Source: a virus
Virus record (IMG/VR): IMGVR_UViG_3300021140_000018
Coordinates: 1-38,241 of that record
Direction: 5' to 3' (one strand)
DNA length: 38,241 bases
This document shows positions 1-38,241 of the stretch, in pieces; position 1 is the stretch's first letter, and every line of letters begins with the position of its first letter. Both the position numbers and the translations under genes were made by a program. Below the pieces are notes generated by a model. The model saw nothing but the letters and a program-made list of their open reading frames with translations. It did no database searches and was not told the DNA's origin.

Positions 1-1
1 A

Positions 2-70
2 CAAATTAGCAGAGAAATCAACTTCGGTCCCGATGTTGGTTTAGAAATCATATCCGACGAAGGATGTTAA
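2..70 (+). CDS. C-terminal end of an upstream gene (5' truncated by window edge)
   Basis: An open frame enters from the window edge and ends at TAA 68-70, giving 22 residues ending in ...LEIISDEGC. It stops four bases before the ligase ATG on the same strand, so it is probably the preceding gene of the same operon. The AAGGA at 59-63 that serves the ligase lies inside it. Too little is present to assign a family. Confidence 0.5.
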   Translation, partial: QISREINFGPDVGLEIISDEGC

Positions 71-73
71 GCA

Positions 74-1201
74 ATGAACGCCGACAAACTCTACAAGATT
101 GACTCCAAAGGCCAAACTCGTGTGTGGTGGATGGAGTATGATAATGAAAAGTATCGTACCCATTCTGGTATTGAAGGTGGCAAGATTGTAGTTTCTGGTT
201 GGCAGTATCCGACCGCTAAGAATGTCGGTCGTTCTAATGCGACGACTATTGCCGAGCAGGTGAAGGCAGAGGTCGAAGCCGAATATACAAAGAAGCAGAA
301 CCAGGGTAAGTATCACACCTCTGTTGGTGAGTCCATTTACTTTGGTGCTAAGTTTTTTGAGTGTATGCTGGCAGACAAGTATGATGCCAAGAAGCATAAC
401 AAGTTTCCATATTACTCACAACCAAAGTTAGATGGCGTTCGCTGCCTTATCTCCAAAGATGGTATGCAGTCACGCAATGGCAAGCCGATTGTTTCTTGTC
501 CTCATATTCGTGAGATATTAGAGCCGTTTTTTCAGTGCCATCCTGATGCTGTTCTGGACGGCGAACTGTATAATCATGAACTAAAGAGTGACTTTGAAAA
601 ATTAATCTCACTTGTTCGTAAATCAAAGCCAACTGCTGATGATCTTGAGGAGTCGGACGAGAAAATCCAGTATCATGTATATGATCTGGTCGATGGTCTT
701 CCAAATATGCATCTACAAACATTTATGGACCGTCTTGGCTTTATCAATCAGTTTGATTATAGAAGCCGTTACTATCCGACTGTGCAAGTTGTAAAGACAA
801 CCAATATCCAAGATGAACATGACATTGAAATGATGCTCGGTGAATATCTCGAAAGTGGATATGAGGGTCAAATGCTCCGTGTTCCTACCTCAATCTATGA
901 AGGTAAGCGTTCCAAGAACCTTATCAAGCATAAAGAATTTGAGGACGATGAATTTGAAATCGTCTCAATGGAAGAAGGTAAAGGTAACTGGGCCGATGCT
1001 GTAAAGCGGATTGAAATCCGTTTGAAAGACGGAACGACACAGTTTGCTGGTGTGCGTGGATCATTTGACACGTTGCATGACCTGTTGTATAATGATTATG
1101 GTTATACAAGCGTAACGGTACGGTATCAGAATAAAACGGAAGACGGTAAACTCCGTTTCCCTGTTGTCGTAGCATTTTGGAAAGGTGATAGAGACCTATG
1201 A
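74..1201 (+). CDS. ATP-dependent DNA ligase with WGR-like N-terminal domain
   Basis: Predicted to seal nicks in duplex DNA using ATP during phage replication and repair (375 aa). Nucleotidyltransferase motifs are visible in order: motif I K118-L-D-G-V-R with adenylated Lys118; motif III L161-D-G-E-L-Y; IIIa H-V-Y-D near 201; motif IV E264-G-Q-M-L-R; motif V with K285 and K287. Residues 291-375 look like the OB-fold. Residues 1-80 resemble a WGR domain (V-W-W-M-E-Y...), a small nucleic-acid-binding fold that T4 gp30 lacks, so this is a different ligase lineage from gp30. Start: ATG 74 with AAGGA at 59-63. Its TGA overlaps the next ATG (ATGA), so it is translationally coupled to the cREC gene. 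Ligase identity is firm; the WGR assignment is inference from residue pattern. Confidence 0.93.
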   Translation: MNADKLYKIDSKGQTRVWWMEYDNEKYRTHSGIEGGKIVVSGWQYPTAKNVGRSNATTIAEQVKAEVEAEYTKKQNQGKYHTSVGESIYFGAKFFECMLADKYDAKKHNKFPYYSQPKLDGVRCLISKDGMQSRNGKPIVSCPHIREILEPFFQCHPDAVLDGELYNHELKSDFEKLISLVRKSKPTADDLEESDEKIQYHVYDLVDGLPNMHLQTFMDRLGFINQFDYRSRYYPTVQVVKTTNIQDEHDIEMMLGEYLESGYEGQMLRVPTSIYEGKRSKNLIKHKEFEDDEFEIVSMEEGKGNWADAVKRIEIRLKDGTTQFAGVRGSFDTLHDLLYNDYGYTSVTVRYQNKTEDGKLRFPVVVAFWKGDRDL

Positions 1202-1563
1202 GATACAAACTCTATCTGGATGACCTGCGTTATCCTGACCTGCATCCCGATTGGCGTATTGCTCGTAACTATCATGATGCTGTATGGATGGTAAAGAACT
1301 ATGGTCTGCCATATTATATCTCTTTTGATCATGATTTGGCAGACGTTCGATATGATGATAATTGGCCAGGTCCCAGAGGTAAAGAAAAATCTATTCCTTA
1401 CGAATTTACAGGATATGACTTTGCCAAGTGGTTCTGCCAGTGGGTTATGGATAATGATGTATGTCTGAATGACTTTGACTATGGCGTTCATTCAGCTAAT
1501 CCTGTCGGCGCTGAGAATATCCGCTGCTATATGGCCAACTTTATGAAGGATCGCTTCGTATGA
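1198..1563 (+). CDS. cREC family (cyclic-phosphate processing receiver-like) protein
   Basis: A 121-residue single-domain protein with features of the cREC family, a receiver-like fold predicted in the literature to process cyclic phosphates during nucleic-acid repair. Seen: an N-terminal strand ending in acidic L7-D-D-L, the signature S42-F-D-H-D-L, and a C-terminal H98-S-A-N-P-V-G motif, which together would form a metal or phosphate site. It overlaps both neighbours by ATGA junctions (ligase upstream, conserved phage protein downstream), so all three are likely made from one message. Being directly coupled to a ligase fits an end-processing role before sealing, but that link is inference. 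No signal peptide or membrane segment. Confidence 0.7.
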   Translation: MRYKLYLDDLRYPDLHPDWRIARNYHDAVWMVKNYGLPYYISFDHDLADVRYDDNWPGPRGKEKSIPYEFTGYDFAKWFCQWVMDNDVCLNDFDYGVHSANPVGAENIRCYMANFMKDRFV

Positions 1564-2120
1564 ATATGTTTTTTATCGATGAACAAGCTGAAAATTGTGC
1601 CAAGTGGGCAGTCGATTCTCATTGCATCAAGATGATCCTTGAGAGTGCCCAACTCTTGTCTACCGCTCACCGTATTCTTGACGGCATCCAGTATGTTGAG
1701 AATAAACCGGTTGCTGGTAGTTTCCCTGTTCGTTATCGCAAGATTAAACGCTGGCTTCTGCCTGATGCTCGTGAGACTGCTATGTATTCGGCTACGCATG
1801 TCAATCACCCGTGTGCTATTTGGGCTCGTGAGTCGCATTGTAACTATGCTTTCTTGTGGGTGTATATGGCCGAGCATTGTAAAGAATATACATATCGCTA
1901 TGGCAAAGTCCATAAGATTGAGTCAAGCGGCTTACTCACGTTGCTTGCTGATCATCCAAACAATATGACAAACGCCGCTTTTACCACTCCGCCGAGTGCC
2001 ATGGATCCTAAATACATCATATCAGATGATCCGATTGCTAACTATCGGAACTATTACAAGGTTGGCAAGGCACATCTTCACAAGTGGAAGAACCGTGAGG
2101 CGCCTGCATGGATAAACTGA
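1560..2120 (+). CDS. conserved phage protein of unknown function (His/Trp/Tyr-rich)
   Basis: 186 residues, soluble. I recognise this as a family common in T4-like and other phages, but without an established function; such proteins are sometimes labelled pyrimidine-dimer glycosylase, which I cannot support. Conserved-looking blocks: N-terminal C13-A-K-W then H21-C-I-K-M and E28-S-A-Q-L-L-S-T-A-H37; N82-H-P-C-A-I-W; Y110-T-Y-R-Y-G-K-V-H; and a terminal Y162-R-N-Y-Y...W. The polar His, Glu and Lys residues in helices suggest an enzyme. Starts by ATGA overlap with the cREC gene and itself overlaps the next gene by 13 bases. Its place behind ligase and cREC suggests nucleic-acid metabolism, by context only. 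Confidence 0.7.
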   Translation: MNMFFIDEQAENCAKWAVDSHCIKMILESAQLLSTAHRILDGIQYVENKPVAGSFPVRYRKIKRWLLPDARETAMYSATHVNHPCAIWARESHCNYAFLWVYMAEHCKEYTYRYGKVHKIESSGLLTLLADHPNNMTNAAFTTPPSAMDPKYIISDDPIANYRNYYKVGKAHLHKWKNREAPAWIN

Positions 2121-2410
2121 AAAAAGAATTGAAATACCTTGAACAGAAGGTAAAAGAGGAATTGCACAAAACTCGGAGTCCTAAAACTCCGAGAGAAGAA
2201 GTTCCTCTATATCAAAAGTCAATTCTTTATAGACAGGAACGCATTGCTGCTATCAGACGCCAGTTAATGGGTCAGACTGATAAGCAATTGAGAGAAGAAG
2301 CTAAGGTAGGAGCCGCTTACAATACACCTGAAAAGTCGGCTCAAGCAAGATCAAAGAACGCCAGCACCGCTGGATGGAACTTTAAAAAAGATGAATATTG
2401 GAGTAAGTGA
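2108..2410 (+). CDS. small charged coiled-coil protein, hypothetical
   Basis: 100 residues, very rich in Lys, Arg, Glu and Gln. Residues 1-20 and about 35-70 are strongly helical with heptad-like spacing (K-E-L-K-Y-L-E-Q-K-V), and the C-terminus is polar and probably disordered. No family recognised. Start ATG 2108 lies inside the end of the previous gene (13-base overlap). Its TGA overlaps the ATG of the following gene. The tight packing supports it as a real gene in the ligase operon. Confidence 0.65.
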   Translation: MDKLKKELKYLEQKVKEELHKTRSPKTPREEVPLYQKSILYRQERIAAIRRQLMGQTDKQLREEAKVGAAYNTPEKSAQARSKNASTAGWNFKKDEYWSK

Positions 2411-2610
2411 TGCCAACATATAGTTTTCGTGATAAGAATACTGGTGAATGTTTCGACCAGTTTATGTCTATTTCAGAACTGGATAAGTATCTGGAAGAGA
2501 ACACACATTTAGAAAAGCTGCTATCGGCACCACACTTTCTCGGTGCTAATATGAATGGTGGGTTAAAGAATAACAAACCATATGACCCAAAGGATAATGC
2601 GAATGCCTAA
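2410..2610 (+). CDS. small FmdB-like phage protein without zinc cysteines (paralogue 1)
   Basis: 66 residues starting M-P-T-Y-S-F-R-D, the pattern of a widespread small phage family that resembles the N-terminal strand of FmdB-type zinc ribbons (M-P-x-Y-x-F/W) followed by E-x-F-x-x-x-M-S-I-S-E. The CxxC pairs of true FmdB proteins are missing; only C15 is present. ATG 2410 was preferred over an in-frame GTG at 2407 because it restores the family start and makes a TGATG junction with the upstream stop. The next gene encodes a second member of the same family. Function unknown. Confidence 0.65.
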   Translation: MPTYSFRDKNTGECFDQFMSISELDKYLEENTHLEKLLSAPHFLGANMNGGLKNNKPYDPKDNANA

Positions 2611-2866
2611 TTATACATGGATGAATAAAGAGACTGGTGAGGAACATACCAACACCATGACCATTGCCGAGCGTGACGAATATGAAAAGAACAACCCACA
2701 ACTATCGCAGGTACTTCGCAACTTCACTATGGTGGATCCAGTAAACATTGGAGTCACCAAACCTCCAGCCGACTTTCAGAAATACGTTTTGGGCCGTGTC
2801 AAAGCGGCAGTGCCACATGCTGATGCTGTGGCTTCTAAAAGATGGGACATTCCAAAGGAGATTTGA
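2603..2866 (+). CDS. small FmdB-like phage protein (paralogue 2)
   Basis: 87 residues starting M-P-N-Y-T-W-M-N-K-E-T-G-E, parallel to the upstream protein (M-P-T-Y-S-F-R-D-K-N-T-G-E), then T-M-T-I-A-E-R-D-E-Y matching S-I-S-E-L-D-K-Y; a tandem duplication followed by divergence is likely. No cysteines. ATG 2603 is chosen from this family start and the AAAGGA at 2589-2594; in-frame ATGs at 2582 and 2597 would add seven or two residues. It overlaps the upstream stop by 8 bases. It is the last gene before the terminator at 2900-2936. Function unknown. Confidence 0.65.
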   Translation: MPNYTWMNKETGEEHTNTMTIAERDEYEKNNPQLSQVLRNFTMVDPVNIGVTKPPADFQKYVLGRVKAAVPHADAVASKRWDIPKEI

Positions 2867-2899
2867 CCTGTCAGAGAACCCTCCATCTAAAAAGTTTAG

Positions 2900-2936
2900 A
2901 GGTCGTGCCCGTAAAAAGGCATCGACCTCTTTTTGT
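2900..2936 (+). terminator. Rho-independent terminator after the ligase operon
   Basis: AGAGGTCG (2900-2907) pairs perfectly with CGACCTCT (2925-2932). An inner TGCC/GGCA extension is separated by one bulged base around a short A-rich loop, and TTTTT follows at 2932-2936. It lies between the stop of the second FmdB-like gene and the PhoH start, which also argues against longer upstream starts for PhoH. Confidence 0.88.
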
Positions 2937-2975
2937 TATGAGAATGTGACTAACAATAACAATAAAGGTAAATAT

Positions 2976-3695
2976 ATGTCACGAAAGAATAGACGTAATA
3001 ACCAACAGCAGAACCAGCGTGGTGAGAACCATGCCGAGAAGAACCATTTTGAACTGCGTCATATCCAGCCACTAACAGTAAACCAAGAGAGAGTGTGGGA
3101 CGCATACGAAGCCGGTTCTAATCTAATGCTACATGGTTATGCAGGAACTGGTAAAACATTCCTGTCATCTTATCTTGCTCTAAGGGAGGTATTACATTAC
3201 GAGACATATAAGAAGGTTGTTATCATCCGCTCCGTAGTTCCATCCAGAGACATGGGCTTTCTACCAGGAACCGAGAAACAAAAAGCGGAAGTATATGAAC
3301 AGCCTTATCAGGAGATTTGTGACGATCTTTTTGGTCGTGGTGATGGTTGGAAGATTTTGAAGTTAAAGGGCTTGGTTGAGTTTACGACCACCTCGTTTCT
3401 ACGTGGTATGACCTTTAACGACTCAATCATCATTGTTGACGAGTGCAACAACATGACATTCCAAGAGATTGATACAGTCATGACACGCATTGGCAATAAC
3501 TCTAAGATCATTTTCTGTGGAGACTATCGCCAGTCCGATCTACACAAGCCACATGAAAAGACAGGTATCAAAGAACTGATGGGCATTACTCGCCGTATGC
3601 CATCATTCGACCATGTTGAATTTGGCATTGAGGACATCGTCCGCTCGGGCGTTGTCAAGGAGTATATCATTCAAAAGACTGAAATGGGACTGTGA
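2976..3695 (+). CDS. phoH: PhoH-like P-loop ATPase
   Basis: 239-residue cytoplasmic ATPase of the PhoH family, common in T4-like phages and thought to act on RNA or in phosphate-stress metabolism; its phage role is unsettled. Walker A is G54-Y-A-G-T-G-K60-T, Walker B is I151-I-I-V-D-E156, and a conserved G182-D-Y-R-Q-S-D follows. The R-S-V-V-P-S-R-D-M-G-F-L-P-G block near 85-98 is typical of PhoH. The first 25 residues are polar and Asn/Gln-rich. ATG 2976 follows AAAGG (2964-2968) just downstream of the terminator at 2900-2936; an open frame extends upstream to 2748, but using it would mean reading through the terminator and overlapping the previous gene. Confidence 0.93.
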   Translation: MSRKNRRNNQQQNQRGENHAEKNHFELRHIQPLTVNQERVWDAYEAGSNLMLHGYAGTGKTFLSSYLALREVLHYETYKKVVIIRSVVPSRDMGFLPGTEKQKAEVYEQPYQEICDDLFGRGDGWKILKLKGLVEFTTTSFLRGMTFNDSIIIVDECNNMTFQEIDTVMTRIGNNSKIIFCGDYRQSDLHKPHEKTGIKELMGITRRMPSFDHVEFGIEDIVRSGVVKEYIIQKTEMGL

Positions 3696-3702
3696 CTAAA
3701 TA
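3695..3702 (+). promoter_or_regulatory. T4-late-type promoter element (ACTAAATA)
   Basis: ACTAAATA follows the PhoH stop (TGACTAAATA) and ends 28 bases before the ATG of the structural protein at 3731. The same motif class recurs ahead of gp25, gp8, gp48 (minus strand), the 10622 gene and the tmRNA, fitting a gp55/gp33-dependent late promoter. Confidence 0.6.
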
Positions 3703-3730
3703 ATACACATAATGTAAGGAGTAGACTTTC

Positions 3731-5044
3731 ATGGCACAGTTTCGCATAGACACACATCAATATCTTAATCAAGAGAAAACTCTCTTTGAAGTGGTAATGT
3801 TAGCTGACCAGTATGGTAATCAGGTTGGTCCAGCTAATCCTACGGGTATGGCTGTCGATGCTTTCGGCCGAGCCAGAATGTCTACTCCTCTCACTCTATT
3901 TGATTCCAGCCATCGTTTCAAAGATAATGGACTCTGGAACACAGCAAACACCTCTGGCAATTCTACGTTCGCCTTCTCTACCACAGAGGGTCTAATTAAT
4001 ATGAACGTGACAACGGCTGCTAATGCCGAGGTCGTTAGAGAGACAACTAAAGTATTCTCATATCAACCAGGCAAATCACTACAGATTCTAACCACATTTG
4101 TTATGAATACAGCCAAGCCCAATCTTAGACAGAGAGTTGGTTATTACGGTGTTGATAATGGCATCTATCTTGAACTTAATGGATCTACACTTTCATTTGT
4201 TCAAAGATCAAACACCACTGGCACAATCGCAGAAACAAGAGTAAATCAAGCCGACTGGAATATGGACACAATGCTTGGTACTGTAGCATCAAGTCCATCA
4301 GGTGTTACACTAGACATTTCAAAAGCACAGATTTTGTTTATTGACGTTGAGTGGTTAGGTCTTGGTACAGTTAGATGTGGTTTCGTTATTGATGGTCAGC
4401 TAATTCATTGTCATTCGTTTCATCATGCCAATCTAATAACATCAACATACATGACCACAGCGTCATTGCCGTTGCGTCAAGAAATCAAGAATACAGCCGT
4501 CACGGCAAACAATAGCACTATGAAGCAAGTCTGTTCTTCTGTTATTTCGGAAGGTGGATATGAGTTGCGAGGTTCACAGCAAGCCGTTAGTACCGTCGTA
4601 ACAGCACCAAAAGCACTAACTACAAAAGGTGTATTCTATCCAGTTGTTTCAATAAGACTGAAATCAACAGCATTAGATGCCATCGTTATTATGACCGCAC
4701 TATCTATTTTAGGTCGTGGTAATGGTGTAGATTTCAACTGGCAAGTCATAACTGGTGGAACAGTTACAACGGCATCATGGACTCCAGCAAGCGCCGATTC
4801 AGCCGTTGAATATACAATAGATGGCACCGCTATTACAGGCGGTAGAGTTATGGCTTCTGGATTCGTCAATTCATCCACACAGGCATCACCTTCTATTGAC
4901 GTTCTCAAAGAGGCTCTATTCAAGTTTCAGTTGGAAAGAAACACATTCACAGGAGTGGCAACACCACTCACATTAGCCATAGCAGCAGGCACAGATACAA
5001 GCACCTGTTTTGGTGCAATGGACTGGGAAGAAATCACCAGGTAG
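3731..5044 (+). CDS. virion structural protein (conserved in T4-like phages)
   Basis: 437 residues. I recognise the pattern of a structural protein family common in T4-like marine phages: A46-F-G-R-A-R-M-S-T-P near the N-terminus, R-E-T-T-K-V-F-S-Y-Q-P-G-K-S, N-L-R-Q-R-V-G-Y-Y-G, and D-V-E-W-L-G-L-G-T-V-R. It is rich in Thr, Ser and beta-strand-forming residues, with no signal peptide. Its exact place in the particle is not known to me. AAGGAG at 3716-3721 is the ribosome site. It is preceded by a late-type promoter, fitting a virion protein even though its neighbours are non-structural. No terminator is seen after it; a sigma70 promoter starts right at its stop. Confidence 0.75.
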   Translation: MAQFRIDTHQYLNQEKTLFEVVMLADQYGNQVGPANPTGMAVDAFGRARMSTPLTLFDSSHRFKDNGLWNTANTSGNSTFAFSTTEGLINMNVTTAANAEVVRETTKVFSYQPGKSLQILTTFVMNTAKPNLRQRVGYYGVDNGIYLELNGSTLSFVQRSNTTGTIAETRVNQADWNMDTMLGTVASSPSGVTLDISKAQILFIDVEWLGLGTVRCGFVIDGQLIHCHSFHHANLITSTYMTTASLPLRQEIKNTAVTANNSTMKQVCSSVISEGGYELRGSQQAVSTVVTAPKALTTKGVFYPVVSIRLKSTALDAIVIMTALSILGRGNGVDFNWQVITGGTVTTASWTPASADSAVEYTIDGTAITGGRVMASGFVNSSTQASPSIDVLKEALFKFQLERNTFTGVATPLTLAIAAGTDTSTCFGAMDWEEITR

Positions 5045-5073
5045 TTGACTTTCTAAAAAGCATACTATATAAT
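5045..5073 (+). promoter_or_regulatory. sigma70-type promoter
   Basis: TTGACT (5045-5050), 17-base spacer, perfect TATAAT (5068-5073). It sits between the structural gene and the small gene at 5098 and would drive the accessory cassette 5098-8060. GGAGGT at 5086-5091 gives that gene a strong ribosome site. Confidence 0.85.
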
Positions 5074-5097
5074 AAGACTATATCATGGAGGTATAAT

Positions 5098-5391
5098 ATG
5101 TCAGGAACTGTTGAAAACAGTATTAACGTCTTGGTGTCGGAACTCAAAAACAACCGTAAAGTGGATAAGGATGAAGCCCTTGACTACGTTGGTTATGTGT
5201 TCCGACTAATCTCTCAAAACAATATTCCGTTAGATCAGCGACATGGTGCATCCATGACAGTTGACGCATGTGTTAAGAATGTTCGTGGTAATGATTTCCG
5301 TCGTGCAGAAGGTTTCTTCGGCAACTGGGCAGCCCAGTTAGACGAGAAAGGTGAGGTCTCTGAATATGATGACCATTATTCAGGCTGTTGA
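5098..5391 (+). CDS. hypothetical protein, first gene of accessory operon
   Basis: 97 residues, acidic and predicted largely helical, with no signal peptide or membrane segment. Two cysteines (C58 and the C-terminal C97). No family recognised. It has the best ribosome site in the region (GGAGGT seven bases before ATG) and follows a consensus sigma70 promoter, so it is probably well expressed early in infection. Its TGA overlaps the TTG start of the exonuclease gene. As the leading gene of the cassette it may be a host-directed early protein, which is inference from position only. Confidence 0.75.
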   Translation: MSGTVENSINVLVSELKNNRKVDKDEALDYVGYVFRLISQNNIPLDQRHGASMTVDACVKNVRGNDFRRAEGFFGNWAAQLDEKGEVSEYDDHYSGC

Positions 5392-6062
5392 AAACTTTTA
5401 GACATATCTATAACGACCCTGTTCTATGTGAACTAAAGAGAGAAGAATATAATGGCAAGCGATTTTACATCTCGCCAAAGGGTACTAAACTCCCCTCGGT
5501 TACGACTTTTCTATCTCACTTCAAAGGCGACTCTATTGCGAAATGGAGAAAAAAAGTCGGCGAAGAAGAAGCGAACAAAATCTCGGCACGAGCAAGCCGC
5601 CGAGGTACAAAATTCCATTCTCTTATGGAATCTTATATCTCTAATCAGGAAGGATTCCTCGATGACAAAGTGATGCCTGATATGAAGCACGCCTTTAATC
5701 AGTTTCTTCCCATTCTAGATAGAGTTGATAATGTTCACTACTTGGAAACTATGCTTTATAGCGAAATTCTTGGTCTTGCTGGTCAGGTGGATTGTATTGC
5801 CGAGTATGATGGCATCCCTTCTATTATTGACTTTAAAACATCTTTAAAGCCTAAGAAAGAGGAATGGATTCTAAACTACTTTGAACAATGTACCTGTTAT
5901 TCTTTGATGTATGAGGAGATGACAGGCATTAAAGCAAAACAGATTGTGGTTATGATCGCCGTTGATCACCACGAACCACAAGTGTTTGTCCGTAACCGTA
6001 AAGATTATATACCAGAGTTGGCTCGAAAGGTAAGGCAGTTTAGAGATGAGACAGGACTATGA
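5388..6062 (+). CDS. PD-(D/E)XK exonuclease (RecB/Cas4/MGME1-like)
   Basis: 224-residue nuclease of the PD-(D/E)XK superfamily, expected to degrade or trim DNA ends with a divalent metal. Catalytic landmarks in order: R72-G-T-K-F-H77, a Glu around 120-126, G132-Q-V-D135-C, I146-I-D148-F-K150-T-S, then the Q167-C-T-C-Y171 helix typical of the RecB/MGME1 branch. The start appears to be TTG 5388, overlapping the upstream TGA; homologous-looking sequence begins at once and the next in-frame Met is about residue 80, inside the nuclease core, so an ATG start is not possible without losing it. The ribosome site is weak, suggesting coupling to the upstream gene. The stop overlaps the following ATG. 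Confidence 0.88.
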   Translation: MKTFRHIYNDPVLCELKREEYNGKRFYISPKGTKLPSVTTFLSHFKGDSIAKWRKKVGEEEANKISARASRRGTKFHSLMESYISNQEGFLDDKVMPDMKHAFNQFLPILDRVDNVHYLETMLYSEILGLAGQVDCIAEYDGIPSIIDFKTSLKPKKEEWILNYFEQCTCYSLMYEEMTGIKAKQIVVMIAVDHHEPQVFVRNRKDYIPELARKVRQFRDETGL

Positions 6063-6211
6063 AATCTCTCCATATTGGAAACGTTGCAGGTCAAGTCAAT
6101 CTCAAAGGTAAGAAGTATAAACTCTTATCATGTAAGTGCTGTGTGGTTCAAGACCTTCGTGGTAAAGAAAGAACCAAAGAAGCAAAGAAAGAAATAGGAG
6201 AATACAAATGA
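6059..6211 (+). CDS. small cysteine-containing hypothetical protein (50 aa)
   Basis: M-K-S-L-H-I-G-N-V-A... with a C25-K-C-C cluster and a highly basic, Lys/Glu-rich C-terminal half. ATG 6059 overlaps the exonuclease stop (ATGA) and its own TGA overlaps the lipoprotein ATG, so it is locked into the operon. The cysteine cluster could bind zinc but three cysteines alone are not diagnostic. No family recognised with confidence. Confidence 0.6.
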   Translation: MKSLHIGNVAGQVNLKGKKYKLLSCKCCVVQDLRGKERTKEAKKEIGEYK

Positions 6212-6327
6212 AGAAAGTTTATCTTGCAGTCGCATTGGTGTTTCTTAGTCTTGGGTTATCAGGTTGCGTCGTCGGGACGGTCGGTAAATGCCTTCTCCTC
6301 GACAATACCTCGAAACCTTGTCATTAA
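6208..6327 (+). CDS. tiny lipoprotein, possibly frameshifted
   Basis: 39 residues: basic start M-K-K, hydrophobic stretch to residue 17, then lipobox L17-S-G-C20, so it should be lipidated at Cys20 and anchored in a membrane. AGGAG (6196-6200) is well placed for ATG 6208. Odd: in the next frame (+1) an open stretch covers 6212-6382 and encodes a plausible mature lipoprotein tail (...V-I-K-E-P-P-T-P-W-I-E-E-F-E-N-Q...) that ends exactly in an ATGA overlap with the ANL-ligase start at 6379. A one-base shift just after the lipobox (around 6264-6280) would join the signal to that tail, giving about 58 residues. Whether this is a real frameshift, a sequence error, or chance is not decidable here. 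A small proline-containing lipoprotein could be an Rz1-type spanin, but no Rz partner is seen. Confidence 0.55.
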   Translation: MKKVYLAVALVFLSLGLSGCVVGTVGKCLLLDNTSKPCH

Positions 6328-6378
6328 AGAACCACCAACTCCTTGGATAGAGGAGTTTGAAAACCAGATTGACGCTGA

Positions 6379-7779
6379 ATGATTATTACCCGTGATATTA
6401 TCCGTGATGATGCTACATTCAACGGCTATTCTAAACAAGACTTATGTGAGTTTATCAACTATTGGAAGATCAATCTTATAGACCGTGGTGCGAAACCTGG
6501 TGATAAGATTGGTCTTTTGTTTGATAATACACAGATACATTACTATGCTCTAATCTTTGCTGGATTTGAATTGGGTATGCGTGTTGTTACATTGCACCGA
6601 CCTGATAATGAGAAGCAATGCCAATCACCAAAGAGCAATGCTCACCTTCCACTGGACTACTTTGTTTATCTGAAACAATACCTTACTGCAACTGATACAA
6701 GTATGGGTGTTGTGCATTTCAGAAAGAACGCCAAGCAATGTATCAGCTATGGTCCTCTGGAATGGAAGATCATGAGTGATACTTTCAGAACAAAAGAAGA
6801 AACACCAATACATGCCACACCTGATACTGTGGCCTTTTGTTGCACCAGTAGCGGTACGACTGGTGATCCTAAGCTAATAGGATACACACACGAGTTTCTA
6901 TATAAACTTTGTCAGTATAATCGGAGTGCCCTCGGTTACGATAGAGACGACAAGATGGTTCATCTATCAAGCCTCAATCATGGTGGTGTTATCTCTCTGT
7001 TACTGCCTGCTCTAATGACATGTAAAGAGCATTACTTTAAGGTATTCTCACACGGTCGTGATCCTGTTGATACGCTTGTTGATGACTGTATAGACAAAGG
7101 CATAACCAAGGTATTCTTTTCTAATGGCGGTGAGGTCAACTGTTTCTTAGGTTCATTGAACTGTCGCAATAAGAACCTACCTGATGCTTCTCTCTATCTA
7201 CTATCATTCATATCACCAAAGTGGAAGCCGATAGTTAAAACTGGCCGTGTAAAGGATATTGTCAGCGTGTTTGGCTGCTCCGAGATATGTGGCCCAGTAT
7301 TCTTACCTCGTTTGGATATACACAATGTAGATACATTTGAGCCAACATACTTGGGGCGCCCAACCACTGGCTTCTATGATACCCGAATAGTTGGTGATAG
7401 AATACACACGGTTGTGAATGATAAAGAGTTTGTCTTTGATGATATTGTCCGTGAGGATGATGGTGTTCATTTCATATCTAAGACCAGACTATGCAAGATC
7501 AATGACATTGATATCAACCCACTGGATATCATATCCATATTGGAAGAGTTTGCCACAAGATATGTGTTCGAGGTCTATGTGGATGAGGTCTACAACGAAC
7601 TATACATCATAACAAGTAAGGAGGACCTCGTGATTGATAAGGTGGAAAAGTTCTACTTCGGTAATGTTCCTGTCAAGATGATATATTACCCAAGTTTGCA
7701 TTACACACGGGTCAACCACAAGGCGGACAGTGAGAAGTTAAAGGCTATTGTTGAGAAGCAAAGGAAGATTGACAAATGA
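6379..7779 (+). CDS. ANL-superfamily adenylate-forming enzyme (acyl-CoA synthetase/AMP-ligase-like)
   Basis: 466 residues. Expected to activate a carboxylic acid as acyl-AMP; substrate unknown. Core motifs are visible: A3 phosphate loop C155-T-S-S-G-T-T-G-D-P-K165; A5 V297-F-G-C-S-E302; A7-like F353-D-D-I; hinge and A8 region around R370-L-C-K-I; and an A10-like T443-R-V-N-H-K448-A-D with Lys448 as candidate catalytic lysine. It is shorter than typical acyl-CoA synthetases (500-650 aa) and the part before A3 is compact. No separate carrier-protein gene or fused carrier domain is seen in the window. ATG 6379 lies in an ATGA overlap with the frame described for the upstream lipoprotein; the stop overlaps the secreted-protein start. 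Such a metabolic enzyme is unusual cargo between a nuclease and a tmRNA. Confidence 0.87.
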   Translation: MIITRDIIRDDATFNGYSKQDLCEFINYWKINLIDRGAKPGDKIGLLFDNTQIHYYALIFAGFELGMRVVTLHRPDNEKQCQSPKSNAHLPLDYFVYLKQYLTATDTSMGVVHFRKNAKQCISYGPLEWKIMSDTFRTKEETPIHATPDTVAFCCTSSGTTGDPKLIGYTHEFLYKLCQYNRSALGYDRDDKMVHLSSLNHGGVISLLLPALMTCKEHYFKVFSHGRDPVDTLVDDCIDKGITKVFFSNGGEVNCFLGSLNCRNKNLPDASLYLLSFISPKWKPIVKTGRVKDIVSVFGCSEICGPVFLPRLDIHNVDTFEPTYLGRPTTGFYDTRIVGDRIHTVVNDKEFVFDDIVREDDGVHFISKTRLCKINDIDINPLDIISILEEFATRYVFEVYVDEVYNELYIITSKEDLVIDKVEKFYFGNVPVKMIYYPSLHYTRVNHKADSEKLKAIVEKQRKIDK

Positions 7780-8060
7780 AACGGCTTGTAGTATTATTGA
7801 CAATGATGAGTGGAACAGCTATGGCATCGGATGACATATCATGCGAAAAGAAAGTTAGTGATAGCCATATCATCCACTGTAAGGCAAAGAAGGTGATGGA
7901 TGTTTCGCTGGTTAACATTAATGGTGGTGAGTGTGTCGCTCCTGCATTTCACTGGCATGGTTCAGGTGGCTTCTCAATTCCCGGAACTAAAGAGTGCCAC
8001 TATGTCAGTGCCGTTACCTTATCGATAGACGGACATAATAAGACTTTTGCTCCACTTTAG
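7776..8060 (+). CDS. small secreted (periplasmic) protein, hypothetical
   Basis: 94 residues with a Sec signal peptide: M-K-R, hydrophobic L-V-V-L-L core, and A15-M-A17 cleavage site before S-D-D. The mature part of about 77 residues has four cysteines (C23, C35, C53, C74), enough for two disulfides, and a His/Gly-rich patch around 59-66. No family recognised. It overlaps the ANL-enzyme stop by ATGA and is the last gene of the cassette before the tmRNA promoter. An envelope role is likely from the signal alone; a defence or superinfection-exclusion function is only a guess. Confidence 0.75.
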   Translation: MKRLVVLLTMMSGTAMASDDISCEKKVSDSHIIHCKAKKVMDVSLVNINGGECVAPAFHWHGSGGFSIPGTKECHYVSAVTLSIDGHNKTFAPL

Positions 8061-8062
8061 TC

Positions 8063-8093
8063 TTGACTTTTCAAATCAGATATGATATAAATA
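8063..8093 (+). promoter_or_regulatory. overlapping sigma70-type and T4-late-type promoters for the tmRNA
   Basis: TTGACT (8063-8068), 17-base spacer, TATAAA (8086-8091). The same -10 region is the first six bases of a perfect late octamer TATAAATA (8086-8093). Either form would start transcription near 8098, just ahead of the tmRNA acceptor piece. Confidence 0.75.
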
Positions 8094-8164
8094 CTATGCT
8101 TAGGTCGTTGAGAGACGAAACATAGGTTTCTTGGACGTGGGGGCAGTTCCCACCGCCTCCACCA

Positions 8165-8274
8165 TAGATACACAGCCCAATGCTCCGGGACGTCATCCGG
8201 AGGGAGACAGACAACGGAGGGGTTTCGCAAATCCATGTGTCTGTAGAAAAGGGAAGCGACTGTGTATCTTTGAT
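8165..8274 (+). other. tmRNA intervening segment with processing helix
   Basis: Joins the acceptor CCA to the coding-piece 5' end and should be removed on maturation. AGATACACAG (8166-8175) pairs perfectly with CTGTGTATCT (8260-8269), stacking onto the acceptor stem. Inside are hairpins CTCCGG/CCGGAG (8183-8202) and ACAGACA/TGTCTGT (8207-8213 with 8238-8244), the latter enclosing GGGTTT/AAATCC. Confidence 0.8.
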
Positions 8275-8338
8275 GGGGGCGATTCAGGTTCGACAGGATT
8301 CAGTAAGGTCGTAAGGAGATCGAAAGCAAATCGTAAAT

Positions 8339-8383
8339 GCAAACGATAACAATGCATATGAGGCTTTCGCTCTAGCAGCGTAA
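8339..8383 (+). other. tmRNA proteolysis-tag reading frame
   Basis: Fourteen codons and TAA encode A-N-D-N-N-A-Y-E-A-F-A-L-A-A. With the alanine carried by the tmRNA itself the added tag would be 15 residues. A-N-D-N at the start is characteristic of alphaproteobacterial tags and the A-L-A-A end is the ClpXP-type degradation signal. The bases before GCA (GTAAAT) resemble the usual A-rich resume context. Confidence 0.9.
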
Positions 8384-8444
8384 TCCTTTGGGTATGGGCT
8401 CCACCTCGAAACAGAACGGGCCCACTTCACGAAAGGATTATATT

Positions 8445-8639
8445 ATGAGTGAGAAAGACAAATACACTGGTATGCGAGAGTTCAACTTTGCTCTAAGCAC
8501 CAACGTTTATATCTGTGCCTTTGCTGGCATCTTTCTTGGTGCTATTCTCGGATACTGGGCAACTGGTTCGATTGAGATCACCATCGCCTCTGCCGTCACA
8601 ATCTCCCTTCTCTCTGGCATTTTTGGAATGTTTGTATGA
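8445..8639 (+). CDS. small membrane protein with two transmembrane segments
   Basis: 64 residues. A polar 18-residue start is followed by two hydrophobic helices (about 19-37 and 44-63) joined by a short T-G-S-I-E turn; no signal peptidase site. ATG 8445 is chosen because AAAGGA (8432-8437) sits ideally ahead of it and the sequence upstream belongs to the tmRNA. That ribosome site is also the 3' strand of the tmRNA's post-tag helix, so either processing of the tmRNA precursor or helix opening would be needed to translate it. The stop overlaps the gp33 ATG. Family unknown; small two-helix proteins in phages can be holins or exclusion proteins, but nothing here decides. Confidence 0.75.
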   Translation: MSEKDKYTGMREFNFALSTNVYICAFAGIFLGAILGYWATGSIEITIASAVTISLLSGIFGMFV

Positions 8640-8860
8640 ACGCCGAAGATATCCAAAAGTTTAGTATGGCCATCGAGGAGATGGTCTACATGAAAGACAT
8701 TCCTTACATTGATGCAGTTGTCATGTATTGTGAAGAAACGGGTTTTGAGTTAGAGGTAGCCGCTAAACTTATCTCTGGCGTCCTCAAATCCAAGATCAAA
8801 TTAGAAGCCGAAGACCTCCACTACCTCAAAAAGTCAAACACCTCCCAACTCCCTCTATAA
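8636..8860 (+). CDS. 33: late transcription coactivator gp33-like
   Basis: 74 residues. In T4, gp33 links RNA polymerase (beta flap) to the gp45 sliding clamp and, with sigma gp55, activates late promoters. The sequence matches the pattern I know from T4-like phages: an N-terminal helix with F-S-M-A-I-E-E, I24-D-A-V-V-M-Y-C-E-E, G-F-E-L-E-V-A-A-K-L-I-S, then I-K-L-E-A-E-D-L-H-Y-L-K-K, and the clamp-binding terminal motif ending L-P-L. Position supports it: T4 transcribes 33-59-32 in this order, as here (with one gene between 33 and 59 and two between 59 and 32). ATGA overlap with the upstream membrane-protein gene. No gp55 is present in the window. Confidence 0.75.
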   Translation: MNAEDIQKFSMAIEEMVYMKDIPYIDAVVMYCEETGFELEVAAKLISGVLKSKIKLEAEDLHYLKKSNTSQLPL

Positions 8861-8869
8861 TATGGTGAT

Positions 8870-9661
8870 ATGATGTTTAGTGAATATGAAGTATATGATA
8901 TTGAAAAAGCAAAGAGCAATATCAGAACTCTAATCAGAAACCGTAACCTTTTGTGGAATGGTATCACTCGCAATGTTGTGATTGCTGGTGGTTTCTTTAC
9001 CAGTGTCCTACAGAACAAACCTTTCAAGGACATTGATATCTTTGTATTGAATAATGATACTGCTGTTTATAACGAGTTGACCGGTGGTTTTCACAATGCC
9101 TCGGCGCCGACGCAGGTCAATGTGACCGAACATGGTATAATGCGCCGTTCTGAAATGATGTCGTATATGCACAATACAAACATTCTTGATGTTATCAATA
9201 ATACTAAAACACAGGCACAGTATATTCTCACCAAGTATCAGACCCGTGAGGAACTAATCGCTCACTTTGATTATAAGCATTGCAAGGTGTCATATGTTCC
9301 TGAGGAAGATAAACTCTATATCACTCGTGAGACCTTTGACTGTATCAAGAATAAGATCCTCAAGTGGAACAATAAACAACTTGAACAACCAAATCAGATA
9401 TATCGTAAGAGCAACTTCCTCAATCAAGGTTGGGTGCTTGAAACAGATAAAAAAGAAGAACAATCATATGGTAATATTTTGATGCAGTCTTATGAGAAGT
9501 TGAAAAAATTGAAAGAAGAAGCTGCGGGCGTGATGTTGGATGCATACGAACTCCCGGTGGGCGGTTTTCAGAGCCAAAAAGAATATGTTGATGCTTTCCG
9601 CCAGAGCCAAAGAGAATATGCTGATGTTTTCTACGAAGAATATCTTGCAAAGACAAAATGA
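8870..9661 (+). CDS. nucleotidyltransferase-like phage protein
   Basis: 263 residues. An N-terminal Pol-beta-type nucleotidyltransferase signature is visible: V37-I-A-G-G41-F-F followed by F52-K-D54-I-D56-I-F-V, giving the G-G...DxD metal site. The third acidic residue is not obvious, so activity is uncertain. The rest is helical; residues about 200-220 look like coiled coil, and near the C-terminus there is an 11-residue tandem repeat (Q-S-Q-x-E-Y-x-D-x-F-x, twice) encoded by a 33-base direct repeat at 9569-9634. Two ATGs lie together at 8870 and 8873. It is inserted between gp33 and gp59 compared with T4. Substrate (nucleotide, tRNA or protein) unknown. Confidence 0.7.
   Translation: MMFSEYEVYDIEKAKSNIRTLIRNRNLLWNGITRNVVIAGGFFTSVLQNKPFKDIDIFVLNNDTAVYNELTGGFHNASAPTQVNVTEHGIMRRSEMMSYMHNTNILDVINNTKTQAQYILTKYQTREELIAHFDYKHCKVSYVPEEDKLYITRETFDCIKNKILKWNNKQLEQPNQIYRKSNFLNQGWVLETDKKEEQSYGNILMQSYEKLKKLKEEAAGVMLDAYELPVGGFQSQKEYVDAFRQSQREYADVFYEEYLAKTK
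9569..9634 (+). repeat. 33-bp tandem direct repeat, two copies
   Basis: Units 9569-9601 and 9602-9634 start CAGAGCCAA and differ at a handful of positions, mostly giving conservative or related residues (K/R, V/A, A/V). It keeps frame inside the nucleotidyltransferase-like gene, indicating a recent in-frame duplication. Confidence 0.85.
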
Positions 9662-10311
9662 AGCATCTCTCCGGTTACGGTGCGTATATGTTATTCTTGG
9701 CCTTGCGAACACACTTTACCAAAGATAACTATGACTTCTTTGTTATGTGTGGCAAGCTACGTGCCAATAAGGATTCATATAACAGAAGAACCGACAGGGC
9801 TTTCTTTGAGAAGGTGGCCAGAGATTATGATGCCAAAGAGTTGAGGGACCTATTCATAGCCAACCTTCTACAAGACAAGCACTACATACTGGAGTTCATA
9901 GATGAAGAAGCCGACGAGGTCTATACTGCTTATAAAAGACGGAGACAGGCTTTATCATATGTCTGTGCCGATGACATGGACAGAATTTTCAATCAGACTG
10001 ATATTAAACGGTCGTTCTCTGCCAGTAAGGATCGGTATCCTGACCTTATTACTCTATTCCTGCGTGGTGTCGTATCGATAGAGACGATGGTGATACTGGA
10101 CGACCTGCTTGGTTTCACCAGCAAGTATGATAAGATATACTACGATGATTCCATATGGCCTAAAATCTCTCGAAAGATAAGTAAGTATAGACCATTCCTA
10201 AAGTATGATAAAGTGAAGATGAAAGACATACTGAAAGGTATCGTGAATGAGCAAAGAAAAGAGACAAAAGAGATTCCAGCAGAAAGACCGTCATATAGAG
10301 CGGCAGTTTGA
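9658..10311 (+). CDS. 59: DNA helicase loader gp59
   Basis: 217 residues, the same length as T4 gp59, which loads the gp41 replicative helicase onto gp32-coated forked DNA. Matching blocks: G8-A-Y-M-L-F-L-A-L-R-T-H-F near the N-terminus, N-Y-D-F-F-V-M-C-G-K-L, R-R-T-D-R-A-F-F-E-K-V-A, L-R-D-L-F-I-A-N-L-L, and a C-terminal half with G-V-V-S-I-E-T-M-V-I-L-D-D-L-L-G, as in T4 (I-I-S-F-E-T-F-I-L-L-D). All-helical and basic. ATG 9658 overlaps the upstream stop. Located upstream of gp32 as in T4, its direct partner. The last 65 bases are shared with the next gene in another frame. Confidence 0.88.
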   Translation: MKHLSGYGAYMLFLALRTHFTKDNYDFFVMCGKLRANKDSYNRRTDRAFFEKVARDYDAKELRDLFIANLLQDKHYILEFIDEEADEVYTAYKRRRQALSYVCADDMDRIFNQTDIKRSFSASKDRYPDLITLFLRGVVSIETMVILDDLLGFTSKYDKIYYDDSIWPKISRKISKYRPFLKYDKVKMKDILKGIVNEQRKETKEIPAERPSYRAAV

Positions 10312-10552
10312 TATTGCCAAGAGTAATCACCACGGTTACTATAACGACAATAACAAGCACCGCCTACATAAGATGCACGCCATGGACTGCGGCAATCCTC
10401 GCTGCTATATGTGTGCTAACCCTCGTCGGACATGGGGTGAAAAGACCATGCCAGAGATAAGATTTGAGTGTTCAGCCGTGGAGCAGACCAATAAGGACTC
10501 TATCGGCAAATGGGAATGGGAAGATTTGAATGATCCTGCGGTAGAATGGTGA
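10247..10552 (+). CDS. conserved small phage protein with C-G-N-P-R-C motif
   Basis: 101 residues. Very basic N-terminus (R/K/Q-rich) and a conserved M46-D-C-G-N-P-R-C-Y-M-C-A-N-P-R block, then T-W-G-E-K-T-M-P-E-I-R-F-E. I recognise this cysteine block from small proteins in many tailed phages; function is not established. Three Cys plus neighbouring His could bind zinc. The start overlaps gp59 by 65 bases, unusually long, but ATG 10247 has AAAGG at 10235-10239 and the basic N-terminus is in frame; an internal Met at 43 is an alternative start. Stop TGA 10550-10552 abuts a late-type promoter motif. Confidence 0.7.
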   Translation: MSKEKRQKRFQQKDRHIERQFDIAKSNHHGYYNDNNKHRLHKMHAMDCGNPRCYMCANPRRTWGEKTMPEIRFECSAVEQTNKDSIGKWEWEDLNDPAVEW

Positions 10553-10559
10553 CTAAATA
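10552..10559 (+). promoter_or_regulatory. T4-late-type promoter element (ACTAAATA)
   Basis: TGACTAAATA again overlaps a stop codon, the same arrangement as at 3693-3702. It would drive the small gene at 10622 and could add late transcription of gp32. Start codon is 63 bases downstream, farther than for the virion genes. Confidence 0.45.
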
Positions 10560-10621
10560 GGTAAGAACACTCTCGCAATGGTTTTCCCTGTGAGGTTTCT
10601 ATCTTTTAGAAGGAGAAAGGT

Positions 10622-10804
10622 ATGACAAGAGACGATCTAATTGATTCAATGGAAATCATCATCAAGGAACATGCGCCTGCCCAGGCGTCAGAATACATCT
10701 ATCGCCTATGGATGAACCATAATGACTATGAAATTAAAAAGGGTAAGGTAGTTCATATTACCCTTGGTCTTGATATCTCTGAAAAGTTACCAAGAACCAC
10801 TTGA
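10622..10804 (+). CDS. small hypothetical protein
   Basis: 60 residues, acidic N-terminal half and mixed C-terminal half. Strong ribosome site (AAGGAG at 10610-10615). No domain recognised; no signal or membrane segment. Its TGA (10802-10804) lies inside the -35 element of the gp32 promoter, so the two signals are packed together. Between gp59 and gp32 T4 has no equivalent that I recognise. Confidence 0.65.
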   Translation: MTRDDLIDSMEIIIKEHAPAQASEYIYRLWMNHNDYEIKKGKVVHITLGLDISEKLPRTT

Positions 10805-10829
10805 CAGGGGTGAAAACCCCTGTTATACT
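10801..10829 (+). promoter_or_regulatory. sigma70 promoter of gp32 with hairpin spacer
   Basis: TTGACA (10801-10806), exactly 17 bases, TATACT (10824-10829). The spacer is almost wholly an inverted repeat: AGGGGT (10806-10811), GAAA, ACCCCT (10816-10821). It may be an operator or, in upstream transcripts, an RNA hairpin. The untranslated leader to ATG 10892 is about 55 bases. Confidence 0.88.
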
Positions 10830-10891
10830 ACGACCTTACATTATGATACTGTGGATAATACGAACATACATCGAACATACGGAGAAATATA

Positions 10892-11818
10892 ATGAATTTT
10901 GCAAACCTCAAGAAACAGTCCAAGGACTTCACCAAGCTACTTAAGAAGGTTGAGGAAGTCAATAAGCCAACCTACGAGAATGCCGATAACACCGACAACT
11001 ATTGGAAGCCAACACCTGATAAGGCTGGTAACGCATTAGCTGTCATTCGCTTTCTACCAGGTGCCGCTGTGGACGGTGACGATGCACTACCATGGGTTCA
11101 GTATTGGGACCATGGTTTTCAGAGCAAAACAACCGGTAAGTGGTACATTGAGAAGTCATTGACTACCCTCGGTCAGGGTGTTAAAGATCCTGTCTCTGAA
11201 TATAACTCTATGCTATGGAACTCTAACTCTGATGATAACTCACCAGAGCGTAAGCAGGCCCGTGAACAGAAGCGCCGCTTGCATTATGTTTCTAACATCT
11301 ATGTTGTGAGTGACCCTAAGAATCCTCAGAATGAAGGTAAGGTCTTCCTATTCAAGTATGGTAAGAAAATCTTTGACAAGCTAACAAAGATGATGAACCC
11401 AGACCTTGAGTCCGAGGAAGCTATCAATCCTTACTGCCTTTGGAGTGGTGCGAACTTCAAGCTAAAGATGACCCGTCAGAGTGGCTTCCCCAACTATGAT
11501 GAGTCAACATTCTTGGCACCAGGTCCTCTAACAAAGGACGATGCTGAAATGGAGCAGATTTGGAAGTCAGAGTATTCTCTATCAGAGATTATCGATCCAA
11601 AGAACTTCAAGACCTATGATGAACTAAAGCGCCGCTTTGATGATGTTATGGGTATTGCTTCTTCTCGTCCAGCACCTGCCGCTAAGAAGGTAGTTGTCGA
11701 GGATGAGGAAGATGTTCCATTCACCGAGTCTAAGCCAGTTGCTAAGAAGGCTCCGGTAGTAGAGGAAGAAGATGAAGATTTGGCCATGTTCCGAGAACTG
11801 GCTGACTTAGACGACTAA
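10892..11818 (+). CDS. 32: single-stranded DNA-binding protein gp32
   Basis: 308 residues (T4 gp32 is 301). Coats ssDNA and organises the replisome (polymerase, gp59, gp41). Recognised from the core: V51-I-R-F-L-P-G, G-K-W-Y-I-E-K-S, N-I-Y-V-V-S-D-P-K-N-P-Q-N-E-G-K-V-F-L-F-K-Y-G-K-K-I-F-D-K, L-W-S-G-A-N-F-K-L-K, and S-G-F-P-N-Y-D-E-S-T-F-L. The zinc cysteines of T4 (77, 87, 90) are absent; only one Cys (C182) exists, so the core is presumably stabilised without zinc. The last 45 residues are very acidic (D/E runs, ending D-L-D-D), the protein-interaction tail. It has its own sigma70 promoter and terminator, implying a strong monocistronic message. Confidence 0.95.
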   Translation: MNFANLKKQSKDFTKLLKKVEEVNKPTYENADNTDNYWKPTPDKAGNALAVIRFLPGAAVDGDDALPWVQYWDHGFQSKTTGKWYIEKSLTTLGQGVKDPVSEYNSMLWNSNSDDNSPERKQAREQKRRLHYVSNIYVVSDPKNPQNEGKVFLFKYGKKIFDKLTKMMNPDLESEEAINPYCLWSGANFKLKMTRQSGFPNYDESTFLAPGPLTKDDAEMEQIWKSEYSLSEIIDPKNFKTYDELKRRFDDVMGIASSRPAPAAKKVVVEDEEDVPFTESKPVAKKAPVVEEEDEDLAMFRELADLDD

Positions 11819-11846
11819 TAGAACGAAAAACTAATAGTGGTTTTAT

Positions 11847-11872
11847 GAGGGGCATTTTGCCCCTCTTTTTTT
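11847..11872 (+). terminator. Rho-independent terminator of gp32
   Basis: GAGGGGCA (11847-11854), TTT loop, TGCCCCTC (11858-11865), then seven T residues (11866-11872). It lies at the convergent junction with the minus-strand operon; the T-run touches the stop of the opposing gene. On the minus strand the same stem lacks a good U-tract. Confidence 0.92.
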
Positions 11873-14285
11873 ATCCTAGTTTTGTATTGGTCAATGATGT
11901 ATAGTTACTGCTGACAATACCTCTAGTATTATCCATAGCACGAGCCAGCGAAGGTGTTGGCTGCATATGTGCTGGTCTATTCTCCATTGGATTCATAGTA
12001 ATAGGACTTTGCTGCTTCTCAACTGGTGACATGCTTTGTCTATCAGGTTTAGCTGGTGACATTTCTAGCTTTTTGATATAGTTTTCATCCATAATAGATG
12101 GTGCAAAATCAACCGAACTTTTATCTACAGGCACATTAGCAGTAGGTGACTTTAGCTTTCTCATTCTATCAAATACCTGTGTGGTATTCTCACCTTCTGT
12201 TATTGGCTTGGCTTGTGCAGGTTCAGGACCGAGCAAGTCTCTAAATGGCTTGGTGATCTTAGCAGTCATTGATTCCTTTGGTGGTGCTGTTTCGATCTTA
12301 GGTGCTGGTTTAGCTAGTGCCAAAACATCCTTCTTTTCCTGCGAATAACGCTCCGAGAACTTATGCTTGGTATACTTTTCTCTAGCAGCATACAGAGCAT
12401 TGATCTGATCCTCGATGGCTGAACCAGCGGCGCTTTTGACCTTTGATACAATTCTCTTGGCACCACCATGCTGAACACCCATACTAAACAAGGCTTCTTT
12501 CATAGCAGGATGTTCTGTATTAAATCCTAGTTTCTTGGCATGTTGCTCTAGTGGATCATAGAGTGTTTTCTTAATGTATTCATGTTGTGACTTGGCAAAG
12601 GCCTCTGGGTCACTTACCGCAACTCTCTTATATGCCTCATTGAATGGTCTGCTTCCTGGTCTCATGCCTTGGAAATGATGAGCGAATTGCTTTCCTTCTT
12701 CTGACTTAAGATAGGCAGACATCATACCTGTTTTGGTTGATAGCTGGTGTTCTCCGTATGATACACCACCTTTATCACCCTTACCAGATGAAATAGTATG
12801 AACACCACGGGCACCTGACTCATATGGTCTAGATGCTGAACCCAATTCTTCACCACCAAGACCTTCGCCTCGACCAGTGATCATGCTGATAAAGCCCATA
12901 ATCTCACCGATCTGTCCAGTGTGTGTCTTTACCACATCTGATATCTGTGCGGTTGAGGCATATCTTGTGGCTTGCTGTTGATCAAAGTTAGTTTGGTTCT
13001 GACTTGTTTCATCTTTCTTAAACTCTACAGAACCAGTACCAGTGCCGGCACCGCCTTGAGTGCCACCTTTATCAAGAGCCTCAATGTTGCTCATAATTCT
13101 CTTTTTCTGTTCATCGTCAACTAGATTAGCACCCATCTGTAAGGCTTCTTTTGACTGTTCATCATGTATTCTGCCGTTAGACTGAACCAATCCGAACTTA
13201 ACTGATCCGCCCATGGCGCCGCCGCTATATTCGTCCTTATTGACTTGACGGACACGAGGCTTCTGTCCTTTAAACTGCTCTAGCAATAGGAAATTACCTG
13301 ACTCGTCTGGTGCCGTCATAGCAACACCAGTGTGGTATCCAGCGCCCATCCTATCGCCACCAGGTAGGTTGTAACGAGTGGTAGCTACTACCACACCAGG
13401 CTTAATCGGACCCTCTACAATCGTCCATCCTCCTGTTCTACCAAGGTCAGGATTAATTCCCTTAGATAGAGTGGCGCACTGTTCATCGTTCTTGGAATCG
13501 TATAGTGACTTGTCTTTAGGAACTACGAAGCCATTGGCATTCATTTCATAGTTTCCACCTGGTGTTTGACCACCACTTGGCTCACCAGCTTTGCCCATCA
13601 TAGCGTCAGAATAACCACCAGCCGTATGTGATCTATACATAGCTGTGGTTTCTGTATTGGCTGGTCGTTCAAAGTCTTTGGTGAATCCGATAGAAGCGTC
13701 AGAAGGATTGGCGAAGTTACGTGATAGATATGTTTTCATATCACCTTCTGTCATAGCAAAGTCAATCTGCTTCTTCCAGTTTGTTTGCCAACCTTCACCA
13801 ACATATTGCTTCATAGCCGAGAAACGAGAAGCATGGTGCTGAAATAGACCACCAGAGGTACCACCGTCACCGATAGCACCAGAGTTAAAGTTGGACTCAT
13901 ATTTCATATTGTTGACGATACCAGCGGCATGAACATGGTCGATGCCTTTTGAACGGATATAATCGTATATCTCTCTGGCTTTGACTACGTTGGTGACCTT
14001 CTCTGAAGATGATACTGAAGCACCAGATGATGTGGTCGCCTCGCCTTCCACTACACCGCCAGCTTTCTTCTTAGCAAGGGCATCATAGAAGCCTTTAACG
14101 TCTGGCATACCTTTTAGATAATATTTTGGGAATAGTTCAGCAAACTCTACAGGCGTTAGCATTGTGAAAGGAGAAGCCGCACCTAGTTTCTGCTGGTCAC
14201 GTAGCATACCAAAGCGTTTGGCTGGAGCCATTGCCTTCAGTTTAGAGAATATATTCTGACTTTGATTATCTATATTGAATGCCAT
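11871..14285 (-). CDS. tail-associated multidomain cell-wall hydrolase
   Basis: 804 residues. Three hydrolase-like regions are seen. (1) Residues 100-220 resemble phage tail lysozyme: G122-I-V-N-N-M-K-Y-E130-S-N-F-N with Glu130 as candidate acid, then G145-L-F-Q-H-H. (2) Residues 262-350 resemble the BPSL0067/NlpC-like group: E268-Q-C270 as nucleophile, P-G-V-V-V-A-T, G-Y-H318-T-G-V-A as candidate His. (3) Residues 486-640 resemble the C-terminal domain of VgrG3-type T6SS spikes: Y488-E489-S-G, S-S-G-K-G-D-K-G-G-V-S-Y-G. Linkers are Gly/Ser/Thr- and Pro-rich and the last 150 residues look disordered. It is last in the minus-strand hub operon (TAATG junction), so it is probably virion-borne and acts on peptidoglycan at DNA entry. 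The domain calls are from residue patterns. Confidence 0.72.
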   Translation of the reverse strand: MAFNIDNQSQNIFSKLKAMAPAKRFGMLRDQQKLGAASPFTMLTPVEFAELFPKYYLKGMPDVKGFYDALAKKKAGGVVEGEATTSSGASVSSSEKVTNVVKAREIYDYIRSKGIDHVHAAGIVNNMKYESNFNSGAIGDGGTSGGLFQHHASRFSAMKQYVGEGWQTNWKKQIDFAMTEGDMKTYLSRNFANPSDASIGFTKDFERPANTETTAMYRSHTAGGYSDAMMGKAGEPSGGQTPGGNYEMNANGFVVPKDKSLYDSKNDEQCATLSKGINPDLGRTGGWTIVEGPIKPGVVVATTRYNLPGGDRMGAGYHTGVAMTAPDESGNFLLLEQFKGQKPRVRQVNKDEYSGGAMGGSVKFGLVQSNGRIHDEQSKEALQMGANLVDDEQKKRIMSNIEALDKGGTQGGAGTGTGSVEFKKDETSQNQTNFDQQQATRYASTAQISDVVKTHTGQIGEIMGFISMITGRGEGLGGEELGSASRPYESGARGVHTISSGKGDKGGVSYGEHQLSTKTGMMSAYLKSEEGKQFAHHFQGMRPGSRPFNEAYKRVAVSDPEAFAKSQHEYIKKTLYDPLEQHAKKLGFNTEHPAMKEALFSMGVQHGGAKRIVSKVKSAAGSAIEDQINALYAAREKYTKHKFSERYSQEKKDVLALAKPAPKIETAPPKESMTAKITKPFRDLLGPEPAQAKPITEGENTTQVFDRMRKLKSPTANVPVDKSSVDFAPSIMDENYIKKLEMSPAKPDRQSMSPVEKQQSPITMNPMENRPAHMQPTPSLARAMDNTRGIVSSNYTSLTNTKLG

Positions 14286-14506
14286 TATCTTCTTCTTTTT
14301 CTGCTAAGTTGCGACATCATATTGCTGTATTCGTTTTCTTGCTGCTTGGCCAGATCGTCTTGTTCTTGAACCCATGCATTGAGCATATCAACATAGATAT
14401 GTTTTTCCCATGGCATCATACCTTCAACGTCACCTAAACTCCATCTATGATGGTGCATCAGATTAAAGTTTGACTTAAGCACATTTGCCAGTGAGTCATG
14501 ACCCAT
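14285..14506 (-). CDS. 51: gp51-like baseplate hub assembly protein
   Basis: 73 residues with the block F14-N-L-M-H-H-H-R-W-S-L-G-D-V-E-G-M-M-P-W-E-K, the pattern I know from small gp51-type hub assembly proteins of T4-like phages, then a charged helix ending R-K-R-R-R. T4 gp51 is much longer (about 249 aa), so this is the short form. It lies directly after gp26, as in T4 (26-51), and its TAA overlaps the ATG of the hydrolase. It probably helps assemble the central hub and may not stay in the virion. Confidence 0.65.
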   Translation of the reverse strand: MGHDSLANVLKSNFNLMHHHRWSLGDVEGMMPWEKHIYVDMLNAWVQEQDDLAKQQENEYSNMMSQLSRKRRR

Positions 14507-14508
14507 TA

Positions 14509-15234
14509 TCAGATAAAAAAATCAAAGAAATCTGTATACCTCACCTTATGCTCAAAACCACACTTATTACATTTGCTTTCGATCTTGGCAGCCACCGTAG
14601 GAAATCTATCTACATAGGCTTCTAGCTTCTTATAGTTTTCTTCGGTGAGACCTTCAACAAACTCTTTTAATTCTTCCGTTGTGTAGTCTTTATATGAGTG
14701 CATACCACTCTTGTCGTATATGTAATCGATAGAACTGACCACGATATGGGTCTTTTTGTCAATCTCTGGTAGTTCCTCGATCTTTCTCATAATACCATAG
14801 TTTGGGTATCTCATTCGGACACCAGACGCAGGACCTAGCTTGATATCATCCTGCACACCATCGTATTTGATTAGTTCAACATTGGAGATATCCATATCGG
14901 CAAGAAACTCATTGCCGCATACTTGTTCATTCTCCAATACATTATTACAGGTGAGTTTGACCGCTACCGTTTCACCTACCGACTTGGCTCTTAGAAAGAT
15001 AAAGAGATAGTCGATATCAAAGAACGGCAATTTATCAACGTCAATGTCACCATCAAGGATACAGTTGTTAATGACCTGCTTTACCGTTGTTATGATATCA
15101 GATGGTACCTTTGACTCAACGGCAATCAATATTAGCTTTTCTTCTTTAACCGTGAAAGGTCTAACTCTAATAGCCTTTCCACTGGATGGTACAACAAAGT
15201 CATACGCAGGTAGTTCAATCTTAGGCAATGCCAT
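14509..15234 (-). CDS. 26: baseplate hub protein gp26
   Basis: 241 residues (T4 gp26 is 208). Resembles the T4 baseplate gp26 family: S17-S-G-K-A-I-R-V-R-P-F-T-V-K-E-E-K-L-I-L near the N-terminus, F-D-I-D-Y-L-F-I-F-L-R-A-K-S, L-T-C96 ... C106 and C222-N-K-C225. The four cysteines look like a split zinc ribbon. Needed for hub assembly in T4. The order 48-54-26-51 on one strand supports the call. Stop and next start are two bases apart. Confidence 0.82.
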   Translation of the reverse strand: MALPKIELPAYDFVVPSSGKAIRVRPFTVKEEKLILIAVESKVPSDIITTVKQVINNCILDGDIDVDKLPFFDIDYLFIFLRAKSVGETVAVKLTCNNVLENEQVCGNEFLADMDISNVELIKYDGVQDDIKLGPASGVRMRYPNYGIMRKIEELPEIDKKTHIVVSSIDYIYDKSGMHSYKDYTTEELKEFVEGLTEENYKKLEAYVDRFPTVAAKIESKCNKCGFEHKVRYTDFFDFFI

Positions 15235-15249
15235 AATATATCTCCATTA

Positions 15250-15876
15250 TTATGTAAGTAGTGTTGGTCTATCCCAATTCTTATAGGTGAATGTTACTTG
15301 TAATCTCAATACATCTTGCTCGGCCCAGTTTACAGGCTGTGCATTGACAACCAGTGGCCATGCTCTCAATAGTCTCCAGTGATATGAGATATGTGGTGTC
15401 CATGTGGCACCAGTTAGTGGTATGACTGACAGTGGACCGAGAGGTGATGGATCCGCATATTCTGAATATTGAAATATGTTAATCTCAGAGAAATACTCAT
15501 TTGGATAGCTATAGTTAAAGTTATTAACTGGGTTGATAAAGTCCATCCAATCGTCAAAGAACCTACGTTCACGAGAGTCCGAACGGCATAGAAACGATAA
15601 TGTTATTGGCTGATATTCCGTATTTGTTGGGAATACCTGTGATGGACCATAGTAACGAGCCTGTGCCACCGAGAAGCTACGGCCTGGTAACTCTGCCGTA
15701 TCGCAAAGCATATGAAGGTCTGGCACCAATGCTCTTGATTTAATAGCGGCTGGTGGTGTAATTGATACAGCAAAACGGGAGCCTCTTGTTAGAGAGCCGC
15801 CCATGTCTAGCGAGCCTAGAAAGGCCAGCATATTCATAAATTTTGGTCCGACTTGTCCTACTTGTTGAACTGGCAT
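15250..15876 (-). CDS. 54: baseplate tail-tube initiator gp54-like (gp19-fold)
   Basis: 208 residues with the T4 gp19 tube-protein fold pattern: F36-A-V-S-I-T-P-P, C-D-T-A-E-L-P-G-R-S-F, Y-Q-P-I-T-L-S-F-L-C-R-S-D-S-R-E-R-R-F-F-D-D-W-M, and a C-terminal L-R-L-Q-V-T-F-T-Y-K-N-W. In T4, gp54 sits on gp48 and nucleates tube growth. Here it directly follows gp48 (one base between), matching T4 order, and T4 gp54 is longer (320 aa), so this is a reduced form. It could alternatively be called a tail tube-like protein; the main gp19 tube gene would lie elsewhere. Confidence 0.72.
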   Translation of the reverse strand: MPVQQVGQVGPKFMNMLAFLGSLDMGGSLTRGSRFAVSITPPAAIKSRALVPDLHMLCDTAELPGRSFSVAQARYYGPSQVFPTNTEYQPITLSFLCRSDSRERRFFDDWMDFINPVNNFNYSYPNEYFSEINIFQYSEYADPSPLGPLSVIPLTGATWTPHISYHWRLLRAWPLVVNAQPVNWAEQDVLRLQVTFTYKNWDRPTLLT

Positions 15877-15877
15877 A

Positions 15878-16732
15878 TTAGTATCCGTTGTCTACGTCTG
15901 CTTGACTGATTACACGCATTTCCTGGAAGACTAGTGATAGGAATGCCTGTGTTGGGCTACCGTCTTTAAATGCGCTGAACTCATTCTGTTGTGAATAGTT
16001 GACATCAACTCTTTTGAGAACACACTTAGCTATTCTAGGTAGGTATGGGTTCTCTTTAACCTGACCGTCTACCACATGTCTAAACTTGATATCGAACTCG
16101 GCTGGTGGTACGAACCAGAAGCCTGTTCTAAACTGTTCTGATAATATTGCACCAATATCACCAGGCAAGAAGTTCTGTAAATCTTGCTGCTGTTGTGAGG
16201 TGAGTGTGCCTGTAATTTCTGGTGCGGAGAACTTTCTTAGTATCTTGATAATGGCATGCATTTCACGCTGTTCTTCTTTTGACTGCGGAGCCATAAAGTA
16301 ATCGAATTGGAATGATCTTAGATCGGAGTTGGCATATAGAACATCGACCTTAGGATTAATAACACCTTGACCAGCTACTCTCGCTGCACCGGCTGCGGCC
16401 GCTGTGGCCGTGCCGATAACTGGAATACCACCAATAACCGATGTGCCTAGTCTTGTTAGCTTGACTTCATCGTATTCATGAGCCATCTGCCAGAATAGAG
16501 AACTGTTCTGACCACCACCTGGAATAAAGAGAGATATAGCTGTTGGTGACTTATCTTTGTTATTAGAAAACCTTGACTGACTTGGATAGGCAGTAATGGT
16601 CATAAAGTGACCTTGTGAATCCGATTTTAAGTCTAATGGAAATCTATGTGATGATCTGGTAGAACCACCAGCTGGTGTGCCCGCTATAGCACTACCAGCA
16701 GTTGTGAGATAATCCACACTATCGTTAGCCAT
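15878..16732 (-). CDS. 48: baseplate tail-tube cap gp48
   Basis: 284 residues. Caps the hub and starts the tail tube and tape measure in T4. Features: hydrophobic, Ala/Gly-rich stretch at about 98-120, then N126-P-K-V-D-V-L-Y-A-N-S-D-L-R-S-F-Q-F-D-Y, and S-K-E-E-Q-R-E-M-H-A-I-I-K-I-L-R, which matches the gp48/gp54 family. Shorter than T4 gp48 (364). First gene of the minus-strand hub operon, with GGAGG (16738-16742) and a late-type promoter on the same strand at 16755-16762. Confidence 0.78.
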   Translation of the reverse strand: MANDSVDYLTTAGSAIAGTPAGGSTRSSHRFPLDLKSDSQGHFMTITAYPSQSRFSNNKDKSPTAISLFIPGGGQNSSLFWQMAHEYDEVKLTRLGTSVIGGIPVIGTATAAAAGAARVAGQGVINPKVDVLYANSDLRSFQFDYFMAPQSKEEQREMHAIIKILRKFSAPEITGTLTSQQQQDLQNFLPGDIGAILSEQFRTGFWFVPPAEFDIKFRHVVDGQVKENPYLPRIAKCVLKRVDVNYSQQNEFSAFKDGSPTQAFLSLVFQEMRVISQADVDNGY

Positions 16733-16754
16733 TTATTCCTCCAATGCTACATAC

Positions 16755-16762
16755 TATTTAGC
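16755..16762 (-). promoter_or_regulatory. T4-late-type promoter element on minus strand
   Basis: Read on the minus strand this is GCTAAATA, ending 22 bases before the gp48 ATG. It is the only candidate promoter for the gp48-54-26-51-hydrolase operon, in the divergent gap with gp4. Confidence 0.6.
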
Positions 16763-16773
16763 AGAGGTTTATA

Positions 16774-17229
16774 ATGGCATATGATTACAAACAAGGCTTT
16801 TTCAAGCCAAAATTTCCTAAAAAGTATATCGGTGACCCTACCAATATCGTCTATAGGTCTGGTTGGGAAAAAAGAGTTATGCAGTCTCTTGATGATAATC
16901 TAAATGTGGTACGCTGGGCATCCGAAGAGGTGGTCATACCTTACATTTCACCTATAGACAACCGACCACATAGGTACTTTGTAGACTTTTATGTTGAGGC
17001 CAAACTGGCCGATGGTTCTATTAAGAAGATGCTGCTAGAGGTTAAACCAGCCGCACAGACAAAACCACCCAAAGCACCTAAGAGAAGAACCAAGCGGTAT
17101 CTGTCCGAGGTCATGACATGGGGTGTGAATGAAGCTAAGTGGAAGGCAGCCAAAGAGTTTTGCTTAGATAAGGGCTGGGAGTTTCGCATAATTACCGAAG
17201 CGGAACTATTTAAAAAACCTACTAAATAA
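16774..17229 (+). CDS. 4: head completion protein gp4 (nuclease fold)
   Basis: 151 residues, same size as T4 gp4 (150). Needed to complete filled heads before tail joining. TnsA/PD-(D/E)XK-like site: W31-E32-K, Y68-F-V-D71-F, L88-E89-V-K91. Blocks Y27-R-S-G-W-E-K-R-V-M and M-T-W-G-V-N-E-A-K-W-K-A-A fit the family. Start ATG 16774 with AGAGG upstream. Divergent from gp48; followed by the conserved gene and gp53 (T4 order 4-53). Confidence 0.87.
   Translation: MAYDYKQGFFKPKFPKKYIGDPTNIVYRSGWEKRVMQSLDDNLNVVRWASEEVVIPYISPIDNRPHRYFVDFYVEAKLADGSIKKMLLEVKPAAQTKPPKAPKRRTKRYLSEVMTWGVNEAKWKAAKEFCLDKGWEFRIITEAELFKKPTK
17221..17228 (+). promoter_or_regulatory. late-type motif at gp4 stop (doubtful promoter)
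   Basis: ACTAAATA overlaps the gp4 stop, but the next ATG is at 17233, so initiation from it would begin around or after that start codon. It could only serve gp53 and beyond, or be chance. Confidence 0.25.
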
Positions 17230-17232
17230 TAC

Positions 17233-17760
17233 ATGGCAAAAGAATATACCGACGACGAACTAGCAAAGTGGTTTAGAGATAAGGCACTGTCAGTTAGAGG
17301 TGCCTCGGCTCGAAACAGACTACTTGATGCTGATACACGTTACGCTGATATCAATAATCAGTTTGTCGGCGGCATGTATTTCTTTAGGTATGATCCTAAG
17401 ACAAAGGCTAAACTGCCTATGTTTGACAGATATCCACTGGTTATCGTAGTTGAAAGATATACCGACGGCTTTCTTGCTCTTAACATGCACTATCTGTCCA
17501 AAGGTCAGAGAACTGGTGCCGTGTCTATGATGAATGAGTTTTATAACAGAAAGAAGCCATTTACAGGCACCACCTCAGGTCGTGGCTTGACCAACTGGGA
17601 ACTGCTAATCAATACTTCCACCAGTGTCGAGGCTATGGCTAATAAGTGTGTCCATCGATATCTGTATAACCATGTCCGATCACAGTTTATTAGAATTAAC
17701 AAAGATGAATACGATAAAGCAATTCAATTACCTATCGATGAATGGGTATATAAAAGGTAA
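17233..17760 (+). CDS. conserved phage protein between gp4 and gp53
   Basis: 175 residues, basic. Contains M48-Y-F-F-R-Y-D-P-K-T-K-A-K-L-P-M-F-D-R-Y-P-L-V, G-F-L-A-L-N-M-H-Y-L, and R-Y-L-Y-N-H-V-R-S-Q-F-I-R-I, a pattern recurrent in T4-like phages outside T4 itself, where it sits next to gp4 or gp53. Function is not established; by neighbourhood it is head completion or baseplate related. In T4 nothing lies between 4 and 53. A gp2-type DNA-end protector is a possibility I cannot support from motifs. Starts three bases after the gp4 stop. Confidence 0.7.
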   Translation: MAKEYTDDELAKWFRDKALSVRGASARNRLLDADTRYADINNQFVGGMYFFRYDPKTKAKLPMFDRYPLVIVVERYTDGFLALNMHYLSKGQRTGAVSMMNEFYNRKKPFTGTTSGRGLTNWELLINTSTSVEAMANKCVHRYLYNHVRSQFIRINKDEYDKAIQLPIDEWVYKR

Positions 17761-17766
17761 TCATTA

Positions 17767-18546
17767 ATGACCATATCACCATACTTTGATCTATTCCCAA
17801 AGATAGAGTATAATATCAGCGGTGAGCCTAATGCCACCGAGAACGTGACCAATATCTTTAAGCGTTACGCTATTCTTAAGGATATTCTATCAAACGCTGG
17901 CAGCTATGTGTTATATGAGGTCGAAGAAAACGATACACCAGAGATATTGGCTGAAAAGGTCTACAATGATGCTGGTGCTGGCTGGATGATCCTCTATGCC
18001 AATAAGATCATTGATCCTCAGTTTGATTGGCCTATGTCGGACGAGGTGTTTAAAAAGTATGTCACCGAAAAGTATGGTTCGGTAGCCCTTGCTCAGACTA
18101 CATATCACCACTACGAAAAGATCGTGGAGACCACAGTTGGTGATCAGACATATACTCGCACCTATATTGTGAATAAAGAGAGATTGACCGACAATGCTCT
18201 TGATGTTCCATATACCTATTATGAACCATATGACGGTAACTTTTCTCTCACAGGTGATACTCTCTTGGTCACCGCCGATAATACCTCATTTACCGTAGAT
18301 CATAGCATACACGCTTCTTATGACGACACCTCTCTACCAGAATATTACTCATATGAAGCCCATGATATTAATGACAAGACCGTATATCTCAATACTTACG
18401 GAAAAGCTATCACTAACTATGATTATGAATTTGAGCAGAACGAAGCCAGAAGATTTATCAAGGTCATCAAAGGTGAGTATTATGCACAAATCATGAGAGA
18501 ATTTAGAGATTTGTCAGGATCTTCAAGACTTATAAGGACTTTCTAA
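17767..18546 (+). CDS. 53: baseplate wedge protein gp53
   Basis: 259 residues (T4 196). Completes wedges and joins them around the hub. Family blocks: S4-P-Y-F-D-L-F-P-K-I-E-Y-N-I, V-T-N-I-F-K-R-Y-A-I-L-K-D-I, then a LysM-like E-E-N-D-T-P-E-I-L-A-E-K-V-Y-N-D...G-W-M-I-L-Y-A-N-K-I-I-D-P-Q-F-D-W-P. The C-terminal 110 residues (about 115-225) appear to be an insertion relative to T4, consistent with the greater length. Tight linkage to gp27 (three bases). Confidence 0.87.
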   Translation: MTISPYFDLFPKIEYNISGEPNATENVTNIFKRYAILKDILSNAGSYVLYEVEENDTPEILAEKVYNDAGAGWMILYANKIIDPQFDWPMSDEVFKKYVTEKYGSVALAQTTYHHYEKIVETTVGDQTYTRTYIVNKERLTDNALDVPYTYYEPYDGNFSLTGDTLLVTADNTSFTVDHSIHASYDDTSLPEYYSYEAHDINDKTVYLNTYGKAITNYDYEFEQNEARRFIKVIKGEYYAQIMREFRDLSGSSRLIRTF

Positions 18547-18549
18547 AGT

Positions 18550-19806
18550 ATGGCTCAAAACCCTATTGACTCAACCGCACAAAGTAATGATCCGCTTAAT
18601 CTAGTATCGGCCGCTATCAGTCTCGGTGGACAGGTGCCGCCAGATGTTACGGTCAAAGAGGTCATTATTGGCGAAAGTCTTTTAAATCCATCAGCCCATG
18701 TGGCCGTCACATTACAGTCTTTGATCTATACACCACAGTCGGTCGAAAGTAGATACTTCAATACCTTTGAAGGTAAGAACTGGACGCAATTTAAATGTAA
18801 GCCGCTTGATCTGTTTGTAACCGATGAAGCTGGTAATAGAACTATGAAGGTGAGCCAGAAGATTTATCGTTGTGATAATCGTCGCTTTGCTTCTACCAAC
18901 ACCGGTCAGGTGGAAGAATTAACTCTGCACGCCATCGATGAGTCTATTCTTAAAGATGCCGAGACAGTATGGGAAAAATCATGGAAATGTTCAACACCAT
19001 CGGCTGTTGTTAAAGAGGCTCTTAATAAGATTAAAGCCACCGATATCGATGTAGACCAGGCTGGTCCTGCACGTCCATATGTGGCCGAGTCTATTCACCC
19101 ATTACAGGTTATTCAGCAGCAGGCCAATGTGGCTTTGCATAACGGATCAGATCCATCGTTTGTTCACTATATGACGATTGATCATACCACTGGTAAGAGC
19201 ATACACCATTTTAAGTCACTCACCAAACTTAGTAAGGCCGCTCCGTATCAGATATATGCATCCGATACCGCTATCACTGGTAGACAGGGCTTTTCTGACC
19301 CTATTAATACCAGATATAATAGAGCATTGTCATTTAATTTCCCATGTGACTTTGATGCTCTCACTGATATTCTAAACGGTATTAGCTGTGACGGCCAGGT
19401 AATGAACCAGACCAGAACCATGAACCTCTCTAACGGTGTAGCCGATGCGGTTGGTCAAGGTCTCAGCATTGCCAATAAACTGTTCTCATTAACCAATCTT
19501 GGTACCGCCGAGCAACATAAGAGTTGTGAAACAGGTGTAGAAAAGTATTTACATCTTAGACAAGCCAGAATGGCTCTGCTAGATAGGGATAAGATTGCCC
19601 TCAGAATTACCATACCATGGACACCAACGCTACATGCTGGTGACAAGATTATGTTCAACTGGAATAACCGCTATGATGAGTCCATGAGAGTATATGGTAC
19701 AGGTGAATATATCGTGGCACATCTCACACACAATATTCAATTCGGTGGCTTTGCTGTCACCAATCTAGATTGCATTGCTAATACATTGGGTAAAGCGGGA
19801 GTTTAA
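18550..19806 (+). CDS. 27: baseplate hub protein gp27
   Basis: 418 residues (T4 391). Forms the torus at the centre of the hub that holds the gp5 spike. The order (after gp53, before the gp5-like OB-fold gene), a VgrG/gp27-style central block with H181-P-L-Q-V-I-Q-Q-Q-A-N-V-A-L and F-V-H-Y-M-T-I-D, and a C-terminal tube-like repeat (L-H-A-G-D-K-I-M-F-N-W...Y-I-V-A-H-L-T-H-N-I) support it. Gene order differs from T4, where gp27 lies with 51 and 28. Confidence 0.78.
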   Translation: MAQNPIDSTAQSNDPLNLVSAAISLGGQVPPDVTVKEVIIGESLLNPSAHVAVTLQSLIYTPQSVESRYFNTFEGKNWTQFKCKPLDLFVTDEAGNRTMKVSQKIYRCDNRRFASTNTGQVEELTLHAIDESILKDAETVWEKSWKCSTPSAVVKEALNKIKATDIDVDQAGPARPYVAESIHPLQVIQQQANVALHNGSDPSFVHYMTIDHTTGKSIHHFKSLTKLSKAAPYQIYASDTAITGRQGFSDPINTRYNRALSFNFPCDFDALTDILNGISCDGQVMNQTRTMNLSNGVADAVGQGLSIANKLFSLTNLGTAEQHKSCETGVEKYLHLRQARMALLDRDKIALRITIPWTPTLHAGDKIMFNWNNRYDESMRVYGTGEYIVAHLTHNIQFGGFAVTNLDCIANTLGKAGV

Positions 19807-19809
19807 AGT

Positions 19810-21477
19810 ATGGGTAACTTTCCAGGACCAGATTCCAAGTTTTCTGTAGCGGTTGTTACAGATAAAAAAGCCGAAGATCATTCTGGTAATCAATCTTTTT
19901 ATTCTCCAATTGATCATGGTGAAGGTGTCAATGTAGATGACATGATGCTCTCACCAATGCTCAACTCACCAACTGGCTTTATGCAGCAGGCATTCCCAGG
20001 CGCTCTCGATCCAGGAACTCCAGTAGTTGTCCTTAAACAATTAGGTGAAACGGGCGGAATTATTCTAGGTCAGTCTAATACGGTAAGAAAGGGCGGTCAG
20101 AATGGTGGCGGTGGAGGCCGTCTAGGATCGACCCAGACAGTCAACCAGCTTACTCAAACGACCAGAGATGTCAATGTAGCACCCGACATTCAAGAGGTCG
20201 AGGAGAATGGCGTTAAAATCCGTAAGATTAAGGAAAAAGGACAGCAACATTCGCTTGATCTGCTAGAAGGATTACCTATTCACGGTGCCTTATTTGATAT
20301 GGCTGGTTTTAGATTACCTGAAATCACCAACGTACCGACTGCTAAACAGACCAATGACGGAATGGTCGGTATCCAGCAAATGCAGCAAATGATGGGTCAG
20401 GTCATGTCACTTGGCCAGATGATACAAGGTCTGGCTGGTAATAAAGGTGGCGGTGGTGGTGCAGGTGGCTTTGGTGCTGGTTCTTCTCTATTATCTGGTG
20501 CCCAGCCAGGCCAGGCATATACACCTCCAGGTGCCAATACGGGTGCGGGTGGTGCTGGTTACGGTGGCGGTCTAGGTGATAATATTATATTTGCTACCGA
20601 GGCTCCACCAGATACACCTCTCTATACTATTATGGAAGGCTTGACTACACCAATGAAGTCAGCCGTCAATTCTCTTTCTCTATTATTGCAAGGATATGAG
20701 GCTAATGACGGTGTAGCCTTTATGACTGGTGATGTGGTTCATGAGGACACATATCTTAAGAACGCACAAGAATTACTAAGTCAGGTCACCTCACTAAGCG
20801 AGTTGATGTATGTTCTTAATCGTCTGCAATGGGACACCGATCTATTTGGACAGGACAAAATTGAGCCAGTAATTAATGAGATCGAGACTGCCTGGGGCGT
20901 AGCATTACAGAAAATCGATGTTAATGGTAATGTCGTTATTACTTATGGCTATGAAGATGCAAATGCCGAGATGGAATTTGCCAATACTATGACCAGTAAT
21001 ACCGGCTCTCCTGCTCTAGGCTTCTTCGATGGTAATAGCACGACCGACGTTTTCTATTCAGTGAACGCTACAGGTGCCAGCTTAGGCTTTATTGACCCAG
21101 CAACTACAGGTGCCTCTGGTATTCCATCTGGTGGTTCTAAAGGCGGAACAACCGATGCTGGTCAGGTTATCGGTCAGGCTCAAGGTCTATTAGGTCAGAT
21201 TGAAGGTCTGGCACAGGGTATGAGCCAGAATATGTTTGGTGAAGCCGCTGGTACAATGAAAGAATTGTGGAAGCGTATGACACGAGAACAAGAAAACGAT
21301 GCCAAGAAAATGCACGAGAAATTAAATACATCTGGTGACACTCAGAATATGTCACAGATTGTGGAAAAGACCGTTAAAGGTGGTAATCCAGTTGATAAGA
21401 GTCTATTGAAAAAGGATGATCTTGAAACTAATGGCGATGCTGTTGGTCAAGGTAATTTTACCGTAGGCACAATGTAA
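19810..21477 (+). CDS. gp5-like baseplate hub OB-fold protein lacking lysozyme
   Basis: 555 residues. Residues 10-90 have the pattern of the gp5/VgrG OB-fold (F11-S-V-A-V-V-T-D, M46-L-S-P-M-L-N-S-P, D67-P-G-T-P-V-V-V-L, G-G-I-I-L-G-Q-S-N). The lysozyme domain that follows the OB-fold in T4 gp5 is not there; instead Gly-rich linkers (about 94-105 and 213-262), Met/Gln-rich helices (about 188-210) and an acidic middle. No beta-helix in this chain; it is in the next gene. Direct position after gp27 fits its T4 partner. Function of the 280-555 region unknown. Confidence 0.6.
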   Translation: MGNFPGPDSKFSVAVVTDKKAEDHSGNQSFYSPIDHGEGVNVDDMMLSPMLNSPTGFMQQAFPGALDPGTPVVVLKQLGETGGIILGQSNTVRKGGQNGGGGGRLGSTQTVNQLTQTTRDVNVAPDIQEVEENGVKIRKIKEKGQQHSLDLLEGLPIHGALFDMAGFRLPEITNVPTAKQTNDGMVGIQQMQQMMGQVMSLGQMIQGLAGNKGGGGGAGGFGAGSSLLSGAQPGQAYTPPGANTGAGGAGYGGGLGDNIIFATEAPPDTPLYTIMEGLTTPMKSAVNSLSLLLQGYEANDGVAFMTGDVVHEDTYLKNAQELLSQVTSLSELMYVLNRLQWDTDLFGQDKIEPVINEIETAWGVALQKIDVNGNVVITYGYEDANAEMEFANTMTSNTGSPALGFFDGNSTTDVFYSVNATGASLGFIDPATTGASGIPSGGSKGGTTDAGQVIGQAQGLLGQIEGLAQGMSQNMFGEAAGTMKELWKRMTREQENDAKKMHEKLNTSGDTQNMSQIVEKTVKGGNPVDKSLLKKDDLETNGDAVGQGNFTVGTM

Positions 21478-21486
21478 GAGGAACAA

Positions 21487-22725
21487 ATGAGTAATACAGA
21501 CGGTTCTAATATAGATGCTGGTGTTTCATTTAATGAAGAACCAAAGAAGCAATCACCTAAGAAGTGGAAGCAACCTCACAAGTCTGACGCTCGTAAAGCC
21601 AAGACCGCTGGTTCATATCCTGATTACTTCTCATGGAAGACTAGATCAGGTCATACGCTACAGTTAGATGATACCAAAGGCGGTGAGACTGTTACTCTAC
21701 AGCACCGTTCTGGTACCGCTATTCAGATGGCACCAGACGGTTCTATGCATGTCACCGCACATAACGGTAAATATGAGATTACTTTTGGTGAGAATAGAGT
21801 TACCATATCTGGTGCTCAAGATATCACAGTCAAAGGTGATGCCTCATTCCGTGTATATGGCGATTATAACGTCACCTGCCAGAAGGATTATAACCTCACC
21901 GTATTAGGTAATTTTAATCTAACTGCCAGAAACCATAACAGACAAATTCTTGGTAATATTGATACACAGGCCCGTAACGAGAATAAAAAGCTAATGGGTT
22001 CATCCGCCAAGATCGCCCGTGGTGCTATTGCTTATGTCTCTAAAGGTTCATCCACATTTGCTTCACAGTCCGATCAGGTTCATATTGGTGGTGCGGCTGG
22101 TATTAATATGGCTGTTAATGAAGGTGATATTACCAGTAACATCGAAAAGGGTGGTTTCTATTCATCTACCAAAGACGGCTCGGTCAATGTGACTGCCGAT
22201 GGTTCTGACGGTAATATTCGTATGAGAACCAAACAAGGTAAGATGGAGTTCAAATCAAAAGAAGATATGAACCACACCACAGAAAGCGGCAACTATAAAG
22301 TGACCGCTACTCAAGGTGATATTGGTCACGAGGCTGCCGCAGGTAATATTGAAATGTCAGCAACGGCAGGCGGTGTTAAAACTCGTGGACTTAATTATAG
22401 TGTAACCGCTACACAAAGCGCCGAGGTCACCACAGGCACCGATCTTGACCTTCGTTCTGGTGGTAGAGCAAGTCTCCACGGTGCCACAACCTCACACGTT
22501 ACTGGTGCCACTGTTAATGTCAAAGGTGATAGTATTACTAACGTTGATGGACCTACGGCACTCAATCTTAATGGTGGCATTTCACAGGCTATGTCCGCTA
22601 TTAGTCTACAGATACCATTTGACTTTGGTTCATTCACTGATCCAGAAGAAAAAACTGGTACATCTCGTGGTGTTCATGCACCAGATAGACCAGCAGGCAG
22701 AAGCGAAGCGGATAACTGGGCATAA
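21487..22725 (+). CDS. tail spike beta-helix protein (gp5 C-terminal / VgrG-needle-like)
   Basis: 412 residues. Residues 48-100 match the start of gp5/VgrG needles: F49-S-W-K-T-R-S-G-H-T-L-Q-L-D-D-T-K-G-G-E-T-V-T-L, then R-S-G-T-A-I-Q-M. Downstream are repeated short strands (D-I-T-V-K-G-D, N-L-T-V-L-G, N-V-T-A-D-G, Y-K-V-T-A-T), the signature of a triple-stranded intertwined beta-helix, up to about residue 375. It would be the membrane-piercing needle. Separated from the OB-fold protein, so the T4 gp5 architecture is split over two genes. The N-terminal 45 residues are basic and disordered. AGAGGA ribosome site at 21477-21482. Confidence 0.8.
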   Translation: MSNTDGSNIDAGVSFNEEPKKQSPKKWKQPHKSDARKAKTAGSYPDYFSWKTRSGHTLQLDDTKGGETVTLQHRSGTAIQMAPDGSMHVTAHNGKYEITFGENRVTISGAQDITVKGDASFRVYGDYNVTCQKDYNLTVLGNFNLTARNHNRQILGNIDTQARNENKKLMGSSAKIARGAIAYVSKGSSTFASQSDQVHIGGAAGINMAVNEGDITSNIEKGGFYSSTKDGSVNVTADGSDGNIRMRTKQGKMEFKSKEDMNHTTESGNYKVTATQGDIGHEAAAGNIEMSATAGGVKTRGLNYSVTATQSAEVTTGTDLDLRSGGRASLHGATTSHVTGATVNVKGDSITNVDGPTALNLNGGISQAMSAISLQIPFDFGSFTDPEEKTGTSRGVHAPDRPAGRSEADNWA

Positions 22726-22728
22726 ATA
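22721..22728 (+). promoter_or_regulatory. T4-late-type promoter element (CATAAATA)
   Basis: Overlaps the stop of the spike gene and ends 22 bases before the gp25 ATG, the same spacing as for gp48 and gp8. It would start the wedge gene block. Confidence 0.6.
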
Positions 22729-22750
22729 ATATAAATGCTAAAGGACTAAA

Positions 22751-23155
22751 ATGGCACAGATTAACATCAGCAGACAGCCAGACTATTCTGATCTTGATTT
22801 GGATTTTCAAATCAATCCAATCACTGGTGATATTAACAAAAAGAAGGGAACGGATGCGGTCAAAAGATCCATCCGCAATCTTATCTTTACCAACTTTTAC
22901 GAGAGACCATTTAAATCCAGCATAGGTTCGGATGTAACAAGATTGCTGTTCGATAACGTAGATGTTATGACAGCGGCACTTATTGAAGATGCCATTATTC
23001 GTCTAATAAATAATTTCGAGCCTAGAGCAAGACTAATCAAAGTTACAGTTACGGTCGATTATGATAACAATGGCTTTGGTGTAGAAGTCCAATATATCGT
23101 GGTCAATACAGAAACACCTGCTACCTTCAATCTATTCCTTGAGAGGATTCGTTAA
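22751..23155 (+). CDS. 25: baseplate wedge / sheath initiator gp25
   Basis: 134 residues (T4 132). Starts sheath polymerisation; homologous to T6SS TssE. The diagnostic E90-P-R motif lies in N-N-F-E-P-R-A-R-L. Other family blocks: D16-L-D-F, K39-R-S-I-R-N-L-I-F-T-N-F-Y-E-R-P-F, G59-S-D-V-T-R-L-L-F. Despite old annotations, members are not lysozymes. Followed by gp6 after five bases. Confidence 0.93.
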   Translation: MAQINISRQPDYSDLDLDFQINPITGDINKKKGTDAVKRSIRNLIFTNFYERPFKSSIGSDVTRLLFDNVDVMTAALIEDAIIRLINNFEPRARLIKVTVTVDYDNNGFGVEVQYIVVNTETPATFNLFLERIR

Positions 23156-23160
23156 AAGCA

Positions 23161-25242
23161 ATGTCAAGAGCAAATACAACCCTCAGAGTTTCGGAGTTAG
23201 ACTTTAACTCTATCAGAAACAATCTAAAGACCTATCTTAATAGCCAGTCAGAGTTCACCGACTATAACTTTGAGGGTTCTGGTCTTTCTGTTCTATTGGA
23301 CATTTTGGCTTATAACACCTATTACAATTCATACTATCTGAATATGGTGGCTAACGAGGCATTCCTTGACACCGCACAGGTTCGTCAGAATATTCTATCA
23401 CAGGCCAAGTTGATCAACTATGTGCCAACCTCTAAACATGCTGCCGCTGCCAAGGTGAATGTTCGCATTACACCAACATCAACGGAAAGCCAGACAATCG
23501 ACTATATCACCATTGACAAGTATACCAGACTACTTGGTGCTGATATTGAAGGCACCAACTATCCATTCGTCACAGTCAATGCTAATACCGCACATAAGTC
23601 AAACGGTTCATACTATCTACCAAATGTCCGTATCATTCAAGGTGAGGTAATCACCCAGCAGTTTTCTATGTCTGCTAATAATAAGACCGCTCGTTTCGAA
23701 TTACCATCAGCCAATATCGATACACATACTCTAACCGTCACGGTGCAGGAATCATCAGCTAACTCATATACAGAAGAATATATTCTTTCTACTGATATCA
23801 CCGAGGTTACAGCCAATAGCCGTATCTACTTTGTGGAAGAAAACGAGAACCTAAACTATACCATTCAGTTTGGTGACAATGTTCTTGGTTATCGTCCAAA
23901 GGTCGGTAATATCGTTATTGCCACTTATGTTGATACACAAGGCACAGATGGTAATGCCGTATCTAAGTTTAACTTTATCGAACCAATCGCCTCAGCTTTT
24001 ACTGGTAATGTTAGAGTTACCACTGTAGAGAGTTCATCAGGTGGTTCAGATAAGGAAGATATTGACCGTATCAGACTAAGAGCCCCACAGTATTATACAG
24101 CCCAGAACCGCTGCGTTACAGTCCGTGATTATGAAACACTAATCACTAAAGACTATCCAAATATTGACGCCGTTTCTATCTGGGGTGGTGAGGAGAACGA
24201 CCCACCAGTTTACGGAAAAGTTTATATCTCTCTTAAGACTAAAGGTTATTATACACTAACAAACCTTGAAAAAGAGAATATCAAGAATAATCTGGTCGCT
24301 GAAAGAAACGTCATCACGGTTACACCAGTAATCGTTGACCCAGAATATATCTTCGTGACTGTTCGTGGTAAGGTCTATTACAACCCATCATTGACCACTA
24401 AGGCATCAACGGAAATATTGAATCTCGTTAAGCAGGCCGCCTATGACTATGCGGATGCCGAGTTGAATACCTATCGTTCAACCTTTAAGAAGTCAAAGCT
24501 ACAGTCATATATTGAAAAGGCCGACAGTTCAATCACTGGTTCTGATCTTAGAATTTATCTACAGAGCCGTCAGAAGATCGATAAGGCCCAGCAAAGAAAA
24601 TATTATTACGACTTTAAGACCACTATTGAAAGAGGTACATTTACCGATAAGCTATACTCTTTCCCACAGATTACCGTTCTAGATAGCAGCCTTATCTCTC
24701 GTAACGTATTCTATGAAGAAGTACCAAATTCATTCACAGGTGTTGACTCCATTGAGTTGATTACACCAGGTAGAGATTACACAACATCAACCTATGTCAC
24801 TATCACAGGTGACGGTACTGGTGCCACTGCCGAGGCTACAATCGTTAATGGCAAGGTAAACTCAATCACCGTTACAAATAAGGGTATCAATTACTCTCGT
24901 GCTATTGTCACCATCACCGATCCAGATGGTGGTGTAGAAGCTACAGCTAAGGCCGTTCTAGAAGCAAGAAACGGAACACTAAGAACATATTACTATGATG
25001 ATCTAGGTAATAAGAACATCGTAAGTTCCGATGCTGGTACTATTGACTATGACACAGGATTGATCGTCATTAACGCCATTCAGCCTAGCGCCATTGTGGC
25101 TAACGATTACTATGATACCGATGTTCTCACATTCAATGTCGTTTCTGGTTCTGAAATCATCATACCTTTGAGAAACAGAATATTGACCATGGACGAAAAC
25201 AACGTTCAGACTGTCCAGTTAGAAATAGTAGCAGAAAAGTAA
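23161..25242 (+). CDS. 6: baseplate wedge protein gp6
   Basis: 693 residues (T4 660). Forms the inner ring of the baseplate; homologue of J-type wedge proteins (TssF/Mu gp47). N-terminal block L8-R-V-S-E-L-D-F-N-S-I-R-N-N-L-K-T-Y-L, then F-E-G-S-G-L-S-V-L-L-D-I-L-A-Y-N-T-Y-Y-N and A-N-E-A-F-L-D-T-A are hallmark. Residues about 531-605 hold a module not present in T4 gp6 as I know it: V/I-x-x-x-G-x-x-Y...I-T-G-D-G-T-G-A-T-A-E-A, also found in gp7 and gp8 here. Confidence 0.93.
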   Translation: MSRANTTLRVSELDFNSIRNNLKTYLNSQSEFTDYNFEGSGLSVLLDILAYNTYYNSYYLNMVANEAFLDTAQVRQNILSQAKLINYVPTSKHAAAAKVNVRITPTSTESQTIDYITIDKYTRLLGADIEGTNYPFVTVNANTAHKSNGSYYLPNVRIIQGEVITQQFSMSANNKTARFELPSANIDTHTLTVTVQESSANSYTEEYILSTDITEVTANSRIYFVEENENLNYTIQFGDNVLGYRPKVGNIVIATYVDTQGTDGNAVSKFNFIEPIASAFTGNVRVTTVESSSGGSDKEDIDRIRLRAPQYYTAQNRCVTVRDYETLITKDYPNIDAVSIWGGEENDPPVYGKVYISLKTKGYYTLTNLEKENIKNNLVAERNVITVTPVIVDPEYIFVTVRGKVYYNPSLTTKASTEILNLVKQAAYDYADAELNTYRSTFKKSKLQSYIEKADSSITGSDLRIYLQSRQKIDKAQQRKYYYDFKTTIERGTFTDKLYSFPQITVLDSSLISRNVFYEEVPNSFTGVDSIELITPGRDYTTSTYVTITGDGTGATAEATIVNGKVNSITVTNKGINYSRAIVTITDPDGGVEATAKAVLEARNGTLRTYYYDDLGNKNIVSSDAGTIDYDTGLIVINAIQPSAIVANDYYDTDVLTFNVVSGSEIIIPLRNRILTMDENNVQTVQLEIVAEK

Positions 25243-25246
25243 TTTA

Positions 25247-28200
25247 ATGACTCAATCAGCATCAAATAACAAAACATCATTACTTATTTCTGGACAGCTT
25301 CCTGCCTTTGTCAGAGAAGAACATGAAACGTTTATCAAATTTCTAGAATACTACTATAAGCAAATGGAGCAGGAAGGTGAAACACTTTACCTTTCCAAGA
25401 ACATGCTTCGTAACCTGGACATTGATCAGCTATATGAACACGTTCTAGATGAACATACCAATGACAGTAACATCAGAGACGATTACGACTATCTTTCATT
25501 CCTTCAAAAGATGTATGATAGTTTCATCGCTTATATTCCTGATAAGGTTCTAGCTGATAGAGTAAACATACTTAAACACGCCAGAGAGTTTTATCTTTCT
25601 TCTGGTTCAGAAAAGTCTGCTCGTTTTATTATTCAGGCATTGCTCAACAAAGAGGCCTCTTTCTATTATCCAAAGCAGGACATTCTACGTGCCTCTGATG
25701 GTAAGTGGTTTATTGAGAAGTCTCTTAGAGTAAGAGATGTCAAGGTCAATAACGTATCAAATAGTATAGCTGCCGTTAACTTTGCTAATACCTCCATCAA
25801 AGGTCTAACATCAAACGCCACGGCTATTGTAGAAAAGGTCGACACTTACTTTGATAAGGGTCAGCTAATCTATGAATTGAAGCTATCAAGCCTCTATAAA
25901 GAGTTCTTGAACGCCGAAGAAATCACAACATTCTTTACCGAAGAAGGTGAAGATAAGTATCTAACGGCTAACCTATTCTCTGGTATTATTACAGCGGTAC
26001 AGATTGTTGCTGGTGGTCAAGGCTATACAGAAGGCACCACAGTACCTATCACCAGTAACACAGGTTCTGGTGCTCAGATTATCATTTCAACCGTTTCTAA
26101 AGGAACTATTCAGGCCGCTGGTATCGTTAAAGGTGGTGCTGGCTTTAAAGTTGATGATCCTCTATTGATCTTCGGCTCTGGTTCTGGTGCTGCTGGTCTA
26201 GTAGCCGACGTTGATGATTCCGGATTCTATCATCCAAATTCATACAATGTTATGTGGTCAACTATTAATCTTGAAGCTAATACAGCTATCGGTAATGCCA
26301 CATATTCAAATCTAAAATCATCTATTATCGACCCAGCTAATGACGCCGCTGGCTTCGCCAATTCTATGTCATACTTTGTCTATGCTAACTGCGGACCAGC
26401 CTTTTCACTATCAATCACAAATGGTGGTAATAACTACATCCCACCAATCACCATCGCTATCTCTGCCAACTCTACCATCACCAAGATGGGTATTCTTGGT
26501 AAGATGCAGATTGTTTCTGGTGGCCTAGGTTATACCGCTGGTGATACTATTGAGTTTATCAACCCACAAGGTTCTTCTGGTTCTGGTGCTATTGCTAACG
26601 TCACCAACGTAGCAGCCAATGGTATGATCACCGAGGTTCGCTTTGAGCAAATGCCTGGTCAGATCATCGGTGGTTCTGGATATGATTCATTAAATCTACC
26701 ATTCGCCAATGTCGTATCAGGAACAGGTTCTGGTGCTAACGTTATGGTCACAGCCGTTATCGGTAAGAACGAAGAAATTATTCAGTCTGTTTCTAACATC
26801 GGTACTATTCAGGCAATGACCGTCATTAGTGGTGGTTACGGCTATACAGATAATCCAACTCTAAGACTAGACACACTAGGCGACGGAACAGCTAACGCTA
26901 CACTATCAGTTGTTACAGGTGCGTTCTCCTATCCAGGTCGTTATATCAACGATGACGGTCATTTGTCTGGCTATAACTTCCTAGAAGATAGAGATTACTA
27001 TCAAGAGTTCTCATACGTTGTTAGGGTTGATGAAACCATCAATAAGTATAGAACTGCCATTAAGGATCTAACACATCCAGCCGGCACCAAGCTATTTGGT
27101 GAGTATGACCTCACATTCGATAATGAAACACTAACAAATACCAATATTCAAATTTCACTGGCTAATACTCAACCAGTGGTTCTACCATTCAAGACAATGT
27201 ATCAGGTGCAGGGCTATACACCTGGTGTATTTGAACCTAATGTGGTAACTGGTACAGCCAATGCGGAATTTGTCGCCGGTTCATTTAGCGTCAATACATC
27301 AAATCATTTGGCAAGTTATGCTGCACAGAATAACACAATCGTTATCGCTTACTATAATCACCCATTTGCCGAGAACGATTATGTATTCATGCACTTCCAG
27401 ACAAACGCATGGGCCAATCTAGGTAATACAAACTATACCGTTGTATCATCTAATCTAACACACTTTACTGTTAATAACCCACTAACCGAAACTGTAACAG
27501 GTAACGTAGGTAATGTTCGCATCTATAATCCAGATGTTATGCTTACACTGCCTTATAGCAGACCATCGGTTAACGAGAATGTCTATATCCAGTTCCAGAC
27601 CACTGACGTTTCTCTAGCCAATGGTTACTATCAGGTACGTTCGGTTAAGAATGCCAACACCTTTAATGTCCTACATCCTGATATGACAACCGCAGATGAT
27701 GGCGCTGGTGTTGCTAATCTAATCAGCAAGAAGGTCATCGTATCTGCCGAAAACCATGGCTTTAGCGTAGGTGATCAGGCTTACATTCTTCTACTCGGTG
27801 GTGACACAGCCAATACAGATAACGGATATTACACCGTAACATCGGTACAGGATGCTAACTCATTCAATGTTTCTGCTGCCAATGTTCTCTTTAGTGGCTC
27901 AACTGCTCGTGTATATCAGAAGAAGTCTAAGATTATCATTGTCAATCATCCGTTCGCTAACAGCAATTCAGTTTATATTGCCTTCACTAACGGTGACCAG
28001 GCTAACACAGTCAATGGTGTCTATAACCCAGTTAAGACTGGTACCAATACATTCAGCTTCAATGTGGCTAAGCCAGCGACTGGTAACAGCACTGTCCGTG
28101 TATGGTATCAGACAAACAACTATTCAAACATTGTATTCACCACACTTAAATCATCCAGTGGTTATTCAGCCAATGATAATGTCCATGTAGAGTTCTTTGC

Positions 28201-28468
28201 TACCGCTACAGACCTAGCAAACGGAATCTATATGGTCAGAGACATTTATAGCACCAACACATATAATATACATTACACAGCCAACGATAGTATCGTCAAT
28301 TCAGCGGCAGTATATGGATCACAAGTGTTTATACCTAACACCGTAAATGAGGTAACTGGTGCGGTAATTCGTCATAAAGACACCATCAATGCGGTTGCTC
28401 ACTCTGGATTGGGTATTGTTTCAGGTTCAATTATGGAAGGTATGGCTTTGGTTTCGCCATATAAATAA
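25247..28468 (+). CDS. 7: baseplate wedge initiator gp7
   Basis: 1073 residues (T4 1032). Organises the wedge with gp6, gp8, gp10 and gp53. The N-terminal 200 residues match the family (L17-P-A-F-V-R-E-E-H-E-T-F-I-K-F-L-E-Y-Y-Y, F-Y-L-S-S-G-S-E-K-S-A). Residues about 245-560 contain several G-x-G-Y-T...G-S-G-A modules also seen in gp6 and gp8. From about 700 to 1025 five related segments with period near 65 residues follow the pattern H-P-F-x-x-x-D-x-V-Y-x-x-F...Y-x-V...F-x-V. This repeat array probably replaces the T4 C-terminal half. The gene's stop overlaps a late-type promoter. Confidence 0.88.
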   Translation: MTQSASNNKTSLLISGQLPAFVREEHETFIKFLEYYYKQMEQEGETLYLSKNMLRNLDIDQLYEHVLDEHTNDSNIRDDYDYLSFLQKMYDSFIAYIPDKVLADRVNILKHAREFYLSSGSEKSARFIIQALLNKEASFYYPKQDILRASDGKWFIEKSLRVRDVKVNNVSNSIAAVNFANTSIKGLTSNATAIVEKVDTYFDKGQLIYELKLSSLYKEFLNAEEITTFFTEEGEDKYLTANLFSGIITAVQIVAGGQGYTEGTTVPITSNTGSGAQIIISTVSKGTIQAAGIVKGGAGFKVDDPLLIFGSGSGAAGLVADVDDSGFYHPNSYNVMWSTINLEANTAIGNATYSNLKSSIIDPANDAAGFANSMSYFVYANCGPAFSLSITNGGNNYIPPITIAISANSTITKMGILGKMQIVSGGLGYTAGDTIEFINPQGSSGSGAIANVTNVAANGMITEVRFEQMPGQIIGGSGYDSLNLPFANVVSGTGSGANVMVTAVIGKNEEIIQSVSNIGTIQAMTVISGGYGYTDNPTLRLDTLGDGTANATLSVVTGAFSYPGRYINDDGHLSGYNFLEDRDYYQEFSYVVRVDETINKYRTAIKDLTHPAGTKLFGEYDLTFDNETLTNTNIQISLANTQPVVLPFKTMYQVQGYTPGVFEPNVVTGTANAEFVAGSFSVNTSNHLASYAAQNNTIVIAYYNHPFAENDYVFMHFQTNAWANLGNTNYTVVSSNLTHFTVNNPLTETVTGNVGNVRIYNPDVMLTLPYSRPSVNENVYIQFQTTDVSLANGYYQVRSVKNANTFNVLHPDMTTADDGAGVANLISKKVIVSAENHGFSVGDQAYILLLGGDTANTDNGYYTVTSVQDANSFNVSAANVLFSGSTARVYQKKSKIIIVNHPFANSNSVYIAFTNGDQANTVNGVYNPVKTGTNTFSFNVAKPATGNSTVRVWYQTNNYSNIVFTTLKSSSGYSANDNVHVEFFATATDLANGIYMVRDIYSTNTYNIHYTANDSIVNSAAVYGSQVFIPNTVNEVTGAVIRHKDTINAVAHSGLGIVSGSIMEGMALVSPYK
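27344..28321 (+). repeat. five-copy ~65-residue protein repeat in gp7
   Basis: Copies begin near residues 700 (N-H-P-F-A-E-N-D-Y-V), 764 (S-R-P-S-V-N-E-N-V-Y), 828 (N-H-G-F-S-V-G-D-Q-A-Y), 894 (N-H-P-F-A-N-S-N-S-V-Y) and 961 (S-S-G-Y-S-A-N-D-N-V). Each has an F/Q-x-x-x-x-x-x-x-A-N-x-x-Y-x-V segment. DNA identity between copies is low, so the duplication is old. Confidence 0.7.
28460..28467 (+). promoter_or_regulatory. T4-late-type promoter element (TATAAATA)
   Basis: Perfect T4 late octamer overlapping the gp7 stop, ending 26 bases before the gp8 TTG start. Likely drives gp8 and the large fibre-type genes behind it. Confidence 0.7.
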
Positions 28469-28493
28469 TAGATAATTAGAGAAGGATCAACCT

Positions 28494-29819
28494 TTGTCGT
28501 CATCACGTTCTAAAAACCTTGATATCTTTGTTGCCAAGCAGGTCAAAGAATCCGTATCAGAACCATCATCATCAAACGTCTACCTAACTTTTGGTAGGGC
28601 AGGTGCTTGGGCAAACGATGCTGCTCCACCACAAGCAAACACCTCGACCAAAAACAACAATGACATTTGGAAGAATATGATTGGTGCCAAGAGAATTACT
28701 GGCAACAATATTAGACATGCCATACCTCGTATTAACTGGGTATCTGGTGTTGTCTATGATGAATATGACGATCTAATTGATTCTCTAGAACTACACGATT
28801 CGAACTATAACTTTTATGTTATCACCTCAGAGCATAACGTATTCAAGTGCCTATCAAATAACAATGGCGCCGCTTCTACAGTTATGCCAAACATTCTAGT
28901 TACAACCACTCACTTCCAGACCGCCGATGGTTATATCTGGAAATACGTATATACCTTGAGTGCAGAAGAAAAGCTACGCTTCTTAACACAGTCATTCATT
29001 CCTGTTAGAACTATTACCGAGAATGATAACAGCCAGCAATGGTTGGTACAAGAGAACGCTATTGATGGTGCTATTCACGTTATCAAGGTAACAGACGGTG
29101 GTTCTAACTATTCAGCCAATGACGTTGCCGTTTCTATCACAGGTGATGGTCTATATGCTAATGCTTTTGCTGTTCTAAATACAGCTTCTAATACGGTGCA
29201 ATCAATTGTTGTCGATAATCTAGGTTATGGCTATACTTTTGCTAACGTAGCCATCTCATCATCTTACGGCAGCGGTGCTACCGCCAGAGCAATTATCAGT
29301 CCTCAGGGTGGACATTGTTCTGATCCATTAACCGAATTGGGTGGAAGCTATCTTATCACCAACATTCAAATCAGAGATACTGAAGGTGGTGTTCTAACCA
29401 CACATAACGACTATAGACAGATATCACTTATTGAAGATCCGCAACTATATGGTACAACAACCGTATCATCCGCACCAGCGGTATCACAGTTGACCGTTCT
29501 ATCACTCAATGGTACCTCTGTTGAGTATGTTGAGGATGAATGGGTATACCAGGGTTCTTCATTGCAATCATCATTCTTTACTGGATACGTGGTAGAATGG
29601 GATTCAGGTAATAACGTCATCAAGCTATCAAACACAAACGGAACACCAACTAAAGACTTGTTGATTGGTGCTAATACAACCGCAGCCCGCTTCGTTGCTG
29701 CTATTACCAATCCAACTCTTAAACCTCGTTCAGGAAATTTACTATATACAGATAACATGACTGCTATTGAACGAGCAGATGATCAAGCCGAAGATTACAA
29801 AATTGTTCTGAATTTCTAA
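28494..29819 (+). CDS. 8: baseplate wedge protein gp8
   Basis: 441 residues (T4 334). Family core: V24-Y-L-T-F-G-R-A-G-A-W, A-P-P-Q-A-N, N-D-I-W-K-N-M-I-G-A-K-R-I, N-W-V-S-G-V-V-Y-D-E-Y-D, Y-N-F-Y-V-I-T, and D-G-Y-I-W-K-Y-V-Y-T-L-S. A TTG start at 28494 is inferred: AGAAGGA at 28480-28486 is well spaced, and the next Met (residue 62) would remove conserved sequence. Residues about 195-270 hold the G-x-x-Y / G-x-G-A-x-A module shared with gp6 and gp7, which accounts for most of the extra length over T4. Confidence 0.88.
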   Translation: MSSSRSKNLDIFVAKQVKESVSEPSSSNVYLTFGRAGAWANDAAPPQANTSTKNNNDIWKNMIGAKRITGNNIRHAIPRINWVSGVVYDEYDDLIDSLELHDSNYNFYVITSEHNVFKCLSNNNGAASTVMPNILVTTTHFQTADGYIWKYVYTLSAEEKLRFLTQSFIPVRTITENDNSQQWLVQENAIDGAIHVIKVTDGGSNYSANDVAVSITGDGLYANAFAVLNTASNTVQSIVVDNLGYGYTFANVAISSSYGSGATARAIISPQGGHCSDPLTELGGSYLITNIQIRDTEGGVLTTHNDYRQISLIEDPQLYGTTTVSSAPAVSQLTVLSLNGTSVEYVEDEWVYQGSSLQSSFFTGYVVEWDSGNNVIKLSNTNGTPTKDLLIGANTTAARFVAAITNPTLKPRSGNLLYTDNMTAIERADDQAEDYKIVLNF

Positions 29820-29834
29820 AGGGAAAACATAAAA

Positions 29835-32800
29835 ATGACTTATAATAAGGCCAACAATTCGTTGACAACTGACTTCAATGTTACACCTTACTATGACGAC
29901 TATACAATTGACAGTAACTATTATAGAATCTTATTCAAGCCAGGCTATGCGGTTCAGGCTCGTGAACTAACACAAATTCAGTCTACCCTTCAGGAACAGA
30001 TCAATCGTTTCGGCAAGCACGTATTTAAAGAAGGTTCTATTGTCATCCCAGGTGGGTTTACCCTTGAGACACATGGTGGTGCAAATACAGGTTCAGGCAT
30101 TCGTTACGTTAAGGTTAAAGACTTTGACGCATCTAACACCAGCGTTACCATCAGTGACTTTAGTGGTGTTGATGTTATCGGCGCTACATCAAACATTACC
30201 GCTGCGGTTGTTGATGTTCTATCTGGTTCACAGTCAAGTTCAAACACCAAGACACTATACGTTAAGTATAAGACCACATCAAGTTCAAATAACATTCAGA
30301 AAATCTTTACCTCTGGTGAAACACTATCCGCTAATGTTAATGGTGTAACTAAGACACTAGTTGTCCTTGACACTGGTGCTACAGGCTTTGGTTCAAGATT
30401 TAAGATTGATGAAGGTGTTTTCTTCGCTAAGAACCACTTCATTTCATTCCCAACCCAGTCAGTTATTCTTGATAGATATAATCCAAATCCGTCTTGTAAG
30501 GTTGGTTTCTTTGTTTCGGAAGATATCATTAACGCCTCACAGGACACCTCACTACTTGATCCTGCTCTAGAGGCATCTAACTATGCCGCACCTGGTGCTG
30601 ATCGTCTAAAGCTAACACCAACTCTAACTGTTAGAACATATGATGATCCAATCGGTGCTCCTGACTTCGTAGAATTGTTTAGCATTGAGAATGGTGTTGT
30701 TAAGTCATACTTTGAACGTTCACAGTATAACATCATTCAAGATGAAATGGCCAAGCGTCTATATGACCAGTCTGGTGACTATGTTGTCCGTGGTCTAGAT
30801 GTTCAGCTTAGAGAGCATGATGATACAGGTTCTAACTTTGGTCGTTATGCCAATGGTAATAACAGTCTACTATTCGTCGGCGTATCTGCTGGTCTTGGTT
30901 ATGTTCAAGGTTATGAAATCAACAATCTTGATACCGCAGAACTACAGATCGAAAAAGGTCTTGCTACTTCCGAATATAGAGAACAGATTGCTTCCGCTAC
31001 ACTAGGTTCATATGTCACAGTCAATGACTTTGTTGGCTCATGGACACTAGACAAGGGTGCACCTATCAAGCTATATGATACAGTTCAGGATCGTATTGCT
31101 AACAATCTATGGTCAGGTGCCACCACACCAACCGGTAAGGTTATCGGTACTGCTAACGTAGCATCTATCGAATACTCAACTGGTATTCCTGGTTATAGCG
31201 GACAATACAATCTATTCCTAATGGACATTAATATGTTGGGAAGCAATAGCTTCTCCAATGTAAGAAGCGTTTACTATGACAGTCCCGCCGCTGATGGTTA
31301 TGCAGACGTTGTATTGGAATCTGGTAGCGCCGTTCTAACTGATGTCAACAATTCTCAGATGCTTTACTATGTTGGTGACGAATATGTTAAGAGTGTTAGA
31401 GACATTGATGACTCCGCTGTTAATGCAACCACATTCTATTTCAACAAGACTGCTACCATTTCTCCAATTGCAGCTAATGGTACATTCACTTATTCTGATG
31501 GTAGCACATACGAAACTCTTCCATACGGAACAGGTTCACTATCATCAACTCAGAAAACGGAACTATTACTAACACTAGACACCGCTGCCAATATCACCAT
31601 GTCAGGTACTGTTAATGGTACTGCTGGTACATCCGCACTAAACGGTGTTGGTACAGCATTTACCAGATTGAATGTTGGTGACAAGCTAGAGTTTGCTGGT
31701 AATACCAGAACTTATTACATTTCATCTATCACTAACGACACATCATTGTCAGTTGTTGGTGGTCTACCAACAGGTCTTTCAGGTAACACTTACTTTAAGG
31801 CATACAAGGTTGGTGATATCGTTGATATGACCGGCAAGGGTTCAGCCGCTGGTGCAACCAGAACTGTCACAGCAACCTCTGGTGTTTCTGGCGCTCTAAC
31901 ATTTGACCTTAAAGAAGTATTCCCATCTACACTAAACGCTACTCTTACATATAAGATGGCTAGAACATCTGCTAAGGAACTTGAGAAGCAGAAGAAAGCT
32001 GGTCGTTACGTAAGAATTAACTGTAACACCGCAGGCACCACTGGTCCATACGATCTTGGTTTCTCTGATGTCTATCAAGTTAAGAGCATTAGACTTGGTT
32101 CTGGTTCTTATCCAGCATCTAACACCGCTGGCACAGACGTTACATCTCTATTCAAGGTTGATAACGGTCAGCGTGATAGCTACTATGATCATGGTACTAT
32201 TACACCAACTGGTATTGGTCTAACATCATCCGATAGACTATTGGTCGAACTTGATTACTTTGAACCAAACTTTACATCTCGTGCTGGTTACTTCTCAATT
32301 GACTCATATCCAATTGAAGATGATGATGCACTATTCAATTCTGCCACAAATATCAGAACTGAAAATGTTCCAGTCTATAAGTCACCAGTTAGCGGTAAAG
32401 AGTTTAATCTCCGTAACTATCTCGACTTTAGACCAGTTAAGACAAATTCAGCAACAGATACCACAACACCAGCTTCTGGTACTGAAAACCCAACCAAGTC
32501 TTATGCATATCAGAACTCAACAAATGGTTTGAGAATACCAGCATCTTCAAGCCAGATTACTTATGACTATACAACCTATCTCGGTCGTAAGGACTTGCTC
32601 GTAGTTGATAAGGACAAAAACTGGCAAGTAATCACTGGTATTCCAAGTAACTTCCCACTTACACCAGATAGCATACCTGGTACAATGACAATTGCGGTTC
32701 TTAATATTGTTCCGTATCCATCATTGTCACCCGCTTATGCAGCATCAATCAATCGCTCCGATCTAGCAACATCAACCAAGAAGATGTCAAACGCCAGATT

Positions 32801-35800
32801 TACCATGCGTGACATTGGTACACTTAAGCAGCGTATTGTCAATCTTGAATACTATACATCATTGTCAATCTTGGAGAAGGCAGCTAATGACCTGCTAATT
32901 CTTGATGATAATGGTCTTGACAGATTTAAGAATGGTATCTTTACAGATTCCTTCCGTGATCAGTCACTAGCAGCCACATATAATAATGATCATCATATCT
33001 GTGTGGATCCAGAAGAAAAGGTTCTTCGACCACTATACACCATGAGTTCATTCGGCTATGATTATGTCAGTGGCACAAACACCGTCAAGAATGATGACCT
33101 TGTTACACTAACATATTCCGAAGAACTTCTATGGAATCAGTCATGGGTAACCTCTGATCGTAACGTCGAACGCCGTGACTGGCTATTCGTTGGTCAGGTT
33201 AGATTGTTCCCAGAGCAGGACGTTTGGGTTGACGTTACAACCGCACCAGACGAGCAAATCAATCTCGGCACCTGGACACAGACAAACGTTCTAACTAACC
33301 AATCCGTTCTAACCAGCACCGAATGGAATGCTTGGAACAAGTATGTTGTTGGTTACCGTGTTTACACAGGTAACGGTTCAAATAGAAGCGCCTATAACTA
33401 CGGCAATCTCTATAGAACATACGACGAAGCCAGAGACGTTGCTAACTCTCTAAACCCACCAGGTAATGGTCGTGGTGTTTCTATTGAAACCATCTATAAC
33501 AATGTCCGTACCGGTACAGAACACTGGATGTCTGACCAGACACAAAGTGCCGAAAGCGGATATAAGATCATCAATACAGAGGTGGTTCCTTACATTCGTC
33601 CACAGGTTATTACTGTAGCATGTACCTCAATGAAGCCATTCACCAAGGTTTGGTCATTCTTTGACAATGAGCCAATGTCAGCTTATTCAAGACCAATCAC
33701 CTCAGATCAGTATACCGCTATTACTGATGGTGTTGAGAATACACTACCAGAAGGTCCATGGTCTGCCGAAGGTTCTGATCTTGTTACTGACGAAAATGGC
33801 ACTCTATACTTCCAGTTGCGTCTACCACCAGAGAAGAAATTCCGCACAGGTAGTCGTGCTTTGGTTATTGCAGATACATTCGTACCAGTCAATGAAGCAT
33901 CGGTTTCACCGCTTGGTGCATCTGACGATCTATCAACTGGTGGTCGTTCATTCTTCTTTGCTTCTGGCACCGCAGTAACAAAACAGAAAACAATCTATTC
34001 ATCAAGACATATCGATTACTACGATAAGGAAATTGAAGAAACATATAGCAGCAACGCATTCCAAGATATTGCCGCTCCACCACCACCTCCACCAAGAGGT
34101 AAGCATTGTTCCGCTTACTCATTCTTGTCACTGGCACCCGATGGTGAAGAAGGCATGTTCCTGACCTCTGTTGATGTTTTCGTTTCTCGTATCAGAGACA
34201 AGGGTATTTGGTTTGAAATCCGTGAAATGACCGCTGGTGGTACAATCACCCGCAACCAGGTACCATTCTCAGAGGTTTGGTACGAAGATGTTACACAGAT
34301 TCCAATCTCTACAGATGGTAAGACTAATCCTCTAAACGTTAAGTTTAAGGCACCAATCTTCTTGTATCACAATACAATGTATGCCTTTATCATTCACCCT
34401 GTCGATGGTAACCCAGATACATATTTCTGGACTGCCAAGTTGGGTCAGACCGATCTTAATGGCAAGGGTCAGTTTAACAACCGTCGTAATACTGGTACAT
34501 TCTTCCAGACTAACAATAACATCAACTGGGATATCATTGCCGACGTTGATCTAACTTGTAAGTTCTATAGAGCAAACTTTGCTGTTAATACAGAAGGTGA
34601 AGCTATTCTTGGTAACAAGCCTGTTGAAAATCTGCTACTATCAAGCAGAACAAAGAGCCTCAAGCCAAGACAGGGTGATGTATTCACCACTGGCGCTAAA
34701 CTTGTTCTATCATCAAACGGAACAATTCAGACTACAGATATTCTAAAGGGTGTAACATCTCTTGCGAACTCTTCCGTATCTGCAATCAACGGCTCAACCT
34801 ATTCAATGTCTAACACTGGATACTCCGTTGGTGAAACAATTAACGTCTATGCTGCTAACAATGTCTATCGTGGCATTTCAGCTAACGTTACCTCTGTTTC
34901 ATATGGCCGTGGTGTTCTAAACTACTATGTTGATGGTCCAACCACAAATGCTGCTATCACTTACAGCATCGCACAGTTGACCAACTCTGACGGTAACTTT
35001 AGTGCCAATGACTATATCTTTAGCATCACCAACCCAGATTACAATGCCGTAATCGGTGAAGTTAAGAACTATAGATACTCTGCTATCTCATTTGAGCCAG
35101 GCACAATGTCATTCAAAGACACTGACCTAAAGTTCCAGATGCGTTCTTACTCAAACACCAGCGTAGAAGGTTCTTACGTTTCCGTTCAGCCATCAGAAAC
35201 ATACTACTATGATGCCGAACAGGCTCTACATTCTAAGAGCAATGAAACAGCCGTCCTTGGTGGTGCTAGATCAAATCAAGTTAGAGCAACATTCCTATCT
35301 GGCAAGACTGGTGTTTCACCTGTCCTAGATATGGGTAGAACACACACAATCTATCTTGATAACGTCATTACTGCCAACTCTGGTGGTGAAACAGCCGCTT
35401 CTGGTGGTGAACTAATTAATAGATACATCTCCAGAACTGTTACACTTGCGGAAGGTCAGGACGCAGAAGATATCCAGGTAGTTCTAACTGCATATCGTCC
35501 ACCAAACACAGATGTTAAGGTTTGGATCAAGATCCTACATCGTGAAGATTCCACACTATTTGAAAATGCACCATGGATCGAACTATCAAGAACCTCAGGC
35601 GATGTCTATTCATCACTTGCTTTCAGAAATGACTTCAAGGAATATACATACGGCTTTGCTACTGCTAACTTGACAGGCACCAATGGTGAGGTTGAATACA
35701 CTAACTCTGCTGGCGTTAAGTTCACAGGTTATAAGTATTTCGCTGTCAAGATTGGTATTGTCAATACACAGAACAACACAGCGGTTTATCCTCGTGTTGG

Positions 35801-35831
35801 TGACTTGAGAGCAATTGCACTACAGATATAA
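29835..35831 (+). CDS. very large baseplate/tail-fibre-type structural protein (DUF4815-like)
   Basis: 1998 residues, the largest gene here. Its N-terminus (D13-F-N-V-T-P-Y-Y-D-D-Y, Y-R-I-L-F-K-P-G-Y-A-V-Q-A-R-E-L-T-Q-I-Q-S) is the pattern of the DUF4815 family of large virion proteins in T4-like phages, encoded where T4 has gp9/gp10. It is rich in Ser, Thr and Asn with many short beta-strands; there is a run of six prolines around residue 1417 that may be a hinge, and a distinct C-terminal part from about 1700. Probably connects the baseplate to fibres. Start ATG 29835 with AGGGAAA upstream; gap to gp8 is 15 bases. Internal domain limits are not clear to me. Confidence 0.78.
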   Translation: MTYNKANNSLTTDFNVTPYYDDYTIDSNYYRILFKPGYAVQARELTQIQSTLQEQINRFGKHVFKEGSIVIPGGFTLETHGGANTGSGIRYVKVKDFDASNTSVTISDFSGVDVIGATSNITAAVVDVLSGSQSSSNTKTLYVKYKTTSSSNNIQKIFTSGETLSANVNGVTKTLVVLDTGATGFGSRFKIDEGVFFAKNHFISFPTQSVILDRYNPNPSCKVGFFVSEDIINASQDTSLLDPALEASNYAAPGADRLKLTPTLTVRTYDDPIGAPDFVELFSIENGVVKSYFERSQYNIIQDEMAKRLYDQSGDYVVRGLDVQLREHDDTGSNFGRYANGNNSLLFVGVSAGLGYVQGYEINNLDTAELQIEKGLATSEYREQIASATLGSYVTVNDFVGSWTLDKGAPIKLYDTVQDRIANNLWSGATTPTGKVIGTANVASIEYSTGIPGYSGQYNLFLMDINMLGSNSFSNVRSVYYDSPAADGYADVVLESGSAVLTDVNNSQMLYYVGDEYVKSVRDIDDSAVNATTFYFNKTATISPIAANGTFTYSDGSTYETLPYGTGSLSSTQKTELLLTLDTAANITMSGTVNGTAGTSALNGVGTAFTRLNVGDKLEFAGNTRTYYISSITNDTSLSVVGGLPTGLSGNTYFKAYKVGDIVDMTGKGSAAGATRTVTATSGVSGALTFDLKEVFPSTLNATLTYKMARTSAKELEKQKKAGRYVRINCNTAGTTGPYDLGFSDVYQVKSIRLGSGSYPASNTAGTDVTSLFKVDNGQRDSYYDHGTITPTGIGLTSSDRLLVELDYFEPNFTSRAGYFSIDSYPIEDDDALFNSATNIRTENVPVYKSPVSGKEFNLRNYLDFRPVKTNSATDTTTPASGTENPTKSYAYQNSTNGLRIPASSSQITYDYTTYLGRKDLLVVDKDKNWQVITGIPSNFPLTPDSIPGTMTIAVLNIVPYPSLSPAYAASINRSDLATSTKKMSNARFTMRDIGTLKQRIVNLEYYTSLSILEKAANDLLILDDNGLDRFKNGIFTDSFRDQSLAATYNNDHHICVDPEEKVLRPLYTMSSFGYDYVSGTNTVKNDDLVTLTYSEELLWNQSWVTSDRNVERRDWLFVGQVRLFPEQDVWVDVTTAPDEQINLGTWTQTNVLTNQSVLTSTEWNAWNKYVVGYRVYTGNGSNRSAYNYGNLYRTYDEARDVANSLNPPGNGRGVSIETIYNNVRTGTEHWMSDQTQSAESGYKIINTEVVPYIRPQVITVACTSMKPFTKVWSFFDNEPMSAYSRPITSDQYTAITDGVENTLPEGPWSAEGSDLVTDENGTLYFQLRLPPEKKFRTGSRALVIADTFVPVNEASVSPLGASDDLSTGGRSFFFASGTAVTKQKTIYSSRHIDYYDKEIEETYSSNAFQDIAAPPPPPPRGKHCSAYSFLSLAPDGEEGMFLTSVDVFVSRIRDKGIWFEIREMTAGGTITRNQVPFSEVWYEDVTQIPISTDGKTNPLNVKFKAPIFLYHNTMYAFIIHPVDGNPDTYFWTAKLGQTDLNGKGQFNNRRNTGTFFQTNNNINWDIIADVDLTCKFYRANFAVNTEGEAILGNKPVENLLLSSRTKSLKPRQGDVFTTGAKLVLSSNGTIQTTDILKGVTSLANSSVSAINGSTYSMSNTGYSVGETINVYAANNVYRGISANVTSVSYGRGVLNYYVDGPTTNAAITYSIAQLTNSDGNFSANDYIFSITNPDYNAVIGEVKNYRYSAISFEPGTMSFKDTDLKFQMRSYSNTSVEGSYVSVQPSETYYYDAEQALHSKSNETAVLGGARSNQVRATFLSGKTGVSPVLDMGRTHTIYLDNVITANSGGETAASGGELINRYISRTVTLAEGQDAEDIQVVLTAYRPPNTDVKVWIKILHREDSTLFENAPWIELSRTSGDVYSSLAFRNDFKEYTYGFATANLTGTNGEVEYTNSAGVKFTGYKYFAVKIGIVNTQNNTAVYPRVGDLRAIALQI

Positions 35832-35839
35832 GGTGAATA

Positions 35840-36631
35840 ATGGAAATTGAATTTGATCTACAAAATGACTTTAGTGAAGTAGAAGAATATGACTTTGGAA
35901 ACGGACCAGTACCAGCACACCGCCACCCTCGTGGTGGTGGCTGGGTGGCCAACACAGCTTCGGTTGATGATACTTGCTATGTCGGTCCATATGCCAGAGT
36001 TTTTGAAAATGCTCAAGTAAGCGGTAGTTCTATCATCAATGATGGTGCTTCCGTATTCGGTAATGCTACAGTATGCCTTGGTTCAAGAGTTTATGGTGAT
36101 GCCATGGTATATGATAGTGCCTCGATTAGAGACAATGCCAGAGTAAGTGGTTTCAGTAAAGTATATGGTAATGCCAGGGTCATGAACAATGCCCAGATAT
36201 ATGAGAACGCTGAAATCTATGACAATGCCATTGTATGTAACAATGCTGAAATCTATGATAACTGTAAAGTTTATGGTAATGCTTACATCTATGAGTGTAT
36301 TAGATTGTATGGTCACACGGTAGTCACCAGAAAGCCATTACTTGGTCTTGGTTTTGATTACCCAGTAACCGTTACCGATCATCATGTTCTATTAGGTTGC
36401 ACGGTGGCTCCACCATCAATACTAAAGAAACTCGGTAGAAGAATTATAACCTTGATAGGCTATGATAGAGAAACTGCCGAGTTATGGTTGGATATCGTTT
36501 CTAAACTCATCGAGGTACACGGATGTACCGATATTGAGGAAGAACTTACACCAGAGAACGAACGTAACGTTATACTAAATCTCATAACAGAAAGAAATGC
36601 AGGAAGTGACAGAGATTCGAGAACCAGATAA
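35840..36631 (+). CDS. left-handed beta-helix (hexapeptide-type repeat) protein
   Basis: 263 residues. After H30-P-R-G-G-G-W-V-A-N-T-A-S-V, residues 42-155 are near-continuous six-residue turns such as V-Y-G-N-A-R, I-Y-E-N-A-E, I-Y-D-N-A-I, V-C-N-N-A-E, giving a left-handed beta-helix like the YdcK type; no catalytic His typical of acyltransferases stands out. Residues 165-263 form a different, partly helical domain (G-Y-D-R-E-T-A-E-L-W...) ending in a charged tail. Likely a fibre-associated or chaperone-type protein by location, which is inference. AAGGTGA ribosome site. Overlaps the next gene by 35 bases. Confidence 0.72.
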   Translation: MEIEFDLQNDFSEVEEYDFGNGPVPAHRHPRGGGWVANTASVDDTCYVGPYARVFENAQVSGSSIINDGASVFGNATVCLGSRVYGDAMVYDSASIRDNARVSGFSKVYGNARVMNNAQIYENAEIYDNAIVCNNAEIYDNCKVYGNAYIYECIRLYGHTVVTRKPLLGLGFDYPVTVTDHHVLLGCTVAPPSILKKLGRRIITLIGYDRETAELWLDIVSKLIEVHGCTDIEEELTPENERNVILNLITERNAGSDRDSRTR

Positions 36632-36824
36632 AAGAACCGACAGACCAGGAATCTATAGGACCGCTGAAGGATTTCTTATAAATAAAGATAACGATGCTCT
36701 AGCCGCTTATAAGAAACGAAAAAGAAAAGAGCAGGCGGTAGACAAGATACAAGAACAGATAAACGAGTTGAAAACTGATATCAACGAGATCAAAGATTTA
36801 CTTAAAGGATTAGCGAGAAGATAA
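36597..36824 (+). CDS. small coiled-coil phage protein
   Basis: 75 residues. A block G18-I-Y-R-T-A-E-G-F-L-I-N-K-D-N-D-A-L-A-A-Y is followed by a Lys/Arg segment and a regular coiled coil (I-Q-E-Q-I-N-E-L-K...I-K-D-L-L-K-G-L). I recognise this combination from small proteins near tail genes in T4-like phages; the function is not established. The gene starts inside the end of the beta-helix gene, ends one base before the fibre ATG, and so is part of this late operon. Confidence 0.68.
   Translation: MQEVTEIREPDKRTDRPGIYRTAEGFLINKDNDALAAYKKRKRKEQAVDKIQEQINELKTDINEIKDLLKGLARR
36677..36684 (+). promoter_or_regulatory. TATAAATA inside the coiled-coil gene (weak candidate)
   Basis: Perfect octamer match but within coding sequence (codons for F-L-I-N-K) and about 140 bases ahead of the fibre gene at 36826. 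It may be coincidental. Confidence 0.25.
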
Positions 36825-36825
36825 G

Positions 36826-37632
36826 ATGGCATTAGCAAACGTCGCACTCACAGATACATTTGATTATTGGAGAACAGTCACAAACTCAACCGTTGTTGCT
36901 CTAAACGACAAGTTGATTTTCTGTAATACATCAAATGCTAATACAGTATCTATTCCATCATTCGCTTCTAGATCAAGTAATCTTACTATCAACATTCTAA
37001 CATCTTCATCGGTCAATGATTCCGCTTCTGGAAACATTGCTTCCGCTCTAGTTGTTAATACAGTTCACGGACTTGCTATATCTTATGTGACTGCTGCTAA
37101 CAGCAATGCACAGATTTCGGTTGCTTCTGCTAACGCATGGTCAAATGCCGTAGGTCTGGCGTCAAATGGTTGGTCAAATACTGTATCACGTTCTGCTAAC
37201 TCATGGTCAAACACAGTTGGTGCGTCAGCTAATGCATGGTCAAATGCCGTAAATACATATTCAATTGCTACATATGCCACTAAGATTAGTCCAACATTCA
37301 CCGGCACCGTTACAATTGATGCTAACATTGCCAACCAAACACTAACCGACGGTTCGACAATTAACTGGGACGTTTCTCTTGGTTCAGTTGCCACGGTCAC
37401 ACTAGGCGGTTCTAGAACAATGGCAGCGCCGACCAATCTCAAAATTGGTACATATATACTCCATGTGGTACAAGATGGTTCAGGTGGCAGATCACTAACT
37501 TGGAACTCCGTATTCAAATGGCCTGCTGGTGTTGCACCAACTCTCACCTCCACAGCAAATCGCCGTGATTTGTTCTCATTCGTATGTGACGGCACAAATC
37601 TATACGGTTCATACCTACCAGATGTGAGGTAA
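36826..37632 (+). CDS. tail fibre protein with 11-residue repeats
   Basis: 268 residues. N-terminal T9-D-T-F-D-Y-W-R-T-V-T-N (residues 9-20) is a common attachment pattern in fibre proteins of T4-like phages. Residues 101-144 are four tandem 11-residue repeats (S-A-N-x-W-S-N-x-V-x-x), suggesting a trimeric helical shaft. Downstream S-P-T-F-T-G-T-V-T-I and a small C-terminal beta domain (G-R-S-L-T-W-N-S-V-F-K-W-P-A-G) resemble shaft and tip segments of other fibres. Likely a distal or side fibre. The next gene starts six bases later. Confidence 0.75.
   Translation: MALANVALTDTFDYWRTVTNSTVVALNDKLIFCNTSNANTVSIPSFASRSSNLTINILTSSSVNDSASGNIASALVVNTVHGLAISYVTAANSNAQISVASANAWSNAVGLASNGWSNTVSRSANSWSNTVGASANAWSNAVNTYSIATYATKISPTFTGTVTIDANIANQTLTDGSTINWDVSLGSVATVTLGGSRTMAAPTNLKIGTYILHVVQDGSGGRSLTWNSVFKWPAGVAPTLTSTANRRDLFSFVCDGTNLYGSYLPDVR
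37126..37257 (+). repeat. four-copy 33-bp tandem repeat in fibre gene
   Basis: Codes for residues 101-144 of the fibre protein. The copies share TGGTCAAAT/AC cores every 33 bases. Such arrays vary in copy number by slippage and can alter shaft length. Confidence 0.85.
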
Positions 37633-37638
37633 TAATAT

Positions 37639-38241
37639 ATGTTTCTAGCACCGATTGTTAGACCAACTAAGGTAGTTATAATCAGCGCAAACACGAGTGA
37701 CGTTGATCTATATTCTTCTGTAAGTAGTCCATCATATCCATTAAATGTTCTTTGCTTCGTTAATGCTGCTGTTTCAGGTTCAACACCAACGACTCCAGCT
37801 TTCAGAACAAATTCATCATGGACTCCTGGTACATGGATCTATATTGAGAACAATTCTACTATTACAGGTTCAAAAGGTAATAAAGGCTCTACAGGCTCTA
37901 CAGGATCCAAAGGTTCTACAGGAACTACAGGCGGCCAAGGAACTACAGGTAGTAATGGCTCTGGTGGTCACGGTGGTCACGGCGCTAGTCATACTAATAC
38001 AGGCAACCATGGTGGTGGCGGTGGTACAGGTGGTACCGGCGGTACAGGTGTTACAGGCGGCACTGGTGGCACGGGAGCCAAAGGCGGCACAGGTGCTACA
38101 GGAGGTACTGGTGGTACATCATTCGTAGCCGACGCTGCTACAGGTGTTGCTATCGTTCTTAACAACAAAAATGCTATTGTCGGTGGTACAGGCGGTGATG
38201 GTGGTGACGGCGGCACTGGTGGTGATGGTGGTGACGGTGGC
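37639..38241 (+). CDS. glycine-rich adhesin-type tail fibre (3' truncated by window end)
   Basis: Open from ATG 37639 to the window edge (201 codons seen, no stop). Residues 1-76 have the layout of adhesin head domains in phage fibres: I14-I-S-A-N-T-S-D-V-D-L-Y, P-L-N-V-L-C-F-V-N-A-A-V-S, T-P-A-F-R-T-N, T-W-I-Y-I-E-N-N-S-T-I-T-G. From residue 77 the chain is Gly-x-x and Gly-Gly-x repeats (G-S-K-G-N-K-G-S, G-G-T-G-G-T, G-G-D-G-G-D), interrupted by about 25 non-repeat residues (F-V-A-D-A...I-V). This fits a polyglycine-type or collagen-like receptor-binding domain. There is no clear ribosome site; coupling to the fibre gene is likely. Confidence 0.75.
   Translation, partial: MFLAPIVRPTKVVIISANTSDVDLYSSVSSPSYPLNVLCFVNAAVSGSTPTTPAFRTNSSWTPGTWIYIENNSTITGSKGNKGSTGSTGSKGSTGTTGGQGTTGSNGSGGHGGHGASHTNTGNHGGGGGTGGTGGTGVTGGTGGTGAKGGTGATGGTGGTSFVADAATGVAIVLNNKNAIVGGTGGDGGDGGTGGDGGDGG
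37867..38241 (+). repeat. glycine-codon-rich repeat tract
   Basis: GGT/GGC/GGA plus ACA, ACT or GAT triplets recur almost without break, with a short interruption at about 38108-38190. Tracts like this recombine easily and often vary between related phages. Confidence 0.85.

Follow-up and report, generated by a model that had tools for sequence, protein, structure and literature searches.

Gene organization of the hub locus

The window, by which we mean the whole stretch of 38,241 nucleotides that was analysed (IMG/VR record IMGVR_UViG_3300021140_000018), is a 38-kb virus record that is probably a fragment. On its minus strand it carries an operon of baseplate genes in the order gp48-like, gp54 position, gp26 and gp51-like, which ends with an open reading frame for a protein of 804 aa (14285 to 11871) that we refer to as gene X. 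A sequence-only reading of the same DNA had placed this gene last in a hub operon, and the gene order agrees with that. The features of the locus are:

15878..16732, minus strand: baseplate tail tube cap, gp48-like (phrog_230, 9.7e-34)
15250..15876, minus strand: tail-tube-like hub gene at the gp54 position (phrog_45, 6.6e-30)
14509..15234, minus strand: gp26 homologue, baseplate hub (PF12322, 9.4e-52; phrog_150, 1.4e-55)
14285..14506, minus strand: gp51-like ORF of 73 aa (from its translation; directly upstream of X wherever the upstream sequence of a homologue is covered)
11871..14285, stop codon included, minus strand: gene X, 804-aa hub-locus multi-hydrolase (uninterrupted open frame; near-identical copies in other IMG/VR contigs)
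11847..11865, no strand assigned, scored on the plus strand: terminator-like hairpin (8 pairs, 6 of them GC, and a T run)
19810..22725, plus strand: gp5-like pair, probably split, of a 555-aa protein and a 412-aa spike protein (phrog_430 and a sub-threshold Gp5_trimer_C match, both in the 412-aa protein)

The stop codon of the gp51-like ORF overlaps with the ATG of X in the sequence TAATG, and both by position and by the motif M[MI]P[WFY]E..[IV]Y the ORF is like the small gp51 genes found in Cr30, DLP6 and S-RSM4. Near-identical copies of X were found in several other IMG/VR contigs (L002, L003, L004, L005 and L007). The hairpin lies between X and a convergent gene (10892-11818) that is ssDNA-binding-like, judging from its position and from a comparison with relatives. 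The baseplate genes of the window are nearest to those of T4-like phages of Synechococcus, Pelagibacter, Methylophilales, Caulobacter, Ochrobactrum and Stenotrophomonas, all of them distant (about 28-39% identity).

Both gp5-like proteins of the window (555 and 412 aa) lack a lysozyme domain, and the T4-type lysozyme (PF00959) was absent from the window and from four related contigs. The 555-aa protein had no match to any family and the 412-aa spike protein is beta-rich; the Methylophilales phage Melnitz likewise annotates a separate gp5 OB-domain protein. Elsewhere in the window (6379-7779, plus strand) we found a gene for a 466-aa AMP-binding enzyme (PF00501, E 8.3e-15), an adenylating enzyme in a T4-like phage, which is also present in a 172-kb relative (57% identity).

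Domain architecture of X

The sequence-only reading had seen in X three distinct domains resembling cell-wall hydrolases, joined by flexible linkers. Our analysis divides the protein as follows:

14061..14285, minus strand, aa 1-75: N-terminal constant domain, proposed docking/assembly domain (common to 44 non-redundant proteins)
13611..13979, minus strand, aa 103-225: slot 1, Phage_lysozyme2 domain with E130 as the catalytic Glu (Pfam and phi29 gp13 match; E130 invariant)
13116..13532, minus strand, aa about 252-390: slot 2, BPSL0067/NlpC/CHAP-like domain with C270, H318 and Q337 (NF033857 in relatives; weak CHAP folds; invariant residues)
12321..12845, minus strand, aa 481-655: slot 3, VgrG3 C-terminal muramidase domain with E489 and D504 (PF21277; VgrG3 4noo)
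11874..12320, minus strand, aa 656-804: C-terminal tail, mostly predicted disordered (pLDDT < 50), with a partly conserved end (PSLxRAM) in the alignment

The first domain can be assigned securely, by sequence comparison, to the tail lysozymes of the phi29 gp13 type. It matched the Pfam family Phage_lysozyme2 (E 5.4e-17, 62.7 bits against a curated cut-off of 28.2), and its profile retrieved phi29 gp13 from the PDB (3csr, E 1.5e-11) with E130 aligned on E45 of gp13, the catalytic residue of that enzyme. E130 was invariant in 29 of 29 homologues. The earlier proposal that the lysozyme activity had been taken out of gp5 is not borne out, as the domain belongs to another family and the gp5-like genes of the window carry no lysozyme; its different origin points to a non-homologous replacement and not to a relocation from gp5.

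Equally secure is the homology of the third domain to the C-terminal muramidase domain of VgrG3, with a match to T6SS_VgrG3-like_C (PF21277) at an E-value of 1.2e-41 (143.2 bits against a Pfam cut-off of 27) and, in a phmmer search of the PDB, matches to VgrG3 of V. cholerae (4noo and 4nso) at about 1e-21 (6.8e-22 for 4noo). E489 aligned to the Glu of the 'YES' motif in VgrG3 and D504 lies 15 residues further on; both were invariant in all 12 homologues, and their counterparts are the catalytic pair of VgrG3. The whole-protein model of X, which has a low overall pLDDT (56) and was used for fold searches at the domain level only, matched phi29 gp13 with domain 1 and VgrG3 with domain 3 in Foldseek, in both cases with prob 1.00.

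The middle domain is probably an NlpC/CHAP-like cysteine hydrolase, an assignment for which three lines of evidence were found. At the level of the family, the NCBIfam profile NF033857 (BPSL0067_fam) matched four of the 11 members tested (best E 8.7e-6; the sequence from the window is not among the four). The AlphaFold model of the domain (pLDDT 84, pTM 0.83) had as its best PDB fold the CHAP endolysin 6ist, with prob 0.91 but with E 0.1 and TM 0.40, which is not significant, and the full-length model gave a weak match to the CHAP domain of the phi812 hub (Foldseek prob 0.30). The conserved residues, C270 and H318 in 38 of 38 homologues and Q337 in all 37 in which the column is filled, occur in the order of the Cys, the His and the third polar residue of BPSL0067, NlpC-P60 and CHAP enzymes, and in the model they are predicted to stand as in NlpC/CHAP enzymes, with the Cys where a helix starts, the His ahead of a strand and the Gln where the following strand ends.

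An alternative would be that the middle domain has a binding or structural role, which would leave X with two enzymes. It fits with this that the domain gave no credible Pfam match in any of the 11 members, nothing meaningful in a sequence search of the PDB and no cellular relative in a scan of 84,980 prokaryote genomes (43 pattern matches), and that the CHAP fold match fell short of significance. A search of cultured phages with the domain also gave nothing. Nevertheless, the invariance of the three residues, their predicted placement, the BPSL0067 profile match and the finding that some relatives fill the same slot with an Amidase_2 or YkuD-like domain argue for a hydrolase, and we consider a non-enzymatic middle domain improbable.

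The stretches at about 407-513 and 660-804 are predicted to be disordered (pLDDT < 50), in line with the flexible linkers that had been proposed. The earlier picture of three domains is upheld in that domains 1 and 3 are secure (Pfam, PDB and Foldseek) and domain 2 is probable; profile searches and structure prediction did not leave two of the three regions without a hydrolase fold. From the invariance across homologues it follows that E130, C270, H318 and E489 had been picked correctly, and D504 completes the acidic pair of domain 3.

A family with a constant N-terminus and three variable slots

With the complete X sequence, its lysozyme region, its N-terminal domain and its middle domain as queries, IMG/VR yielded 47 non-redundant proteins, that of the window included. 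The N-terminal domain of about 75 aa was matched by 44 of these (the exceptions being L151, L152 and the 5'-truncated L153), nearly all from uncultured phages; a search of 50,697 records from cultured phages for the same domain gave zero matches at E<=1. In every homologue for which enough upstream sequence was covered, gp26 and the gp51-like ORF were found directly upstream of X.

The three slots behind this domain are filled in different ways. Among the occupants of slot 1 are a tail lysozyme, an SLT_3 domain, a glucosaminidase and a SleB-like domain. Slot 2 nearly always holds the cysteine domain and otherwise Amidase_2 or a sub-threshold YkuD-like domain; slot 3 holds a VgrG3-like domain, a second tail lysozyme or one of several transglycosylase- or lysozyme-like domains that we labelled LT, TG, GH and SLEB. 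One divergent member has a peptidase M23. The labels were derived from in-family profiles that were seeded, where possible, on members named by Pfam or PHROG. The match of LT is to an 'endolysin' PHROG (3.6e-20), that of TG to a 'transglycosylase' PHROG (3.1e-6); for GH, LT and TG there was no Pfam match above the cut-off, and their PHROG and PDB support is weak. GH has an invariant GEG motif and belongs to no named family, so that its enzymatic nature is suggested by its place. Labels M15 and SGNH for L132, which had been assigned by eye, found no support in Pfam and were dropped. Going by the named families of the best-supported members, slots 1 and 3 would mostly carry glycan-cutting enzymes and slot 2 mostly enzymes acting on the peptide or amide side, with the other members assigned by extension.

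Some relatives contain elements that are absent from the protein of the window. In one subclade (L145, L146, L148, L140, L137 and L022) slot 3 is preceded by a hydrophobic stretch, LGLITTAMGFIMPLIGS, which is possibly membrane-active. In many relatives (L021, L105, L158, L020, L117 and others) an additional module of about 80 aa (YKFDPDKYYNEV...) recurs between slots 2 and 3.

Exchange of enzyme cassettes

Related phages keep the N-terminal anchor and exchange the enzyme cassettes. This is seen most directly in a comparison of the window with its nearest relative (L006), in which gp26 is 94% identical, domain 1 98% and domain 2 86%. At the DNA level the two are 75-97% identical up to about codon 480, fall to background from 481 to about 665 and are again more alike from there to the end. 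The replaced segment is the VgrG3 domain, in the place of which L006 has a different domain that matches a PHROG named endolysin. A second pair behaves alike, with VgrG3 in L048 and L105 versus LT in L021. The L006 version of X is known from one contig; an assembly chimera is unlikely as the source of the swap, because near-identical genes with the VgrG3 domain occur in several other contigs and because the slot-3 domain of L006 recurs in L021, L100, L104, L145 and L146.

Mapped on a gp26 tree, the minimum number of changes was at least 14 among 23 proteins for slot 3, 10 among 32 for slot 1 and 3 among 34 for slot 2. The 14 changes in slot 3 compare with a mean of 12.7 after shuffling, which we do not read as a meaningful excess, and the contrast is inflated since near-identical proteins had been removed, which favours neighbours that differ; we therefore claim for slot 3 only the absence of a detectable signal of descent. 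Horizontal exchange predicts that cassettes can be more alike than their surroundings, and this was found for some of them: slot-1 cassettes of the SLT_3 type share 82% identity in phages with 54% identity in gp26 and 43% in domain 2, and tail lysozyme cassettes share 80% in phages with 58% in gp26 and 40% in domain 2.

Among cultured cyanophages, too, cassettes may be exchanged. Proteins of S-RIM32 (KU594606), S-CAM3 and S-RSM4 that are encoded next to gp51 or close to that position share only parts with the protein of Sf-FP1, namely 1-245 or about 308-479.

Proposed function and alternative explanations

Taking the domains, the invariant catalytic residues, the position in the operon and the cassette exchange together, we consider it likely that X is a lysin carried in the virion, associated with the tail hub, that opens peptidoglycan and combines a constant chassis with shuffled hydrolases. 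Its place in the virion we infer from the operon, the anchor and analogy, since cultured relatives have tape-measure-like or hydrolase-bearing proteins at the corresponding position; the absence of a lysozyme from the gp5-like proteins of the window also fits a separate entry lysin. The N-terminal domain, made beside gp26 and gp51 and probably assembled with them, would anchor the protein in the hub or tube, and upon contraction of the tail the flexible linkers would allow the three enzymes to reach the thin periplasmic wall. There, a cysteine domain that cuts peptides (slot 2) would lie between two glycan-cutting domains (slots 1 and 3), and cross-links and glycan strands could be cut at the same time at the point of entry; the distribution of enzyme types over the slots fits an enzyme that opens a hole in this way. 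Recombination would then exchange the enzymes across relatives with the anchor being retained. Purified virions of the cyanophage S-CREM2 contain two annotated 'endolysins' in abundance (73 and 71 unique peptides), which are, according to the table in that paper, encoded just before the central spike genes (PMC10665884); the analogy with X is one of gene order.

The main rival to the virion-lysin reading is that X is the tape measure protein, the equivalent of gp29, and bears hydrolases as well, as in phages with muralytic tape measures. It occupies the position after gp26 and gp51 that is taken by the annotated tape measures of HTVC008M and Cr30, and in DLP6, S-RSM4 and Sf-FP1 by a tape-measure-like protein with a C-terminal hydrolase; a T4 gp29 homologue was not found in the window (phrog_1283 absent) or in most related contigs, nor did any of 10 large candidates among the proteins of the 172-kb relative match a tape measure family. 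Domain 1 matches PHROG profiles that bear the name tape measure, but these matches are confined to the lysozyme domain and there was no sequence match to the gp29 family. X of the window also lacks a hydrophobic segment (best 19-aa window 0.97, against 2.20 in T4 gp29 and 1.84 in the HTVC008M tape measure, with one subclade of X that reaches 1.8), its non-enzyme parts vary in length among relatives and are predicted to be disordered and not to form long helices, and its N-terminal domain showed no homology to the tape measure of HTVC008M. Tape measures and X are possibly linked by a related protein of 703 aa (L025 / G003:C1:128704-129498) that combines a weak T4 gp29-like stretch (E 3.9e-4) with the same tail lysozyme domain. 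On balance we hold a tape measure to be unlikely, and the two readings overlap, since one protein can serve as tape measure and as virion lysin.

Much less probable still is that X acts late in infection, as an endolysin for lysis of the host from the inside, and is merely encoded beside the hub genes. Endolysins are, like X, typically multi-domain, modular wall hydrolases, and some slot-3 relatives are named endolysin by PHROG; against this stand the constant N-terminal domain, the invariable linkage to gp26 and gp51 with overlapping start and stop codons, the length of the family members (698-1134 aa) with their long disordered tails, and the lack of a signal-anchor segment in X.

Going beyond a virion lysin, X might be the founding member of a class of polymorphic hub effectors in phages, with an N-terminal delivery domain not known from cultured phages, interchangeable wall enzymes, a positional rule of glycan cutter, peptide cutter and glycan cutter, and a turnover so fast that close relatives differ, perhaps in pursuit of wall modifications or hydrolase inhibitors of the host. 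We put this forward tentatively, as an idea that could well be wrong.

Relation to known systems

The common picture of the entry lysin in T4-like phages is that of a single conserved lysozyme within the spike. T4 gp5, the baseplate hub lysozyme, shares with X the proposed role of opening the wall at entry, and differs in its lysozyme family (PF00959), in having one enzyme and in being part of the spike. The uncultured lineage described here has a separate protein at the hub locus, in which the anchor is constant and the wall enzymes are shuffled in the manner of the toxic domains in polymorphic T6SS effectors. Virion-associated lysins with several domains and domain mosaicism were known already; what is new is a form with an anchor and three exchanged slots in the hub operon of a T4-like phage.

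Phi29 gp13, a wall-degrading enzyme of the tail tip, has the homologous tail lysozyme domain with the same catalytic Glu and also combines a lysozyme with a peptide-cutting domain in one tail-associated protein, but it has two domains and belongs to a short-tailed phage of a Gram-positive host, whereas X has three domains, with that of VgrG3 added, and a different anchor. VgrG3 of V. cholerae, a T6SS evolved effector, shares the homologous muramidase domain, the conserved Glu/Asp pair and the setting of a contractile injection machine. The sequence-only reading had likened X to such evolved effectors, and this holds for the homology of domain 3 and for the polymorphic plan of chassis plus cassettes; it does not hold for the spike. 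In VgrG3 the enzyme is fused to the spike itself, whereas X has no gp5/VgrG spike domain and thus misses the defining feature of an evolved VgrG; its muramidase domain is joined to two other enzymes in a protein of its own at the hub locus. In contrast to VgrG3 effectors, no immunity gene was identified for X. The WHIX 'double-blade' T6SS effectors (PMC12135965) have a constant delivery domain and exchangeable peptidoglycan-targeting domains as well, a likeness of plan only, and differ from X, in which the constant domain is N-terminal and phage-encoded.

Tape measures with wall hydrolase domains have been described for TM4, T5 and phiIPLA35 (cited in PMC6116005). These and the proteins at the gp29 position in HTVC008M, Cr30, DLP6, S-RSM4 and Sf-FP1 resemble X in that the latter follow gp26/gp51 and several carry hydrolases, and differ in the hydrophobic core segment that X lacks and in the N-terminal domain, which is X's own. 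A study of domain mosaicism in phage proteins detected recent cases among endolysins, tail fibres/spikes and DNA polymerases, but was unable to confirm any for tape measure proteins (PMC10684548). The process, domain exchange within a protein, is the same in X, a hub-locus lysin. X is a concrete example of such recent exchange in a core gene of the tail, a setting in which confirmation has been hard (PMC10684548). The family is at the same time a natural collection of multi-enzyme combinations, and it raises the question whether a cassette is selected by the wall or by an inhibitor of the host.

A further protein from a cultured phage, Cobetia phage Carin-5 (L013, record 65079-68018), is 979 aa long, has a VgrG3-like domain (48% identity) and is encoded among baseplate tail-tube genes.
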